This document shows, piece after piece, positions 1 through 64,000 of a DNA stretch of 64,000 nucleotides (positions within the stretch are counted from its first letter, which is position 1; every line of letters begins with the position of its first letter). This DNA comes from Nitrospirota bacterium. GTDB lineage: Bacteria; Nitrospirota; JACRHL01. The DNA lies in NCBI GenBank assembly GCA_016212085.1, contig JACRHL010000003.1, positions 62,001-126,000 on the forward strand, given 5' to 3'. The notes beneath the pieces are model-generated. The model was not told where the DNA came from, searched no databases, and saw only the letters and a program-made list of their open reading frames with translations. The position numbers and the translations under genes are program-made.

Positions 1-146
1 TCCTGGGTGACGAGGAGGAGCGCCCATTCCCCCGACGCCTCCTTGCCGAGGTAGAAGTCCAGGGGGTGGGATTCGTCGACGCGCTGGAAAGCCGCTCCTT
101 CGGGATGTGTCGGCATCTCCCGCCACCGGGCCTCAAATGCCATCAT
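1..146 (-). CDS. PD-(D/E)XK motif protein, N-terminal part (DUF4420-like)
   Basis: The first 48 codons of a minus-strand gene that runs off the left edge. The start codon at 146 overlaps the 3' end of the Z1 gene by 14 bases, so it is translationally coupled. The N-terminus contains FQRVDESHPLDFYLG followed by a hydrophobic strand, a pattern I associate with the DUF4420 'PD-(D/E)XK motif protein' family that follows Z1 genes in MORC/Z1 restriction-like operons. The nuclease core itself is not in the window, so catalytic residues cannot be checked. Role inferred: DNA-cleaving component of the operon. A second in-frame ATG lies at 143. Confidence 0.6.
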   Translation of the reverse strand, partial: MMAFEARWREMPTHPEGAAFQRVDESHPLDFYLGKEASGEWALLLVTQ

Positions 147-2829
147 CTTCCGCCTCCGGTTCGTCATCAACCTCCATGTCGAACATGTTCCGGAAGGCGA
201 CCAGATTGATGTCGTACCGGACGCGCCTCGCCACGCTGGTGTCGTCGAAGCGGGGGAAGCTGAGCCCGAGCGCTACCAGCGGCTGCCCGCCCGTATCCAC
301 ACGGTTCCCTTCCTCGGTCGGGGCGATGAGGTGGATCAGCAGAAGCGGGCGCTCCCTGTGCCTGCGGTACTCACTGTCCGGAATGCTCTTGCCGCCGCTG
401 GCGACCCGGTATTCCTCCGCTATGCGGTGAACGTCCTCGGTCCGCAGGCCTTCCCGCTCGATCCCGCGAGAACCCACGCGCCTGCTTCGGCCAGACACGA
501 GGATGGACCTGGTGGCCGCATTGACCGTCACCTTCCGCCTCTGCAGTCGGCAGCGTACCCCGGCGAACTCCGTCTCCTCCTCCTTGCCGCTGGGCAGGAG
601 GACATCCCAGGACGCGAGGCACGGCTCGTCCGTATTCTCCAGGAAGGCGGCGAGAAAATCCTGCTGGAACACGAAATCCAGCGGGTGGCTGAGGAACCGC
701 CGCAGCATCGAGGCAACGGAGGTCTTCGGGACACCGTGCCATATCGTGTTTCCCCACGGCGACGTCTCGTGCGGGATGCCGGCGGTGGCGAGTCCGTCGA
801 GGAATTCCGCGGCGGCCTTGGCGTTCGCGAGAATGGTAGCGACATCCGACCGCAGCTGCGGTGTCTCCAGTCCCTCGCCGCTCACCGAGATCACCCGTTC
901 GATTTCCGTGGCCATGCGCATCTTGTTCCTTGCGGTGACCAGCAGGGAGTCGGGATGCGACCGTACCTTCAGGCCGAAGTCCTTCGGCGTGAGGTCGAAG
1001 GCCCGCATCCGGCGGATCTCATCCCTCAGTTCGTCTGTTGCGTTGGCGATGTGCGCATACCAGTGGACCGCCTCGTCGGTGAGCCAGACCCGGCAGAGGT
1101 CGCCGTACCCGTCGCGGTAGCCGAACCAGCGCCCCATCTGCAGGAGGGTGTCGTACATCTGGGTGTTGCGGAAGAAGTAGCTGACACAAAGGCCCTCCAG
1201 CGTGAGACCGCGCGAGAGGCTGTTTCCGCCCACGGCCACCACCCGAAGCCCGGAATGGCGGTGCGCCGCGAAATCGAGGCTGGCGGTCCCGGTCCGCTGG
1301 TTGACAGCCTTCACGACTACGGGGAGTGCCGCGTCGACGAGCGCGGACTGGATCGCATGCCAGTCGGGGCCTGCATCGGCAAACTCCCGCCCCCAGGTCT
1401 CCTGCAGCAGCAGGATATTCCGATTACGCATGGCTTGGTCCACGGGGAGGCGGCTGTAGTTGCGGATATCCTGCTGCATCTGCCGGACTTCCTGGTCCAG
1501 CAGCTCGGCCACCTGATCCTGCACGTTGGTGAACCGACTCACGTTCACGAGCATCGAGCGATGGCTCGGTCCCTCTCCGCGAAGATCCCGGACCGCATTG
1601 GCCAAGACGAACGTCCTCAGGGCCTCGTAGAGGCTGCACGGCAACTCGTCCACCACGTACCCGGAGCGATGGCTGGCCGGGAAGTGCGACTCGGCGTCAT
1701 CGATCTCGCGCAGGCAGTCCAGCCGCGGGTCGTCGCCGAAAACCTCCCGGGGACCGACATAGTTGGTGGGTGGCTCGAGCGCGTAAATGAAGTCCCTCGG
1801 AAACAGGTCATTTCCGCGCATCTCGTCCTCGGTGTCCGGATCGATGAAGATGTTCGCGAACGGCGTGGCCGTGAAGCCCACGTAGCTTGTCCTGGTGAAG
1901 AGCCGGAGCAGGGCCCGGACACGCTCATTGATCGCCGTGGGATCCCGCGTGTTCGGGTTCGTGTTCACGGATGCGTTGTCCGCCTCGTCGTCGATCAGCA
2001 GCATCGGCGTGTCGATGACCCCGCTGTGCCCGGCGTTGTACGATCGGAGCCAGTTCTCAAGGTTTTCGAGGATTCGCTTGTTCTTCTTCACGACCAGGAG
2101 GATCGGCTCGGCCATATCGCGGATCCGCAGGTTGAGCTGGTTGACCAAGTTGGTGTTGAAGTCCCTCGTCCGCGACGTGAACACCACCGCCATCCGGTCC
2201 CGATCGATTTCGCCCACCCCGACCTCGCTCGTCCTGCGTTCACGTGCCAGCCATCCCGAGCTGTCCAGACCGACGAACCCCGCATCCAGGCGCTCCTGCG
2301 TCTGCCTGCGGAGGTTCTCCATGGTTCCGGTGAGCAGGATAACAAGCCGGTATCCGGCGTCGGCCACCTTGCACGACAGGGCGGTATAGGTTGCTGTCTT
2401 GCCCGACTGGACCTCTCCCATCACAAGTCCCCGTCGCTGCCACTTCCCGTCCGCTTCCGGATTGCCGAGAAGGTTCAGGATATCATCGGTCACCTGGTCC
2501 ATCCGGGCGACCACCCGTGGCGGCCAGCCCTGCCGCTTCAGGTATTTGTCGAAACGCTCCCAGTAGTAGGGATCGATCTCGGGCTTCCTACCCGGAAGCC
2601 ACGGCTGGTATTGCTCGACGATGGCCGTGCCCGTATCCATGTCGATCTGAAGGCGTGCATGGATCCGCCGCAGGACATTCGCGAACTCACCGTCGTCGAC
2701 GGCGTAAGTCGGGATCCCGCGAAGCGAATCGGCCAAGGTCTGAACTTCGACCTCCGTCGGCACCGCTCCATCACGCGCCAGCGTGGCGACAATGACGTCT
2801 TCGAGAAGGATTGCCTCCCTAGTCGGCAT
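133..2829 (-). CDS. Z1 domain protein (helicase-like P-loop NTPase of a MORC/Z1 defence operon)
   Basis: An 898-residue protein with a Walker A motif GEVQSGKT (about residues 138-145), Walker B LLIDDEAD (about 277), a helicase motif III-like GFTATPFAN (about 318) and the Z1 signature GGNSLSRGLTLEG followed by LLQMGRWFGYR (about 530-565). These identify the Z1 superfamily II helicase-like family, which occurs in operons with MORC-type GHKL ATPases and nucleases and is thought to act in restriction of foreign DNA (family knowledge). The gene overlaps the upstream ATPase gene by 11 bases and the downstream nuclease gene by 14, making a tight operon. No cytosine methylase is present upstream, although many relatives have one. 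Confidence 0.85.
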   Translation of the reverse strand: MPTREAILLEDVIVATLARDGAVPTEVEVQTLADSLRGIPTYAVDDGEFANVLRRIHARLQIDMDTGTAIVEQYQPWLPGRKPEIDPYYWERFDKYLKRQGWPPRVVARMDQVTDDILNLLGNPEADGKWQRRGLVMGEVQSGKTATYTALSCKVADAGYRLVILLTGTMENLRRQTQERLDAGFVGLDSSGWLARERRTSEVGVGEIDRDRMAVVFTSRTRDFNTNLVNQLNLRIRDMAEPILLVVKKNKRILENLENWLRSYNAGHSGVIDTPMLLIDDEADNASVNTNPNTRDPTAINERVRALLRLFTRTSYVGFTATPFANIFIDPDTEDEMRGNDLFPRDFIYALEPPTNYVGPREVFGDDPRLDCLREIDDAESHFPASHRSGYVVDELPCSLYEALRTFVLANAVRDLRGEGPSHRSMLVNVSRFTNVQDQVAELLDQEVRQMQQDIRNYSRLPVDQAMRNRNILLLQETWGREFADAGPDWHAIQSALVDAALPVVVKAVNQRTGTASLDFAAHRHSGLRVVAVGGNSLSRGLTLEGLCVSYFFRNTQMYDTLLQMGRWFGYRDGYGDLCRVWLTDEAVHWYAHIANATDELRDEIRRMRAFDLTPKDFGLKVRSHPDSLLVTARNKMRMATEIERVISVSGEGLETPQLRSDVATILANAKAAAEFLDGLATAGIPHETSPWGNTIWHGVPKTSVASMLRRFLSHPLDFVFQQDFLAAFLENTDEPCLASWDVLLPSGKEEETEFAGVRCRLQRRKVTVNAATRSILVSGRSRRVGSRGIEREGLRTEDVHRIAEEYRVASGGKSIPDSEYRRHRERPLLLIHLIAPTEEGNRVDTGGQPLVALGLSFPRFDDTSVARRVRYDINLVAFRNMFDMEVDDEPEAEDDGI

Positions 2830-4303
2830 CTTGGATCTCCTTCACAATCTCGCCCGTGATCTCCGGATACGAGCAGAACGGTTCGACCAGGTGCAGGTTT
2901 GCGAGCAGGGAATCCCTTGCTCCCGCGACGGACCCGGCCGCGTCGAGCATCTGCAGGGCGAGATCCCGCAATGAATCCCGTTCGCACCGTTCCGTCGCGC
3001 GGGGCCGGTCGGAGGCGATATCAGCATAAAGGGCGTCCGCCGGGTAGGTGGACTCGATCGTTTCGAGAAGGCCTCGGAGGAGCTGACGCTGGTCATCGTC
3101 GAGGGCCCCGTCCAGCATGGCCACCGCCGGATGTTCCCTGTTGACGCGGTACGAGATCCCATCCCTTCCCTGGATCCGGTTCCAGGCGTGGATGATCCCG
3201 TCACGCCGCGTGTTTCTCCCGCGGAAGGTGTAGGTCTGGCGAGATCTCTCGGCGATGCGTTCGACAGTCCTGCCCAGATTGCGCCGCACAATCTCGGGGG
3301 GGTGGGCTGCCGACTTCTTTATGTCGAGTGTCCAGAGATGATCGAGCGCATTCGGGATGTCCACCCTGACCCGTGCCAGCTTGGTCAGCTCCTCGGCACG
3401 CGCAAGCCGGAACCAGGTTCCGCGAATGATGAGCCTCCGGTTCCGATAGACATAGAATCCCTGGTTCCGCCGCAGCCCCTCCTCGCCGCCTGCGAGCTTA
3501 AGTTCATCACGGGACAGCTTGCTGATATGCGGAAGGATATACGGCTGGACACGGATCTCGCTGCCTTCCACCTCGAAGACGTCCTCGTACAGCGGCTGCG
3601 TGGCCTTGTGCAACGAAAGGAAGGGATCAAGGTGGAGGACCGGATTGTCGTTGATCTCCATGCCCAGCCGGCCAATCCCCGGCTCGCCGGAAAGGTAGCG
3701 GTGGAATACGAGGGCAAGGTGGTCCCGGACGCGATCCATCTTTTCCCCCAGCGCCTGTTCCACCGAAGCTTCGCCGGCCGCTAGGCGGTCGAGATCCTGC
3801 CACAGGACGACGGTCCCACGTCCCTGCTCCACGATCTCTCCGACGTGTGGCAGTGCCATGATCTCGGCCTCGGTGTCCGGAACCCAGAGTACCCAGGCCT
3901 CCCTTTGAGCCACGAGATCGAGATCCCAGCATCGAGCCGAGAGACGTCCGTCCTTTTGGCTGACGACGATGAGCCTGCGGCATTGCGACAGGGAAGCCGT
4001 TTTCAGCCCGAGGCCGAAACGGCCAAGATCATGGGGCGACCGCACCTCAAGGGGGCTCCGGCCACCGTGGCGCATCGCCTCGGTGAGTTCGTCCGGTCCC
4101 ATGCCCTCGCCGTTGTCGATGATCGCGACGTAAGGGTCATCGAAGGGACGGAACTGGACCCTGACCAACGTGGCGCCCGCCGAGATGCTGTTGTCGATGA
4201 GATCGGCCACCGCGGCTTCGAGTGAATACCCTACGGCGCGCATGGACTCGATGAAGGCGGGGGCATAGGGCGTCAATGCGAGTTCGGCCACTACGAGCCC
4301 CAC
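2819..4303 (-). CDS. MORC-like GHKL ATPase
   Basis: A 494-residue protein with the three GHKL ATP-binding boxes near the N-terminus: N-box ADLIDNSISAGAT (about 33-45), G1 IIDNGEGMG (about 60-68) and G2 RFGLGLKTAS (about 94-103). This is the MutL/Hsp90/MORC ATPase fold; the operon with Z1 and a PD-(D/E)XK protein places it in the prokaryotic MORC group linked to restriction systems (family knowledge). It presumably changes shape on ATP binding to control the Z1 motor and nuclease (inference). A GTG start at 4303 is used; there is no strong ribosome site. It is the first gene of the operon; the upstream 180 bases hold only the 3' end of a phage gene, with no methylase. Confidence 0.8.
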   Translation of the reverse strand: MGLVVAELALTPYAPAFIESMRAVGYSLEAAVADLIDNSISAGATLVRVQFRPFDDPYVAIIDNGEGMGPDELTEAMRHGGRSPLEVRSPHDLGRFGLGLKTASLSQCRRLIVVSQKDGRLSARCWDLDLVAQREAWVLWVPDTEAEIMALPHVGEIVEQGRGTVVLWQDLDRLAAGEASVEQALGEKMDRVRDHLALVFHRYLSGEPGIGRLGMEINDNPVLHLDPFLSLHKATQPLYEDVFEVEGSEIRVQPYILPHISKLSRDELKLAGGEEGLRRNQGFYVYRNRRLIIRGTWFRLARAEELTKLARVRVDIPNALDHLWTLDIKKSAAHPPEIVRRNLGRTVERIAERSRQTYTFRGRNTRRDGIIHAWNRIQGRDGISYRVNREHPAVAMLDGALDDDQRQLLRGLLETIESTYPADALYADIASDRPRATERCERDSLRDLALQMLDAAGSVAGARDSLLANLHLVEPFCSYPEITGEIVKEIQDAD

Positions 4304-4487
4304 GCCAAGTTAAGGACATCGAGCTTGACCATCGGCCTTCCCATCCGGCTGCACGGTATCATCGGGCCTCGGGAAAGAGGCCACACTTTGAACAATCCGG
4401 GACTTTGAGAAGAGTACCGAAAGAACGCCAAAAATGCGACAGGGGGGCGCTAACCATGCGCCATTGAGGGTCTGATAAGCGTGTGTC
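4304..4487. other. Short noncoding gap between phage tail-fibre genes and the MORC/Z1 operon
   Basis: No open reading frame with recognisable content lies here. It must contain the promoter of the MORC/Z1 operon unless that is transcribed from the late phage genes to its right. I see no convincing -35/-10 pair and no terminator hairpin after the fibre-adaptor gene. It is likely the junction between phage backbone and cargo. Confidence 0.4.
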
Positions 4488-4817
4488 CTACCGCTCCCCC
4501 ACCACCAGCACGAAGCCCCGCTCCACCACCCGCCCGGCGGCGGTGGTGATCCGGTTGGACACCGTATACCGCTGCCCGGCCGTGCCTCCTTCGATCCAGA
4601 CGGTGGCGGCGAGGTTGCCGGGCTCGACCTAGTCGGGCCCCAGCGTCAGTCCGGCCGGCGCCACGGACCATACCGAAGAACCGGGCGCCGTGTCGATAGC
4701 GTCTCCCAAGGGTGCGAGGAACGGCTCCCAGTCCATCCGGTAGAGGAGGCGGTCGGCCGGATCCTTGGGAGACGGGAGGGGGGTGGGGCCATCGGGGCGG
4801 GTGAGGATCGTCCGCAT
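4488..4817 (-). pseudogene. Phage fibre-tail adaptor-like gene interrupted by an in-frame amber stop
   Basis: The frame from the ATG at 4817 runs 62 codons to a TAG at 4629-4631, then stays open for 46 more codons to a TAG at 4488. The two parts read as one protein: the first ends SVWSVAPAGLTLGPD and the second continues VEPGNLAATVWIEGGTAG and ends in a strand RGFVLVVGER. This is the usual layout of small phage beta-sandwich proteins found beside tail fibres. The stop falls in a conserved loop, so the protein is either truncated or needs amber suppression. A single C/T-type change could create it. It supports decay of the prophage; a sequencing error cannot be excluded. Confidence 0.7.
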
Positions 4818-4852
4818 CTACGGGGCTCCGGTCTTCGCGGGCGGCCCGGTGA

Positions 4853-6016
4853 TCACTCGTACCACCCCACCAGGTACAGGATGATGGTGACCGTGCCTCC
4901 GAAGTTTTCGCCGTCCCAGAGCAGGTCGAAGCGGCGGTTGGTGTCGATCTGGACCTTGAAGCCCACCTCGGTGTTGTCGTAGGCGCGGGTGGTGCCGTCG
5001 CTGAGGACCTGCTGGCGGAAGATCCAGGGGGAGTTCGTCGCCGTGCCGGTCTTGCGGGCCTGGAGGGTGGCGGTGTCGGTGGTGGTGGCCAGGGTGTTGA
5101 GGTAGGCGAGGCCGCGCAGCTCCACCAGCTTGGCGGTGGCGGGGACGGCGTCCAGGGCGGTCCAGGTGTAGGTCGCCCCGGAGCCGGTGGGGCCCACGGA
5201 GACCCAGGTGTTCTTGGCGAGGACCGTGTCGACGTTGAGGGCCGGGGCGTTGACGGCCGGGACGTCGTTCACCATGTAGAAGCTGCTGTACTTCGTGTAC
5301 CCGGCCGGCGCGGCGGGGCCGTCGTCGGCGGTGGTCAGCACCCGGTTGCCGTTCGCCCGCACCTCACCCGCGCTGCTGGTGTCCAGGTTGATGTGGCCGC
5401 CCGTCTCCTCGTTCCGGATGTCGAGGTGGATGCTACCCGACCCGGGGAAGCCGATGTAGGCGCTGCGGCTGTTGGGGTAGGTGCTGTCGGCGAAGTACTC
5501 GACGTATGCGGCGTCGATGGCGCCGGGCTTGAGCTTCAGGTTCGGCCCGCCTCCGTCGATGGTGAGGGAACCGCCCACCGTGCCGCCGCCGAGCAGGGAC
5601 AGGATCGAGCGCTTGTCGGTGATGTCGGCGTTGTAGATCGCCGTGGCACCGGCGGCGACGTAGACCTCGCAGATGATGAAGTGCCACGGGTTCGGCGCGG
5701 GCGCCACGGGGGACGGGGCCGGCGCGCCCGAAATCGCGCCCATGGTGGCGTCCCGGAGGTCCAGCACCACCAGGTCGATCCGCGGGTTCGTCGGATCGGC
5801 GGCGCCGACGCCCACGAGCCCGCCCCCGTCGATCCGCGTCGCCCCGTTGTAGACACGGCCGTTGTCCACCACCACCCACATGCCGGGCGAACCGGACTCG
5901 TGGGGCGCGAAGTGCCGGGCCAGCTCCGCCAGCACCGAGACCGCCGCGTCGATGGACAGCGGATAGGCGGTGCCGCTCTGGGTCGTGTAGTCGGGCTGCT
6001 GAAAGGTGGCCGTCAT
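4853..6016 (-). CDS. Phage tail fibre / distal tail protein
   Basis: A 387-residue protein starting MTATFQQPDYTTQSG, an N-terminal style common to phage fibre and distal tail proteins, followed by repeated short beta strands, Gly/Ser/Thr-rich segments and an aromatic C-terminus. It begins immediately after the stop of the tail-tip gene, with an AGGAG-type ribosome site inside that gene's end. Likely forms the trimeric side or tip fibre that contacts the host surface (inference). No chaperone or acetyltransferase follows; the next gene is the broken adaptor. Exact receptor and family are not recognisable by eye. Confidence 0.6.
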   Translation of the reverse strand: MTATFQQPDYTTQSGTAYPLSIDAAVSVLAELARHFAPHESGSPGMWVVVDNGRVYNGATRIDGGGLVGVGAADPTNPRIDLVVLDLRDATMGAISGAPAPSPVAPAPNPWHFIICEVYVAAGATAIYNADITDKRSILSLLGGGTVGGSLTIDGGGPNLKLKPGAIDAAYVEYFADSTYPNSRSAYIGFPGSGSIHLDIRNEETGGHINLDTSSAGEVRANGNRVLTTADDGPAAPAGYTKYSSFYMVNDVPAVNAPALNVDTVLAKNTWVSVGPTGSGATYTWTALDAVPATAKLVELRGLAYLNTLATTTDTATLQARKTGTATNSPWIFRQQVLSDGTTRAYDNTEVGFKVQIDTNRRFDLLWDGENFGGTVTIILYLVGWYE

Positions 6017-7720
6017 CTATCCTCCCTCCGCGCTCCAGTTGACCGTGCCGCCCACGTCGGCGCCGCCCGTGTCGAACACGTGGGCCGTGAAGCCGGTGGT
6101 GGTCACGTTGTTCGCCCCGGCGATGCGGGCCGTGCTGCCGATGGCCGTGACCCGCACCTCGGGCTTCCTGTGGAAGGGGCGGGCGAAGGTGATGGCCGTG
6201 CCGCCCGCCGCCACCGCCACGTCCGTCGCCTTCTCCGTCCGCTCCCGCACGTCCACCGTGGGCAGGAAGCCGGTGATCTTGGCCCGGCCCCGGGCCGTGT
6301 CCAGCACCAAGCGGTGTTTTACAAACCGCGCCGTCACCTGCCCCACCGCCCAGGGCGTAAAGCCGTCGTAGGCCCCGGCCTCCAGCCGGTGGTCGATCTC
6401 CAGCTTCGGGTCGGCCACGCCGGTGGCCACCCCGGTCCCCAGGGCGCTTGCCACCTCGCCCCACACCCGCACCGTGTCGTCGAAGCCGCCGTCCATCTCC
6501 GGCGCCTCGTAGATCGCCTGGGCGACGGGGTACGGGACGAAGGTCTCGAACAGCTCGGCGTTGGTGTGGGCGGCGGCCCCGAGGGTGGAGTCCGGCACGA
6601 GGACGCCGGTCCAGTGCGCCAGGAACCCGGTCTTCATTCCCGGCCAGGCGGGTGCCTGCTGGGCCTGGAAGATCACGTCCAGGGCGTTGACCACCGTGAG
6701 GTCCTTGGCGGCGGCGCCCGTCGAGTAGTTGCCCGACGTGTCCCGCGCCTTGACCAGGAAGGTCCAGCCCCCCGGCGGCACCGCGGCGCTGGTGATCTGG
6801 GTGCCGCGGGTGACCTCCGTCAGGGGCGTGCCGTCCGCCCAGGTGGCCGACCCCAAGGGCCCGTAGCGAATCTCGTAGCCGGCCAGGTCCACGTCCGCCA
6901 CCTGCCCCCACTGGAACACCACCACGTCGCCGTTCTGGAAGGCGCCGAAGCCGGTGACATCCGCCGGCGGATCGGTCTTGCCGATGACCGTGTGGCCGGT
7001 GACGGTGGCCCAGGCGCTCCGTACCCCCAGGGTGTTGTAGGCGCGGATCCGCACGTCGTAGGCGGTGCCGTCCTTCACCGGGGACAGGTACGCCTCCGTG
7101 TCCCCGGCGTCGGGCGCCGCGGCGGGCAGCCAGGTGCCGGAGGCGCTCTCCTTCACCTGCACCTCGTAGCCGTCCAGGTAGGCGTCGGCGGCCGGGACCC
7201 AAGCGGCGTGGATGCGGCTGACCACCGTGCCGTCCCCGGCCACGTACAGGTGGGAAGCCCCGGAGGCCAGGACGAGGCCCGTGGGGGACTGCACGGTGAA
7301 CGGGTCCGGCAGGCTCGTGTCCGGGGGCGCCGGCAGCCCGGTGGGCACGGTCCGGTCGTAGGCGGTGGGGTCGTGCTCCCGCAGCTGCACCGCCACGTTG
7401 CCGTCCGGGTGCAGCTCCAGGTGGGTGACCCGGAACGGCTTGGCCGTCCACCCCGGCCCCGGGTGCGTGACCGCCACCACGTCCCCCACCGCCACCTGGA
7501 GCGCGTCCAGGGTGGCCAGGAAGGCGCAGACCAGCCCCTCCCGGCTCTTCTTGAGGATCACCTCGGCGTGGTACGCCGCCCGGTAGGGGTCCGTCTCCAG
7601 GTCGTAGGCGACGTCCTGCTCCAGGCGCAGGTTGCCGTCCGCCGCGTACCACGCCGCGCTCTCCTGCACCGCCTCGCTCGTCGCTCCTCGCGATCTAACC
7701 GGTACCGGGGCAGGGGCCAC
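6017..7720 (-). CDS. Tail-tip (gpJ-like) protein, C-terminal fragment with fibronectin-III repeats
   Basis: The C-terminal part of a lambda J-like host-specificity protein. After a segment ending in domain-III-like strands (about residues 20-130) come fibronectin type III-like repeats (about 130-330, with YEVQVKE, YDVRIRAYN and YEIRYGP strands), then a fibre-binding C-terminus. Full J proteins exceed 1000 residues; here only about 560 remain. The N-terminus begins at the junction with a plus-strand operon near 7700-7720, so the start codon is probably accidental and the gene a remnant. The next gene, a fibre, starts one base after its stop. Domain order and neighbours support the call; expression is doubtful. 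Confidence 0.7.
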   Translation of the reverse strand: MAPAPVPVRSRGATSEAVQESAAWYAADGNLRLEQDVAYDLETDPYRAAYHAEVILKKSREGLVCAFLATLDALQVAVGDVVAVTHPGPGWTAKPFRVTHLELHPDGNVAVQLREHDPTAYDRTVPTGLPAPPDTSLPDPFTVQSPTGLVLASGASHLYVAGDGTVVSRIHAAWVPAADAYLDGYEVQVKESASGTWLPAAAPDAGDTEAYLSPVKDGTAYDVRIRAYNTLGVRSAWATVTGHTVIGKTDPPADVTGFGAFQNGDVVVFQWGQVADVDLAGYEIRYGPLGSATWADGTPLTEVTRGTQITSAAVPPGGWTFLVKARDTSGNYSTGAAAKDLTVVNALDVIFQAQQAPAWPGMKTGFLAHWTGVLVPDSTLGAAAHTNAELFETFVPYPVAQAIYEAPEMDGGFDDTVRVWGEVASALGTGVATGVADPKLEIDHRLEAGAYDGFTPWAVGQVTARFVKHRLVLDTARGRAKITGFLPTVDVRERTEKATDVAVAAGGTAITFARPFHRKPEVRVTAIGSTARIAGANNVTTTGFTAHVFDTGGADVGGTVNWSAEGG

Positions 7721-7724
7721 TTCT

Positions 7725-7763
7725 ATGATGGCATATCATGGCGAGGACACGGCACACTTGTGC
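7725..7763 (+). promoter_or_regulatory. Two small palindromes upstream of the NurA-HerA operon
   Basis: ATGAT-GGCAT-ATCAT at 7725-7739 and GCACA-CT-TGTGC at 7752-7763 lie between the J-fragment junction and the nurA-like start at 7796. The second is a perfect 5-bp-arm palindrome and could be an operator. I cannot assign a regulator, and no convincing -35/-10 pair is seen. Confidence 0.25.
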
Positions 7764-7795
7764 ATATTTGAACCACCGACCAGCTAGGAGGGGGA

Positions 7796-8938
7796 ATGAT
7801 CGACCCGGCAAGCCAGGCCCAACTGAAGGAGGCCATCGCGGACTGTATAGGCACCGATCAAGGGGTGCTCGATACACTGCGGGAAGAGATCCGTCCTTTG
7901 AGGAGCGCCACGCGCCGCATTCAGCCGCGCGCCACGACGTCGATATCACTGGTCGGAACCGATGGTGGCAACAATCAGCTCCACTTTGACCCTTTCCTGA
8001 TCCAGCTGGTCCGGGTGGTGGACAGCAGCAACAACGAGTACTGCCTGGAAGCTGTCTCGCCCACAACGCCCATCCAAAAGCTCAACGAGCGTCAGCTCGC
8101 TGCAGATGGGTCGGCTCGCACGGCACTCGGCGAAATGATGGCCTTCCTGGGTGTGGAAAGCCTGCCAGCGCTCTCCCACATGATTCGACCAACCGACAAG
8201 GGAAAGCCTGTTTCCCCAAGCTGGGTGCAGGTGTACCGTGAACTGGTCGAGTGGGCCATCCTGTTCGCCATCCTCAAGAAGGACTTTGGCACGGATACCT
8301 TGATCGTCTGCGACGGCCTGCTGCGTAGTAAGGTCTTCGCCAAGGACCTTTTCCAGCGCCTGCTCCAAGGCATGAAGGACCGCATCGACGCACAATGGAA
8401 CGGGAGCCGCCGCCGGGTGTATCTGGCCGGCGTGGCCAAACACAGCAAGGTGCTTTCACGGTATCGCCTGGCCATGGCCCTGGAAGGCGTGCTTCAGACC
8501 GATTACCCAGCCTACGTGGAGGTGCCGCGCGAGGTGGAGGAACAGGCCTATGTCTGGTCGGAATTCGCGCGAGGCGACGACCGCGCCGGCGAAGGCGGAG
8601 AGATCAACAAGTTCGTCGGGGGCAAGATGTTCCTGGTGAAGTTCGGCTCACACCGCCGTGACCCCGTGTGGCCGGTGGACATCTTTGTTCCGCAGGTCGG
8701 GGAGTCTCAGACCATCCTTGGCTCGATGCTCGCCGACGCGATCAATGGCTTCCCGGTGCCACACTACCCACGTTGCCTACAGAAAGCACATGAAAACGCG
8801 GCCCTGGTCGATTTCGATTTCGACATCCTGCAGGACTTCATCTACGAAGGGGTGCGATCGAGCCTCGGTGGCGACGCCGGGACATTGGACGCGTTTCAGC
8901 TTCAAGATGCCGACCCAGCACAACGTAGATACGGATAA
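7796..8938 (+). CDS. nurA: NurA-domain nuclease of a NurA-HerA-methyltransferase operon
   Basis: A 380-residue protein with acidic motifs of the NurA fold: SLVGTDGGNN (about residues 52-61), LIVCDGLLRSK (about 168-178) and a late WPVDIFVP (about 294-301). NurA is an RNase H-fold 5'-3' nuclease that works with the ring-shaped HerA ATPase, in archaea for end resection and in bacteria increasingly in anti-phage systems (family knowledge). The gene has a strong AGGAGGGGG ribosome site ahead of the ATG and is followed 11 bases later by the HerA gene. It is the first gene on the plus strand after a disrupted tail-tip gene. Direct metal-binding assignment needs alignment. Confidence 0.75.
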   Translation: MIDPASQAQLKEAIADCIGTDQGVLDTLREEIRPLRSATRRIQPRATTSISLVGTDGGNNQLHFDPFLIQLVRVVDSSNNEYCLEAVSPTTPIQKLNERQLAADGSARTALGEMMAFLGVESLPALSHMIRPTDKGKPVSPSWVQVYRELVEWAILFAILKKDFGTDTLIVCDGLLRSKVFAKDLFQRLLQGMKDRIDAQWNGSRRRVYLAGVAKHSKVLSRYRLAMALEGVLQTDYPAYVEVPREVEEQAYVWSEFARGDDRAGEGGEINKFVGGKMFLVKFGSHRRDPVWPVDIFVPQVGESQTILGSMLADAINGFPVPHYPRCLQKAHENAALVDFDFDILQDFIYEGVRSSLGGDAGTLDAFQLQDADPAQRRYG

Positions 8939-8949
8939 GGGAGAACAAC

Positions 8950-11064
8950 ATGGCAGAAATCCAACTCTTTCCCAGAGATCAGGTCGTCGGCATCTTCCGT
9001 GGATTCCAGCAAGGGGGCATGGAGTTTCACGCAGACCTGGTGTTGCCGTACCGGAACGAGTTCCAGAACATCCCGATGCACGGGCAGTTCCTCCTCGTGC
9101 AATTGGAGACGCCCGATGAAGCCGTGTTGGGACGTATCGCGTCTTTCTCTTCTGAGGGCAAACTGTCGTTTGGTTCCGGCGAGGAGTTCAATATACGAGC
9201 TGTCAAGGAAGAACGACCAATACCAGAAGATCTGCGAGAGCAATACCTCAAGTACCGAGTGAATATCCGCATGCTGGGTGTTTTGCGCAAGAACGGGAAG
9301 GATCTGACTTTCGTGCCATCGCATCGCCGGCTACCCCATGTAGGCAGCAAGGTTGCCTTCCCTGCCAGCGATGTGTTGCGGGAAATCGCTGGACATAATA
9401 TCGATGGAGCCCCCATAGGACACTTGGCGTTCGGCGAGTACATCTACGCCGCAGGTAATAAATCATTCGAGTCACAGGAATGGATGCAGGTGGTCGAACC
9501 GGAGGTGCTGGTTCGCTTCCCAATCGAGTCACTGGTATCTCGCCGCAGCTTTATCTTTGCCCGTGCGGGCTTCGGCAAATCCAATCTCAACAAGTTGCTC
9601 TTCTCGAAGCTCTACGAGACAACGCCTTTCGTCACAAAGCGCGCCGGCAAGCAGGTACCCGTAGGCGCGGTGATCTTCGACCCAGATGGCGAGTATTTCT
9701 GGCCTGACGACAAGGGCCGCCCAGGCCTATGTGACGTCCCCGCGCTGGAGGACAAGGTCGTTGTTTTCACCGACAGGAAAAATCCGAGTCCCTTCTACCA
9801 ATCGTTCGTGGCTGGCGGCATCAAACTTGATATTCGCCGTCTACGCCCAGGGGACGTGATCTCCATCGCGCTCGGAGCCGAACGTCAGGAGCAGCAGAAC
9901 GTTAGGAAGCTACGAGGACTCCCGCAAGACCGGTGGGAGTCGTTGGTCAATCTGATCGACACCAACGGCAACACCACGCCGCTTGACGATGTCTGCCGAC
10001 TGCTCGACCTTGATCCTCAGCGCCAGGAGGCCGAGGCTCTGGCCGCCAGAGGCAACATGACGGCGATCGTGAAGATGCTGCATGACAAGAGCAGCCAGCT
10101 CATGGACATGCTGGTTCGCGCTCTCTCCGAGGGGAAGCTGTGCGTCATCGACGTCTCGCAGATGCGCGGCGGCCAGTCGCTGGTGCTCTCGGGCCTGATA
10201 CTTCGCCGCATTTTCGATCGAAACCAGCAGGAATTCACCGCAGCCGATCCAAAGACGATCCCGACGATCGCGGTCGTCGAAGAGGCGCAGTCGGTGCTGA
10301 ACGAAAATGCACCAGCTGCCGAGCCCTACGTCGCCTGGGTCAAGGAAGGTCGTAAGTACGATCTCGGCGCGCTGCTGATCACCCAGCAGCCAGGCAGCAT
10401 TCCTGTCGAGATCCTCAGCCAAGGCGACAACTGGTTCATCTTCCACCTGTTGTCGGCGGCGGATCTCACGTCCCTGAAACGAGCCAACGCCCATTTCAGT
10501 GATGATTTGTTGAGCTCGCTTCTCAACGAGCCCATCCCGGGCCAGGGTGTGTTTTGGAGCTCAGTGGGAGGCAAGCCCTATCCAGTCAGCCTCCGGGCCC
10601 TGTCGTTCGAGACGATGTACTCGATGCGGGACCACGACTACACCAAACCCGCCGGTCACACCTACGCCCAAATGCTGCGCAGCACCTTCTCCGGGATGAG
10701 GCAGATCGCGACAACAGCCCGCGTTCCTGGGGCCGATGGCACAGGCACTTTGTTTCCTGCAGAGGCGGAAGCCGAAGAAGGTGAGCCGGTGGACGTCATG
10801 GCAAACATCGAGCAGCGGGCAATCGAAGCCTTGCGCGGAGATAACGACATCCGGCAGAAACTAGAATCTGCAAATGGGATGCCTTGGTACGGTGTCCAAC
10901 AATTTCTAATTGATCACTTGCCTGAACACCTTGAAGACCGCAGGCAATTTGCCTACAACCTCGTCTCCAAGGCCATGAATGCCATTTTTGGATCACAGTC
11001 CCAGGTGTGGGAGACATTCAAGAATCCGACTACGGGGAAAACTTGGATAAGGGCCAGCAAGTGA
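8950..11064 (+). CDS. herA: HerA-like hexameric ATPase/translocase (HAS-barrel plus DUF87)
   Basis: A 704-residue protein. The N-terminal ~110 residues form the beta-rich HAS-barrel expected of HerA. Walker A ARAGFGKSN is at about 203-211, a DPDGEYFW strand at about 243, and Walker B with catalytic glutamate IAVVEEAQ at about 438-445, followed by QQPGSIP. HerA rings pump DNA into the NurA nuclease (family knowledge). The gene sits between nurA and a DNA methyltransferase; its stop overlaps the methyltransferase start as TGATG. A C-terminal extension from about 600 (acidic linker, then a helical domain) could recruit the third component (inference). Confidence 0.85.
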   Translation: MAEIQLFPRDQVVGIFRGFQQGGMEFHADLVLPYRNEFQNIPMHGQFLLVQLETPDEAVLGRIASFSSEGKLSFGSGEEFNIRAVKEERPIPEDLREQYLKYRVNIRMLGVLRKNGKDLTFVPSHRRLPHVGSKVAFPASDVLREIAGHNIDGAPIGHLAFGEYIYAAGNKSFESQEWMQVVEPEVLVRFPIESLVSRRSFIFARAGFGKSNLNKLLFSKLYETTPFVTKRAGKQVPVGAVIFDPDGEYFWPDDKGRPGLCDVPALEDKVVVFTDRKNPSPFYQSFVAGGIKLDIRRLRPGDVISIALGAERQEQQNVRKLRGLPQDRWESLVNLIDTNGNTTPLDDVCRLLDLDPQRQEAEALAARGNMTAIVKMLHDKSSQLMDMLVRALSEGKLCVIDVSQMRGGQSLVLSGLILRRIFDRNQQEFTAADPKTIPTIAVVEEAQSVLNENAPAAEPYVAWVKEGRKYDLGALLITQQPGSIPVEILSQGDNWFIFHLLSAADLTSLKRANAHFSDDLLSSLLNEPIPGQGVFWSSVGGKPYPVSLRALSFETMYSMRDHDYTKPAGHTYAQMLRSTFSGMRQIATTARVPGADGTGTLFPAEAEAEEGEPVDVMANIEQRAIEALRGDNDIRQKLESANGMPWYGVQQFLIDHLPEHLEDRRQFAYNLVSKAMNAIFGSQSQVWETFKNPTTGKTWIRASK

Positions 11065-12167
11065 TGGACATGTTGCGCCCGGAGAATGTTGCCCTAAATG
11101 GGATTTGCCCTTACTTCACGATGTTCCCTCTCGATTTTCCCCTCAGCATTCTGAAGCGACGAGCACGGGAAGGTGACGTTGTGCTTGATCCTTTCTGCGG
11201 CCGGGGTACCACCAATTTCGCCGCACGGCTTGTCGGTCTCCGGTCCTTGGGTGTGGATTCCAGTCCGGTTGCCGCAGCCATTACAGCCTCCAAGCTTGTG
11301 ACGGCCACCGTTGATGACATCCTCGGCGAAGCACGCAGGATTCTGACCGAACGTGAAGCGCGCCACATCCCGACCAGCGAGTTTTGGCAATGGGCGTTTC
11401 ACCCGATTGTATTGGATGCGCTGTGTCGATTCCGGGAGGCGTTCCTGGAGGACTGCACGACGGACGCCCGCATCGCACTCCGTGGCATCGTCCTTGGTGC
11501 GCTGCATGGCCCGAAGCAGAAGACATTCCCGAGCTACTTCTCCAACCAATGCCCCCGCACCTACGCCCCCAAACCTGCCTATGCGATACGTTTCTGGCAG
11601 GGGCGTGGGCTTGTGCCTGAACCAATTGATGTCTTGACCGTGATCGAACGGCGGGCGAAACGTTACTACGGGACGTCGTCAGACATCACGGGGGCTGTAC
11701 GATTGGCGGATAGCCGGGGGGCCGAGGCACTCCAGCCTGAAACACTGGATACCCACTTCGATTGGGTGATCACCTCGCCCCCGTACTACGGCATGCGAAC
11801 CTACATCCCCGACCAGTGGCTCCGCAACTGGTTCGTAGGCGGCCCTGACGCTGTGGACTACTCCAGTCGCGATCAGGTTGTTCATTCAAGCCCCGAGGAC
11901 TTCGCGACCGATCTGCGGCAGGTATGGCGCAACGCGGAAAACGTGTGCGCAGATGGCGCCAAGATGGTCATCCGGTTCGGTGGCATCACGGATAGGCGCG
12001 CCGATCCGCTGGACCTCATCAAGAGCTCCCTCGCCGACAGCGGCTGGCGAATTACGACCATCAAGGAGGCTGGTTCAGCCACGGAAGGCAAGAGACAGGC
12101 GGATGCCTTCCTCCGCACCAAGTCCAAGCCGATGGTCGAGTACGACGTTTGGGCAACCAGACGGTGA
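11064..12167 (+). CDS. DNA methyltransferase (SPPY type) third in the NurA-HerA operon
   Basis: A 367-residue protein with AdoMet motif I DPFCGRGTT (about 41-49) and catalytic motif IV TSPPYYGM (about 236-243). The SPPY form is usual for N4-cytosine methyltransferases, though some N6-adenine enzymes have it. The motif I before IV order with about 190 residues between is compatible with a recognition domain in the middle. The start at 11064 overlaps the HerA stop. Its presence suggests a restriction-like self/non-self scheme in which methylation protects the host and NurA-HerA attacks unmodified DNA (inference). The C-terminus ends in EYDVWATRR, complete. Confidence 0.8.
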   Translation: MDMLRPENVALNGICPYFTMFPLDFPLSILKRRAREGDVVLDPFCGRGTTNFAARLVGLRSLGVDSSPVAAAITASKLVTATVDDILGEARRILTEREARHIPTSEFWQWAFHPIVLDALCRFREAFLEDCTTDARIALRGIVLGALHGPKQKTFPSYFSNQCPRTYAPKPAYAIRFWQGRGLVPEPIDVLTVIERRAKRYYGTSSDITGAVRLADSRGAEALQPETLDTHFDWVITSPPYYGMRTYIPDQWLRNWFVGGPDAVDYSSRDQVVHSSPEDFATDLRQVWRNAENVCADGAKMVIRFGGITDRRADPLDLIKSSLADSGWRITTIKEAGSATEGKRQADAFLRTKSKPMVEYDVWATRR

Positions 12168-12393
12168 CCAACAAGGCCAGCAATTTATGAGGAGGACAGT
12201 CGGTCGATGTGGACACTGGTTCGAAAACCTCCAGGGAGTCCTGGGCGGCGAACCGGTGGATGCGGTCCCGCTCCTTCAAGTTCAGGGGCCGGAAGTGGAT
12301 CGTGGTGCCCCACTCGGGCACCTCGATGCTGCCGAGACCCGCCGCCAGCCGCTCGCGGAAGTGGTTCTTGGCTTTTTCGAGAATCTCGCTCAT
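12061..12393 (-). pseudogene. Tail assembly chaperone (gpG-like), 3' end lost at the cargo junction
   Basis: Starts with ATG at 12393, three bases after the tail-tube stop, as gpG follows gpV in lambda-like phages. About 55 residues read as phage (FRERLAAGLGSIEVPEWG, then LKERDRIHRFAAQDSL), a style seen in tail chaperones. Beyond about 12,205 the frame continues only by chance, antisense to the 3' end of the methyltransferase, so the gene is truncated. The missing part, the usual frameshifted gpGT extension, and the whole tape measure gene are absent. The true junction base cannot be fixed without a related intact phage. Confidence 0.65.
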
Positions 12394-12395
12394 GG

Positions 12396-12788
12396 TCACA
12401 CCACCGTGGATTCGTTCAGGATGCCGTTGCCCGTGAACTTGAAGCCCGCGGACACGATGCCGTTGTTCTCGCCCCCCAGGCTCTTGCCCGTGAAGATGGC
12501 CTGGCCGGAGAAGTACGCATCCCCCGACGTCGCCCCCTCCGGGTACAGGGCCAACGTCACCTCGCTCCCTACCACCATGGCCCCCTGGCCGGTGGCGTCG
12601 GTCTCGTCCCAGTGGCACTCCACCGCGCCGGACCAGGACTTGATGCCGGGCTTGTGGGTCTTCCAGGCGTCGTTCAGCTCCGTGTCCTCGATCACCTCCC
12701 CCTGGATGTCCAGGGACCAGGACTTGATCTCGGCCACGGTGTTGGTGCCGACCTTGACCGTGCCTTCCGATCCGACGTGGTTCGCCAT
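12396..12788 (-). CDS. Major tail tube protein (gpV-like)
   Basis: A 130-residue protein beginning MANHVGSEGTVKVGTNT and carrying the beta-rich pattern of siphophage tail tube subunits, with IKSWSLDIQGEVIEDT and SGAVECHWDETD segments and a final FTGNGILNE strand. It forms stacked hexameric rings of a non-contractile tail (family knowledge). It is preceded by a 49-codon gene whose TAA overlaps its ATG (TAATG), and followed by the truncated chaperone. Without a tape measure gene its product would have nothing to assemble on. Confidence 0.8.
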   Translation of the reverse strand: MANHVGSEGTVKVGTNTVAEIKSWSLDIQGEVIEDTELNDAWKTHKPGIKSWSGAVECHWDETDATGQGAMVVGSEVTLALYPEGATSGDAYFSGQAIFTGKSLGGENNGIVSAGFKFTGNGILNESTVV

Positions 12789-12937
12789 TACTTTCCCTCC
12801 TTAAGCGGCAAATTTGCCGGTTTTTCCCCCTTCACCTGCCAGCCCTTCTCCTTCATGGCCGGGACGGCGTCGGGCAGCACCTCGATGGGCGCCCCTGCCC
12901 TGGGGTGGGTCATCGTGACCGTGCGTTTGTCCGCCAT
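12788..12937 (-). CDS. Small phage protein (49 aa) between tail terminator and tail tube
   Basis: An ORF from ATG 12937 to TAA 12788-12790, starting MADKRTVTMTHPRAG and ending LKEGK. The TAA overlaps the ATG of the tail tube gene, and its own end supplies a GGAGG ribosome site for that gene. Similar short proteins with a Pro/Val-rich strand and a lysine-rich tail are common in lambda-like head-tail clusters, sometimes as DUF7210-type proteins. Function unknown. Confidence 0.6.
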   Translation of the reverse strand: MADKRTVTMTHPRAGAPIEVLPDAVPAMKEKGWQVKGEKPANLPLKEGK

Positions 12938-12947
12938 TGCCTTGCTC

Positions 12948-13397
12948 CTACTGAATGGCCGTGTTGGGGTCGTCCTCCCGGTGGCGGTAGGTCACCCGGA
13001 AGGTCATCTTGTTGGCGCCCACCGGGGTTTCCGCCGCGTCGAGGTCGATCTCGGCACCGGTGAACAGGACGTCCTTCGCCAGGCCCCCGAGGGTGGGATC
13101 GAGGGCCAGGGCGGCGATCACCTCGGCCTCTATCTGGTCGAGTTGGTCGTCCAGCCCGGTCGTTCCCGCCACCCGCGCCTCCACCACCAGTTCCAGGTCC
13201 CGCCACAGCTTTCGGGGCCGGCCGATGGTCAGCTGCTCCTCGTCCACGGGGTCCGAGACCGCGTAGACCAACAGCGCCGGCAGATCGGCCTGCTGCAACG
13301 GCCAGACGCGGGACGGGAAGACGCGCGCTCCGGTGCTGGGACGGCCGGTGAGAGCCGTGGCGACAGCGCCGCGGATTTGGGTGCGGACGTGGGGCAT
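12948..13397 (-). CDS. Tail terminator protein (gpU-like)
   Basis: A 149-residue protein with an N-terminal helix followed by VFPSRVWPLQQADLPALLVY and later strands ending FRVTYRHREDDPNTA. This fits the lambda gpU tail terminator family that caps the growing tube and joins it to the head (family knowledge). Its place between the FII-like connector (separated by a plus-strand cargo gene) and the tail tube is the canonical one. Ten bases separate it from the 49-codon gene. Confidence 0.7.
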   Translation of the reverse strand: MPHVRTQIRGAVATALTGRPSTGARVFPSRVWPLQQADLPALLVYAVSDPVDEEQLTIGRPRKLWRDLELVVEARVAGTTGLDDQLDQIEAEVIAALALDPTLGGLAKDVLFTGAEIDLDAAETPVGANKMTFRVTYRHREDDPNTAIQ

Positions 13398-13449
13398 TTT
13401 TTGCTACCTTCTATCTCGACCACCAACTTCTTAAATGGAGCGAACATCT

Positions 13450-14388
13450 ATGCTTCAGTCCTTCAAGCCAGATTTCTGGGCGTTGGCCCGCGAGCAGAAG
13501 GGGTATTACTCCTGGGCGGACCGTAATCGCTGGCGACTTGCGAAAAAGATGCGTAGGCTCGTGGACTGCGGTCACCTGTGCTGCCGTGATCTCGAATCGG
13601 GAGAAATAGTCGATGCGTTGTTCAATGATGGATTGGGAACCCATCCTTTGATCGACTGCGTCTTTGAAGGGCTAGCCCGCGCTGAATCCCGGTTTTCTCT
13701 TAGATTCGTGCCTCAACGAAGTCACGAAGAGCGTCTAACAGGAAATCTTGTCTCCGAGATCGAAGCTGCGCTCTTCCTTATCCGCCCGGTATTTTCGGAA
13801 TTGTCTCAGGCGCGATATGGCAAGGATCTCGACGTCGATTTCCTGTATTACGATTTGTCGAGAGGTGGAATGTTGGAAAAGCAGACCGGCGCTGATCTGG
13901 CCTTCATCTTGGCGATCGACTTGCCAGACCTTCCTTATCTGGTTCGATATGCGTCCTTTCAGGCAAAAAAATTCAACGGATCCACCAGCATACAGAAGGA
14001 TCAGTTTGATACGCTCATTGCTCGGTTCGGGGATGCTGCGGCTTACCTTTTCTATGACATGAACCAAACCACCCTGCTCCCGCCGATGGTAATCCCCGCT
14101 TCAGAATTTGAAAGCAAGGCGAAGGAGAAGGACCACACTCAAAGCTTGAGCGTGTCGGAAAAACACGTTGAGAGTGGTCTTCCTCTTTCGCTATGGCTAC
14201 TCACAAGTATGGCAAGAGGAGTGGGTGGAAAATCGGCCCGTGATTTCCAGGATGCAATGAACCATTTTACGGGTGCTAATGATCGCCAATGCGACCAAGA
14301 CGGGCGCCTTGCTATTCTAAGCATTGGGAAAAAACTTCAGACTCGGATTCACCCCGAAAGCGGGCTCGATATATCGCTACCCGAGTAA
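13450..14388 (+). CDS. Putative PD-(D/E)XK (D-QxK) nuclease, single-gene cargo
   Basis: A ~312-residue protein on the plus strand between connector and tail-terminator genes, visibly more AT-rich than the phage genes around it. Around residues 145-180 it has EKQTGADLAFILAIDLP, then YASFQAKKF. A GaD strand followed by a Q-x-K strand is the pattern of QxK-type PD-(D/E)XK nucleases found in several defence effectors. The rest is helical and unfamiliar. The ATG at 13450 has a GGAG site; an upstream ATG at 13435 is the alternative. No partner gene is present, so it may be a stand-alone defence gene or a phage moron (inference). Confidence 0.5.
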   Translation: MLQSFKPDFWALAREQKGYYSWADRNRWRLAKKMRRLVDCGHLCCRDLESGEIVDALFNDGLGTHPLIDCVFEGLARAESRFSLRFVPQRSHEERLTGNLVSEIEAALFLIRPVFSELSQARYGKDLDVDFLYYDLSRGGMLEKQTGADLAFILAIDLPDLPYLVRYASFQAKKFNGSTSIQKDQFDTLIARFGDAAAYLFYDMNQTTLLPPMVIPASEFESKAKEKDHTQSLSVSEKHVESGLPLSLWLLTSMARGVGGKSARDFQDAMNHFTGANDRQCDQDGRLAILSIGKKLQTRIHPESGLDISLPE

Positions 14389-14409
14389 GGGAATTTGAGT
14401 CATGGCCAT

Positions 14410-14754
14410 TCATGTAACCCCTAGAACGAGGATCACCAGCCCGGCCCCGTCCGGCTCGGCGGCCCGGATCGTGAAGGTGGTAGTCGTGAGCGGGTCCAGG
14501 TCGATCTCCAGGGTGCCGCCCACCTCGGGGTGGAAGGTCTCGGGCCAGTAGGACTCCAGGGTGGTGTAGGTGGGGCGGCGACCCGCCGTCCCCGCGAACT
14601 CCCCCGGAACCTCGGCGTAGGGGCGCCGGAAGATGCCGTTCAGCTCGCGGAGGTCCAGGCCGTCCGGGGAGCGGTACACCGCCGGCCTGTGCCCCAAGTG
14701 GGCCACCACGTCGCCGGCGGTGACCGCCTCCAGGTCATCCCCCCGGCTCGGCAC
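14410..14754 (-). CDS. Head-tail connector (gpFII-like)
   Basis: A 114-residue protein with a short Arg/Asp-rich N-terminus, a VAHLGHRPAVY segment and a strand-rich second half ending TIRAAEPDGAGLVILVLG. Size and place, directly after capsid and a small protein and before the tail terminator, match lambda gpFII, which joins filled heads to tails. The start overlaps the preceding small gene by 20 bases. Similarity by eye is modest, so the call leans on gene order. Confidence 0.55.
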   Translation of the reverse strand: MPSRGDDLEAVTAGDVVAHLGHRPAVYRSPDGLDLRELNGIFRRPYAEVPGEFAGTAGRRPTYTTLESYWPETFHPEVGGTLEIDLDPLTTTTFTIRAAEPDGAGLVILVLGVT

Positions 14755-14926
14755 CGGGCTCCTCCTCCGGCTCGGCCGGGGCGGGGCCGCTCACAGCCTC
14801 CGCCGCCCCCCGATCCACCAGGTCCTGGGCCACCTCCTTCGGCAGGTCGGCCTCCGCGCCCGGCGCCAGGGTCACCTGCTCCTTGCCGCGCTTCACCCGC
14901 ACGGCGTGCTTGGTCTTCACCTTCAT
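14735..14926 (-). CDS. Small phage head protein (63 aa) with acidic proline-rich tail
   Basis: Starts at ATG 14926 after a GGAAGGAGAC ribosome site just downstream of the capsid gene. The protein is MKVKTKHAVRVKRGKEQ, then a strand turn (TLAPGAEADLPKEVAQDL) and a Pro/Glu/Gly-rich tail. This resembles the small DUF7210-type proteins and takes the place of lambda gpFI, a packaging accessory, but no sequence match to FI can be claimed. Overlaps the connector gene by 20 bases. Confidence 0.6.
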   Translation of the reverse strand: MKVKTKHAVRVKRGKEQVTLAPGAEADLPKEVAQDLVDRGAAEAVSGPAPAEPEEEPGAEPGG

Positions 14927-14943
14927 GGCTCGTCTCCTTCCGG

Positions 14944-15960
14944 CTACAGGACGGTGGCGGTGAACGTGGCGTCGGGGCGGTACGGCACCGTCAGCGGCGC
15001 GCTCTGCATGAGCAGGTAGCGCACCGACGGGTCCTTCTTGATCCACGACTTCGGGAACATCTCCCGCGCCTGGAAGCCGGCCTCCTCGTCCCGGATCGCG
15101 CCGAAGTGCCGGCGGCCGTCCACGTCGGACGACAGCAGCATCACGGTCCCGGCGGGCAGGATCGACTGGCGCACCCCGGCGCTGTCCTTGTACTTGCCGC
15201 CGTAGACCCAGATGTCGAAGTCGCCGATGTTGCCCTGGAAGGTGGCGTGCCCCAGCCGCCGCACCAGGCTCAGGTTCGAGCCGTCCCCGCCCCGGCGGTT
15301 GTCCAGGATCGCCTTCACGTCGGCGTCCTCCCGGAACTTGCGCCAGGCGTCCGGGCTCATCACCACGTCGGTGATCGTGCTGCCGGAGTCGTCCAGCACG
15401 GTGGTGGCCCAGTCCTCCAGGTCGTCCAGGGGCTTGATGCCGGCATCGCCCCACTTGGAGCCCGCGCCCAGGGTGACGGTGTGGCCTGCGTTGCGCCCGT
15501 AGTCCACCACCACGGTGGGGTAGCCGTCGCCGGCGACGGTCACCTGCCCGGCGCGCAGGGCCTCGGCCGCCATCACCTCCAGGCGCCGGGTCAGGCGCAC
15601 CGACTGCTTCGCCAGGGCGTCCGCCAGGTTGGCGGCGGTACGGTCCATGGGCCGGGCGCTGCCGCCGATGGCCTCCCCCGCGCGCCGCTTCAGAGGGCTG
15701 AAGGGGTCGAACACCACCTTGTCCTTGATGTAGGCGGGCTTGAAGGTCTTGGTGTTGAAGCCCTGGGACTCGACGATCTTCCCCTCCACCAGGGGCGAGA
15801 CGAACGGGGCGAGGCGCTCCTCGGCATCGGTGACGTCGAAGTGGATCTCCTCCGTCTCCGAGGTCTCGATGGTGGGGAAGTAGCGGTCCAGGAAGAATGA
15901 CGGGGGGCGGATCAGGCTGTCCACCACCGCCGTCAGCGTGTTGGTGCTGAAGAGGTCCAT
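14944..15960 (-). CDS. Major capsid protein (lambda gpE family)
   Basis: A 338-residue protein, close to lambda gpE (341). It starts MDLFSTNTLTAVVDSLIRPP, typical of the capsid E family, with FLDRYFPTIE and a conserved VSPLVEGKI in the N-terminal arm, and ends FRPDA-style with YRPDATFTATVL. It forms the icosahedral shell on the scaffold made by the nested protease gene product. The gene is separated from the decoration gene by a strong terminator-like hairpin at 15973-16007 and has a GGAGTGACCC ribosome site. Confidence 0.9.
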   Translation of the reverse strand: MDLFSTNTLTAVVDSLIRPPSFFLDRYFPTIETSETEEIHFDVTDAEERLAPFVSPLVEGKIVESQGFNTKTFKPAYIKDKVVFDPFSPLKRRAGEAIGGSARPMDRTAANLADALAKQSVRLTRRLEVMAAEALRAGQVTVAGDGYPTVVVDYGRNAGHTVTLGAGSKWGDAGIKPLDDLEDWATTVLDDSGSTITDVVMSPDAWRKFREDADVKAILDNRRGGDGSNLSLVRRLGHATFQGNIGDFDIWVYGGKYKDSAGVRQSILPAGTVMLLSSDVDGRRHFGAIRDEEAGFQAREMFPKSWIKKDPSVRYLLMQSAPLTVPYRPDATFTATVL

Positions 15961-15972
15961 GGGTCACTCCAG

Positions 15973-16007
15973 AAAAAAGGCCCCACCCGGTCATGCCGGA
16001 TGGGGCC
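15973..16007 (-). terminator. Intrinsic terminator-like hairpin between decoration and capsid genes
   Basis: Read on the minus strand, a 12-bp imperfect stem (GGCCCCATCCGG pairing with CCGGGTGGGGCC, one mismatch) with a 5-nt loop is followed at once by six T residues. It lies inside what should be one head-gene transcript, 12 bases before the capsid start. It may reduce readthrough or shield the 3' end of the upstream message. Confidence 0.7.
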
Positions 16008-16030
16008 CGTGGAAGGGGGATGCCGGTCCG

Positions 16031-16405
16031 TTACGCGGGCACCGGGCTCTTGAGGTAGATCCCGAGGTCGCGCAGGCCGTCCTTCACGCTCGCGGCCGTG
16101 TGGCCGGTGCCGAAGGTGACCGCGTTGTCGTTGAACTCCCCGGAGACGTAGATGCCGGCCGTGAGCGCGCCCGCACTGGCGTCCGCGTCCGCCACCAGGA
16201 TCGCCACCGGCGTCTGGGAGCCGTCCACCGCGGCGGCCAGGGACAGGACGTACTGGCCACCGGCGGTGACCTTTCCCAGCAGGGCGCCGCGCACCAGGTT
16301 CTGGCCGGCGGCGACGGTCACGGTCTCGGTGACCAGGGGGAAGTCCCCCGCGATCAGCCGGTCCGGGGCGTAGGGGGTGGAAGTGAAGCTCGGATTGATG
16401 TCCAT
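16031..16405 (-). CDS. Head decoration protein (gpD-like)
   Basis: A 124-residue protein that starts MDINPSFTSTPYAPDRLIAGDFP and contains a glycine-rich beta core (AAGQNLVRGALLGKVTAGG). This is the head-stabilising decoration protein family of lambda gpD (110 residues), which trims the capsid three-fold axes after expansion. It lies between protease/scaffold and capsid genes as in lambda. A terminator hairpin follows. Confidence 0.85.
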   Translation of the reverse strand: MDINPSFTSTPYAPDRLIAGDFPLVTETVTVAAGQNLVRGALLGKVTAGGQYVLSLAAAVDGSQTPVAILVADADASAGALTAGIYVSGEFNDNAVTFGTGHTAASVKDGLRDLGIYLKSPVPA

Positions 16406-16420
16406 CTCGTTCTCCTATGG

Positions 16421-16831
16421 TTACCGGCCGGCGACCACGCCGAGCTCGCGCCCGGCGGCGATCACCGCCGCGGCGGCGTAGTCCGTGCCCTCGCCCGCGT
16501 CCATCCCCACCTGCGGGTTCTCCACCCCAGCCATGGCGGCGGCGAGGAGATCGGCCTGCTTGTTCTCCTTCGGAGCGGCGGCCAGCATGGCGCGGGCGCC
16601 GTCCAGGTCGGTGGTGGTGGCGAAGGCGATGTGCTTGGCGAGGCCGTCCCGCCCCTCCGCCTCCGGCAGGCGCAGGATGGCGGCGATCCGCTCCCTGGCG
16701 GCCTGCTCGCCGGCCACCGCCCCCTCGGCGCGGAACGTCTCGGCGACGGCCGGGTGGTGCTCCCGGATCAGCGCCGCCGTGATCTCCGGGGCCGACGCGG
16801 ACTCCGCGCCGGCGGTGTGGGTGTCGGTCAT
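16421..16831 (-). CDS. Nested scaffold protein (Nu3-like) from an internal start
   Basis: Inside the protease gene, same frame, an ATG at 16831 is preceded by a perfect AGGAGG with 5-nt spacing. It would give a 136-residue protein beginning MTDTHTAGAESASAPEITA, rich in Ala, Glu and helices. This matches the lambda C/Nu3 arrangement, where free scaffold comes from an internal start of the protease gene. The ribosome site is stronger than that of most neighbouring genes. The product is inferred, not shown. Confidence 0.65.
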   Translation of the reverse strand: MTDTHTAGAESASAPEITAALIREHHPAVAETFRAEGAVAGEQAARERIAAILRLPEAEGRDGLAKHIAFATTTDLDGARAMLAAAPKENKQADLLAAAMAGVENPQVGMDAGEGTDYAAAAVIAAGRELGVVAGR

Positions 16832-17686
16832 GACAACCTCCTCTGCATGGGCAAACCCGCCACCGGCGGGCGCGTGGTTGGCGGCAAGCTCCGCGATGAT
16901 TCCTTCCAGCGACCCCAGCCGGTCGGCCAGGCCCGCCGCCACGGCGGCGTTCCCGACCAGCACGTCGCCCCGGCCGAAGTCCGACAGCACGGTGGCCTCC
17001 GGCACCCCCCGGTTCCTGGCCACCTTGCCGACGAACACCCCGGCCAGCGCGTCCACGCGCCGCTGGGCCAGCTCCCGGCCGTGGTCGTCCGTGGGCGGCC
17101 GGTTCTTGTCCGGCGACTGGCTGGAGATGGTGACGATGCGCCGCACCCCGGCCTTCTCGTCGCGGCCGTCGGCGCTCACGTGGGCCATGGCCACGCCGAT
17201 GCTGCCCAGCTCGGCGGTCTCGGCGGTGATAATCTCGGAGGCCGCGCTGGCGATCCAGTAGCCGCCCGAGGCGGCCATGCCGGAGACGTAGGCCACGACC
17301 GGCTTCACGTCCCTGGCCGCGTGCACCTGGTCCGCCAGTTCGGCGATGCCGTTCACCTCCCCGCCGGGGGAGTCCAGCTCCATCACGATCGCCCGAATCT
17401 GGGGATCCTCGACCGCCCGCTGGAAGTCGCGGGCCAGCAGGTCGTAGGAGGTGGCCCCGCTCACCTGGGTGAACAGGTTCGCCCGGCGGAACAGGGGCCC
17501 CGTGACCGGCAGTACCGCGACGCCGTCGCGCACGGTGACGGCGTAGGTGTTGTCGAGGGGCCGGCCCAGGCGCTTCGCCACCGCCTCCGGAGACTCGTTC
17601 TCCCGCAGGGCGATCTCCACGATGGTTTCCAGCATCTCGGGGCGCATGGCCCAGGCGGTGTCCGCCGTCTTCCAGAACGCCCGCAT
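16421..17686 (-). CDS. Head maturation protease, S49 family (gpC-like), with scaffold C-terminus
   Basis: A 421-residue protein. The S49/SppA-like domain occupies about 45-260, with LDSPGGEVNG (104-113) forming the oxyanion strand and GMAASGGYW placing the nucleophile near Ser140. The C-terminal third is acidic, alanine-rich and helical, as expected for a fused scaffold. The start at 17686 overlaps the portal stop (TGATG). In lambda the C gene likewise contains Nu3 in the same frame. It processes portal, scaffold and itself in the prohead (family knowledge). Confidence 0.85.
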   Translation of the reverse strand: MRAFWKTADTAWAMRPEMLETIVEIALRENESPEAVAKRLGRPLDNTYAVTVRDGVAVLPVTGPLFRRANLFTQVSGATSYDLLARDFQRAVEDPQIRAIVMELDSPGGEVNGIAELADQVHAARDVKPVVAYVSGMAASGGYWIASAASEIITAETAELGSIGVAMAHVSADGRDEKAGVRRIVTISSQSPDKNRPPTDDHGRELAQRRVDALAGVFVGKVARNRGVPEATVLSDFGRGDVLVGNAAVAAGLADRLGSLEGIIAELAANHAPAGGGFAHAEEVVMTDTHTAGAESASAPEITAALIREHHPAVAETFRAEGAVAGEQAARERIAAILRLPEAEGRDGLAKHIAFATTTDLDGARAMLAAAPKENKQADLLAAAMAGVENPQVGMDAGEGTDYAAAAVIAAGRELGVVAGR

Positions 17687-19215
17687 CACGCCGCCTCCTG
17701 CATGGGTTGCTGCGGCCCCGTGTCCAGGGCGCCGGCGAAGACATTGGTCATGTCCGGCAGGGGCAGGCCCAGTTCCTCCGCCTTCTGCCGCTCCACCGCC
17801 AGCTGCTCGAACACCTCCTCCCAGTCCAGCCCCTGCTCGGCGCACTCCTGCTGCCAGGTGGAAATGCCCAGCTTGATGCGCAGGGCCGCCGCCTGGGCCT
17901 CCTTGACTGGGTCGATCCAGCCCCGGCCCGGGCCGATCCACCGGGCCCGGCAGTACGCGGCGCGGTTCGCGTAGAAGTCCGGAGCCTCCACGAGGCCCCT
18001 GCTCACCGCCTCCTCCAGCCACAGGGCGTAGACCGGGGAGGCCCAGTACACCGACAGCCAGCGCCGCCGCCCCTGGAAGAACCGCCACGCCTCCATCAGG
18101 GCGGCCCGGGCGCTGGAGTAGGTGGTCTGGCTGAAGTCCTTGACCAGCAGCTCGTAGGGGAAGTTCAGGCCCGCCGCGATGTGGCGCAGGGTGGCCATGG
18201 TGAAGTCGGCGTAGGCGGTGGCCGGCCGGCTGGGCGTGAACGGGGCGATCTTGTCGCCAGGGAACAGGGGCAGGACGGATCCCCCCTCCAGCTTCACCTC
18301 CCAGGCGTTGCGCTTGGCCACGTAGTCGTCGAGCGACCCGCCAAAGAACTCCGCGATCTCCTCCGCCCCCATGGAGGTCTCCATGAAGGCCGCGATCATG
18401 GCGTTGACGATGGATGCCTGCAACTCGGTGTGCTGGTAGTGGTCCAGCATCTTGAACTGGCGCATCACCGCCGCCAGCAGCGGCTTGCCGCGGCTCTGCC
18501 CCGTGCGTTCCTTGTCGTGGACGTGGATCACCCGGGGGCGGCCGAAGGGGGTACGGGCCGGCACCTTGAGCCACTCCGCCGCCGACAGCAGCCCCGGCAC
18601 GTCCGCCGGGTGGCTCTTGCGGATCCAGTAGGCGGACGGGGCCCCGTAGTCGTCGAACTCAATCCCGCCGCGCAAGGCCCCCCCGTCCAGCCGCCCCGCC
18701 GGGTTCGACAGGCGGTCGGGGTCCACGAGCTGGATCGCGGTGGCGAAGGCGCTCCGGCCGGGCAGCCACTGGGGCAGGGCCAGGGACTCGCCGCTCACCA
18801 TCGCCGTGCGGAACACCAGGGTCGTGAGGCCGTCGAAGGTGAGCTGGCGGGCGGCGTCGCACCCGACCCCTTCCGCCCAGGTGCGCCAGTGGGCCTCCAC
18901 CGTCCGCGCCCAGTCGTCCGCCCAGGTCTTGTTTTTGCCCAGCACCAGGTAGTCGGGCTTGGCCGACAGGCGCAGCCCCGTGCCCACCACGTTGTCCACC
19001 AGGGTCTGGATGCCGCCGGCGGCCAGGCCGTTGTTGCGCACCAAGTCGCGGGAGCGGGCGACCAGCGCCGGCAGCTCCGTGAGCAGGTCCGCGTCGGCGG
19101 AGGCCAGGGACGGTGTCCAGGAGGCCAGCTCCCGCGCGGTGCGGGAGGCGCCGTAATGGGCGGTGTCCTGGTAGGCCACCGGGCGGCCCGTGTGATCCAG
19201 CAGTTGCACCCCCAT
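17686..19215 (-). CDS. Portal protein (lambda gpB family)
   Basis: A 509-residue protein (lambda B is 533) with the family's SRDLVRNNGLAAGGIQTLVD N-terminal helix, an RVIHVHDKERTGQSRGKPLL loop (about 220-240) and DFSQTTYSSARAALMEAWR near 335-355. It forms the dodecameric ring for DNA entry at one capsid vertex and docks terminase. It directly follows gpW with overlapping stop and start, and is followed by the protease with a TGATG overlap. Confidence 0.9.
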   Translation of the reverse strand: MGVQLLDHTGRPVAYQDTAHYGASRTARELASWTPSLASADADLLTELPALVARSRDLVRNNGLAAGGIQTLVDNVVGTGLRLSAKPDYLVLGKNKTWADDWARTVEAHWRTWAEGVGCDAARQLTFDGLTTLVFRTAMVSGESLALPQWLPGRSAFATAIQLVDPDRLSNPAGRLDGGALRGGIEFDDYGAPSAYWIRKSHPADVPGLLSAAEWLKVPARTPFGRPRVIHVHDKERTGQSRGKPLLAAVMRQFKMLDHYQHTELQASIVNAMIAAFMETSMGAEEIAEFFGGSLDDYVAKRNAWEVKLEGGSVLPLFPGDKIAPFTPSRPATAYADFTMATLRHIAAGLNFPYELLVKDFSQTTYSSARAALMEAWRFFQGRRRWLSVYWASPVYALWLEEAVSRGLVEAPDFYANRAAYCRARWIGPGRGWIDPVKEAQAAALRIKLGISTWQQECAEQGLDWEEVFEQLAVERQKAEELGLPLPDMTNVFAGALDTGPQQPMQEAA

Positions 19216-19439
19216 CAGAACACCACCCGCACCGGGCCGCGGCGGGGGGAGCCCGACAGCCGGGCGATCTCCCCCTTGAGGCGGTCGATGTAGGCGGACA
19301 GCTTGCCGGCGTCCGTCGGGATGTAGCTCTGCCCCCGCCCTTCGATGGAGATGGAGACGATCCGCTCCCCGGTCATGAGGGCGTGGTAGGCCGTCTCGGC
19401 CTCGGCCAGCCGCTGTTGCAGGACGTCGATCTGTGCCAT
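19215..19439 (-). CDS. Head-tail joining protein gpW
   Basis: A 74-residue protein (lambda gpW 68): MAQIDVLQQRLAEAETAYHA, then a beta hairpin and a second helix KLSAYIDRLKGEIARL, the two-helix gpW fold. It seals the portal channel after packaging. In the ancestral order it must directly follow TerL: a ghost copy of the TerL C-terminus sits five bases upstream of its ATG, now cut off by a cargo gene. Confidence 0.85.
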   Translation of the reverse strand: MAQIDVLQQRLAEAETAYHALMTGERIVSISIEGRGQSYIPTDAGKLSAYIDRLKGEIARLSGSPRRGPVRVVF

Positions 19440-19440
19440 G

Positions 19441-19466
19441 GGTCAGTTCAGGTGTGGGTCGCGTAC
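19441..19466. repeat. Left copy of a direct repeat: relict TerL 3' end next to gpW
   Basis: Read on the minus strand this segment translates to YPVRDPHLN-stop, nearly the same as the true TerL end (SRDPYLN-stop) at 20793-20816. It lies directly before the gpW start, where TerL would end in an uninterrupted phage. The two copies bracket the plus-strand gene at 19564-20688. Confidence 0.7.
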
Positions 19467-19563
19467 TGGGTACGATTTGTGCTGAAATACAGAATGTTTA
19501 ATCGGTCTACGATTACTATCGCCCGTGGCAACTCCAGGCCACTTGATCAATGGAAGTCCCACC

Positions 19564-20688
19564 ATGAAGTTCACCCACTCCGCCTTTCGTGAAGATGACG
19601 ACGCTGCCTTCATTCACATTGTCAGTGGGCACATCGCTTCAGATGCACCTAAAAAAAGGGGGGTTGTGCCTTCAGACTACGTGAATTTGGCGCGGCAAGT
19701 GTGGTCAACATGCGAGGTGGATGCGGTATATGCCATAAAAATTCTTTGTGACCCACTGGTTCAACCGGAGTATCAAAGTGAGTCCGAAGAGGACATGTTT
19801 TGTGTATTGGTTGCCCGTGTTGACCATAGCGGTAATTTGATTGATGCTCCTGTGGATTATCAGCCTCCTAACATACCTGGCGTCCGGCTTAGCCACATTG
19901 TCGCCGGATCACCGCATAGCGGGCAGCGACAAGACCCGACAAGACCCGCCAATTATGTGTTAGCTTACTTTGATGTTTTGGGATTTGAGTCCCTGCTAAA
20001 CAAAGTTGGATTGGATGCCGTTTATCAGCTCTACGTTCAACTACTTGAGACCGCGTTAGCCCCTCATTCCGAAGAACGCCCTTGGAGCAAGGCATTGAGT
20101 ATCGTTCAAGGAGACATTGCTCCTGCGCTTATGTGGTTGCCAATTGAAACGGCTTATTCCAGTGATAGCTTGCTGCTTTGGATTCCGTATCACCCGCAGT
20201 ACATCGAGGAGTTCTTCCGCCGTTGCTCTTTGGTATTTTGCCAAGCCCTTCAGATGGGATTGCCACTCCGAGGCGCCATTACAGTTGGCAGGGCTGTTTT
20301 GAACAAGGAGCGCAATATTTTTATTGGACACCCTTTAGTGGAAGGAGCGCGCTTAGAGAGCAAGCTGAATTGGATTGGCGTCGCACTAGGAGCTTCCGTA
20401 AAATCGGATGAGATTAGAATGCCGATCCCACCGGTGTCCGTCCTTTTCTATGCCCCGACGTTTAAGAAAGGCTCGGACGATCTCTTTTCAGGGCTCGTTC
20501 TCGATTGGCCACGCGTCTGGCGAGAAACCCGTACTGAGTCCGCTATCGACTATCTCCAAACACTCTGCACACCCGATCTCCCTGACTCCCTGAAACAACG
20601 CTACATCGACACCGAAACGTTTTATAAACACTCCGACGAAAATCAGGGATGGGACCTGCCAGATGGAGCAACAAGAATCAAGGTCTAG
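19564..20688 (+). CDS. Nucleotide-cyclase-like protein, single-gene cargo
   Basis: A 374-residue protein, markedly AT-richer than the phage genes. From about residue 130 it shows a class III cyclase-like pattern: VLAYFDVLGFESLL (metal-binding Asp position), later YSSDSLLLW (second acidic site) and RGAITVGRAVLNKERNIFIG leading to LVEGARLESKLNWIGV. This FDVLGF/SDS family resembles cyclases but lacks proof of catalysis. The N-terminal 125 residues are unfamiliar. It lies between TerL and gpW, opposite in strand. Pycsar systems pair such cyclases with an effector, but none is adjacent. The ATG at 19564 has a GGAAG site; a GTG at 19525 is possible. Confidence 0.5.
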   Translation: MKFTHSAFREDDDAAFIHIVSGHIASDAPKKRGVVPSDYVNLARQVWSTCEVDAVYAIKILCDPLVQPEYQSESEEDMFCVLVARVDHSGNLIDAPVDYQPPNIPGVRLSHIVAGSPHSGQRQDPTRPANYVLAYFDVLGFESLLNKVGLDAVYQLYVQLLETALAPHSEERPWSKALSIVQGDIAPALMWLPIETAYSSDSLLLWIPYHPQYIEEFFRRCSLVFCQALQMGLPLRGAITVGRAVLNKERNIFIGHPLVEGARLESKLNWIGVALGASVKSDEIRMPIPPVSVLFYAPTFKKGSDDLFSGLVLDWPRVWRETRTESAIDYLQTLCTPDLPDSLKQRYIDTETFYKHSDENQGWDLPDGATRIKV

Positions 20689-20792
20689 CTAGATAGAAAT
20701 GACAGGCTCGGCAAGCAAGGAACACCTTGGATACGAGTCCACAATCCTCACGTTGTTATGCCGGCTGTACGGTTTCACTCGTTGTGCCAACA

Positions 20793-20816
20793 GGTCAGTT
20801 CAGATACGGGTCACGG
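20793..20816. repeat. Right copy of the direct repeat: functional TerL 3' end
   Basis: GGTCAGTTCAG followed by a diverged stretch and GGGTC matches 19441-19459. On the minus strand it encodes the last residues and stop of TerL. Its partner next to gpW is the relict copy; together they mark the insertion of the cyclase-like gene. Confidence 0.7.
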
Positions 20817-22795
20817 GACCGAGTCGGCTTACGGTCGAAGATGGAGGCCCGGTCTTTTGTGGTCGGTTGCGATACGACGCCGGTCGCAGTGGTCGCCTGG
20901 GGCAACAGCGTGCCGCTCCCTGCCATGCGCTTGCGCCAGGTGTCGTCGGTCCACTGCTCCATCTTCAGCATGTAGGCCCCGGCCAAGGCGCCCACGGTCA
21001 GGTCCAGGGCCTCGTTGCGGGGCCGGGTGGTCTTCCACGCCAGCTTCTTCCGGCCGTGCCGGTCCGCCTCCCGCACCAGGCGCTCGGCGGTGAGCTGGCG
21101 GAACCACTCCTCCCCCAGCTGCGGGTAGTGCAGCCACGGGCCGTCCCAGGGGGGCGGCTCCTCTCCGTCGGGGCGCCCCCTCCGCAGCCGCCGGTAGGTT
21201 TCCAGCTTCAGCGAGGACACCGCGATGCGCCAGAAGGCGAAGCCGTGGCGCTTGCGCTTGCCCGCCACCGTCAGGTCGGAGGTGGAGCGGCCGATGATGG
21301 CGGTGACCCCAAAACTGTCCTCGCCGCGCACCGCCCGCACCCGGCGGGGCTCCGCCATGCGGGTGATCCAGTTCTTCACCGCCTCCGTCTCGAAGCCCAT
21401 GTCGATGAGGAACATGGCGCAATCCATCTCCCCGCCGGCGGCGGTGGGGAAGCGGCGGTAGGCCGCCTCGGTCAGTTCCTGCCACACCCGGTCGGAGGCG
21501 GTGTCGCCCTCAATGACCGTGTGATCCAGGAACCACCCCTCGAAGCCGGGCCCCCAGGCGTAGTACCCCACCTCCAGGCGGTCGCGCTGCACGTCGCACA
21601 TGGCGGTGACGACGGCGGCGGACGCGGGCACCAGCCCCATGCGGTAGGTGAGGCGGGCCTCGTGCAACCGTTTCCAGTCCGGGGCGTCCGACTGCTCCTC
21701 GTAGGGCAGGCCCAGGATGGTGTTCTGGAAGGAGATGGCCCGCGCCTCGTCGCGCTTGGATGCCTCCTTCTCCGTGGCCACGTCGCCCCAGGAGAACCAG
21801 CCCACCGGGGAATACAGGGCGTCGATGTGGAACCCGGCGGGCTTGTTCGGGTCCGGCGGCCGCAGCGCCCAGCGGCCGTCGCCGTGGTCCAGGACCTTCA
21901 AACCGTCCGGCCAGTCGTCCACCCGCCGGAACCACCGGCCCTGGGCCAGCATCCGGGTCTTGTTGCCCTCGCGCAGCAGTTCAGCACAGGCGCCGCAGGC
22001 GTAGACCGCCCCGTGGGGGGCGTCCTCGTCGTAGACGAGTTGGGTGTGCGTCAGCCGCTGGAACGTCCCGCACCTGGGGCACGGCACGTAGAAGTAGGCC
22101 CGGTCGCTCGACTCGAAGTCGTCGTCGATGCGGCTGGCGTATTTCAGCTTCGGGGTCGAGACCTCGAAGATCTTCCGGAACGGGAAGGTCTGCGCGCGCC
22201 GCTCGCCCAGCTCGATGGCATGCCCTTCCCCGTTCACGCTGTCCGGGTAGGCGTCCACCTCGTCGAAGAACAGGGAGGCCGCCGGCATGGAGCGCAGGCC
22301 GATGGCGCTGTTCGCCCCGGTGATGATCAGGATGCCGCCGGGGAACTCCTTGGCGAGCATGGTGTTGCCGGAGTCGCGGGAACGGGCCTCGGTGATCTTG
22401 CCCCGGATGCGCGGGGTGTCGCGGATCATCGGCGCCAGGCGCTGCTTCGACCAGCGCTTCGCCAGCTCCACCGTGGGCTGGACGATGAGCGCCGGGCCTC
22501 CGACCACGTCGACGATGAACGCAATCCAGCAATTCCCAGCTTCCGTCCCACCTACCTGCGCGGACTTGCGGAAGATCACCTTCCGCACCGGGCAGGAGGG
22601 CGACAGGCACTCGAGAATTTCCCGCAGGTACGGGGTGCGCTCGGTCACCCAGCGGCCCGGCTCGGCGGACGCCACCTGGGACAGCACCCGGTGTTCGTCC
22701 GCCCATTCCCACACCGTCAGGTCCGGCGGCGGCCTCAGGGCCTCGCGGAAGGGGACGGTGTACGTCTCCCCGGGATCCGCGAGGGTCGCCACCAT
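20795..22795 (-). CDS. Terminase large subunit (lambda gpA / GpA family)
   Basis: A 666-residue protein (lambda A is 641). N-terminal packaging ATPase: adenine/Walker A region KVIFRKSAQVGGTEAGN (73-89) in the deviant GpA form, Walker B SLFFDEVDAYPDS (about 176-188). A zinc-like cluster CPRCGTFQRL and ACGACAELL lies near 240-275. The C-terminal half is the cos-cleaving nuclease, with ALDLTVGALAGAYML near the end. Lambda-like cos packaging is therefore expected. It follows TerS with a 21-base gap. The end of the gene is duplicated beside gpW. Confidence 0.92.
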   Translation of the reverse strand: MVATLADPGETYTVPFREALRPPPDLTVWEWADEHRVLSQVASAEPGRWVTERTPYLREILECLSPSCPVRKVIFRKSAQVGGTEAGNCWIAFIVDVVGGPALIVQPTVELAKRWSKQRLAPMIRDTPRIRGKITEARSRDSGNTMLAKEFPGGILIITGANSAIGLRSMPAASLFFDEVDAYPDSVNGEGHAIELGERRAQTFPFRKIFEVSTPKLKYASRIDDDFESSDRAYFYVPCPRCGTFQRLTHTQLVYDEDAPHGAVYACGACAELLREGNKTRMLAQGRWFRRVDDWPDGLKVLDHGDGRWALRPPDPNKPAGFHIDALYSPVGWFSWGDVATEKEASKRDEARAISFQNTILGLPYEEQSDAPDWKRLHEARLTYRMGLVPASAAVVTAMCDVQRDRLEVGYYAWGPGFEGWFLDHTVIEGDTASDRVWQELTEAAYRRFPTAAGGEMDCAMFLIDMGFETEAVKNWITRMAEPRRVRAVRGEDSFGVTAIIGRSTSDLTVAGKRKRHGFAFWRIAVSSLKLETYRRLRRGRPDGEEPPPWDGPWLHYPQLGEEWFRQLTAERLVREADRHGRKKLAWKTTRPRNEALDLTVGALAGAYMLKMEQWTDDTWRKRMAGSGTLLPQATTATGVVSQPTTKDRASIFDRKPTRSRDPYLN

Positions 22796-22816
22796 CGTGG
22801 TCGCCTGTTGTAAGGG

Positions 22817-23269
22817 TTAGCCGGACGCGAGGCCCTCCAGGACCTCCCGGAACTCGCTCAGCAGCCGCGCCCGGATCGCGTGGGCGTCGTCCAGGGTCAC
22901 CAGCTCCGGGCTCAGCTTGTCCGGGATCTTCAGGAGCCGGTCGCGCACCTGGCGGCCGCAGGTGAACGCCTCGCGCTTCACCGCTGCCGCGTCCACCAGC
23001 TGCCCGGTCTGGCGGGCGATTTCGATCTCCAGCTTGTCCGCCGTGAGCTTGGTGAGGCGGGCCTTCTCGCTGAACACATCCGCCGTGGACGTCTCGCCCA
23101 CCGCCCGGTCGCGCAGGTATTTCACGTACCCGTGTACCGCCTGCACCAGGTCGTACCGGCCGCTCTCCGCCTTCGGGATCACCCCTTCCCGCGCCAGCTG
23201 CTGCACCCGCCGCTCGGTCAGGTCCAGCAGCCGGGCGATGGTCTTGACGGGGTAGCTGGGGGTGCTCAT
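22817..23269 (-). CDS. Terminase small subunit (Nu1-like)
   Basis: A 150-residue protein starting MSTPSYPVKTIARLLDLTERRVQQLAREGVIP; the first 30 residues form the winged helix of the Nu1 DNA-binding domain, followed by a helical linker (FSEKARLTKLTADKLEIEIA) and an oligomerisation segment. It recognises cos and recruits the large subunit. The ATG at 23269 fits the family start; an upstream ATG at 23296 would run into the divergent higBA promoter. Confidence 0.85.
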   Translation of the reverse strand: MSTPSYPVKTIARLLDLTERRVQQLAREGVIPKAESGRYDLVQAVHGYVKYLRDRAVGETSTADVFSEKARLTKLTADKLEIEIARQTGQLVDAAAVKREAFTCGRQVRDRLLKIPDKLSPELVTLDDAHAIRARLLSEFREVLEGLASG

Positions 23270-23289
23270 GGGCGATAAACGGACTCGGC

Positions 23290-23324
23290 TTGCCAAGGTC
23301 CCATTTTGGGACTATAGTTGTCCG
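23290..23324 (+). promoter_or_regulatory. Sigma-70 promoter with embedded palindromic operator for higBA
   Basis: TTGCCA (23290-23295) and TATAGT (23313-23318) are 17 bases apart. Between them is the perfect palindrome GTCCCA-TTT-TGGGAC (23298-23312). The GTG start of higB is at 23325, seven bases after the -10, so transcription probably begins at the start codon (leaderless). The palindrome is the likely autoregulatory site for the HigA antitoxin (inference). Confidence 0.75.
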
Positions 23325-23627
23325 GTGCGCGTGATCGCCCTATCCACCCTCAAGGCGTTCTGGGATGACCAGCCCGGCTACGCGGATGCGAAGGCGGCCG
23401 GACTGGCCTGGTATCAGCACGCCTTGAAAGCGGACTGGTCATCGCCCGCCGATGTGAAGACCGATTTCGGCAACGCCAGCGTCCTCAGGGACGGCCGGGT
23501 CGTGTTCAACATCGCGGGTAACAAGTACCGGCTGGTGGTGTGGATCAACTACCCCTACCGGGTGGTGTACATCCGGTTCATCGGCACCCACGCCCAGTAC
23601 GACCACATCGACGCGCAGACGATTTGA
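23325..23627 (+). CDS. higB: HigB-type mRNA interferase toxin
   Basis: A 100-residue protein VRVIALSTLKAFWDDQPGYADAKA... with the HigB family core (ADWSSPADVKTDFGNASVL, then VFNIAGNKYRLVVWINYPYR and FIGTHAQYDHID). The Arg/Lys and C-terminal THAQYD segment belong to the RelE-like ribosome-dependent mRNase fold. The GTG start is chosen because the promoter -10 ends seven bases upstream and the annotated upstream extension would cross it. The antitoxin follows after 13 bases. Toxin-first order is typical of HigBA. Confidence 0.9.
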   Translation: MRVIALSTLKAFWDDQPGYADAKAAGLAWYQHALKADWSSPADVKTDFGNASVLRDGRVVFNIAGNKYRLVVWINYPYRVVYIRFIGTHAQYDHIDAQTI

Positions 23628-23640
23628 AGGAGGCGCCCCA

Positions 23641-24015
23641 ATGGATATCAAACCGATCAAGACCCAGGCGGATTACAAGGCCGCGCTCAAGGAGATCGAA
23701 TCCCTCATGAGCGCCGGACCCAACACCCCCGAGGGCGAGCGCCTGGACGTGCTGGCCACCTTGGTGGAGGACTACGAGCGCAAGCACTACCCCATGGACT
23801 TGCCCGACCCCGTGGCGGCGATCGAGTTCGTGATGGAGCAGCGGGGACTGACGATCAAGGACATGGAGGCGATGATCGGCCGCTCCAACCGGGTCTACGA
23901 AATCCTGAACCGCAAGCGTCCCCTGACGCTGAAGATGATCCGCCGCCTCCACGACAAGCTGGGGATCCCCGCCGAGAGCCTGATCAAGGAGCCAGAGGAG
24001 TCCCACGCGGCGTGA
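23641..24015 (+). CDS. higA: HigA-type antitoxin with XRE helix-turn-helix
   Basis: A 124-residue protein. N-terminal helices (TQADYKAALKEIESLM) bind the toxin; the C-terminal HTH spans about 67-115 (RGLTIKDMEAMIGRSNRVYE, then RPLTLKMIRRLHDKLGIP). A GGAGG site precedes the ATG. It likely represses its own promoter at the palindrome at 23298-23312 and neutralises HigB. The HEPN-like gene 38 bases downstream may be co-transcribed. Confidence 0.9.
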   Translation: MDIKPIKTQADYKAALKEIESLMSAGPNTPEGERLDVLATLVEDYERKHYPMDLPDPVAAIEFVMEQRGLTIKDMEAMIGRSNRVYEILNRKRPLTLKMIRRLHDKLGIPAESLIKEPEESHAA

Positions 24016-24052
24016 TCGAATCCGTCGCCTAACACAGGAGCGGCGTTCTCGA

Positions 24053-24676
24053 ATGCCATACCGTCACCTGCCATACGAAACCATCAGCAATCCGGAATTC
24101 CGCAAGGTTTTCCATCACGCCGACATGCTGTTCCACGACGTCTACGGGATGTTCAAGCGCCCCGAGGTCGATGGTGGCGGCGGTGGCTGCAACTTCTCCA
24201 TCGCCCTGGTCCTGCTTTGCGTGATCGACGGCTTTGGATCCGAGGTGTATCCCACCCGGGTGGACAGCCACGGCAAGCCCATCAAGCCGGGAGACCGTTT
24301 CAAGGGATTCGTCCGTGACAAGCTATTGCCGCAAGCAACATGGCGCGATACCGACCCCAACAAAGCGGCTGAGGACTTGTACAAGCAGTTTCGAAATCCA
24401 CTTGTTCACGCGCTCGCTGGGGATGAACCAGATGCGAAGAAAGAGAGGGGCAATCTCGCTGAGGCCGAGCCGGTGATCGGGAAATGGGGTCTGATCCACG
24501 AGGACAACTGGGACATCGACCTGTTTGACACCGTCGATGAATGGTCCGCACGGTGGCCCCTCCTGTTTCGACACGAGAGCGAGGACGGGTCTTGCATGAA
24601 GCTGTGCTGCGCCGCCCTGTACTGCGCCCTCAAGAGAACGGCCATGGACCTCATTAAGGAATGCCGCGAGTCCTGA
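24053..24676 (+). CDS. Putative HEPN-like protein downstream of higBA
   Basis: A 207-residue protein, mostly helical, with FRNPLVHALAGD at about 112-123: an R-N-x3-H motif of the sort that marks HEPN ribonuclease domains. A glycine run (DGGGGGCNFS) precedes a hydrophobic helix ALVLLCVIDGFG. It has no recognisable nucleotidyltransferase partner. Its short spacing to higBA suggests co-expression. HEPN RNases are common toxins and abortive-infection effectors (family knowledge); the assignment rests on one motif and helical context, so it may instead be a non-catalytic HEPN or an unrelated helical protein. Confidence 0.4.
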   Translation: MPYRHLPYETISNPEFRKVFHHADMLFHDVYGMFKRPEVDGGGGGCNFSIALVLLCVIDGFGSEVYPTRVDSHGKPIKPGDRFKGFVRDKLLPQATWRDTDPNKAAEDLYKQFRNPLVHALAGDEPDAKKERGNLAEAEPVIGKWGLIHEDNWDIDLFDTVDEWSARWPLLFRHESEDGSCMKLCCAALYCALKRTAMDLIKECRES

Positions 24677-24698
24677 CCCTGGCCCAACTCGGCCAGCG

Positions 24699-25979
24699 TC
24701 ATGAGTTGGGACCGCCGCACTCCACGCCCCGCGCCTCCGCCACCTGCGCGAACGTTTTCCCGTCGTCCTCCAGCACCGCCACCTTTCCCGTCGCCTCCTG
24801 CCAGCGGCGAATGGCCACGTCCACGAACGTCGGCTGGATCTCCATGGCCCGCACCTTCCGGTGCAGCCGCTCCCCGGCGATGAGCTGGGAGCCGGAGCCG
24901 GAGAACGGCTCGTAGCAGACCTCCCCGGGGTCCGTGTGTTGGCGCATCGGGATCGCGAAAATTTCGAGGGGCTTCTGGGTCGGGTGCTCGTTGCCGATGG
25001 GCCGCGGCGCCCCTTCCCAGTCCAGGCTCCAGACGCTGGTCACCTGGTGGGTGTTGTCGCCCTTGTGGGGTGGCTTGTGGCCCTGGCGCCAGCCCATGAG
25101 GCACGGCTCGTGCTTCCAGGGATAGCAGCTGTAGGTCATGGTCGCGATCGGCTTCACCCACACGATCTGCTGGTGGTTCAGCACCCCCAGGTCGGTCCAG
25201 ATGCGCTCGATCAGCGCCGCCCGCTTGTGGGCGTGCCAGCAGTACCAGGCGGCGTTCTCCCGGCAGACCCGGAGCCCGTTCTCGAACACGCCACGCAGGA
25301 AACCCTCGGCGTCCTTGATGTCGATCTCCCGGTAGACGTCGCTCCAGTCCTTGCCTTCCCTCGGCCGGTCCGCGCCCGTGTAGTCGATGATGTAGGGGGG
25401 ATCGGTGGAGAACAGCGCCGGCTTTTCCCCGGCCATCAGGCGGTCCACGTCCTCCGGCTTGGTGCTGTCGCCGCACAGCAGGCGGTGGTCGCCCAGGATC
25501 CAGAGGTCGCCGGGGCGGGAGACGGGAACCTCCGGCGGCTCGGGAACCCCGTCGTCGCCAACTTGGCTTTCCTGCCCATCGACCGCCTCGCCCAGCAGGC
25601 GGGACAGTTCCTCGTCGGCGAATCCGGTCAGGCCCAGGTCGAAGTGCTCGGCGTCCAGGCCGGAGAGTTCGATGCGCAGCAGGCCCTCGTCCCACTCGGC
25701 GCCCTCGTGCAGCCGGTTGTCGGCCAGGCGGTAGGCGCGCACCTGATTCGGGGTCAGCCCCTCGGCCACGTGCACCGGCACCTCGTCCAGCCCCAGCACC
25801 TTCGCCGCCTCGTAGCGGGTGTGGCCCACGACGATGGTCATTTCGCTGTCGACGACGATGGGCTGGCGCCAGCCGAACTCCCGGATGGACGCGGCCACCT
25901 TGTCCACCGCGGCCTTGTTCTTCCTGGGGTTCCCGGGATACGGGCGCACCTCGGCGATGGGTCTGTTCTCGACCTTCAT
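24699..25979 (-). CDS. ParB-domain DNA methyltransferase (DPPY, beta class)
   Basis: A 426-residue protein. Residues 1-90 form a ParB/Srx domain (VRPYPGNPRKN, VGHTRYEAAKVLG), and the rest is a methyltransferase with DPPYIIDYTG (motif IV, about 185) before YEPFSGSGS (motif I, about 370), the beta-class order; N6-adenine or N4-cytosine is likely. Such ParB-MTase fusions are common in phages and protect phage DNA from host restriction (family knowledge). The ATG at 25979 is used since longer forms start at TTG. It converges with the HEPN gene, 22 bases apart. Confidence 0.85.
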   Translation of the reverse strand: MKVENRPIAEVRPYPGNPRKNKAAVDKVAASIREFGWRQPIVVDSEMTIVVGHTRYEAAKVLGLDEVPVHVAEGLTPNQVRAYRLADNRLHEGAEWDEGLLRIELSGLDAEHFDLGLTGFADEELSRLLGEAVDGQESQVGDDGVPEPPEVPVSRPGDLWILGDHRLLCGDSTKPEDVDRLMAGEKPALFSTDPPYIIDYTGADRPREGKDWSDVYREIDIKDAEGFLRGVFENGLRVCRENAAWYCWHAHKRAALIERIWTDLGVLNHQQIVWVKPIATMTYSCYPWKHEPCLMGWRQGHKPPHKGDNTHQVTSVWSLDWEGAPRPIGNEHPTQKPLEIFAIPMRQHTDPGEVCYEPFSGSGSQLIAGERLHRKVRAMEIQPTFVDVAIRRWQEATGKVAVLEDDGKTFAQVAEARGVECGGPNS

Positions 25980-26093
25980 GGGGTTCCCAAAACGAAACGA
26001 AGTCGGATTTTTCGGCCTGGCGCTGGCGATATTTCGCGCCGCGGCGCTCTCGCGGGCTTTCAAGGCCCGGAAGTACCTTGAAACATCAAGGCG

Positions 26094-26666
26094 TTACGAT
26101 ACGGACCTCAGCGCGACCCGCAGCGCACGCTCGAATTCGATCGGCCAGCGCTGCCGGGCCGTGTTCAGCATCTCCCGTCGCACCTCCTCGGAGATGAACA
26201 CCCGGGGGACGCTCGGGCCGGCGATGCCCTTGAGCGGGCCGCGTGCCTTGCTCGTACGCGCCGCCACGATCAACTTGCCGCTCTTGGGGCCCTTGCCGAT
26301 GAACGTGCCCTTGTAGACCTTGCGCTGCCCCCACGCCTTGGCACTCACGCCCGCCTGGCGGCGGAAGGCGCCGGGCACCCGCTTGGCCCCGGCCACGAAC
26401 TCGATCAGGTTGATGCCGCTGCGCTTGGCCCGGATCACCGCGGTCAGGTTCGAGCGGCGCGCCTTCACCGCGATCACCACGGCCTCCCGCACCCGCTTCT
26501 GCTTGAGGGACGTGATCCCCGAGATGGCCTTCACGCCCCGGCTGCGCACCGTGTCCGCCACCCGGTTGATGGCCATGGACGCCGCCTTGGGCACGGCCTT
26601 CTTCCTGAGGCCGGTCAGCCACCGCTCCGTGCCACGCACGTCGGCCCGAACGTCCAGACCGATCAC
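26094..26666 (-). CDS. Minor tail protein Z-like
   Basis: A 190-residue basic protein: LDVRADVRGTERWLTGLRKKAVPKAASMAINRVADTV... ends WPIEFERALRVALRS. This is the prophage minor tail protein Z pattern (N-terminal amphipathic helix with KA-rich cluster, central KGTFIGKG strand). In lambda gpZ helps join tail and head. Here it sits far from the other tail genes, between lysis and terminase. A GTG start at 26666 overlaps the stop of the preceding gene (GTGA). Confidence 0.65.
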   Translation of the reverse strand: MIGLDVRADVRGTERWLTGLRKKAVPKAASMAINRVADTVRSRGVKAISGITSLKQKRVREAVVIAVKARRSNLTAVIRAKRSGINLIEFVAGAKRVPGAFRRQAGVSAKAWGQRKVYKGTFIGKGPKSGKLIVAARTSKARGPLKGIAGPSVPRVFISEEVRREMLNTARQRWPIEFERALRVALRSVS

Positions 26667-27211
26667 GCCGCCACGTAGCCGCGCTCGGCCATGGCCCCGT
26701 CCAACTTCTCCAGGGCGGAGACCATGGTCTTGCGCAGGCGGGCCATGATCGGCTGGCGGGTGTCGCGCACCGCGCGCTTCGACTTGCCCAAGTTGGTGGC
26801 CCACTCGGCGTTCGACTGGTGCGGCTCGCCCACGAAGCGCCGCACCGTGTCCTCCACGAACGCCCGGCCGTAGCTGTAATACCCGGCCACCTGGAGCGCC
26901 ACCTTCTCGATGGCCTGCTTCTTCGCCGCCTCCAGCGCCGGGGAGTTGGGAACCAGGAAGCACGCCGCCACCAGGTCGCGCTCCGTGGGCGTGAGCGATT
27001 CGCACCGTTCGGCCGCGCGCATGATCCACGCCGCCTGGGCGTGCTTCTCGATCGGCGACAGGCCGGGAAAGCGCGGGGTGCGCATCGGGGCCCGCTCGTG
27101 CTCCTCCTTGCGGGAGGTGATGGGCCGCTCGTACACCCCCAGGCCGGCGATGCCGTGGGCCCAACTCAATGCGGAGTGGGCGGAGTGGAACGGGGCGCTC
27201 TCGGCGATCAT
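26663..27211 (-). CDS. Phage protein of unknown function (helical, 182 aa)
   Basis: Starts MIAESAPFHSAHSALSWAHG at 27211, one base into the stop of the small membrane protein gene (ATGA-type overlap). Mostly helical with Arg/Lys-rich C-terminus (KSKRAVRDTRQPIMARLRK). Its position between lysis and packaging genes is where late antiterminators often sit in lambdoid phages, but no zinc motif or Q signature is seen. Its 5' end is duplicated in the tandem repeat upstream. Function not recognised. Confidence 0.5.
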   Translation of the reverse strand: MIAESAPFHSAHSALSWAHGIAGLGVYERPITSRKEEHERAPMRTPRFPGLSPIEKHAQAAWIMRAAERCESLTPTERDLVAACFLVPNSPALEAAKKQAIEKVALQVAGYYSYGRAFVEDTVRRFVGEPHQSNAEWATNLGKSKRAVRDTRQPIMARLRKTMVSALEKLDGAMAERGYVAA

Positions 27212-27351
27212 TTCGTGTCCCGCTTCTGCCCGAACACCGCCCACTCGATGCGCAGCAGGCGCCGGTCGAAGCGCCACATGATCGCCAGCAGGGCGATGGT
27301 GGCCACGTCGCCCCCGGCCGAGAGCAGTTGCAGAATGCCGGTGTCGATCAC
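27208..27351 (-). CDS. Small membrane protein of lysis region, copy 2 (47 aa)
   Basis: GTG start at 27351. The product begins VIDTGILQLLSAGGDV, has a hydrophobic helix VATIALLAIMW, then a basic amphipathic stretch RFDRRLLRIEW and ends QKRDTK. One membrane segment with a basic cytoplasmic tail fits a holin-like, antiholin or spanin-accessory protein. The stop overlaps the ATG of the next gene. Downstream copy of a tandem pair. Confidence 0.6.
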   Translation of the reverse strand: MIDTGILQLLSAGGDVATIALLAIMWRFDRRLLRIEWAVFGQKRDTK

Positions 27352-27446
27352 GTCAGCCGATCCGCTTGTTCGCCCAGGCCGGCGATGCCGTGGGCCCAGC
27401 GCAGCGCCGAGTGGGCGGAGTGGAACGGGGCGCTCTCGGCGATCAT
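27348..27446 (-). pseudogene. Truncated 5' copy of the following phage gene (32 codons)
   Basis: Starts MIAESAPFHSAHSALRWAHG, same as the N-terminus of the gene at 26663-27211 except one residue, then leaves homology and stops after GEQADRLT. It was created by the 235-bp tandem duplication, whose end cut this copy short. Its stop overlaps the GTG of the next membrane ORF, so it may still serve to couple translation. Confidence 0.75.
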
Positions 27447-27586
27447 TTCGTGTCCCGCTTCTGCCCGAACACCGCCCACTCGATCCGCAGCAGCCGCCGG
27501 TCGAAGCGCCACATGATCACCAGCAGGGCGATCGTGGCGACATCCCCTCCGGCGGAGAGCAGCTGCAGGAGCCCCGAGTCGATCAC
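27443..27586 (-). CDS. Small membrane protein of lysis region, copy 1 (47 aa)
   Basis: Same length and plan as the copy at 27208-27351: VIDSGLLQLLSAGGDV, hydrophobic VATIALLVIMW, basic RFDRRLLRIEW, end QKRDTK. Only a few residues differ (D-S-G-L for D-T-G-I, V for A). The GTG lies directly after the holin-like gene's stop. Retained reading frames in both copies suggest both are translated. Confidence 0.6.
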   Translation of the reverse strand: MIDSGLLQLLSAGGDVATIALLVIMWRFDRRLLRIEWAVFGQKRDTK

Positions 27587-27587
27587 G

Positions 27588-27896
27588 TCAGCCGATCCGC
27601 TTGCTGGCGGTGATCCGGCCCCACACGCCCACCAGGGCGCCGCCGAACACGGTCAGGTTCAGCAGGCCGTCGATCAGCGCCGCCTGCTCCGACTCGCCGA
27701 TGTCCACGCCGAAGGCCATCTTCAGCCCGAAGGCCAGCGTCGCCACCATCGGCCCGAGCACGCCCCGGCTCTGCCACCACGCCTTGGTTCCGTTCATCGT
27801 CCTGTGCTCCCTGCCCTTGGAAAACCATTTGCGGATCAGCCCGGCTCCGGCGGCCCGGGCGGCCCAGCGCAACGCCGCCAGCAACAGGGGGTTCAC
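27588..27896 (-). CDS. Holin-like membrane protein
   Basis: A 102-residue protein with an N-terminal amphipathic region, a hydrophobic GPMVATLAFGLKMAFGV segment (about 49-65) and a second ALIDGLLNLTVFGGALVGVWG (about 73-93). Two transmembrane segments and the place directly after the muramidase gene point to a holin (class II-like). The first part (MNPLLLAALRWAARAAGAG) may be a third hydrophobic helix. Start overlaps the muramidase stop by 4 bases. Confidence 0.6.
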   Translation of the reverse strand: MNPLLLAALRWAARAAGAGLIRKWFSKGREHRTMNGTKAWWQSRGVLGPMVATLAFGLKMAFGVDIGESEQAALIDGLLNLTVFGGALVGVWGRITASKRIG

Positions 27897-28399
27897 GCCC
27901 CCACCAGCTCCTTCGGGAACGCCACGGCGCGCCGCACCAGCCCCTTGAGCAGGCCGTCGTAGCCGCGCGCGATGTGGTGCTCCACCACCTGCGCCAGGAA
28001 CGCGTTCAGCAGCAGGCCGGGCTCGGCGGTGGTGTTCACCGCGTCGCGCGTGACCGGGCCGACGATGCCGTCCACGGTCAGGCAGCCGCCGGTGGCGTTC
28101 ACGGCCCGCTGCAGGTAGCGGCCGGCGTCCCCCGGGCCGATGTTCACGACGGTGGAGAAGTAGTGCGCCCTCAACGGGGCGTATTCGATCCGGTCGCAGT
28201 AGTAGGGCAGCCAGTAGTCCCGGCGGTAGATGCCCCGGGCCTCGTCCTCGGTCAGCGCACGGATATCGAGGTGCGGATACTGCCGCTTCGAGATCCCGAA
28301 CTTGGTCTCGCCGCCCGGATCGATGGGGCTGTCGGAGTAGCCGCCCTCCAGCCGGAGGACGAAGGCGACAGCCGCCTCGAATGCATCACGGTCAACCAT
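27893..28399 (-). CDS. Endolysin, GH108 N-acetylmuramidase
   Basis: A 168-residue protein. The N-terminus carries LRLEGGYSDSPIDPGGETKFGIS, the GH108 signature, with catalytic Glu in LEGGY; a C-terminal peptidoglycan-binding-like part follows (GCLTVDGIVGPVTRDAVN). It cleaves glycan bonds of the cell wall at lysis. The ATG at 28399 is used: a longer form would translate a repeat-rich leader. No signal peptide, so it depends on the holin downstream. Confidence 0.88.
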   Translation of the reverse strand: MVDRDAFEAAVAFVLRLEGGYSDSPIDPGGETKFGISKRQYPHLDIRALTEDEARGIYRRDYWLPYYCDRIEYAPLRAHYFSTVVNIGPGDAGRYLQRAVNATGGCLTVDGIVGPVTRDAVNTTAEPGLLLNAFLAQVVEHHIARGYDGLLKGLVRRAVAFPKELVGA

Positions 28400-28442
28400 G
28401 GCACAGATGGTGACAGGGGTACGGGGGGCTGAAAAGGGGCAC

Positions 28443-28490
28443 TTGTGCCAGTTGCGCTTTCGCTTGTGCCAGTTGCGCCAGTTGCGCTTT
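28443..28490. repeat. Short direct repeats upstream of the endolysin gene
   Basis: CCAGTTGCG occurs at 28448, 28469 and 28478, and TTGTGCCAGTTGCG occurs twice 21 bases apart. They lie between the HTH gene and the muramidase start, in the right place for a repressor or activator array controlling lysis. Function unknown. Confidence 0.5.
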
Positions 28491-28742
28491 TCACCGGTCC
28501 GATTCGGCCGCAATCAGGCGTACCAGCTCGTCGTGGGAGATGAACCGGTCCCTCCCTTCCCGGGCCATGGCGATGTGGCTCGGGTGGTCCGCGGGCAGCT
28601 CCGTGCGCTGCCGGATCCATTCGCGGGAGTAACCCAACACCTGGGCCACGGTTCCGGTCTTGTAGCGGCCGCGGCGCGGGAGACCGAGGCGGTTCAGCAT
28701 CCGCTCCAGGTACGCCTCCGCGTCTGTTACCCTAACCGACAT
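28491..28742 (-). CDS. Small helix-turn-helix-like phage regulator
   Basis: An 83-residue protein: SVRVTDAEAYLERMLNRLG, then YKTGTVAQVLGYSREWIRQR, which reads as a helix-turn-helix/MerR-like DNA-binding helix pair, and a C-terminal RDRFISHDELVRLIAAE. It may control the lysis cluster through the repeats just downstream (inference). Divergent from hicA with a 75-base shared region. The ATG at 28742 has a GGAGG site. Confidence 0.5.
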   Translation of the reverse strand: MSVRVTDAEAYLERMLNRLGLPRRGRYKTGTVAQVLGYSREWIRQRTELPADHPSHIAMAREGRDRFISHDELVRLIAAESDR

Positions 28743-28782
28743 GTCTGCCTCCTTCCTGTTGCACTTCTTCTTTGAGCCGAAC

Positions 28783-28817
28783 TTGCCAGCGGTGTCATTT
28801 TGTGGCACCATCCACCT
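28783..28817 (+). promoter_or_regulatory. Putative hicAB operator/promoter resembling that of higBA
   Basis: TTGCCA (28783-28788) is followed by an imperfect palindrome GGTGTCA-N5-TGGCACC (28791-28809) and a GTG start at 28818. The layout, including the distance from TTGCCA to the start codon (29-30 bases) and a TTTTG centre, matches the higBA promoter at 23290. The -10 (CACCAT) is poor, so the promoter is uncertain; the operator is more credible. Confidence 0.4.
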
Positions 28818-29075
28818 GTGAAGCGGAAACACTGCAAGACGCTGGAGGCCGTTTTCTCCCGGCCCACCAGCGCCAACATCCGCTGGGCGGACATCGAGGC
28901 GTTACTGGTCAGCCTGGGCGCCGAGATTGAACAGCGCGAAGGCTCCCGCGTCGCGGTGGTTTTCCCGGACCAGCCGCCCGCCGTGTTCCACCGGCCCCAT
29001 CCATCGCCGATGACGGATAAAGGGGCCGTGGCGGCTGTCCGAAACTGGCTTGAGGCGATGGGACACAAACCGTGA
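28818..29075 (+). CDS. hicA: HicA-family toxin
   Basis: An 85-residue protein of the HicA dsRBD-like fold (ADIEALLVSLGAEIEQREGSRVAVV..., then HRPHPSPMTDKGAVAAVRNWLEAMG). HicA toxins cut mRNA. In the classic family the catalytic His follows GS; here the residue is Arg (GSRV), as in a known subfamily, so activity may use His in VFHRPH. GTG at 28818 chosen from the operator spacing; an upstream ATG at 28800 is possible. HicB follows with overlap. Confidence 0.85.
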   Translation: MKRKHCKTLEAVFSRPTSANIRWADIEALLVSLGAEIEQREGSRVAVVFPDQPPAVFHRPHPSPMTDKGAVAAVRNWLEAMGHKP

Positions 29076-29083
29076 GGCATGAG

Positions 29084-29434
29084 ATGGCCACGACCATGAA
29101 ATTCGAGGACTACGTCGCCACGATCGAGTTCGATCCCGAGATCGACATGTTCCACGGCAGCGTCGTCAACCTCAGCAGCCCGGTGACCTTCTACGGCAAG
29201 TCGGTCGAGGAGTTGCGCCAGGAGTTCACCCAGTCGATCAAGACCTACCTGGAAGTCTGCCAGGAACGTGGTATCGAGCCGGAAAAGCCGTTCTCGGGCC
29301 GGTTTAATCTCCGCATGACCCCGGAGTGCCACCGGGCCCTTGCCCTGGCGGCAGCTCGGCACGGCAAGAGCCTGAACGCATTTGCCCTGGAGGTTCTGGA
29401 AAGCGCGATCGACGACTCGGAGGTCGCGGCGTAG
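29084..29434 (+). CDS. hicB: HicB-family antitoxin with Arc/HicB C-terminal domain
   Basis: A 116-residue protein with an N-terminal RNase H-like HicB fold (YVATIEFDPEIDMFHGSVV, then VTFYGKSVEELRQEF) and a ribbon-helix-helix type C-terminus (RFNLRMTPECHRALALAAAR, ALEVLESA). It binds HicA and the operator. The ATG at 29084 follows GAGG at good spacing; a GTG at 29072 overlaps the hicA stop and is the alternative. Confidence 0.88.
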   Translation: MATTMKFEDYVATIEFDPEIDMFHGSVVNLSSPVTFYGKSVEELRQEFTQSIKTYLEVCQERGIEPEKPFSGRFNLRMTPECHRALALAAARHGKSLNAFALEVLESAIDDSEVAA

Positions 29435-29740
29435 GTGAGCAAGAAAAACCTCCCTCCCGTTCACCCGGGGGAGGTGCTGAACCTGGACTTCCTGGAGCCG
29501 ATGGGCATCACGCCGTACCGCCTTGCAAAGGACATCGGCGTCACGCCCTCGCGGATCCACGCGATCGTCCACGGTGAGCGCGCGATCACCGCCGAGACCG
29601 CCCTGAAACTGGCCCGCTACTTCGGCGTGGACCCGGTCTCGTGGATGAACCTCCAGACCCGCTACGACCTGGACGTCGCCCAGGACGCCCTGGAGGGAAC
29701 GCTCGAGGACATCAAGCCGCACGAACCGGTGGCGGCGTAG
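29435..29740 (+). CDS. Orphan HigA-type (VapI-like) antitoxin
   Basis: A 101-residue XRE protein: HPGEVLNLDFLEPMGITPYR, LAKDIGVTPSRIHAIVHGERA (HTH), then ALKLARYFGVDPVSWMNLQ. This is the HigA/GraA antitoxin family. GTG directly follows the HicB stop (zero spacing), so it is translated from the hicAB message. No HigB-type toxin is next to it. It could add a second DNA-binding layer to the operon or guard against HigB toxins from elsewhere (inference). Confidence 0.8.
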   Translation: MSKKNLPPVHPGEVLNLDFLEPMGITPYRLAKDIGVTPSRIHAIVHGERAITAETALKLARYFGVDPVSWMNLQTRYDLDVAQDALEGTLEDIKPHEPVAA

Positions 29741-29772
29741 GGGGGCGTCGCCGGGCGATGGGTGCCGAGGGG

Positions 29773-30261
29773 TCATCCCTCTCCCTCCATCCCATGGGTC
29801 TCCATCGCCCACAGCAGCAGGGCGATGGCGTCCGCCTCGTTGTCGTCCGTGGGTGCAAAGCCCCGGGCCCGCACGGCCGCGATCACCTGTTCCTTGCCGG
29901 CGTTGCCCTTGCCGGTGGCGTGCCGCTTGATCGTCCCCACGGGCACCCCCTGGTAGGGCACGCCGCGCAGTTCGCACCAGGCTGTGAGTTGGCCCAAGAA
30001 CCCGCCATAGGCGTGGGCCGCGTCCACGCCGGCGTGGCGGCGCACCTCCTCGAAGTAGATGGCGCCCGGGCGGCCCGCCAGCAGCTCGATCTCGGCGAGC
30101 CAGCGCTTGAACCTCAGGAAGCGCATCCCGCCCCCTTCGAAGCGCCCAGGCCGGAACGATTCGGTGCCGCTGGTGACGGCGCCGTCGCCGGACCGCAGCG
30201 CCCAGCCGGTGGTGGTGCCGAGGTCGAGGGCAAGGGTGGTGGTCGTCCGTTTCCCGGTCAT
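29773..30261 (-). CDS. RuvC-like Holliday junction resolvase
   Basis: A 162-residue RNase H-fold protein: TTLALDLGTTTGWALRS (first Asp near residue 10-12), IYFEEVRRH (Glu), and DDNEADAIALLLW near the end (Asp pair). The acidic set matches RuvC-type crossover resolvases of phages, which trim branched DNA before packaging. A GGAGGTGGG ribosome site precedes the ATG at 30261. The long leader upstream contains the hairpin and repeat array at 30323-30567. Confidence 0.8.
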   Translation of the reverse strand: MTGKRTTTTLALDLGTTTGWALRSGDGAVTSGTESFRPGRFEGGGMRFLRFKRWLAEIELLAGRPGAIYFEEVRRHAGVDAAHAYGGFLGQLTAWCELRGVPYQGVPVGTIKRHATGKGNAGKEQVIAAVRARGFAPTDDNEADAIALLLWAMETHGMEGEG

Positions 30262-30322
30262 GAGCCCACCTCCACCATCGGCGTCCCATCCAAACCGACC
30301 CGGGGGAACCCCGTCACGGGAG

Positions 30323-30366
30323 TGGAGGGTGCCACCCGTAGGGGGCACCCTCCACCCCGTAGGGGT
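30323..30366. other. Strong GC-rich hairpins in the intergenic region before the resolvase
   Basis: TGGAGGGTGCC (30323-30333) pairs perfectly with GGCACCCTCCA (30344-30354), and the 10-base loop has a further CCC/GGG pairing. A second small hairpin, CCCC-GTA-GGGG, follows at 30355-30365. No T-run is attached on either strand, so it is not a standard intrinsic terminator; it could stall transcription or shape an origin. Confidence 0.6.
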
Positions 30367-30430
30367 GGGAGTCTGCAGTGCATTCTGGAATTGGGGGGTA
30401 AACCTTGGCTCGACGCGGGCTTATGCGCAG

Positions 30431-30567
30431 TTGGCAATTGCGGCAACGCCAGATGGCATTGCCAACTGCCATCTGGTGCAACCGATTGTTTTTCTTGCAT
30501 TCTAGTTGGCAAAGGCATTGCCATCTGGCCCAGATGGCAAAACCTCGACAAAGTGTTTGCCATCTGA
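30431..30567. repeat. Array of TGCCATCTGG repeats, iteron- or operator-like (317-base noncoding region)
   Basis: The 10-mer TGCCATCTGG or its complement CCAGATGGCA occurs at 30449, 30467, 30519 and 30530, with a variant TGCCATCTGA at 30558, five sites in both orientations. TTGGCAA or its complement occurs at 30431, 30459 and 30506. This lies directly downstream of the primase-helicase gene, in an AT-richer noncoding stretch, so a replication origin bound by the phage initiator, or a repressor-operator array, are the two best readings. The region 30262-30579 holds no gene. Confidence 0.7.
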
Positions 30568-30579
30568 CCAGTTAACCGG

Positions 30580-32757
30580 TTACCGGCGCTCGGGATCATC
30601 GTCTTCCTCCTGATAAATCCAGGTGTTGGGGTCTTCCACCGGCAGGGCGAGCCCGCTCTGGCGGCACTTGTAGTGGGTGGGCAATACCGGCACCTCGATC
30701 TCCGTGACCGCGCCGGTGTCGGGGTCGGTTTCGGGCTGTCGGAGGGCCATGCCCTCGACGCACAGGTAGCCGTACCGAGAACGGGCGGGAGCGGATAGCC
30801 CGTAGTCCCGGTAGTTGTCGAAGAACTTGATGTAGCCCTTGGTCGTGAGCACCGAGATGCGCAGTCGGATGGTACGATCGGCGCCCAGCCCCGCCTGTCC
30901 CTCGAAGGTCTCGGCGAACTGGGTGGCGGTGTAGGCGCGGCCTTCCTGGGCCTCGTCGTAGAGCATCTGAAGGATCACGTCCCGCTTGCGCCGCCGCTCG
31001 GCGTCCAGGCGCTGCCCGTGCTCCTTCATCACCAGCCGCTGGCCGGGCGTCACCTCCCGCCACGCCCCGTTGACCTTGTCCACGTGCTTCTGCGGAATCG
31101 CCTGGCCGTTCCGAAGCTCGTGGATCAGCAGCCGGGGCGTGAGGGTCTCGTCCGGGCGGTAGAGCATCATCCCGGTGGTGTAGTAGCCGCGCAGGGCGCC
31201 GGCGCCTGCCAGGGCCTGGAACGGGTCCTCCTCGAACGGCTTCTTGCCGAGCTTCTTGGTGTGGTGGGTGAGGATGACCCCGGCGTCCGGGTTCACCGCG
31301 GCGCGCAGACGCTCCACCCGCTCCGACAGGAAGAACAGCATGGCGGCGTTGTCGTTCTCGCCGCCGTCGCCGCCGCCGTCGAACACGTTGCGGATCGGGT
31401 CGATGGCGATCACGTCGGCCGGCTCGCCGCCGAAGGCGGATTCGATGGCGGGGACGATCCGGGCCAGCCCGTCGTCGTTCAGCACCAGGCGCAACTGGGG
31501 GGTGGCCACGAAGTTGCAGCGGGCGTCGGACAGGCGGTGCGGGGGGATGGCGATCCCCTTCACCCGCTCCCGCAGGTAGTGGTACTGGACCTCGGCCTGC
31601 AGGTAGAAGACCCGCAGGGGGCGGGGCGGGGTCATGCCCAGGAAGGCGGCGCCCGCCGCCATGTGGGTGAGCCAGGCGAGCAGGAAGTCGCTCTTGCCCA
31701 CCTTGGGGGCGCCGCCGAACACCAACAACCCGCCGGGGGTGAGCACCCGCGGTCCGATGAGATCCGGGGGGCAGGGGGAGTCGTCGTCCAGCAGCGCCCC
31801 CAGGGTGAAGGTGGGGAGCACCGGTGGTGCCTCCTGGATCACCTTCCGCTCGCCGGAGGCGATGAAGCCGGCGCAGTCGAATCCCTCCGCCACAGCGTCA
31901 GCGGCATCCCACTTCTCCGGCTTGCCCTCCGGCGGCAGGAGGATGGCCATCGAGTGCGCCCCGGCCCGGGCGCCTGCGCTCGCAATGGACTCGGCGTACT
32001 CCCAGCCCACGGCATCCTTGTCCGGCCAGACCAGCACCCGCTTGCCCTTGAGGGGCGACCAGTCGGTTTTGTTCGTATGCGCGGTGGCGCCCGCCCCGTG
32101 CATCGCGGTGGTCGCGCAGATCCCGGCACCGATGAGGGCATCCGCGCACTTCTCTCCCTCCACCAGCACCACGGTGTCCACCCGGGTGATGCCCGGCTGG
32201 TTGTAGAGGGGCCAGGGGGTGGGGTCGCCCCACCTCTTGCGCGTCGCGTCCCAGGGCCGGAAGGTCTTCCCGCCTGGTGGGTCGTAGCGGTAGACACAGC
32301 AGATGAGCCGACCGTCCGCCGTGAGGTAGTCCCACTTGGCGGTGTGGGGGCCCAGGTCGTCCATGGGCGGCTGCCTGGGTGGCTTGCGGGAGGTCGCGTG
32401 TGGTGCCGGGGTTGTGCCCAGCCACCCGGCGACGCCTTCGATCACCCGCGGGAAGTCGGCCTTCGCCGACAGGCCGTGGGCCCCGGCCCACAGGGCGACG
32501 GCGTCGCCGCCCTCGCCGGTGGCGAAGTCGGTCCAGAGGCCGCGCTTCTCCCCCGCCAGCTCCACCACCAGGCTGTCGCCCTTGTTGCCCTGCAGGTCGC
32601 CCACCTGGAACGTGCCGCCCTTGGTGGTGCCGCTGGGGAACAGGTACGCCAGGGTCGCCTCCAGGCGGTCCACCAGGTCCCGGCGCACGGCGGCCGCGTC
32701 GATGGTTTGGACGTCTCCCTGATCGGGGGCGTCGTTGAAATCGCGCCAGTCCCCCAT
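30580..32757 (-). CDS. Phage primase-helicase (Toprim plus RepA-like AAA_25)
   Basis: A 725-residue protein. The first third has a basic N-domain with a KTFRPWDATRKRW patch and a Toprim-like strand VLVEGEKCADALIGAG (about 205-220). The second half has Walker A FGGAPKVGKSDF (about 345-356), an ExxY-type VFYLQAEVQYHYLR and Walker B DVIAIDPIRNVFDGG (about 440), typical of RepA/AAA_25 helicases. The start at 32757 overlaps the nuclease gene stop (TGATG). N-terminus MGDWRDFNDAPDQ resembles that of the DUF669-like protein. Confidence 0.85.
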   Translation of the reverse strand: MGDWRDFNDAPDQGDVQTIDAAAVRRDLVDRLEATLAYLFPSGTTKGGTFQVGDLQGNKGDSLVVELAGEKRGLWTDFATGEGGDAVALWAGAHGLSAKADFPRVIEGVAGWLGTTPAPHATSRKPPRQPPMDDLGPHTAKWDYLTADGRLICCVYRYDPPGGKTFRPWDATRKRWGDPTPWPLYNQPGITRVDTVVLVEGEKCADALIGAGICATTAMHGAGATAHTNKTDWSPLKGKRVLVWPDKDAVGWEYAESIASAGARAGAHSMAILLPPEGKPEKWDAADAVAEGFDCAGFIASGERKVIQEAPPVLPTFTLGALLDDDSPCPPDLIGPRVLTPGGLLVFGGAPKVGKSDFLLAWLTHMAAGAAFLGMTPPRPLRVFYLQAEVQYHYLRERVKGIAIPPHRLSDARCNFVATPQLRLVLNDDGLARIVPAIESAFGGEPADVIAIDPIRNVFDGGGDGGENDNAAMLFFLSERVERLRAAVNPDAGVILTHHTKKLGKKPFEEDPFQALAGAGALRGYYTTGMMLYRPDETLTPRLLIHELRNGQAIPQKHVDKVNGAWREVTPGQRLVMKEHGQRLDAERRRKRDVILQMLYDEAQEGRAYTATQFAETFEGQAGLGADRTIRLRISVLTTKGYIKFFDNYRDYGLSAPARSRYGYLCVEGMALRQPETDPDTGAVTEIEVPVLPTHYKCRQSGLALPVEDPNTWIYQEEDDDPERR

Positions 32758-33512
32758 CAACCCACCTTCCAGCAGCGGTCCTGCCAGGCGCACCAGGTGC
32801 ACTCGAAGTGGGCGGGATCGGCGGTCATCCGGGGCAGCAGATCCCCAGCCGCCGTGGCGGTGATCACCCGCACGCCGCGGTCGGACATCGCCTGGGCCAG
32901 TCCCCCGTCAAACGGGATCATCTCGAAGTGGAGCTCCTGGCTGTCCTTGTTGATGGCGGTGAACAGGGCCGGGTTGTGGCAGATGCCCGGCACCGTCCCC
33001 TCCATGTAGGCCTGATACACGGCCACCTGGGCGGCATAGACGGGCTTGGCCTTGGCGACCCCCTTCCTGACCGTCTCCCGCCAGGCCTTGGCGTTCATGG
33101 TCTTGAACTCCCACAGGGCGGGGTAGGTCAGGCCCAGGCCCTCGGGGCCGCCGGCGAGGATGCCGTCCACGTGGCCCCGGATGCGGCCGCCGGCGACGGA
33201 AAATCCGAACTGGCCGCCGTTGGCCTTTTGGGTGTGCAACTCGAAGCCGGCCAGGCGCAGCCAGCGGATGGCCAGGTCCTCCAGGGCGTGCCCCACCTCG
33301 AACACCTTCAAAATTCGGCCGGACAGCTCGCGGCCCAGGTCCACCGGCGTGTGCGTGTACTCGTACTGCAAGGCGCGCTCGCAGGCGACGCCGAGGCGAG
33401 ATCCGCCCAGGTAATCACGCTGGGGACGGTCGGCCTGCTCCGCCTGGAGGGCGGCGTCGATCCGCTCCGTGACCCGCTCGTGGAAACTGGGCTGGTGGTT
33501 GAAGTCCAGCAT
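32757..33512 (-). CDS. Cas4/RecB-like PD-(D/E)XK nuclease
   Basis: A 251-residue protein with GRIRGHVDGIL (catalytic Asp, about 133-143), LWEFKTMNAKAW (E-x-K, about 155-166), QVAVYQAYM (Q-motif) and a terminal CTWCAWQDRCW cysteine cluster. The set is that of RecB/Cas4-type phage exonucleases used in recombination. One cysteine of the usual four-Cys iron-sulphur set is absent from view, so a cluster is uncertain. Start and stop overlap both neighbours. Confidence 0.8.
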   Translation of the reverse strand: MLDFNHQPSFHERVTERIDAALQAEQADRPQRDYLGGSRLGVACERALQYEYTHTPVDLGRELSGRILKVFEVGHALEDLAIRWLRLAGFELHTQKANGGQFGFSVAGGRIRGHVDGILAGGPEGLGLTYPALWEFKTMNAKAWRETVRKGVAKAKPVYAAQVAVYQAYMEGTVPGICHNPALFTAINKDSQELHFEMIPFDGGLAQAMSDRGVRVITATAAGDLLPRMTADPAHFECTWCAWQDRCWKVG

Positions 33513-33874
33513 CAGAACGGCGTCCCCGCCGCCTGCTCGTGGCTCGCCACCATCCGGTCCTGGTAGCTGGTCACCACCACATCGACTAGGCCCAGGACCT
33601 GCTCCCGGGTGTAGTCCGCCAGGGGCTTGTCGAGACCCAGGGCCGCCACGTAGTCCCCGAGGGGCCCCAGGCAGGCGGCCATGGCGGCCTGTTCCATCTC
33701 CGTGGGATCGATCATCCGTCCTCCGGTCTGCTTCATCAGGTTCGAAAACACCCCCTGGCAGCGCAGGGAGCAGAAGTCGCGGACGCTTTCCGGGCGCCGG
33801 GGATCCGAGCGCGGCAGGCGCGGGTTGAACCACCCGAACCCCCGCGCCTGGCGGGAGCAGACGGCGCAGATCAA
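33512..33874 (-). CDS. Small phage protein with treble-clef-like zinc motif (DUF6511-like)
   Basis: A 120-residue protein starting MICAVCSRQARGFGWF and later DFCSLRCQGVF: a C-x2-C ... C-x3-C pattern that would hold zinc. The C-terminal half is helical (REQVLGLVDVVVTSYQDRM). I link it to the DUF6511 phage proteins found between helicase and nuclease genes. It may bind DNA or a replication partner; function unknown. Confidence 0.6.
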   Translation of the reverse strand: MICAVCSRQARGFGWFNPRLPRSDPRRPESVRDFCSLRCQGVFSNLMKQTGGRMIDPTEMEQAAMAACLGPLGDYVAALGLDKPLADYTREQVLGLVDVVVTSYQDRMVASHEQAAGTPF

Positions 33875-35547
33875 GCGGCCACCAGGTCGTGGCTGGCGGC
33901 CTCGGCCACCACCCGCCGGATTGCCTGCTTGTTGAACTCGAAGGCCATCAGGCAGGAGGCCAGGTAGCGGCTCATGCCGAAGTCGCCCCGCAGGTGCTCG
34001 GGGATGTACTGGAGCTGCCTGGCCGTGGCCGGCTCGCTCAGCCAGCGGCAGGACTTGAAGGCCGCCTCCGCCGTCTCGTGGTCGTTGAGCCAGTCGTCCG
34101 CCGCGGCCAGGCAGACGACGCGCTCGCCCATCGCCAGCAGCCGGGGCCGGAGCTGCTTCCCGCCCCCCGCCGCGTACCAGCGCCCGTCCTGGAAGAACAC
34201 CCCGCCCCAGCCGGAGAAGCCGGACGCCATGAGCGCGTCGTCATGGCCGAACAGGTCCACCCACCGGAAGTTGGAGCGGGACAGAAGGTCGATCTCGGTC
34301 ATCACGAAATCGGCCAGGTCGCCGTCCGTCTCCGGCCCGGTGTCGAACGCGAACCCGCACAGGGGGCACTCGGCCACCCGCGCCGGCAGGTCCACGAAAC
34401 ACTCCGGGCACCGCTTGGTGGGCGTATCCCCCTCCCGCTTGGGGCGGGGGTCGACCGTCGCCTCCTGCTCCAGGGTGCCGTGCATCAGGGTGGCGGTGCC
34501 GAAGTCGAGGACGATGCAGTCCTCCTTCACCACCCCCGGATGCTCATTCGGGTCCACCGTGCGCAGGCCCCGGCCGACCATCTGGATCATCGTGCTCTTG
34601 TAGGAGCTGGGCCGGAGCAGGGCCACGCAGGAGGTGGGGGTGTAGTCATAGCCTTCGGTGAGCACCGCGACGTTCACCACCACCCGGGCCAGGCCCGACT
34701 CGTACTCGGCCAGGCGCGCCTTGCGCTCGTCCGAATGGAGGTCGCCGTGGATCAGCACGGCGCCGATGCCGTTCGCCTCGAACGTGTTGCAGACCGCCTG
34801 GGCGTGGGCCACGGTGGAGCAGAACACGATGGTCTGCCGGCCCTCGGCCTTCTCCCGCCAGTGGTGGACCACGGCGTCGTTGATGGGCTTGCGGTTCATG
34901 ACCGCCTCCACCTCGCGCATGTCGAAGTCGGAGGCGGTGCGGCGCACCCGCTTCAATGCGTCCTGGGCGCCCACGTCGATCACGAAGGTGCGGGGCCGGA
35001 CCAGGTGGCCGGAGCGCACCAGTTCCCCCAGGGTGATCTGATCCGCCACGTTGTCGAACACCTCCCGCAGCCCCTTGCCGTCGCCCCGCTGGGGGGTGGC
35101 GGTCACGCCGTAGATCCGGGCCGCCGGGTTCTTGTCCCGCACCCGGTCGATCACCCGCCGGTAGCTGTCCGCCGCCACGTGGTGGGCCTCGTCCACCACC
35201 AGCAGGTCGATGTCGGGCATTTCCTTCAGGTGGCGTTCCCGCGACAGGGTCTGCACCATCGCGAAGGTAGCCCGGCCCGCCCACGACTTGGCGGTGGCGT
35301 TGAACACCGACGTGGGGACGTTCGGGTTCACCCGCCCGAACTTCTCCTGGTTCTGGGCGGTGAGCTCGTCCCGGTGGGCGAGGATGCAGGCGCGGGTCGA
35401 GGGGTCCGCCAGCAGCGATCCGGTCACCGCCGAAAGCATGATCGTCTTGCCGGAACCCGTCGGCGCCACCGCCAGGGTGTTGCCGTGCCGGTGGAGCGCC
35501 TCCAACGAGCGCTCCACCAGCTCCTTCTGCCTGGGCCGCAGGATCAT
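33871..35547 (-). CDS. Phage superfamily II DEAH helicase (ResIII/UvrB type)
   Basis: A 558-residue protein: Walker A VAPTGSGKT (about 29-37), DEAH in LLVVDEAHHV (about 108-117), GVTATPQRGDG (motif III, about 145-155), and QMVGRGLR (motif VI, about 325). After the helicase core is a zinc ribbon CPECFVDLPARVAECPLCGF (about 370-389). This type acts in phage replication or recombination. Follows the DUF669-like gene after 3 bases. Confidence 0.88.
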   Translation of the reverse strand: MILRPRQKELVERSLEALHRHGNTLAVAPTGSGKTIMLSAVTGSLLADPSTRACILAHRDELTAQNQEKFGRVNPNVPTSVFNATAKSWAGRATFAMVQTLSRERHLKEMPDIDLLVVDEAHHVAADSYRRVIDRVRDKNPAARIYGVTATPQRGDGKGLREVFDNVADQITLGELVRSGHLVRPRTFVIDVGAQDALKRVRRTASDFDMREVEAVMNRKPINDAVVHHWREKAEGRQTIVFCSTVAHAQAVCNTFEANGIGAVLIHGDLHSDERKARLAEYESGLARVVVNVAVLTEGYDYTPTSCVALLRPSSYKSTMIQMVGRGLRTVDPNEHPGVVKEDCIVLDFGTATLMHGTLEQEATVDPRPKREGDTPTKRCPECFVDLPARVAECPLCGFAFDTGPETDGDLADFVMTEIDLLSRSNFRWVDLFGHDDALMASGFSGWGGVFFQDGRWYAAGGGKQLRPRLLAMGERVVCLAAADDWLNDHETAEAAFKSCRWLSEPATARQLQYIPEHLRGDFGMSRYLASCLMAFEFNKQAIRRVVAEAASHDLVAA

Positions 35548-35550
35548 GGC

Positions 35551-36123
35551 CTACTGGGCCCAACTCGGCCGGCCGGCGGCGGGGCGGGACGGCGCCGTGG
35601 CGGGCGCCGGCGCCGACCGCGCCCCCATTAGGGCCGCGTACTCCTTGTGGTCGGGGGTGATGGCCTGCTTGACGACGTTCTTGTCGTCGCCGTTCCCGTC
35701 CTTCTCCCAGTCGATCCGGGCCAGGAACTCGATGCCATCGAGCTCCGCAAGACCCTGAATGCGGCGGGCGTTCTGGGCCTGGGGACTTTCGTCACCCGGA
35801 TGGGCGCCGCGGGCGGAGTTCAGGATGCCCTTGATGAAGGCGCGGCCCATGTGGCCCCACTCCGGGCCCTTGGGGCTGGAGAGGCCGATCAGGGACCACA
35901 GCTTGCGCCGGGCGAACGGCCCCTCCGTCACCACGAACTCGGCGTTCAGGTAGACGGAGCCGGTTTTGTCGTTGCGGGTGGCGTAGCCGCCGGTCCAGCC
36001 CTGGGCGGGGTCGTCGTGCCCACCGGGACGGATGGTCATGCGCACCCTGGCGAGGGTGCCCTTCGGGATCAGCTCGAAGGACTGCTGGTCGCCGGCGTCG
36101 TTGAAGTCGTTCCAGGTGCTCAT
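35551..36123 (-). CDS. Phage single-strand-binding-like protein (DUF669-like)
   Basis: A 190-residue protein: MSTWNDFNDAGDQQSFELIP, then an OB-like beta domain (RVRMTIRPGG, SVYLNAEFVVTEGPFARRKLW) and a Pro/Ala-rich tail. DUF669 proteins follow Sak4-type ATPases in siphophages and are regarded as SSB-like partners (family knowledge). The tail A-P-A-P-A-T-A-P-S-R-P could recruit other proteins as SSB tails do. Follows the Sak4-like gene after 12 bases. Confidence 0.65.
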   Translation of the reverse strand: MSTWNDFNDAGDQQSFELIPKGTLARVRMTIRPGGHDDPAQGWTGGYATRNDKTGSVYLNAEFVVTEGPFARRKLWSLIGLSSPKGPEWGHMGRAFIKGILNSARGAHPGDESPQAQNARRIQGLAELDGIEFLARIDWEKDGNGDDKNVVKQAITPDHKEYAALMGARSAPAPATAPSRPAAGRPSWAQ

Positions 36124-36135
36124 CGTTCGTGTTCC

Positions 36136-37035
36136 TTATGCGGCGGGGTTCTGGGTGGGGCGGGAGAAGTCGAGGCGCTCCGGGGCGGGCCGGCCCGGGC
36201 CGGTGATCTTGTCCATCAGCTTCTGGATGTTGGGCTCCTCGATCAGGTCGAGGCGTCCGCTGCGGTCCTTGGCGGGATAGCCCCACGGGTTGAGGGTCCG
36301 GCACACGAAGGCGCGGTATGCGGTGCCGTCGTCGGCCTTGAGCTCGGCGAGGGTGATCACCTCGTCGACGATGCCCGGAAGCTCCAGGCCGGTCTTGGCG
36401 CCCTCGATCTGGAGGCTGAACACCCGGCGGTTGAAGTCGTCCAGCTTCTCGTCGAGGATCCCGACGAACCAGACGTTCTTGTTCCGGGTGTGCTGCAGGT
36501 GGGTCAGCCACCCCACCATCTCCTGGCCCATGAGGCCATAGGCCCCGCGCATGTCCGGCTTGCCGGTCTTGTCCGAGAACGCCTGCGGCTGGCCGGTCGC
36601 CCACTGGAAACAGAGCCGGCCGGCCACGGTGATGGAGTCGATGAACACCGTCTCGTACCTGTCCAGCACGGCGGGATCGCCGAATCGTTTGCACACATCC
36701 TTGTAGTGGGCATCGCTGTACGGCTGCTCGTCCCTCAGGGCCGGGTTGGGGCCGCCGATGAAGACGGCGAAGTCCCTGCACTCCTGCCAAGTACGGGGGC
36801 GGATGGTGTCGCCCCGCCAGCCCTCGACGGCTAGGTCACCGGCCTCCAGGTCGAAGAACAGGGTGCTCTCGGCCGGCAGGGTCCACAGCTGGGACGTCTT
36901 GCCGATGCCGCTCTTGCCGACCAGCACGCCCTTCACGCCGCGCCGTTCGGCCAGGCGCTGGTCGGCGCTGATGATGGGCAGCACGCCCGGCGCCACCGGC
37001 ACGGGGCGCAGCAGGGGTTCAATCGTTTGATTCAT
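36136..37035 (-). CDS. Sak4-like RecA-fold ATPase (AAA_24)
   Basis: A 299-residue protein with Walker A VLVGKSGIGKTSQLW (about 36-50), LFFDLEAGDLAV and Walker B VFIDSITVAGRL (about 126-137). This is the AAA_24/Sak4 family of phage recombinases that anneal or pair single strands with their SSB-like partner. The next gene encodes such a partner. Start ATG at 37035 overlaps the end of the small upstream gene by 17 bases. Confidence 0.82.
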   Translation of the reverse strand: MNQTIEPLLRPVPVAPGVLPIISADQRLAERRGVKGVLVGKSGIGKTSQLWTLPAESTLFFDLEAGDLAVEGWRGDTIRPRTWQECRDFAVFIGGPNPALRDEQPYSDAHYKDVCKRFGDPAVLDRYETVFIDSITVAGRLCFQWATGQPQAFSDKTGKPDMRGAYGLMGQEMVGWLTHLQHTRNKNVWFVGILDEKLDDFNRRVFSLQIEGAKTGLELPGIVDEVITLAELKADDGTAYRAFVCRTLNPWGYPAKDRSGRLDLIEEPNIQKLMDKITGPGRPAPERLDFSRPTQNPAA

Positions 37036-37201
37036 GGGTCTTTCCTTCCTTCAGTTCGTCGAGAGAGGGGGTCTTGAGGAAGGACACGATCAGTTCCGCG
37101 GCGGTCTTCACCACCTCGTCCTCCTGCTTGGGAGAGAGGCGCCCGAAGTGCCGCTTGATCTTGAAATGCGGGTTTTCCGGCCACACCGATCTGTCCTCCA
37201 A
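37019..37201 (-). CDS. Small phage protein (60 aa)
   Basis: MEDRSVWPENPHFKIKRHFG followed by a helical C-terminal half (SPKQEDEVVKTAAELIVSFL). Overlaps the start of the Sak4-like gene by 17 bases, and no other gene covers this strip, so it looks real. Its C-terminal helix and acidic/basic mix fit a small replication or regulation factor; no family recognised. Confidence 0.5.
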   Translation of the reverse strand: MEDRSVWPENPHFKIKRHFGRLSPKQEDEVVKTAAELIVSFLKTPSLDELKEGKTHESND

Positions 37202-37266
37202 GCCGACGCCGTCGGGGGCGCCGTGTCCTGGGCAGATGGTCGCGGTGGAAGGGGGGAGATGACCCG

Positions 37267-37477
37267 GACAGGTCTCGGGCGAATCAGACAGGTCTCGGCA
37301 TCACCGCCGATACCCGCCCATCGCCGCGTTCGGACGCCAGCAGGCCCGAATCTCTATTCGATTGTTTTTGCGGGGGTTACGTCAGATGAGAGATCGGTCG
37401 AACGGAGGCGCCGGACCCCGTCCGGGGAGGGGCGCGAAAAGTTCCAGACAGGTTGAAAAAGTTTCCGACAGGTCTAG
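37267..37477. repeat. Two pairs of GACAGGTC repeats at 20-base spacing
   Basis: GACAGGTCTCGG occurs at 37267 and 37287, and GACAGGTT / GACAGGTCTAG at 37447 and 37467. Within each pair the spacing is exactly 20 bases, about two DNA turns. The pairs are 180 bases apart and bracket the noncoding strip 37202-37473 before the small gene. A repressor or initiator array is plausible; the last copy overlaps the stop of the gene at 37474. Confidence 0.6.
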
Positions 37478-38652
37478 CGGAGATCCGCCTGGTACGGGCG
37501 AATGGCGACTGTCGACGGGTTGATCCGATAGCCGTTCGGGCCCTTGCCGTGGCCGGTCCGGCGAACGGTCTGGATGATGTCGTCCCGGTCGATCGCCATA
37601 CCCAGCCGCTGCTTCACCGCCTTCTCGATATCGGTCTGCATACGGTTGACCGTGCGGCGCACCGTTTCGATGTCGGCGAACTCCTTGCCGACGCGGGCTT
37701 CGAGCTCTCCCGCCAGATCGTCGAGTTCGAACGGGCGGAATTCATCCACGGTGCATCCCTCGGCGCAGTCCGCGAGAAAACGTTCCCATAGGGCCCGGAA
37801 TATTTCGAGCCGCGGTCCGGCCTGGGGAGCGATCACCGTCTCCCCCTCCACCCGGACCTCGGTCGGCCCCACCTCCACCACGAAACGTCGTCCCGGCTGG
37901 GAAGGTGTGACCGGCTGCGCCACAATCGGCCGCGCGCCCTTGGTGTAGACCGGTATCGACGCCGTGAGCATCGCGGCCGGCGGCCCGGCCTCGGACACCT
38001 GGCGCACAGTCTCCTCGATGTCCACCTCCCCGGCGGCAATTCCGGCCAGCGGAACGGCGGTAAGCCAGTCCTCCTTGAGGAATCGCTCCGCGAGGTCCTT
38101 GGGGTTCACCACGATGTAACAGGTCGGCGTGCGGGCCGCCCATTCACGGGTGAGGTAGCGCTCGTCGGCGCAGTGGTCGGCAATGCAGACCACCACGCCC
38201 ATCCCGTCCAGGTCCACCTTGAACACGCCGTCCGCCAGCTGCTTCACGTTCACACCGAGGTTCATGAGCCGGGCGTTGACGAACGCATGCACGCCGGGAC
38301 GGGACACCCGGGTCCGCAATTCCGGGTGGCGTTGCTTTCCGCGCGACGGGAATACCGGCCGTTCACACTCGGGACACCGGTATTCGTGCCCCCCCTCGTC
38401 CAGAACTCGATCGACGTAGACCCGGCCGCGACAGTGCCGATTCCGCGGCGGAAAGTCCCGGTCCTTCGGGTTCGCGCACAGGACATAGGTCTGGGGCTGG
38501 ACCTCGACCAACCCAAGCCCCTGCAGCGCCTTGGCGGCCTCGGCAAATTCCGGCGACGGGTCGGCGGTTACCATGCCGTCCCGGAGCAGCCGTTCAAACG
38601 CCTCGCGGTTACCGCTTGTACCGCTTTTCCGTCGAGAGGACCGGGATGCCAT
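37474..38652 (-). CDS. Unknown phage protein with zinc ribbon, third of a three-gene module
   Basis: A 392-residue protein. Residues about 70-105 hold NRHCRGRVYVDRVL and EYRCPECERP, a zinc-ribbon-like cysteine set. Then PGVHAFVNARLMNLG and VVCIADHCADERYLTRE; a long central acidic linker; and a C-terminal domain (LGMAIDRDDIIQTVRRTGHGKG, GYRINPSTVAIRP) that reads as a winged helix. It overlaps the gene before it by 44 bases. I do not recognise the family. Its position behind the repressor suggests an early module controlling host or rival phage DNA. Confidence 0.5.
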   Translation of the reverse strand: MASRSSRRKSGTSGNREAFERLLRDGMVTADPSPEFAEAAKALQGLGLVEVQPQTYVLCANPKDRDFPPRNRHCRGRVYVDRVLDEGGHEYRCPECERPVFPSRGKQRHPELRTRVSRPGVHAFVNARLMNLGVNVKQLADGVFKVDLDGMGVVVCIADHCADERYLTREWAARTPTCYIVVNPKDLAERFLKEDWLTAVPLAGIAAGEVDIEETVRQVSEAGPPAAMLTASIPVYTKGARPIVAQPVTPSQPGRRFVVEVGPTEVRVEGETVIAPQAGPRLEIFRALWERFLADCAEGCTVDEFRPFELDDLAGELEARVGKEFADIETVRRTVNRMQTDIEKAVKQRLGMAIDRDDIIQTVRRTGHGKGPNGYRINPSTVAIRPYQADLR

Positions 38653-39313
38653 GGGCTCGCTGCATGTAGGCCTCGAACGACCTGCGCTCCAGGCCGTTCA
38701 GGCGGTGATCGGAATACCGCACGACGTACTTGCCGGCGGCCCCCTCGGGCTCGAACAGAAGGGTCACCCGCTTGCCCAGGTAGCCCACCTTGATGCTTTC
38801 GATCTGCGCGATCTCGGTGAGCAGGCTCGACACGGCGTTGCCGAAGTGCCGGACCGACTGACAAACGGAGGTCGCGTCCGAGAGCTTCATTTTCGAGGAG
38901 CCGTCCAGGGGGCTGTGGAGCACCACGATCTCGACGAACGCCAGCTCGTCCACCTGCTCGTCGAGCAGTTGACCGAGCAGAACTTCCAACTGCTTCCCGT
39001 AGGTCACCTCGACCTGGTTGTCGTACTCGCAGGCGCACCCGAAGTATCCCGACGCGATCCGGTTGGCGATCTCCAGCGGCTCGCTCACGCTGTGCGAGGA
39101 GATGTTCACGTGCCTGGCGTCGTCGTCGAAGTCGAGGACGATCCACTCCGGGCGGAAGCCGTGGACCACGGCCTGGTCCTGCATGATCAGGTCCGGGCGC
39201 TCGCCGCGGCGCACGAACACGATGTGACGGTCGCCCCGAACGATGACGTCCCGCAGTTCGCTCCGCCGCCCCGGGCCTTGTTCGCGGTCGAACGCCCTCA
39301 GGATGCCACCCAA
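38609..39313 (-). CDS. Unknown phage protein, second of a three-gene module (start uncertain or frameshifted)
   Basis: About 234 residues: beta-rich RHIVFVRRGERPDLIMQDQAV, then WIVLDFDDDARHVNISSH, a helical middle and KRVTLLFEPEGAAGKYVV. There is no ATG or GTG near the upstream gene's end; only TTG (39313) or CTG (39301) starts, without a ribosome site. The frame stays open upstream across the preceding gene, and the sequence GGILRAFDREQGPGRRSELRD would continue the upstream protein naturally with a one-base shift. So this could be the second half of a single ~415-residue gene broken by a frameshift. Confidence 0.45.
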   Translation of the reverse strand: MGGILRAFDREQGPGRRSELRDVIVRGDRHIVFVRRGERPDLIMQDQAVVHGFRPEWIVLDFDDDARHVNISSHSVSEPLEIANRIASGYFGCACEYDNQVEVTYGKQLEVLLGQLLDEQVDELAFVEIVVLHSPLDGSSKMKLSDATSVCQSVRHFGNAVSSLLTEIAQIESIKVGYLGKRVTLLFEPEGAAGKYVVRYSDHRLNGLERRSFEAYMQRAHGIPVLSTEKRYKR

Positions 39314-39849
39314 CGCGCCGGCTTCAGGTAGTCGCCCAGGGACTGGGACGGCAGCTTGCCGGCGCCGTTCAGGCTCATGCGCGCGAAGCCCGTCTTGTGA
39401 ACCTTGTCCAGATGGAACACCGTGCGCAGGTCCTGCCAGCGGCGGTGGAACACGGCGAACAGCAGAGCCGTGGTGTCGTAATCGTCCTCGCCCTTGCGGC
39501 AGAGTTCGAGCACTTCCTCGGACAACATCCGTTCCGCGACATCCACCATCGCGACCTTCGATCTGCGGAACGCGAATTGATCGACCAGGAGGTAGGGCAC
39601 AAGCGCGTCGGACTTCGCCCGCAACGCGTCCTTCTTGCGCTGGACCGACCCGCCGGGTTCGATGCCCAGGTTGCGGCAGAGCATCCCGATCGCGCGGCCA
39701 GGGAGCCTTCCGATCCACTCGGACAGGTAGCCGTCCTGCGCCGCATCCGCCAGGATTTGATCCCGGCTGATCTCAAGATCGCCTTTCCAGTAGCTCTCGG
39801 GGGGTTGGTCCGGTTCCGGCTCCGCGGCCCCCATCGTCATCTCTTTCAT
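39298..39849 (-). CDS. Unknown phage protein, first of a three-gene module
   Basis: A 183-residue protein: Pro/Glu-rich N-terminus, then helical RDQILADAAQDGYLSEWIG, LPGRAIGMLCRNLG and RWQDLRTVFHLDKVHKTG. ATGA overlap with the LexA-like repressor stop at 39846 makes it part of the repressor transcript. It ends at LKPARWVAS with the next gene's frame already open. No family recognised; possible winged-helix or adaptor. Confidence 0.5.
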   Translation of the reverse strand: MKEMTMGAAEPEPDQPPESYWKGDLEISRDQILADAAQDGYLSEWIGRLPGRAIGMLCRNLGIEPGGSVQRKKDALRAKSDALVPYLLVDQFAFRRSKVAMVDVAERMLSEEVLELCRKGEDDYDTTALLFAVFHRRWQDLRTVFHLDKVHKTGFARMSLNGAGKLPSQSLGDYLKPARWVAS

Positions 39850-40511
39850 CCACGCTTCCTTTCCCGAACACCAACAACCTTCCCCACGATCCGCATGTCG
39901 GTGTCCGGTCCGACCGGGATAGGCTCGTATTGCTCGTTCTCCGGCCGGAGCTCGATCCGGTCGTCCTTGATCGACAGGCGCTTCACCGTGGCCTCCTCGC
40001 TACCCACGATCGCCACCACCACGTCGCCGTCCTCGGCCACCGGCTGCTGGCGAACGATCACCAGGCCCCCGTCCGGGATCCCGGCATCCACCATGCTGTC
40101 GCCCTTGACCTCCAGGGCGAAGCACCGGCCCCGGGCCAGCAGGGCATCCACCCGCACCCGGCCCACGATGTTCTCCTCCGCCAGGATCGGCGCACCGGCT
40201 GCGACCCGGCCCACGATGGATACCCACGCCGTACCCTTCCCGGCCGTGGGCACCACGCCGCGTTTGCGGCGGCTGGAGCCCTCGGCCGGCCCCAGCCGGA
40301 TCACCCGTGATCCCCTCTCCCCGTGACGGTCGATGTAACCCTTTTTCTCCAGGGCATCCACCAGGTCCAGCACGGACGGCGGCGTTATCCCGAACGCCTC
40401 GGCGATCTCCGTGAGCTGGGGTGCCACCCCGTGCTCCTGGAGGTACGCCTTGATCCATGCCAGGGTCTCCGCCTGGCGGCGCGTAATGCCCTTGATCAGT
40501 CCCCTGGCCAC
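39846..40511 (-). CDS. LexA-like phage repressor with S24 autoprotease
   Basis: A 221-residue protein. The N-terminal winged helix (TEIAEAFGITPPSVLDLVDALEKKGYI, about 34-60) is LexA-type. Cleavage site VAAGAP (Ala105-Gly106), serine in KGDSMVD (Ser139) and lysine in ATVKRL (Lys177) complete the S24 protease. It should repress early phage genes and be cleaved on RecA activation by DNA damage (family knowledge). GTG start at 40511 with AGGAGG site. It sits divergent to the recombinase, sharing overlapping promoters. Confidence 0.88.
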   Translation of the reverse strand: MARGLIKGITRRQAETLAWIKAYLQEHGVAPQLTEIAEAFGITPPSVLDLVDALEKKGYIDRHGERGSRVIRLGPAEGSSRRKRGVVPTAGKGTAWVSIVGRVAAGAPILAEENIVGRVRVDALLARGRCFALEVKGDSMVDAGIPDGGLVIVRQQPVAEDGDVVVAIVGSEEATVKRLSIKDDRIELRPENEQYEPIPVGPDTDMRIVGKVVGVRERKRG

Positions 40512-40560
40512 AGTTGGCCTCCTGCTCCTTGCCCCATCGATCGAGTTGTGCTTCGGGTGG

Positions 40561-40628
40561 TTCCGACGATGCCGGAAAGACTTTATACTCCTAATTACTT
40601 AAGGGTTCAAGGTACGACTTGAAACCCT
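40561..40628. promoter_or_regulatory. Overlapping divergent promoters with two palindromes (phage switch)
   Basis: Plus strand: TTCCGA (40561-40566), 17 bases, TATACT (40584-40589), for the recombinase. Minus strand: TTGAAC (40610-40605), 17 bases, TATAAA (40587-40582), for the repressor. The two -10 boxes overlap. TTCCG-N7-CGGAA (40561-40577) covers the recombinase -35, and AGGGTTCAAG-N6-CTTGAAACCCT (40602-40628, one bulge) covers the repressor -35. Both palindromes are good operator candidates. Confidence 0.65.
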
Positions 40629-40670
40629 GGCGGACACGCTGGTAAGGGTGTGGGCAAAGGAGGAACCGCG

Positions 40671-42236
40671 ATGATCGCCAAAACCAAGAATTTGCCCGCC
40701 CCCGATGCCGTCCGGATGCCCCGCGTTGCTTTCTACATTCGTATCAGCACCGACGAGGACCACCAGAAGTACTCCCTGCCGGCCCAGACCGAACGCCTGG
40801 AGGCCTACTGCAAGGCCCAGCACGGCGACGCCTGGGAAATGGGCAAGGTCTACCGGGACATGGAGTCCGGCACCCACATGAACCGGCCGGGGCTGTCGGA
40901 GATGCTGTTCGACGCCGAGGCGGGCCGCTTCGACACCCTCCTGGTGTTCCGCGTGGACCGGCTATCCCGCAAGGTCCACGAGCTGGCCAGGATGGTCGAG
41001 GATCTCACGCGGCACGGGGTAGTGCTCAAGAGCATCACCGAGCCGTTCGACACCGGCAACGCCGCCGGCAAGATGATGTTGCAGATGCTGGGGGTGTTCG
41101 CCGAGTTCGAGCACGCCACCATCGTCGAGCGTACCAAGGTTGGGATGGCCAAGAAGGCCATGGATGGCAAGTTCGTCGGCCACACCGTGCCTTACGGCTA
41201 CCGCCTTGATGAGAGCAAGCAACTCGTCATCCATGACGAAGAGGCGGTGATCATCCGCAAGATCTTCAAGCTGTACACCGTCGAGCGACAGGGCGCCTAC
41301 TCCGTCGGCCGCGCCCTCAACGAGGCCGGCCATCGCACCCGCGCAGGACGGAAGTGGACCAAGCAGGTGGTGCTGAACGCCCTTCAAAACCCCATCTACA
41401 TGGGCAAGCTCCGCTGGCGCCGGGAGGTCCACGACGGTAACCATGAGCCCATCGTGCCGGAGGACACCTTCGAGAAGGTCCAGGAGATCCTCCAAGAGCG
41501 GGCCGCCGACTCCAAAGGCCGCCAGTTCAGCAACGGCGACGACCGGCTATTCACCGGGGTGGTCCGGTGCGGCCGCTGTAACGCGCCGATGTACGGCGGC
41601 GGGGGCAAAGACAGGAACGGCGTCTACATCCCTTATTACGTCTGTTCGAAGCGGATGCGCGGGCTGGACTGCAAGCAGGAGTACGTGCGGGCGGAACCGC
41701 TGGAAGAGGCGCTGATCCAAGACGTGACGATGATCCTCCACGACGAGGGTCTGCTGGCCCGCGTGTGGGAAAAGGCCAACAGCCAGCTCGCCGTCGAGAA
41801 GCCGGACCTGGATGCCGAGGTGCGGAAGGTGGACTCGGAGATCGCCGACACGCGAAAGCGCATCGACCGCTATTTCGCTGCCTTCGAGGAGGGGCGGATG
41901 AAACCGGAAACGGCGGAGAGCAAAATCGAGGAGCTCAAGGGCCGGCTGGCCGACTTGGAAGTAGAACGCCAGGCCATCGAGGACCAGCGGGAGCGGCTGG
42001 ACCTGCCACCGCTCAGCAAGGAGTTCCTGCGCGAGCTGATGGGCCGCTTCGACAAGGTATTCGCCGCCGGCACGGCCGCACAAAAAAAGCACCTCCTGCA
42101 CTCGCTCGTGCAGAAGGTGCTTTTGAAGGGCCGGGAGACCGTCGAGGTGTGGTATCGGCTACCTTCACCCGACCGATTCTACACCTGGCAAGAATGGCTC
42201 CCCAGCGTGGACTCGAACCACGGACAAGCTGATTAA
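40671..42236 (+). CDS. Large serine recombinase (phage integrase)
   Basis: A 521-residue protein. Resolvase domain at 18-165 with FYIRISTDED (nucleophile Ser26); Recombinase domain about 185-300 (VPYGYRLDE, RAGRKWTKQVVLNALQNPIY); zinc ribbon about 300-345 (RCGRCNAPMYG, YVCSKRMRGLDC); coiled coil about 380-440. This is the architecture of phage integrases that join attP and attB without accessory factors. AAAGGAGGA precedes the ATG. The last 13 codons (WLPSVDSNHGQAD-stop) are read from the tRNA-Asn sequence, so its C-terminus depends on integration. Confidence 0.92.
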   Translation: MIAKTKNLPAPDAVRMPRVAFYIRISTDEDHQKYSLPAQTERLEAYCKAQHGDAWEMGKVYRDMESGTHMNRPGLSEMLFDAEAGRFDTLLVFRVDRLSRKVHELARMVEDLTRHGVVLKSITEPFDTGNAAGKMMLQMLGVFAEFEHATIVERTKVGMAKKAMDGKFVGHTVPYGYRLDESKQLVIHDEEAVIIRKIFKLYTVERQGAYSVGRALNEAGHRTRAGRKWTKQVVLNALQNPIYMGKLRWRREVHDGNHEPIVPEDTFEKVQEILQERAADSKGRQFSNGDDRLFTGVVRCGRCNAPMYGGGGKDRNGVYIPYYVCSKRMRGLDCKQEYVRAEPLEEALIQDVTMILHDEGLLARVWEKANSQLAVEKPDLDAEVRKVDSEIADTRKRIDRYFAAFEEGRMKPETAESKIEELKGRLADLEVERQAIEDQRERLDLPPLSKEFLRELMGRFDKVFAAGTAAQKKHLLHSLVQKVLLKGRETVEVWYRLPSPDRFYTWQEWLPSVDSNHGQAD

Positions 42237-42270
42237 CAGTCAGCTGCTCTACCAACTGAGCTACTGGGGA
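42195..42270 (-). tRNA. tRNA-Asn (GTT), prophage attachment site
   Basis: On the minus strand the acceptor arm TCCCCAG (42270-42264) pairs with CTGGGGA (42205-42199), followed by discriminator G and an encoded CCA. The D-arm (AGCTCAGTTGGTAGAGC), anticodon loop CTGTTAA and T-loop GGTTCGAGTCC are canonical; total length 76 with CCA. The prophage begins at its 3' end, so the 3' half of the gene was supplied or rebuilt by the integrated element. Confidence 0.97.
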
Positions 42271-42644
42271 ATGCAACGATGTGGCCCGCCGCGCGGGGGC
42301 GTCGGGGAAGTGGGAATTATAGCCGGAAAACCGGAAAATGCAATCCCCGGATTTGGGTTCCGGGGTGGGGCCCATGGGGTGTTTCCCCCGCCGCCTGGGC
42401 GACGGTGCGGGCCCGCCGCGGGCGCCGCATGGGGACCGCCCGCCAATCCCGCGCGTGGGCGTTTGTATGGTGCGGGCCCGCGCGCCGCATGGTGGCTGCC
42501 CGCCAATCCCGCGCACGGGCGTTTGTGCGGTTCGGGCGCGGCCGCATGGGTGCGGCCCGACATGATCGCCTCCGGCGCCCGCACCGGAGGGATTCGATGC
42601 GGTGTCCGGCTCCGGCCGGGGCGGCGCGGGCGGGAAGCCCCCCG
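42271..42644. other. Noncoding region between tRNA-Asn and the NifA-like gene
   Basis: No coding gene is credible here; the frames are long only because of high GC. It is mostly two 60-bp repeats and GC-rich inverted segments. The promoter of tRNA-Asn must be at the tRNA's 5' side here, but no clear -35/-10 pair is evident. The 3' end of the NifA-like gene lies at 42645. Confidence 0.5.
42421..42540. repeat. Two tandem 60-bp imperfect repeats
   Basis: Positions 42421-42480 and 42481-42540 align base by base with about ten differences. Each holds GCCGCATGG, CCCGCCAATCCCGCGC and GGGCGTTTGT. A partial further copy precedes them (ends near 42420) and another GCCGCATGG follows. It is too short and diverged to be a CRISPR array. 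Confidence 0.75.
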
Positions 42645-44342
42645 TCACCACTTGGTGCTGGGCAGCACCGCCGGGTCTTCCGGGCTCAGGTTGTACTTCT
42701 TGATCTTGTAGCCGATCATGCGCGGGGTGATGCCCAGCAGGCGCGCGGCGCGGGCCTGCACCCAGCCGCAACGCTCCAGCGCGCGCAGGATCTGCTCGCG
42801 CTCGATGGAGGCCACGTCGTCCTTGAGCGAGCCGCCGGGGGCCGCCTTGGCGCGGGGCGCCGGCGCCTCGGGCGGCGCGGGGGCCGGGGCCTTGCGCGCG
42901 GCGGGGGCCTTTTCCTGCAGGGCGGTGAGGGTGGCGGGCAGCAGGCGGAACAGGTTGACCACCGCCTCGGCGGTCACCTGGCCGTCGCGGGTCATCACCA
43001 CCAGGCGCTCGATGACGTTCTCCAGCTCGCGCACGTTGCCGGGCCAGTCGTGGCGCATCAGCTCCCACACCGAGTCCTCGGTGAAGGTCACCTGCTTGCG
43101 GTTTTCCAGGGCGAAGTGCTTGCGGAAGTGCTCCGCCAGCAGGGGGATGTCGCCACGCCGCTCGCGCAGGGCCGGCAGGTGGATGGGCACCACGTTGAGG
43201 CGGTAGTACAGATCCTCGCGGAAGTCGCCGTTTTGCACCAGCGTCTCCAGGTCGCGGTGGGTGGCGGTGACCACGCGCACATCCACCTGGATGGTCTGGG
43301 TGCCGCCCACCCGCTCGAAGGTCATCTCCTGCAACACGCGCAGCAGCTTGACCTGGGTGGTCAGGGAGATGTCGCCGATCTCGTCCAGGAACAGGGTGCC
43401 GCCGTCCGCCAGCTCGAAGCGCCCCTTGCGCAGGCCGGTGGCGCCGGTGAACGCGCCGCGCTCGTGGCCGAACAGCTCGCTCTCCAGCAGGGTTTCCGGC
43501 AGGGCCGCGCAGTTCACCTTGATGAACGGCTGGCGCGCGCGCGGGCTGTTGGCATGGATGGCGCGGGCGATCAGCTCCTTGCCGGTGCCCGACTCGCCGC
43601 GCAGCAGCACGGTGGCGCGGCTGCCGGCCACCTGGGCCACCGCCTCGTACACCTGCTCCATGGCGGCGGAGTTGCCCACCATGTTGTCGATGCCGAACTG
43701 GCGCTTGAGCTGTTTTTCCAGGTTGTCGGCCTGGTCCATCAGCTCGCGGCGCTCCGCCTCGAACATGCGGTGCAGCTGCACCGACTGGGCGAACAGGGCG
43801 GCCACGGTGGTGAGCACCCGCAGGTCCTCCTCCAGCGGCACCGTCTTTTCGCGGAACAGACGGTCGGCGGTGATGGCGCCCAGCACCTCGCCCTTGAACT
43901 TGAGGGGCACGCCGATGAAGGCCATGTCGTCCTTGGAGATGCTGGCGCGGGCGCCGGTGCGGTCCAGGAACGACGGCTCCAGGCCGACGTTGGGCACGAT
44001 GATGGGGCGCTTTTCGGCAACGATGCGGCCGATGATCCCCTCGCCGGGGCGGTACCGCCCCTTCTCCCGCTCCCGTTCCGACAGGCCCAGGGCCACCTCG
44101 ATGACGATGTCGCCGCTGTCGGGCTCCACCAGCGCCAGGGTGCCGCGCTCCATGCCCAGGTCCGAGCGCAGGATCTCCATCACCCGGTTGGCGATGACCG
44201 ACAGCTCGACGGGGGCGCCCAGCGCCTCGCCGACCTTGGAAAGGGCGGTCAGCTCGCGCAGCTTGTATTCGGCGCGCTGCGCCTCGCTGACCTCTTCCGT
44301 GATGCGGTGACGTTGGGTCATGACATGCTCAGAAAGGGCCAT
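42645..44342 (-). CDS. nifA: NifA-like sigma-54 transcription activator
   Basis: A 565-residue protein: GAF domain about 35-180, sigma-54 AAA domain about 215-450 with GESGTGKE (Walker A), [16 protein letters not shown] (GAFTGA loop) and LDEIGD, then an Ala/Pro linker and a Fis-type HTH ([30 protein letters not shown]-type helix pair). The HTH matches NifA. The Cys-rich interdomain motif of oxygen-sensitive NifA is absent. It is the last gene after amtB and glnK, which supports a role in nitrogen status control; no nif genes are in the window. Confidence 0.85.
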
Positions 44343-44435
44343 CGGAAACCAGGGGGAGCGCCACGGCGGGTCTTGGCCGGGCGCCCCCCCGCGCCCGGCG
44401 CGGGGTCGGGCGCCACGGCCGTGGGCCAGGTTCGG

Positions 44436-44843
<408 letters not shown>

Positions 44844-44861
44844 CTAACCCGTTGCGCCAGG

Positions 44862-46208
44862 TTATTTCACGGCGCTCAGGGTGATGTCGTGATACCCCTT
44901 GCAGCCGTGCTCGGTGACATCGAGACCAACCAACTCATCCTCCGCGCTCACCCGCAGGCCGACGGTGGCGTGAATCGCCTTGAACAGCAGGAAGCCCGTG
45001 CCGAACGACCAGATGAAGCAGGCGGCGATGCCGGTGAGCTGCACGCCGATCTGCCCCAGCGAGAAGCCGTTCGCGTCGAACAGCCCCGCCGCCAGGGTAC
45101 CCCAGACGCCGCCAGCCCCGTGCACCGATACGGCGCCCACCGGGTCGTCGATGCGGATGCGGTCGAGGAACACCACCGACAGCACCACCAGTATGCCCCC
45201 CACAAGGCCCGCCAGCACGGCGCCGCCCGGGTTCAGGTTGGCGCAGCCGGCGGTGATGGACACCAGGCCGCCCAGGGTGCCGTTGATGGACATGCCCAGG
45301 TCGGGCTTCTTGAACAGCAGCCACGAGGTGACCATGGCCGACACCGCGCCCGCCGCCGGGGCCAGGGTGGTGTTGACGGCGATCAGCGCCACATCGGTGC
45401 TGGCGGCGTTGGTGGAGCCGGCGTTGAAGCCGTACCAGCCGAACCACAGCAGGAACATGCCCAGGGTGGCCAGCGGCAGCGAGTGGCCGGGGATGGCGCG
45501 GGGGGTGCCGTCGGGGGCGTACTTGCCGATGCGCGGGCCCACCACCAGGGCGCCGGCCAGGGCCACCCAGGCGCCCACCGAGTGCACCACCGTGGAACCG
45601 GCAAAATCGATGAAGCCCAGTCCCTCCAGCCAGCCGGAGCCGTTCAGCAGGCCGCCCCACGCCCAGCTCCCGAACACGGGATAGATGAACCCCGCCACGG
45701 CGATGCTGTAAAGGATATAGGCGCGGAAGCGGATGCGCTCGGCCACGGCGCCGGCCACGATGGTGGCGGCGGCGGCGGCGAACACCACCTGGAACATCCA
45801 GAACGCCAGGGTCCAGGTGTCGCCCCCCGCCGTGTAGCCGGACAGGAAAAAGCCGTCGGTGCCGAACCAGCCACTGGGCGAGGTGCCGAACATCAGCCCG
45901 AAACCCAGCATCCAGAAGGCCAGGGCGCCGAACGCGAAGTCGAACAGGTTCTTCATCATCATGTTGCCGACGTTCTTGGCCTGGGTGAAGCCGCCGCAGA
46001 CCATGGCAAAGCCCGCCTGCATCAGGAACACCAGCGCCGCGGCGGTGAGGGTCCAGATGTAGTCGGCGTTGGTCTGCACCCGGGCGATGGCCAGGGCGTT
46101 GCCGGCGAGGCTGGGCACCTCCTCGGTGGCCAGCGCCACGCCCGGCCCCAGGCACGCCAGCATCAGCACCCCCGGAAGCGCCACCCATGTCGATCGAAAC
46201 CCGCTCAC
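44862..46208 (-). CDS. amtB: Ammonium transporter AmtB
   Basis: A 448-residue membrane protein with a signal peptide (WVALPGVLMLACLGPGVALA) and 11 transmembrane segments. The twin pore histidines are in STVVHSVGAW and VSVHGAGGVWG; NADYIWTLTAAALVF and AGSTVVH are family signatures. The GTG at 46208 is chosen because a sigma-54 promoter lies at 46285-46299, downstream of the longer reading frame's first codon, and GGAG precedes it. Exports no proton; conducts NH4+/NH3 and is gated by GlnK. Confidence 0.93.
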   Translation of the reverse strand: MSGFRSTWVALPGVLMLACLGPGVALATEEVPSLAGNALAIARVQTNADYIWTLTAAALVFLMQAGFAMVCGGFTQAKNVGNMMMKNLFDFAFGALAFWMLGFGLMFGTSPSGWFGTDGFFLSGYTAGGDTWTLAFWMFQVVFAAAAATIVAGAVAERIRFRAYILYSIAVAGFIYPVFGSWAWGGLLNGSGWLEGLGFIDFAGSTVVHSVGAWVALAGALVVGPRIGKYAPDGTPRAIPGHSLPLATLGMFLLWFGWYGFNAGSTNAASTDVALIAVNTTLAPAAGAVSAMVTSWLLFKKPDLGMSINGTLGGLVSITAGCANLNPGGAVLAGLVGGILVVLSVVFLDRIRIDDPVGAVSVHGAGGVWGTLAAGLFDANGFSLGQIGVQLTGIAACFIWSFGTGFLLFKAIHATVGLRVSAEDELVGLDVTEHGCKGYHDITLSAVK

Positions 46209-46284
46209 ATCCCGCTCCAAGAATCCCAGGTTGCCCGCCGGCAGCCCGCGCGCATCGCCGGACCGCCCCGCAGCCGGCGATACG

Positions 46285-46299
46285 GCAAAGGGTGTGCCA
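46285..46299 (-). promoter_or_regulatory. Sigma-54 promoter upstream of amtB
   Basis: On the minus strand, TGGCAC-N5-TTGC reads exactly as the -24/-12 consensus (TGGCAC at 46299-46294 and TTGC at 46288-46285). The transcription start would be near 46273, about 65 bases before the amtB GTG. Activation by NtrC or the NifA-like protein encoded downstream is inferred. Confidence 0.85.
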
Positions 46300-46400
46300 A
46301 CGGCCGTTTGTTCCACCCGGAAGCGGTCCCGGGTTCGAACATAACCACATGGAATTGTTATGACTTTATTTTTTTTGAGAGGCCCGGTTCGCCCGGCCGG

Positions 46401-46455
46401 CCGGCACCCGCGTGACCGTGGGTGCCGGAATTGATTAATACTTTTTTGTATTAAT
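46401..46455. other. Palindromes in the intergenic region between amtB promoter and uvrA end
   Basis: CCGGCACCC (46401-46409) pairs with GGGTGCCGG (46420-46428), and ATTAATAC (46434-46441) with GTATTAAT (46448-46455) around six T. The second could stop plus- or minus-strand transcripts or serve as an enhancer-site region for sigma-54 activators. This 307-base region holds no gene apart from the promoter. Confidence 0.5.
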
Positions 46456-46515
46456 TACAACTTTACAGAAAGTAACGCGCCAATACCGGCCGGATCGTAC
46501 CGGCGCGGTCGGCGT

Positions 46516-49332
<2,817 letters not shown>

Positions 49333-49572
49333 CGGTCCGGCAGTATGGCTAAGGTTGTGGTTCGGGCCCGCCGGCGACCCGCCGAACGGGGGGAATCCTC
49401 GCAGCTTACCACAGGGAAAGCCCCCCGCGCCGGGCACCCGTAACGGCAAAAAACTGTTGAAAAAAAGCCGGGGCCATGCCGAAATAGGTAATTCATGCCG
49501 GGACCCTTCCGGCAAAAACGGATTTTTCACAACGCGGCACCCCGCGCACGGGGCTGGCCACAAGGAGGAACG
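49333..49572. other. Divergent intergenic region uvrA / Spy-like gene
   Basis: No gene. It must carry both divergent promoters. TTGAAA at 49457 is a possible -35 for the plus strand but no well-spaced -10 follows. The region holds GC-rich repeats typical of the genome, with nothing specific identified. Confidence 0.4.
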
Positions 49573-50046
49573 ATGACCAGGAAACTGTTTCTGTTGTTGG
49601 GTGCTTTCGCGATCACCGCCATGCTGTCCACCGGCACCGCCATGGCGGCCTGGGGTGGCGACGACGGCCATGGCGATGCCAGCGGCGGCGCCACCAGCAT
49701 GGGCGAGATGATGGGCGCCCTGGGCCTGGACGATGCCCAGTGGGCCAAGTTCAACAGCCTGCGCCGCGAATACCGCAAGCAGAGCATCACCCTCCAGGCC
49801 AAGATCGACATCGCCGAGGTCGAGCTGGAGCAGCTGGCCGATTCCAGCGCCATGGACATGAAGGCCATTGCCGCCAAGATCAACGACATCGCCAAGCTCC
49901 AGGCCGAGCTGCGCGCCTTCCGCTACCAGACCCTGGCGGACATGCGCGGCTTCATCAGCGCCGAGCAGTTCGACACCTTCCGCTGGATGGCCATGAAGAT
50001 GGGCTTCGACTTCTCCGACGACAAGAAGGGCGGCCACGGCCACTAA
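49573..50046 (+). CDS. Spy/CpxP-like periplasmic protein
   Basis: A 157-residue protein with a signal peptide ([22 protein letters not shown]) and a His-rich tail (KKGGHGH) plus His near the N-terminus. The body is helical: [57 protein letters not shown], the curved hairpin pattern of Spy/CpxP/CnrX chaperones and metal sensors. AAGGAGG precedes the ATG at 49573. The His-rich ends suggest metal binding. A strong terminator follows. Confidence 0.65.
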
Positions 50047-50065
50047 CCCGGACGCCACGAAAACC

Positions 50066-50100
50066 AAAAAGGGCGGAGGGCCTCCCTCCGCCCTTTTTTT
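50066..50100 (+). terminator. Strong intrinsic terminator after the Spy-like gene
   Basis: GGGCGGAGGG (50071-50080), loop CCT, CCCTCCGCCC (50084-50093), then seven T. Preceded by an A-run that makes it partly bidirectional. It ends the Spy-like transcript and isolates dgt. Confidence 0.93.
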
Positions 50101-50147
50101 GCCCCGCCCGCGCCGATTCCGGGCCGCCGTGGCGGGCGCCGATTCCG

Positions 50148-50160
50148 TATAATGGCCCCA
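50148..50160 (+). promoter_or_regulatory. Perfect -10 box with leaderless dgt start
   Basis: TATAAT at 50148-50153 is followed six bases later by the dgt ATG (50160). No good -35 is seen. Transcription would start at or next to the ATG, so dgt is probably leaderless. Confidence 0.5.
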
Positions 50161-51320
50161 TGGGCCTCACCACCGATTTCGCCGAGGGGCGCCTGGCCCC
50201 CTATGCCTGCCACCCGGAGCGCTCCCTGGGGCGCCGGGTGTTCGAGGAGATATCCGGCGGCCGCACCGAGTTCCAGCGCGACCGCGACCGGGTGATCCAC
50301 TGCAACGCCTTCCGCCGCCTGGAATACAAGACCCAGGTGTTCGTGAACCACGAGGGCGACCGCTACCGCACGCGCCTCACCCACTCCCTGGAGGTGGCGC
50401 AGATCGCCCGCGGCATCTGCCGCCTGCTGGGCCTCAACGTGGACCTGGCGGAGGCCATCTCCCTGGCCCACGACCTGGGGCACACCCCGTTCGGCCACTC
50501 CGGGCAGAGCGCCCTCAACGACGCCATGCGCGAGTTCGGCGGCTTCGAGCACAACCGCCAGAGCCTGCGCATCGTGGATTACCTGGAAGACCGCTACATG
50601 GCCTTCCGCGGCCTGAACCTCACCTTCGAGACGCGCGAGGGCATCGCCAAGCACCGCAGCAGCTACGACGCCCCGGAAAGCGCCGACGTGTACACCTTCA
50701 CCGCCGCCAACGGCCCCTCGCTGGAGGCCCAGGTGGCCAACCTGGCGGACGAGATCGCCTACAACACCCACGACATCGACGACGCGGTGAACGCCGGCAT
50801 CGTCACCATCGACGACATGACCGAGGTGCCCCTGTTCGCCCGCCTGCACGGCCAGGTGATGGCCACCTGGCCCGACGCGCCGCGCAACAAGCAGCTTTAC
50901 GAAACCGGCCGCCGCCTCATCAACCACCTGATCACCGACGTGGTCACCCACACCAGGACGCGCATCGCCGAGACCGGCGTGGCGACGGTGGACGACGTGC
51001 GCGCCCTGCCCGACAACATCGTGACCCTGTCGCCGGAAACCGCCCCGGAGAACGCGGAGCTGAAACGCTTCCTGTTCCGCCGCGTGTACCGCTTCTGGCG
51101 GGTGCAGCGCATGGGCACCAAGGCGGAGCGGGTGATCCACGAGCTGTTCGCCGCCTTCACCGGCAACCCCGCCCTGCTGCCGCCCCAGTACCAGGCCATG
51201 CTCACCGACCGGGCGCCGGCCACGGTGGCGCGGGTGGTGGCCGATTACGTGTCGGGCATGACCGACCGCTACGCCCTGGGCGAATACAAGAAGCTGTTCG
51301 ACCCCTGGGAACGGGTATGA
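50160..51320 (+). CDS. dgt: Deoxyguanosinetriphosphate triphosphohydrolase-like protein (HD domain)
   Basis: A 386-residue HD-superfamily protein: [13 protein letters not shown] (His), [14 protein letters not shown] (HD pair), with [16 protein letters not shown] and a C-terminal helical region. It cleaves dNTPs to deoxynucleosides and triphosphate, restricting nucleotide pools or phage replication. The N-terminus [24 protein letters not shown] is conserved in the family. Overlaps the next gene by 4 bases. Confidence 0.93.
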
Positions 51321-51691
51321 CGGTGGCCCCCGCCACCCTCAACCTGGCGCGCAGCCTGGCGGCCCTGGCGGGCTGCGTGGTGGCATCGGGCTGGCTGGCG
51401 CCGCGCCTGATCGCCGCCCAGGGGTGGACCCTGGCGGGGGAGACGGCGGTGACCGCCATGCTGGTGTTCCTGTTCTACGCGGCGGCCTACCTGGCCATCG
51501 CCCTGGCCTACATCGTCCGCAGGAAGGCCCACGACCGGCACATCTTCCCGGAGGGCCTCCGCGTGCACGGGCCGCTGGCGGTGAAGCTGGGCATCAGGTA
51601 CCTGATCCTTGCCAGCATCGCCCTGTTCGGCGCCACCCTCATCTACGCGGTCATCCTGCGCGGGGCCGCGCAGATCGACTACCTGCGATAA
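51317..51691 (+). CDS. Small membrane protein of unknown function
   Basis: A 124-residue protein with three hydrophobic segments: SLAALAGCVVASGWL (about 13-27), AVTAMLVFLFYAAAYLAIALAYI (about 44-66) and YLILASIALFGATLIYAVIL (about 95-114). Start overlaps the dgt stop (ATGA), so the two are co-translated. It may be a DUF-type inner membrane protein; no function recognised. Confidence 0.55.
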   Translation: MTVAPATLNLARSLAALAGCVVASGWLAPRLIAAQGWTLAGETAVTAMLVFLFYAAAYLAIALAYIVRRKAHDRHIFPEGLRVHGPLAVKLGIRYLILASIALFGATLIYAVILRGAAQIDYLR

Positions 51692-51746
51692 CCCGCCCCG
51701 CCGGATGCGCGGCGGGCACCGCCCCGGCGTGGTACACTGCCATGCC

Positions 51747-52586
51747 ATGAACGTTTCCTTTGCCAAGATGAGCGGCGCGGGCAACACCTTCGTGCTGATC
51801 GACAACCGCGACGGCGTGGTGGAGAAGGCCATCGCCGACGCCGGCACCACCCTGGACGCCTTCGTGATCCGCGCCTGCTCGCCGGTGCACGGCGCCGCCA
51901 CGGACGGGTTGATCCTCATCGAGCGCGCCGACGGGCACGACTTTGCGTGGCGCTTCTTCAACCGCGACGGCAGCCACGCCAACATGTGCGGCAACGGCGC
52001 CCGCTGCGCCGCCCGCTTCGCCCGCCTGGAGGGCATCACCGAGGACCGTGCGGCATTCGTGACCGGCGCGGGCGTCATCCGCTCCCAGGTGGTGGGCGAG
52101 CGGGTGCGGGTTTCGCTCACGCCGCCCGGCCCGGTCACCACCGACATCCAGCTCACCCTGGGCCGGCGCAAGGTTCTGGCCCACCAGGTGGACACGGGCG
52201 TGCCGCACCTGGTGATCCCGGTGGACGACCTGAACGCCGTCGACGTGCAGACGCTGGGCGCCGAGGCGCGCTTCCACAAACGTTTCCAGCCGGGCGGCAC
52301 CAACGTCAACTTCGTGTCCGAGATGGGCGACGGCACCCTGCGGGTGCGCACCTACGAGCGCGGCGTGGAGGGGGAGACGCTGGCCTGCGGCACCGGCGTG
52401 ACCGCCGCCGCCCTGGTCTACGCCCACCTGGGCCACGTCGACTCGCCGGTGCCGGTGGTGCCCCTGTCCGGCGAGCGGCTGGCGGTGTACTTCACGCGGC
52501 GCGACGGGGGCTTTGCCGACGTGGTGATCGAGGGCCCCGCCAAGCTGCTGTTCCGGGGCGAGTTCGGCCCCGAGGCCCTGTCCTGA
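51747..52586 (+). CDS. dapF: Diaminopimelate epimerase
   Basis: A 279-residue protein. KMSGAGNTF at the start and the two catalytic-cysteine signatures NMCGNGARCAA (about 77-87) and ACGTGVTAA (about 222-230). It converts LL- to meso-diaminopimelate for lysine and peptidoglycan. The ATG at 51747 is 8 bases after a TACACT -10 (51733), suggesting a very short leader. Confidence 0.96.
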   Translation: MNVSFAKMSGAGNTFVLIDNRDGVVEKAIADAGTTLDAFVIRACSPVHGAATDGLILIERADGHDFAWRFFNRDGSHANMCGNGARCAARFARLEGITEDRAAFVTGAGVIRSQVVGERVRVSLTPPGPVTTDIQLTLGRRKVLAHQVDTGVPHLVIPVDDLNAVDVQTLGAEARFHKRFQPGGTNVNFVSEMGDGTLRVRTYERGVEGETLACGTGVTAAALVYAHLGHVDSPVPVVPLSGERLAVYFTRRDGGFADVVIEGPAKLLFRGEFGPEALS

Positions 52587-52658
52587 CGGGCGCTCTCCCC
52601 TAATGACGCCGGCGCGCCACCGACCGGTCGCGGGCGGATGCGGGATACCTCCCCAGCG

Positions 52659-53393
52659 CTAATACCACTCGAAGGCCACCTGGGTCTTCAGGCGCACGTC
52701 CTCGCTGCCGGAGGTGAGGCCGAACAGGGCCCCCACCTGCCACGCCACCGCGCGGCTGACCCGCACGTCCACCACCGGCCCCAGGATGTGGGCCTGGCTG
52801 GACAGGGGGGTGATGTCGCGGATCGCGCCGATGCCGCCGAATGCCTCGACGGACGGCGTCCACCGGGGGTGGATGCGCCAGGCCGCCTTGGCGGCATAGG
52901 CCAGCTCGGTGCCGCCCGTGGCGAACCGGCCGATCTCCTTCTCCAGGATGCCATTGCCGGTGAGGGTGATGCGGCCGATATCCTTTTGCAGCAGCGGCTT
53001 GAACTCGATCTTGTCCGCCGTGGCGGCGGCGTCGTTGATCTGGTACTCCAGGTAGATGCCCGCGTCCACGGCGCGCTCGCCCGGCTCCCAGAGTTGGCGG
53101 ATCCACTCGACCTTGTACCTCTGGAAGCGCGGGTCCCGGCCCGCCCGGTCCTCGTACACCAGGTAGAAGGCGAGCATGTCGCGCGGGCCGATACCGTACT
53201 CGAACTCCAGTTCGTGGCCCACCACGTCGCCGGAGGGCGATTCGCGCCAGTCCACGTACCAGGCCACCTCGCGCTCGCCCTCGTGCACCACCGGCGCATA
53301 CACGTACTTCTTGGCCTGGGCGGCCGGAACAACCCCCAGCAACCCCGCCACCAGGACGGCGACCAGCGCCCAAACACGCACTCCCACGGACAT
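52659..53393 (-). CDS. Outer membrane beta-barrel protein of the FTR1 operon
   Basis: A 244-residue protein with signal peptide (VWALVAVLVAGLLGVVPAAQA) and alternating amphipathic strands: EVAWYVDWRESPSG, LAFYLVYEDRAG, AGIYLEYQIND, ending VAFEWY with terminal aromatic. Reads as a 10-12 strand barrel. It follows FTR1 after 23 bases in the Fur-box-led operon, so an iron role is likely (inference), perhaps for outer membrane passage of iron complexes. No TonB box is seen. Confidence 0.6.
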   Translation of the reverse strand: MSVGVRVWALVAVLVAGLLGVVPAAQAKKYVYAPVVHEGEREVAWYVDWRESPSGDVVGHELEFEYGIGPRDMLAFYLVYEDRAGRDPRFQRYKVEWIRQLWEPGERAVDAGIYLEYQINDAAATADKIEFKPLLQKDIGRITLTGNGILEKEIGRFATGGTELAYAAKAAWRIHPRWTPSVEAFGGIGAIRDITPLSSQAHILGPVVDVRVSRAVAWQVGALFGLTSGSEDVRLKTQVAFEWY

Positions 53394-53416
53394 CTCCCTT
53401 CCCCTTGCGGACCGCA

Positions 53417-54241
53417 TCAGGACCGCGCCGGGGCCGGACGGCGCACCCGCCCGGCCAGCAGCCACAGGCCGATCAACCCCAGATACCCCCCATACACCGA
53501 CACCTCCATCAAGGTGGGGTTGGCGTTGTACCCCAGCAGCACCGTGAGGGCACTGCCCAGCGCACCGCGCTCGGGGACGATCCGGCTGGTGTCCCACACC
53601 TGATGGGCCAAGGCGGGCAGCCAGTCCACCGCCACCCAGAAACCGGCCGCGTTGGCCAGCATGCCCGCCGCCAAAAACACCAATAACACCATGGTGGCGT
53701 CGAAGAACCCCTTCAACGGCACCCGGCGGCCACCGGCGAACAGCGCCCAGGCCAGCGCCAGGGAGGCCACAAGGCCAAGCACGGCGCCGGCCACCATGTC
53801 GGCGGCGCCGGCGCCCCCGGCGGTGCTCACCCCCCACAGGAACAGCACCGACTCGAACCCCTCGCGGAACACGGTCACAAACACCAGGGTGAACAGCCCC
53901 AGGCCGCGCGCCGCCGCCACCCGCGCCCGGCCGTCCAGCTCGGCGGCCATGCGGCCGCGCGCCGCGCGCACCCATACCACCACATAGGTGAGGGTGGCGG
54001 CCGCCACGAACAGCACCGCGCCGTTGAGCACCTCCTGGCCGGCGCCGGAGAACAGATCGGCCACCCGGTCGGCCACGGCCGCGAAGGCCACGCTGGCCAC
54101 CACCGCCAGCGCCACCCCCCATGCCACATGGCGCGCGTAGGCGCCGCCGGCGCCCATGCGGTTCAGCACCGCCAGCACGATCCCCACGACGAGGGCCGCC
54201 TCGACCCCCTCCCGCAGCATGATGAGAAACGCTCCGGTCAT
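53417..54241 (-). CDS. FTR1-family high-affinity iron permease
   Basis: A 274-residue membrane protein with two REXXE motifs typical of FTR1/EfeU: LREGVEAALVVGIVL near the N-terminus and VFREGFESVLF in the middle (about 120-130). Seven transmembrane segments are visible. It imports ferric iron after oxidation at the periplasmic side. It lies between a cupredoxin and a barrel protein; the first gene is 3 bases upstream. Confidence 0.9.
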   Translation of the reverse strand: MTGAFLIMLREGVEAALVVGIVLAVLNRMGAGGAYARHVAWGVALAVVASVAFAAVADRVADLFSGAGQEVLNGAVLFVAAATLTYVVVWVRAARGRMAAELDGRARVAAARGLGLFTLVFVTVFREGFESVLFLWGVSTAGGAGAADMVAGAVLGLVASLALAWALFAGGRRVPLKGFFDATMVLLVFLAAGMLANAAGFWVAVDWLPALAHQVWDTSRIVPERGALGSALTVLLGYNANPTLMEVSVYGGYLGLIGLWLLAGRVRRPAPARS

Positions 54242-54244
54242 GCC

Positions 54245-54583
54245 TTACTTCGCGATGATCCGGCCCTGGGCCGTGTCGGCGTGAAACTCACCGAAGAAGC
54301 GGTATTCGCCCGGCTCCAGCGGCGGCAGGAACACCTTGATGTTGCGACCGGGGCGGACGATCTTCTCGCGGTTCAGCTCGGTGCTCTCGAACTCCTCCGC
54401 GTCGTCGCCGTCGTTGTGGACGACAAGGGTCAGCTTGCGGCCCGCCGGCACCTCCACCACGTCCGGGTGGAAGCGGTGATCGCGGATGTGGATCTCGAAG
54501 CTGTCCTCGGCGGCGGCGGGCAGCGCGGGGAACGCCAACGCGAACAGCAGGATGGCGCTGACGCGGGGGAGGAACGGGTTCAT
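54245..54583 (-). CDS. Periplasmic cupredoxin-domain protein
   Basis: A 112-residue protein with signal peptide (ILLFALAFPALPAAA) and a cupredoxin fold: FEIHIRDHRFHPDVVEVPAG, LVVHNDGDDAEEF, PLEPGEYRFFGEFHADT. This is the EfeO-like N-terminal or FtrA-type cupredoxin that pairs with FTR1 permeases. The usual copper Cys is not evident; His residues in RDHRFH and EFHAD could bind metal. Fur box upstream. Confidence 0.85.
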   Translation of the reverse strand: MNPFLPRVSAILLFALAFPALPAAAEDSFEIHIRDHRFHPDVVEVPAGRKLTLVVHNDGDDAEEFESTELNREKIVRPGRNIKVFLPPLEPGEYRFFGEFHADTAQGRIIAK

Positions 54584-54607
54584 GCGGACCTTTCACCGTG
54601 TGAAATT

Positions 54608-54626
54608 GAAAATCATTCTCATTATC
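54608..54626 (-). promoter_or_regulatory. Fur box upstream of the iron operon
   Basis: Minus strand GATAATGAGAATGATTTTC matches the 19-bp Fur consensus GATAATGATAATCATTATC at 16 positions. It lies 25 bases before the cupredoxin ATG, over the likely promoter. So the operon should be derepressed on iron starvation. Confidence 0.85.
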
Positions 54627-54683
54627 TACAACGCCCCACCCCCGAATCAAGTCCCGTCCCGTTTTTTTGTTATGGATCCGGGT

Positions 54684-54826
54684 GGGCACCTCTATTAACC
54701 TGCTGCGCGCCCCGATTGCTGCGTTGGGCGGTGCTCGAACCCTCGCCTATCTTCCAGATATGTCTCGGGTTCTGCGCTCCGTCCGCCTTGCACTCGGGGC
54801 GCTCGCGACGGTTAATAGAGGTGCCC
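54684..54826. repeat. 143-bp imperfect palindromic element (MITE/REP-like)
   Basis: GGGCACCTCTATTAACC (54684-54700) and its exact complement (54810-54826) form 17-bp perfect ends. The interior is also palindromic: CGGGG/CCCCG arms, GAACCC/GGGTTC, and a centre TATCT-TCC-AGATA (about 54749-54761). The element can fold into one long hairpin. It lies between the iron operon and the MoCF gene. Confidence 0.9.
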
Positions 54827-54859
54827 GGGTGCCACCCCGGCGGGGCGAACATCGGCCCC

Positions 54860-55612
54860 CTACGCCGCGCCGCCCGTTCCCTCCGGCGCCAGCCAACGGC
54901 CGAGGCCCGCCGCAAGCTCCCGGTGGCAGGCCGCCACCCGCTCCGGGTCCTTGCCCTTGAGGGTGATGACCAGGCGCACGGTGGCCCCCGGCTCCTGAGG
55001 GTAGCTGCCGATGGCCACGTCCGGGAAGCGGCGCTGCACGTCGCCCAGGAAGGGGGCGATCTCCGGCTCGCCGGTGTTCAGGGCCAGGGTGGCGGTGCGG
55101 TAGGGGGTGCTGGCGAAGCGCCCGGCCACCATGTCGAACTTCTTGCGCAGCAGGTGCGGGCTGCCGGGGAACACCCACACGTTCCTCACGCGCACCACCG
55201 GAAAGCGCATCTCCGGGCTGAGGATCAATTCGGCGCCGTCGGGCACGTCGGCCATGCGCAGGGCGGCCTCGGCCATGTCGGAACCGTAGAAGTCGCGGAT
55301 CGCCCGTTCCGCCACCGGGTGGCGCCGCATGCCCATGGCGAAGGCCGCCGCCACCCCCTGCATGGTCACGTCGTCGTGGGTGGGGCCCACGCCGCCGCTG
55401 GTGATGACGTGGGTGTAGCCGGCGGCGCAGTCGGCCACGTCCCGCGCGATCAGGGCAACCTCGTCGGGCACCACCACCACGCGCCGCACCGCCACCCCCA
55501 GGTCGTGCAGGCGGCGGCACAGGAACAGGGAATTGATGTCGTTGACGCGGCCGGACAGCACCTCGTCACCGATGACGACGATGGCCGCGCTGGGATCGGC
55601 GTGGGCGGTCAC
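54860..55612 (-). CDS. CinA/MoCF-domain protein (competence/damage-inducible protein A-like)
   Basis: A 250-residue protein: AAIVVIGDEVLSGRVND at the start, TSGGVGPTHDDVT (about 92-104) in the MoaB/Mog-fold pocket, VWVFPGSPHLLRKKF. This is the short form of CinA (no nicotinamide-deamidase domain), found in bacteria as a stand-alone molybdopterin-binding-like domain. Precise substrate unknown. It follows the rnhA end by 15 bases. Confidence 0.85.
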   Translation of the reverse strand: MTAHADPSAAIVVIGDEVLSGRVNDINSLFLCRRLHDLGVAVRRVVVVPDEVALIARDVADCAAGYTHVITSGGVGPTHDDVTMQGVAAAFAMGMRRHPVAERAIRDFYGSDMAEAALRMADVPDGAELILSPEMRFPVVRVRNVWVFPGSPHLLRKKFDMVAGRFASTPYRTATLALNTGEPEIAPFLGDVQRRFPDVAIGSYPQEPGATVRLVITLKGKDPERVAACHRELAAGLGRWLAPEGTGGAA

Positions 55613-55627
55613 GATCGGCTCCCGGCG

Positions 55628-56095
55628 TTACGCCTCGGCGCCCAGCGGATCGGGCGCGATGCGGCCGGCGCGGCCGTCGGCGATGCCCTGGCGCGCCAGG
55701 GCGTCGGCCCGCTCGTTCTGCGGGTGACCGTTGTGGCCCTCCACCCAGTGCCAGGTCACCTCATGCAGGGACGCCTGCTGGTCCAGCCGGCGCCACAGGT
55801 CGGCGTTCTTCACCGGCTTGCCGGCGGCGGTCTTCCAGCCGTTCTTCTTCCAGCCGTGGATCCAGCGGGTGATGCCGTCCTTCACATACTTGGAGTCGGT
55901 GGTCACGCGTACCCGGCGGCGCCCCGTGAGCGCCTCCAGGGCGCGGATGGCGGCGAGCATCTCCATGCGGTTGTTGGTGGTGTGCGGCGCGTAGCCCACC
56001 AGGTCCCGGTGATGCTCCCCGGCCAGCAGGTGGGCGCCCCAGCCGCCCGGTCCGGGATTGCCGGAGCAGGCCCCGTCCGTGTATGCCTCCACCAT
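55628..56095 (-). CDS. rnhA: RNase HI (internal start within the gcvPB frame)
   Basis: From ATG 56095, 155 residues, the exact length of E. coli RNase HI. The four metal-site acids are present: [43 protein letters not shown] precedes the ATG by 8 bases, so separate translation is possible. It degrades the RNA of RNA-DNA hybrids. Whether the cell makes it alone, fused to GcvPB, or both is unresolved. Confidence 0.8.
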
Positions 56096-57655
56096 GCCCG
56101 TCGCCTCCAGCGCCTGATCGAAGGGGTCTCCGCCCCGCCCGCCGTTCTCCCCGCCCCTATTATCGCGGCCCCGCGCGGCGGAATCACCCCCCGCGTCCGG
56201 GCGCGGTTGCCAGCCCAGGTCGGGCTGGCGCACGGCGCGGGTCTCGTCCAGGCGTTTCAGCCCCAGGGTGTGGGGCGCGTGGGCCACCCGCTCCGGCTGC
56301 TCCGCCGCCTCGCGGGCGATCTGGATGAGCGCCTCGGCGAAGCGGTCGAGGGTTTCCACCGACTCCGTCTCCGGCGTCTCGATCATGAGCGCCTCGGGGA
56401 CGTTGAGGGGAAAACCCACCGTGGGCGGATGCACCCCGAAGTCCATCAGCCGCTTGCACACATCCCACGCGTGCAGCCCGTTCTCGCGCAGGGCCACCAG
56501 CGACATGACGAACTCGTGCATGCAGGACCGCGGCTGGGCGATGCGGAAGGTTCCGGCGAGCCGACTCTTGAGGTAGTTGGCCGACAGTATGGCCGCGCGC
56601 GACACCCGCGCAAGGCCGTCGCCCCCCAGCGCCAGCAGGTAGCAGTGGGCGCGCACCAGCACCCCCACGTTGCCGTGGGCGGCGTGCAGCCGGCCGATGG
56701 ACCGGGGCCGGCCATGATCCAGGAAGAACCGCTCCCCGTCCCGCTCCACCGTGGGGGTGGGCAGGAACGGCGCCAGGTGCGCCGCCACCGCCACCGGCCC
56801 GGAACCGGGCCCGCCGCCGCCGTGGGGGGTGGAGAAGGTCTTGTGGAGGTTCATGTGCAGCACGTCCACCCCCATGTCGCCGGGGCGGGCGATGCCCATG
56901 AGGGCGTTCATGTTGGCGCCGTCCATGTAGACCAGGCCGCCCACGCCGTGGACGATCGCGGCGATACGGTGGATGTCGCGCTCGAACAGCCCCAGGGTGT
57001 TGGGGTTGGTGAGCATCATCCCGGCGCAGTCGGCATCCACGATCTGGGCCAGCTGGTCCACGTCGACCAGGCCGTCCGGCCCGGAGCGCACCACCTTCAC
57101 CCGGTAGCCGGCCAGGGTGGCGGAGGCCGGGTTGGTGCCGTGGGCGGAATCGGGCACCACCACGTAACCCGGGTTGCGCCCCTGGGCCCGGTGGTAGGCG
57201 CGGATGAGCAGCAGGCCGCAGAACTCCCCCTGGGCGCCGGCGGCGGGTTGCAACGTGGCCCGCGCCATGCCCACCACGCTGCACAGGGCGCGCTCCAGTT
57301 CCCACATCAGTTCCAGGGTGCCCTGGGCCGCGTCCGCCGGGGCGTCCGGGTGCAGGTCGGTGAAGCCCGCCAGCCCCGCCACCCGGTCGGCGATGGCCGG
57401 GTTGTACTTCATGGTGCAGGAACCCAGCGGGTAGAAGCCGCGGGTGATGGCGTAGGTGTTTTGCGACAGGGCGGTGTAGTGGCGCACCAGGGTGAGCTCG
57501 TCCACCTCCGGCAGGGGCGCGGGGGCGGCGCGCAGCAGGGACTGGGGAATGTCGTCCAGGGCGTTTGGAGCGGGGACGGTGGCACCCCGGCCGCCGCGGC
57601 CCGGCACGGACCGGTCGTAGATGGTGACGGCGCGCTTCATGGTGTTCTCAGGCAT
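55628..57655 (-). CDS. gcvPB: Glycine decarboxylase subunit 2 (GcvPB) in frame with RNase HI
   Basis: A continuous 675-codon frame. Residues 1-about 490 are Gcv[28 protein letters not shown]-lysine [14 protein letters not shown], and [16 protein letters not shown]. Then a hydrophilic linker rich in Gly, Asp and Arg (about 490-520), and from Met521 a complete RNase HI. A GcvPB is about 480-490 residues, so its stop has been lost or never existed; read-through would give a fused protein. GcvPB with GcvPA decarboxylates glycine. The start overlaps the Nudix stop. Confidence 0.85.
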
Positions 57656-58184
57656 TGCCCTCCAGGTGCCGGGCGGCCAGCATCAGGCCGATCAGGGTCT
57701 TGCCATCGCCGGTGCCGCCGCCGGCCTTGGCGAGGGCCTCCCACAGGGGCAGGCGCTCCAGGGTGAGCAGTTCGTCCGCCTCCAGGCGCTGCGCGCAGGG
57801 GGTGAGGCCGGTGGCCAGGAACAGGTGCACCACCTCGTCCGTGAAGCCGGGGGTGGTGTGGTAGGTGGCGAGCGGCGCCAGGTCAGCGGCGGTCAGCCCC
57901 GCCTCCTCCTCCAGCTCGCGGGCGGCGCAGGCCATGGGCGGCTCGCCCGCCTCCAGCAGGCCCGCCGGCAGCTCGTACAGCCAGTCCCCCACCGCGTGGC
58001 GGTACTGGTGCACCAGGGTGACGGTGCCGTCGGCGTGCAGGGGCACCACGGCAGCGGCGCCCGGATGGTGGACGATCTCCAGCCGCGCCTCGCCGCCGTG
58101 GGGGAGGCGCACGGTCTTGCGGTAGAGGCGCACGATGCGCCCCTCGTACAGCGTTTCCACGCGGGTCTCGACGGGCTTTTCCAT
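57648..58184 (-). CDS. Nudix hydrolase, ADP-ribose pyrophosphatase-like
   Basis: A 178-residue protein with the Nudix box [23 protein letters not shown] (G-x5-E-x7-RE-x-x-EE-x-G-L), about 73-95. [18 protein letters not shown] before it is typical of ADP-ribose/GDP-mannose pyrophosphatases. TGATG overlap with gcvPA stop and a start of gcvPB that overlaps its stop show it is part of the gcv operon, between the two decarboxylase subunits, where one does not usually find it. Confidence 0.9.
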
Positions 58185-59524
58185 CAGCGCAACCCGTCGA
58201 GCACATGGATCAGGGCGTCGATCTGCTCCGGGGTGCGCCGCTCCGTGGCGCAGAACAGCATCAAACCCTTCCACTCCGGCCGGAACGCGCCCAGGTCGGC
58301 GCCGCCCAGCATCCCCGCATCCAGGAGGGCCGCGTTGACCCGCTCCGGCGGCAGCGGGGCGCGCACCGCGAACTCGTGGAAGAACGGCCCGTCAAAGGCC
58401 ATCTCCCAGCCCGGCAGGGCGGCGACGCGCCGTGCCAGTTCCGTGGCCCGCTGGTGGCAGCGGGCGGCGGTGCGCCGCAACCCATCGGGCCCCACGGAGG
58501 AGAGGTAGAGGGTGTTGGCCAGGGCCAGAAGCGCCTGGTTCGAGCAGATGTTGGAGGTGGCCTTCTCGCGCCGGATGTGCTGCTCGCGGGTCTGGAAGGT
58601 GAGGCAGAAGCCCTCGTTGCCGTCCGCGTCCAGGGTGCGGCCCACCAGCCGGCCGGGCATCTGCCGCACGTGGGCCATGCGGGTGGCGAAGAAGCCCACC
58701 CCCGGCCCGCCGAAGGACATGGGCACCCCCAGGGGCTGCCCCTCCCCCACCACGATGTCGGCCCCCAGGTCGCCGGGGGCGGCCAGGATCCCCAGGGCGA
58801 TGGGGTTGGCGGCCACCACCCGGAACGGCGCCGGCGCGGCGTCGGGCCGGGTGGCGGCGAACAGCCCCGCGAGGTCCTCGATGCACCCCAGGAAGTTCGG
58901 GTTCTGCAACAGCACGCCGGCCACCCGGTCGTCCACCAGGGCCGCCAGCGCATCCCGGTCGGTGACCCCGTTGCGAAGCGGCACGTCCACCAGCTCGGTG
59001 CCGATGCCGGACAGGTAGGTGGCCACCACCTCCCGGTAGCGGGGCGACACCCCGGCGGAAATGAGCACCCGGCCACGGCCGGTGGCGCGCTGCGTCATGA
59101 GTGCCGCCTCCGCCAGGGCCGAGGCGCCGTCGTACATGGAGGCGGAGGCCACCTCCATGCCGGTGAGGCGCTGGATGTGCGACTGGTACTCGTAGATGGT
59201 GGTGAGCATGCCCTGGGACAGCTCCGCCTGGTACGGCGTGTAGCCGGTCAGGAACTCGGAACGGGACAGCAGCGACGGCACCACCGCCGGGATGTGATGG
59301 TCGTAGCACCCCGCGCCGCGAAAGCAGACCAGCTCGGCGTTCTTGCGGCTCATGGCAACCAGCCGCTCCCACAACGCCTGCTCCGACAGGCCGTCGGCGA
59401 TATCTGGCCGGGCGGTGGCGCGCAGGTCCGCCGGCACGTCCGCCAGCAGATCCTCGAAGCGTTCCACGCCGATGGCGGCCAGCATGCGCGCCGTGTCGTC
59501 CGCCGTGTGGGGAATGAAGTCCAT
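58184..59524 (-). CDS. gcvPA: Glycine decarboxylase subunit 1 (GcvPA)
   Basis: A 446-residue protein: MDFIPHTADDTARMLAAIGV, FRGAGCYDHHIPAVV, TGYTPYQAELSQGMLT, ASMYDGASALAEA, ATSNICSNQALLALA. This is the N-terminal-half type subunit of split P-protein. It starts 1 base after the gcvT stop. The partner subunit is at 55628-57655. Confidence 0.94.
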   Translation of the reverse strand: MDFIPHTADDTARMLAAIGVERFEDLLADVPADLRATARPDIADGLSEQALWERLVAMSRKNAELVCFRGAGCYDHHIPAVVPSLLSRSEFLTGYTPYQAELSQGMLTTIYEYQSHIQRLTGMEVASASMYDGASALAEAALMTQRATGRGRVLISAGVSPRYREVVATYLSGIGTELVDVPLRNGVTDRDALAALVDDRVAGVLLQNPNFLGCIEDLAGLFAATRPDAAPAPFRVVAANPIALGILAAPGDLGADIVVGEGQPLGVPMSFGGPGVGFFATRMAHVRQMPGRLVGRTLDADGNEGFCLTFQTREQHIRREKATSNICSNQALLALANTLYLSSVGPDGLRRTAARCHQRATELARRVAALPGWEMAFDGPFFHEFAVRAPLPPERVNAALLDAGMLGGADLGAFRPEWKGLMLFCATERRTPEQIDALIHVLDGLR

Positions 59525-60601
59525 CTACACCCTCGCCTTCACGCTGCCGTGCCTGTAGAAGGGCGGGCGCGCCACGGTGGCCGGCAGGTGGCGGCCGCGC
59601 ACGTCGATGGCGATGGCCGTGCCGGGGGCGGTCAGGGCGGCGGGCAGATAGGCCATGCCCACCCCATGCCCCACCGACAGCCCCATGTTGCCGCTGGTCA
59701 CGCGGCCCACCTCATGGCCCCCGTGCAGCACCGCGCAACCGTCACGCGGGACGCCGGGGCCGTCGAGGGTGAAGCCGCACAGGGCGGTGTCGCGCCGGGC
59801 GCGGCGCTCGATCAGCACGGAATGCCCCAGAAAACCCGCCCGCCCCCAGTCCACCACCCAGTGCAGCCCCGCCTCCACCGGCGTGACCTGGCGCGACAGC
59901 TCGTGGCCGTAGAGCGGGTAGCCCACCTCCAGGCGCAGGGTGTCGCGGGCCCCCAGGCCGATGGGCGGCGCCTGGGCCACCAGGCGTTCCCACAGCGGCG
60001 CCAGGATGGCGGCGGGGACGAACAGCTCCACCCCCAGCTCCCCGGTGTAGCCGGTGCGGCTGACGGTGATGGCGGTGCCCTCGAAGGCGCCGGGCGCCGC
60101 GTGCATGAACGCAGGGAACGGACCGGCAAGCAGCGGCCGGATCAGCGCCGCCGATGCGGGCCCCTGCACGGCAATCTGGCCGGTGGCGGCGCTCAGGTCG
60201 TCCACCGTGGCGCCCAGCCGGGCGGCGTGGGGGGCCAGGTGCGCCAGCGCCGCCGGGTGGTTGGCGGCGTTCACGCACAGGTGGTAATGGTCGGCCCAGC
60301 GGGTGACGATCACGTCGTCCACCATGCCGCCGTGTTCGTCCAGCAGCACGGTGTAGCGCGCCTGGCCGACGGCAAGCCCCGCGATGTCGGACGGGGTGAC
60401 GGTCTCCAGCAGGGCACGCGCGCCCTCCCCGCGCAGGGCCAGGCGCCCCATGTGGCACAGGTCGAACACCCCGGCGCCGCCGCGCACCGCCTTGTGTTCG
60501 ACGCTGGTGCCCGCATAGGACAGGGGCATCTCCCAGCCGGCGAACCCGGTGAGGCGGGCGCCCAGCCGCCGGTGCGACGCGATCAGTGGCGTGGAGCGCA
60601 T
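59525..60601 (-). CDS. gcvT: Aminomethyltransferase (T-protein)
   Basis: A 358-residue protein of the GcvT/folate-binding fold: LTGFAGWEMPLSY, FDLCHMGRLAL, SRTGYTGELGVELFVP, and ARDTLRLEVGYPLYGHE. It moves the methylene group from the H-protein to tetrahydrofolate. It starts 4 bases after the gspM end. No gcvH follows: gcvPA comes at once. Confidence 0.94.
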   Translation of the reverse strand: MRSTPLIASHRRLGARLTGFAGWEMPLSYAGTSVEHKAVRGGAGVFDLCHMGRLALRGEGARALLETVTPSDIAGLAVGQARYTVLLDEHGGMVDDVIVTRWADHYHLCVNAANHPAALAHLAPHAARLGATVDDLSAATGQIAVQGPASAALIRPLLAGPFPAFMHAAPGAFEGTAITVSRTGYTGELGVELFVPAAILAPLWERLVAQAPPIGLGARDTLRLEVGYPLYGHELSRQVTPVEAGLHWVVDWGRAGFLGHSVLIERRARRDTALCGFTLDGPGVPRDGCAVLHGGHEVGRVTSGNMGLSVGHGVGMAYLPAALTAPGTAIAIDVRGRHLPATVARPPFYRHGSVKARV

Positions 60602-60605
60602 GGGC

Positions 60606-61145
60606 CTATATCTCCTCGTAGCGGGACACCACGAACGTCACATCCAACAGGCTCGCGTCGGAGAAGCGGCGCTTCACGTGCAGGCGCTTGACCCGCAGGG
60701 CGTGGGGCGAGCGCTCCACGGCGGTGAGCAACTCGACCATGGCCCCCAGGGGGATGTTGGTCACCTTGATCTCCACCGCGTGCTCGCGAATGCCCTCCGC
60801 CACGTCGGTGGTGGTGGGGCGCATGTAGTTGATGTTGCCCTTCACGTTGGAGCGGGCGGACAGCCCCTCCAGGAAGGACAGCAGCGAGAAGTTCCGATCC
60901 GCCTGCTTCGGCACGGCGCCGCCGATGCGCGCGGCCTGGCGCTGATACTCCTCCACCAGCCCGGCCAGCTCGCCGACGGCGTCGCGCTTGCGCTCGGTGA
61001 GCGCCTCCAGTTCCTTCACCCCATCCGTGAGGGGCACCAGGGCCAACGCCCACACCAGCAGGATGACGCCCAGGAAGCCGCCCGCCACCAGGATCAGGCG
61101 CTCACGGGGGGCAAGACGGGCCAGGTATTCGGTCAATGCGCGCAT
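60606..61145 (-). CDS. gspM: Type II secretion protein GspM
   Basis: A 179-residue protein with one transmembrane helix (LILVAGGFLGVILLVWALALVPL, about 18-40), a periplasmic coiled coil, and a ferredoxin-like C-terminus (AVEIKVTNIPLGAMVELL, LRVKRLHVKRRF). It is the inner membrane assembly partner of GspL. ATG overlaps the gspL stop (TGATG); GTG at 61148 is the alternative. Confidence 0.85.
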   Translation of the reverse strand: MRALTEYLARLAPRERLILVAGGFLGVILLVWALALVPLTDGVKELEALTERKRDAVGELAGLVEEYQRQAARIGGAVPKQADRNFSLLSFLEGLSARSNVKGNINYMRPTTTDVAEGIREHAVEIKVTNIPLGAMVELLTAVERSPHALRVKRLHVKRRFSDASLLDVTFVVSRYEEI

Positions 61146-62521
61146 CACACCCCCTCCGCCAGGGTGGCGCTCACGCGGAACTTCACCCGGTTCTGGCCGG
61201 CGTTCATCTTGGCGTCGCTCACCCGCACATCGGTGATGCCGGGAATGCCCGCGATCTGCGCCTTGATCTGGTCGATGGCGTCGAACGACAGGGCTTCCGC
61301 CTCCATGCGCAGGCGCGTGCCCTCCACGGAAAACTCGAACACGTCGATGGTGAGCTCCCTGGGAATGGCGCGGCTGATGGCCTCAAGATAACCCAGCGGC
61401 GTGGTGCCGGAACTGCCGTACAGCAGGGCCCGGGCCGACAGGCGCTTGAGCTCCGTCTGGGCCTGCTTGACCGGGTTCACCACGCGGCCCACCTCCGGGA
61501 ACGCGGCCTTGAACCGGCCGTCGAGGGCGGCCTTGGCGTTCTGGAAGGCGGTGTCCGCCACCCGGTGGCGCACCCAGGCATCGCCCCAGGCAAGGCCCAA
61601 CAACAGCAGCAGGCCCATGCCCACGCTGGCCACGCGCTTGAGCACCACCCCCTCGGCCGCCTCGGCCAGGGTGAAGGTGCCGCCACGGAGGTTCAGGCGG
61701 CGCTTGCCGTCCACCGCCGCCAGGGCCAGGCCGATGGCCACGGCACTCACGGCCAGTTGCCCGCCGTCCAGGCGCGCCAGCCATTCCGGCCGCTGGCCGC
61801 CCAGGGCCGCGACATCCACCGCGGGAAGGCCCAGCGCCTCGGCGAAGCGCGCGCCGTCGGGCCCCGCGTCACCCACCACCAGGGCCTCCCTGGGCGCGGC
61901 GCCCGCCGCCAGCAGCAGCGACTGGGCGGTGCGCCGCAGCGTCGCCACCGCCTGCCCGTCCAGCGTCTCGCCGGGGCGCCACGCCAGGTTGGCGGAGCGG
62001 GTGCCGGACCAGCGGCCGCCGGCCACCTGCACCATCAGCACCCGACCGGGGCGGACATCCAGCAGGAGCATGGGCTCCGCGCGCCCGGCGCCCACCGCGC
62101 GGGCAAAGTAATACAGGGCCACCGCCTCGGGCAGGATCACCTGCGGCCGGTCGCCGCCGCCGTGGGCGGCGATGGTCTGGGCAATGCGCTCTTCGGGGGC
62201 CACCGCCGCCAGGAACCGCGAGCCGTCGCGGGTGGTGGCCAGCAGTTCATGGCTGACCACCGAGCCGTCCACGTCATACGGGGTCTTGCCGTCCAGCTCG
62301 AAGGACACCACCTGGGCCGCCTTCCTGGGGTCGGCGAACGGCAGGCTGACCTCGCGCACGGCGGCCGTGCAGGTGACCGCCAGGGTGGCGTCGGCCGGCT
62401 CCGGCACATCGTCCACGCCCAGCAGGACGTTGCCCTTCAGCCCCACGCGGAAGGCGGCACGGCGCCGCACGGGCGCGCCGTCGGCCCCCGCGTATTCGTG
62501 GATTCCCAAGACTGCGCGCAC
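61145..62521 (-). CDS. gspL: Type II secretion protein GspL
   Basis: A 458-residue protein: N-terminal actin-like PilM-type domain (about 1-280), a transmembrane helix VASVGMGLLLLLGLAWGD (about 290-310), then a periplasmic PilN/GspL ferredoxin domain (ELTIDVFEFSVEGTRLRMEAEA). It links the ATPase GspE to the inner membrane platform. Follows gspN by 1 base. Confidence 0.85.
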   Translation of the reverse strand: MRAVLGIHEYAGADGAPVRRRAAFRVGLKGNVLLGVDDVPEPADATLAVTCTAAVREVSLPFADPRKAAQVVSFELDGKTPYDVDGSVVSHELLATTRDGSRFLAAVAPEERIAQTIAAHGGGDRPQVILPEAVALYYFARAVGAGRAEPMLLLDVRPGRVLMVQVAGGRWSGTRSANLAWRPGETLDGQAVATLRRTAQSLLLAAGAAPREALVVGDAGPDGARFAEALGLPAVDVAALGGQRPEWLARLDGGQLAVSAVAIGLALAAVDGKRRLNLRGGTFTLAEAAEGVVLKRVASVGMGLLLLLGLAWGDAWVRHRVADTAFQNAKAALDGRFKAAFPEVGRVVNPVKQAQTELKRLSARALLYGSSGTTPLGYLEAISRAIPRELTIDVFEFSVEGTRLRMEAEALSFDAIDQIKAQIAGIPGITDVRVSDAKMNAGQNRVKFRVSATLAEGV

Positions 62522-62522
62522 G

Positions 62523-63458
62523 TCAGCTTCCCATCATGAAGCGGCTCAGCGGCCGCCCGTTGACATACATGACCGGGTTGGCCAGGGTTCCCTTGACGCC
62601 GATGGCCACCGGCTTGTCGGCACCGCCGACCATCCCGGCAACGATATCGCGCATGGGAAACCCGGCGCCCAGCTCGGCGTTGAAACGCAGGTCGATCCGG
62701 GTGGTCTGGGCGGTGGTGCCCATCAGGATCCGCCCGGAACCCTCGGCGTGGCCCAGTTCGCCGTTGACGGTCAGCCCGGTCAGGTCCACCCGGCCGCGCT
62801 GCCACTTCGCCTCGCCGCTCACCTCGCCCAGGGGCAGCTCCAGCACGCCCAGGGCGGTGGTCGGCAGGTTCACGGACAGGCCGGTCACCTGGAGCGTGGC
62901 CTCGCCGTTACCGCGCAGGAACTGGTTCGCGCGCCAGCCGGCGGCGCCTTCCAGCGCCATGCGACCGGCCATGGTCATCCCCGCGGCCCAGGGGGCCATG
63001 GGCACGCCCGGCGGCGGCAGCGGCATGCGCGCCAGGTCCAGGCCCTTCACCGCCCCCTTCCACTCGAAGCCGGGCTCGGCCTGGGGGCCGCGCACCTCCA
63101 GGTGGCCGGTCGCCGTGGCGCCGTAACCCTTCACCACATGGTCCAGCGCCAGCACGCCGGACTTGAGCCGCATCGGGTCCACCTGGAGCGCCACCCGGTC
63201 CAGGCGCAATGCCGGTCCGCCCGGCGGCGTGCCGGTGAGCGCCCCCAGGCGCAGGCCGGTGGGCGGCTGCCAGCGGGCGGAGCCCAGGGCCACCCGCCAG
63301 CCGGTCTGGGCGGACACCTGGGCGGTGAGCTGCCCCAGCACCCGCTCCAGCGGGAAGGTAACCACCAGCCCCACGGCGAACATGGCCACGCCGAACAGCA
63401 CATAGCCCGCCAGGGCGCCCCAACGCACGCGGCCCGCCCTCTGGATGCGGATCGCCAT
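62523..63458 (-). CDS. gspN: Type II secretion protein GspN
   Basis: A 311-residue protein with an N-terminal transmembrane helix (LAGYVLFGVAMFAVGLVVTFPL, about 16-37) and a beta-rich periplasmic part (VALGSARWQPPTGLRLG, HLEVRGPQAEPGFEWKG, TVNGELGHAEGSGRILMG). This matches GspN of delta-like secretion operons. The ATG at 63458 follows the gspJ stop by 2 bases. Confidence 0.8.
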   Translation of the reverse strand: MAIRIQRAGRVRWGALAGYVLFGVAMFAVGLVVTFPLERVLGQLTAQVSAQTGWRVALGSARWQPPTGLRLGALTGTPPGGPALRLDRVALQVDPMRLKSGVLALDHVVKGYGATATGHLEVRGPQAEPGFEWKGAVKGLDLARMPLPPPGVPMAPWAAGMTMAGRMALEGAAGWRANQFLRGNGEATLQVTGLSVNLPTTALGVLELPLGEVSGEAKWQRGRVDLTGLTVNGELGHAEGSGRILMGTTAQTTRIDLRFNAELGAGFPMRDIVAGMVGGADKPVAIGVKGTLANPVMYVNGRPLSRFMMGS

Positions 63459-63460
63459 GC

Positions 63461-64000
63461 TCAACCCTCGCCCATGGGCACGCGGATCACCGTCGACAGG
63501 GGCAGCAGGCGGCGCTCCGCAGGCGGCAGGTCCTGGGCGCCTTCCGAGGTGTCGGGGAACAGCAGCGTCACCTCCACGGCGCTGGGCAGGCCGGTATTGG
63601 CCTCCCAGGTGTCCACCCACTCCTCGCCCTTGGGGGGAAGGTAGCGCAGGCGGAAGCCGGCAAGGCCCTCGACGAGCGGGAAGGACTGCACGTTTTCGGG
63701 AGCGGTTCCCAGCATGTTGAGGGTTTCCGTGTACATCAGGGTGTCGCCGGTCAGGCGGTACTCAAGGCCGTGATGGTAGGACGCCGGAACATCGCCGGCA
63801 AACCCGCGCGACATGCTGGTGAAGGAGAGGGCGTCGGCGTCGAAGCCGTCTCCCCCCACGCCGTCGGACCCCTCGAAGCGGGTTTCCGGGTCGTCCTTGT
63901 AGTAAAAGGCGCTCTGGATCTCGTCGGAAAATTTGGAAAGCACCAGGCGCGCCTCGCGGTAGTCGTCCGAAACCTGGTCCACGTGGCGGCTGAGGGCGGC
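63461..64000 (-). CDS. gspJ: Type II secretion pseudopilin GspJ (5' end outside window)
   Basis: About 179 codons of the C-terminal part, open to the window edge at 64000. LSFTSMSRGFAGDVPASYHHGLEYRL, GFRLRYLPPKGEEWVDTW and PSAVEVTLLFPDTS are typical minor-pseudopilin strands (GspJ or, less likely, GspK). It would form the pseudopilus tip. The N-terminal prepilin helix is not in view. gspN follows after 2 bases. Confidence 0.7.
   Translation of the reverse strand, partial: AALSRHVDQVSDDYREARLVLSKFSDEIQSAFYYKDDPETRFEGSDGVGGDGFDADALSFTSMSRGFAGDVPASYHHGLEYRLTGDTLMYTETLNMLGTAPENVQSFPLVEGLAGFRLRYLPPKGEEWVDTWEANTGLPSAVEVTLLFPDTSEGAQDLPPAERRLLPLSTVIRVPMGEG

Follow-up and report, generated by a model that had tools for sequence, protein, structure and literature searches.

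The window analysed here, a 64,000-nucleotide stretch of a Nitrospirota genome, carries three intact reading frames on the forward strand that are predicted to encode a NurA/TdpB-like nuclease (7796-8938, 380 aa), a HerA/TdpA-like DNA translocase of the HerA/FtsK ATPase type (8950-11064, 704 aa), and an SPPY DNA methyltransferase of the N6-adenine/N4-cytosine type (11064-12167, 367 aa). The ribosome-binding site AGGAGGGGG lies directly 5' of the nuclease ATG in the upstream alignment. The nuclease and ATPase genes are separated by 11 bases (8939-8949), and the ATPase and methylase genes overlap in a TGATG junction (TGA at 11062-11064, ATG at 11064-11066). The initial annotation of this locus had described the same layout, and its coordinates, strand, gap and overlap all agree with the window sequence. 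The G+C content of the cassette is 59%, as compared to 67-72% for the prophage around it and ~70% for the chromosome.

To the left of the trio lies a truncated tail fibre J gene of the host prophage (6017-7720, reverse strand), in which residues 26-336 match residues 683-1055 of the 1565 in J. To the right, the list of open reading frames contains a remnant frame downstream of the major tail protein (12168-12395, reverse strand), which is probably a tail assembly gene of the prophage; DNA similarity to other trio loci ends just before it, at 12165. Between J and the major tail protein, the trio takes the position expected for tape-measure genes; the prophage yielded no att-like repeat. The earlier description of the operon as lying inside a prophage was right as to context, but the tail operon is broken, with its J gene cut short. 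Nor is the trio a set of prophage genes, since the nuclease is absent from a phage collection of 50,697 records and almost absent from viral contigs, with one match in IMG/VR. The prophage is only a carrier for the trio. The position between phage structural genes would fit a moron carried by the phage to its own benefit, through superinfection exclusion or anti-restriction, but we consider this very improbable given the phage and viral searches, the coincidence of the insertion with tail-gene loss, and the residence of other copies in bacterial defence islands, as described below.

Other genes of this region were also noted. Two genes of low G+C (50-51%), at 13435-14388 and 19525-20688, stand between phage structural genes on the opposite strand; they had no family match and are probably further cargo. 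Next to the cassette, and bordering the prophage tail genes on their left, is an MZA-type defence system, with MzaB and MzaC in the window (133-4303) and MzaD, MzaE, a Vsr nuclease, and a cytosine methylase in the sequence to the left of the window (L040, 15042-19464).

The window nuclease matched no model in Pfam, NCBIfam or PADLOC, and comparison to the Pfam NurA family PF09376 gave no match at E < 0.01. An AlphaFold model built from 54 relatives (pLDDT 87) showed an RNase H-like fold, and its best Foldseek match was TdpB in the cryo-EM TdpAB complex (E 2e-11, TM 0.65) at ~20% identity, followed by far weaker matches to Argonaute and Thermotoga TM1739, both of which are RNase H-like. The sequence profile alone also reaches TdpB (E 6.7e-4). 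Residues D56, E152, D173, Y324 and H332 are invariant across the alignment of 54 sequences; we take these to be the acidic catalytic residues of NurA and its C-terminal Tyr/His pair. Because of the fold and profile matches to TdpB and these invariant residues, the name NurA proposed in the initial annotation is correct, though it was not obvious: the protein is a NurA by fold, and a NurA function is likely, despite its position outside the Pfam family. Profile comparison of the nuclease alignment to Pfam-positive NurA proteins of a second lineage, described below, shows no similarity. Identity as a type II restriction endonuclease was rejected, as the nuclease is NurA/TdpB-like and no restriction enzyme model matches it.

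The assignments of the other two genes as HerA and SPPY methyltransferase were likewise upheld. The ATPase carries the HerA domain PF01935 (DUF87, E 9e-18), with an intact Walker A motif (GFGKSN) and a Walker B-like motif (VVEEAQ) whose residues are invariant in the alignment. Among solved structures, the ATPase profile matches TdpA best (E 1.5e-29), in an alignment that takes in the N-terminal part and Walker A region as well as the C-terminal half; TdpA ranks ahead of archaeal HerA (E 9e-18) and other solved HerA-type proteins. The methylase contains the N6/N4-class domain PF01555 (E 1e-14) with motif I (DPFCGRGTT) and motif IV (SPPY), and the core motif residues (DPxCGRGTT, SPPY) are invariant in 46 relatives. 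Its AlphaFold model (pLDDT 89) is a Rossmann methyltransferase, and Foldseek returned generic Rossmann methyltransferases alone, so the fold tells neither the target nor the modified base. The middle of the protein, the expected site of target recognition, shows good conservation and not the hypervariability of typical specificity modules.

To place these genes in a wider context, the nuclease alignment was scanned against ~85,000 species genomes, yielding 114 relatives. The best 80 of these 114 span ~15 phyla, including Pseudomonadota, Acidobacteria, Chloroflexi, Verrucomicrobia, planctomycetes, Firmicutes, Cyanobacteria, Bacteroidetes, Myxococcota and Actinobacteria, with identities of up to 97% between nucleases of different phyla, and the ATPase directly follows the nuclease in nearly all loci. 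The trio is conserved as a unit and has spread widely by horizontal transfer. In a gene-neighbourhood analysis of the kind proposed in the initial annotation, covering 84 loci and the window, the nuclease (75 loci), the ATPase (75) and the methylase (61) were the sole recurring families, with the next family found in 6. The methylase is mostly located 3' of the pair on the same strand; it is convergent in ~15 loci, and likewise in two further Nitrospirota genomes. The same trio is present in dozens of genomes, so the arrangement is not one of chance; its occurrence only here is excluded, as is an unrelated truncated cassette as the source of the methylase. DNA similarity of 83-89% to the closest full-length relatives runs from ~7699, which is 97 bases 5' of the nuclease, to the methylase end at 12165; within these bounds the cassette and its upstream region (7699-7795, forward strand) therefore make up a transferred three-gene unit. 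The nuclease was not found in the plasmid collection, nor was the nuclease-ATPase pair in E. coli genomes.

Two Nitrospirota genomes carry an extended form of the cassette, with genes for a ParA-like TPR ATPase (PADLOC candidate PDC-M28B), an HTH/MqsA-like protein and a small protein directly upstream of NurA (L035, 12055-14858; L036, 13493-16332). This longer cassette was dropped as a candidate for the real unit because its genes recur in just 3 loci, and a single contig accounts for two of these.

The loci that carry the trio are defence islands. With the trio itself excluded, 111 flanking proteins from 19 loci matched 150 PADLOC models at E <= 1e-20, including type III restriction-modification, BREX PglX, DISARM DrmD, Zorya ZorD and Dpd, while 120 control proteins encoded elsewhere in these genomes, at a distance from the loci, matched 3; as PADLOC models are redundant, these figures give a clear contrast and not a count of systems.

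Sequence distances indicate that the methylase belongs to the system and is co-inherited with the pair. Distances of nuclease and ATPase correlate at 0.94, and those of ATPase and methylase at 0.61 over all loci. The latter rises to r 0.90 without the four loci with replaced methylases (L060, L061, L071 and L093), a descriptive value, as these loci were left out after inspection. In L060, L061 and L071 the NurA-HerA pair is 76-89% identical to that of the window and the methylase just 44-46%, plainly a replacement of the methylase. Exactly one methylase match at E <= 1e-20 was found in 25 of 27 carrier genomes, although the match in one of these (G414) is a distant homologue at ~30% identity; in the remaining two (G410 and G411) a methylase of this family was not found. 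Among 396 Nitrospirota genomes, a strong match occurs in just three, the window genome, G278 and G308, and it lies beside NurA-HerA in all three. Several NurA-HerA pairs have no adjoining methylase, and in L052, L054 and L066 a methylase of a second subgroup sits further upstream on the same contig.

These data bear on a reading in which the pair is a DNA-end-resection repair complex with the methylase as a passenger, a role suggested by canonical archaeal NurA-HerA, which resects DNA ends according to two reports (PMC5715905, PMC4351679). The archaeal and Deinococcus NurA-HerA repair complexes combine the same two enzyme types as the window, but they have a chromosomal repair role and no methylase, and the window NurA lies outside PF09376. 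The trio has a patchy, recently transferred distribution, with proteins 97% identical in different phyla; besides the trio no gene, for repair or otherwise, recurs at these loci; the methylase appears co-inherited; and among solved proteins the pair is closest to TdpA and TdpB, not to repair HerA or NurA. On this evidence, we regard a repair function as quite improbable.

The methylase subfamily also occurs apart from NurA-HerA. In a scan of 199 Acidobacteria genomes from the methylase side, the subfamily was present in three: G423, which is the seed trio; G556, in which the stronger copy accompanies an SF1 helicase protein and the weaker copy HerA-NurA; and G539, in which the methylase stands among unrelated genes. 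The lack of exclusivity follows from the latter two contexts. From the other side, NurA-HerA pairs of the window's clade are nearly always accompanied by the subfamily.

Methylases of the second subgroup are usually convergent with a gene for a 1,415-aa SF1 helicase (AAA_11/AAA_12) protein (L052, 1034-5281; L071, L145, L146, L147, L151, L152 and L158). This methylase-helicase pair is also found on rhizobial plasmids with no NurA-HerA nearby, and it sometimes lies in a NurA-HerA island with one methylase for both. By these arrangements, the pair is apparently another methylase-plus-effector system. A lone methylase 85% identical to that of the window adjoins an IS200/IS605 element on the Allochromatium tepidum plasmid pAt1 (L150, 8977-10083), which carries no relative of the nuclease; this gene is possibly an anti-restriction gene or a remnant.

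Operons further removed from the window's also combine HerA, NurA and a related methylase, but in other gene orders. In L039, L041 and L042 the order is HerA-NurA-methylase, and the nuclease is Pfam-positive for PF09376 (E 8e-10 to 9e-25); TdpA is again the best solved relative of the L041 ATPase. The order methylase-HerA-NurA is found on the Deferribacter megaplasmid pDF308, where the NurA label is the RefSeq name, and in L160, where it reflects a sub-threshold Pfam match; the nucleases of L160 and L153 fall below the PF09376 cut-off. Two motifs, SNQ..T.A and TSPPY...Y..DQW.R.W..GG, are common to the window methylase and those of L038, L039, L041 and L042. In L037 (8489-12885) a divergent NurA-HerA pair has a DruA (Druantia) gene immediately 5' of it; a methylase was not found next to the pair. 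In loci with no adjacent methylase, the gene after NurA-HerA encodes a DUF3223 protein (PADLOC HamC; L053, 3549-4295; L055, 7073-7819; L066, 13295-14041).

The closest solved relatives of the window pair, TdpA and TdpB (compared through PDB 8wet, 8wfd and 8y1k), form the HerA-like ATPase and NurA-like nuclease restriction pair of the Tdp system. TdpC is the DNA-modifying partner enzyme of TdpA and TdpB. In TdpAB, phosphorothioation reportedly inhibits translocation and cutting, and the system is said to come from Thermus antranikianii. Its description as a system of TdpA, TdpB and TdpC is reportedly due to An et al. in 2025 (Nat Chem Biol, doi 10.1038/s41589-024-01832-w). The window differs in that a DNA methyltransferase replaces the phosphorothioate (sulfur-modifying) enzyme TdpC, and in the size of the ATPase (704 aa as compared to 586 aa for TdpA). 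The operon has no TdpC; the sole third gene that recurs across the loci is the methyltransferase.

A second precedent is the co-transcribed tdtA operon of ICETh1 in Thermus thermophilus HB27 (TTC1877-TTC1880), which encodes Tth111II, a NurA-like protein (377 aa), the HerA/FtsK protein TdtA (568 aa), and a PF01555 methylase (410 aa), with the last two genes overlapping; DNA donation needs Tth111II, the NurA-like protein and TdtA, and the TdtA homologues listed include a T. antranikianii protein (PMC5365140). The window has the same order of NurA, HerA-type ATPase and PF01555 methylase, and its last two genes likewise overlap. This operon and the TdtA homologue in T. antranikianii favor a DNA-export, transjugation-like module, a role proposed for TdtA itself: the ATPase would pump chromosomal DNA out to other cells and the nuclease would trim it, with the methylase in an accessory part. 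However, ICETh1 has the type IIG enzyme Tth111II upstream and is an excising element, whereas the upstream gene in the window is a phage J fragment. In the 84 loci and the window, the neighbours of the trio include no recurrent type IIG enzyme, integrase, excision-element gene or further ICE gene, and these loci are defence islands; we thus consider export rather unlikely.

Other known systems share single features with the trio. HerA-Sir2 and HerA-DUF4297 also join a HerA ring to an effector enzyme, but the effector domains are different, there is no methylase, and the window HerA is only distantly related. In DndFGH and the HerA/FtsK capture systems a HerA/FtsK translocase restricts invading DNA, as proposed here, but these have a large multi-domain DndH or are multi-gene systems, and NurA is not mentioned in the respective papers (PMC10853773, PMC12839542). 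The trio was not found described as a defence system in the open-access literature; subscription papers and preprints fall mostly outside that scope, so a named description may exist. The view in the initial annotation that no named system has this composition thus stands for the open-access literature, but the trio is less new than it implied, as the Tdp pair and the ICETh1 gene order precede it. It is apparently a widespread, unnamed variant of which the parts, and the Tdp and tdtA precedents, are known.

Taken together, we consider it likely that the three genes form a mobile DNA-defence cassette acting in the manner of restriction-modification. The conserved trio, its defence-island setting and its TdpA/TdpB relatives give most support to a restriction-like system in which the methylase marks self, and a restriction engine gated by a host DNA mark, as in TdpAB, would be the parsimonious reading. 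In the proposed mechanism, the methyltransferase would mark the host chromosome at recognition sites, and the HerA/TdpA-like ring would dock on a dimer of the NurA/TdpB-like nuclease, load on DNA, and pump it into the nuclease. Methylated self-DNA would resist loading, translocation or cutting, while unmethylated incoming DNA would be degraded by NurA-HerA. By analogy with Tdp, we infer complex formation, DNA pumping, and inhibition by the host mark, and methylation itself is the presumed self-mark. Points against the preferred reading are the two carrier genomes without a methylase, the methylases that are not adjacent to the pair, the conserved methylase middle, and the donation role of the ICETh1 operon, the closest one of this gene order to have been studied by experiment.

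A broader proposal, which we put forward tentatively as somewhat less probable than even, is that the trio represents an unnamed and widespread kind of restriction-modification: a dedicated SPPY subfamily would guard host DNA from a translocating HerA-NurA shredder, and related methylases would also serve a second, unrelated effector, the 1,415-aa SF1 helicase protein beside them, such that one mark may license two independent restriction machines. PADLOC 2.0 contains no model matching the nuclease and would therefore miss the system as a unit. If methylation guards the trio, then the same restriction engine would be gated by chemically different marks, making the question of how a HerA ring senses the mark directly testable. 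If this reading is true, archaeal-type NurA-HerA resection, phosphorothioate-guarded TdpAB, and the Thermus donation operon would be versions of one motor-nuclease family with an exchangeable partner enzyme.
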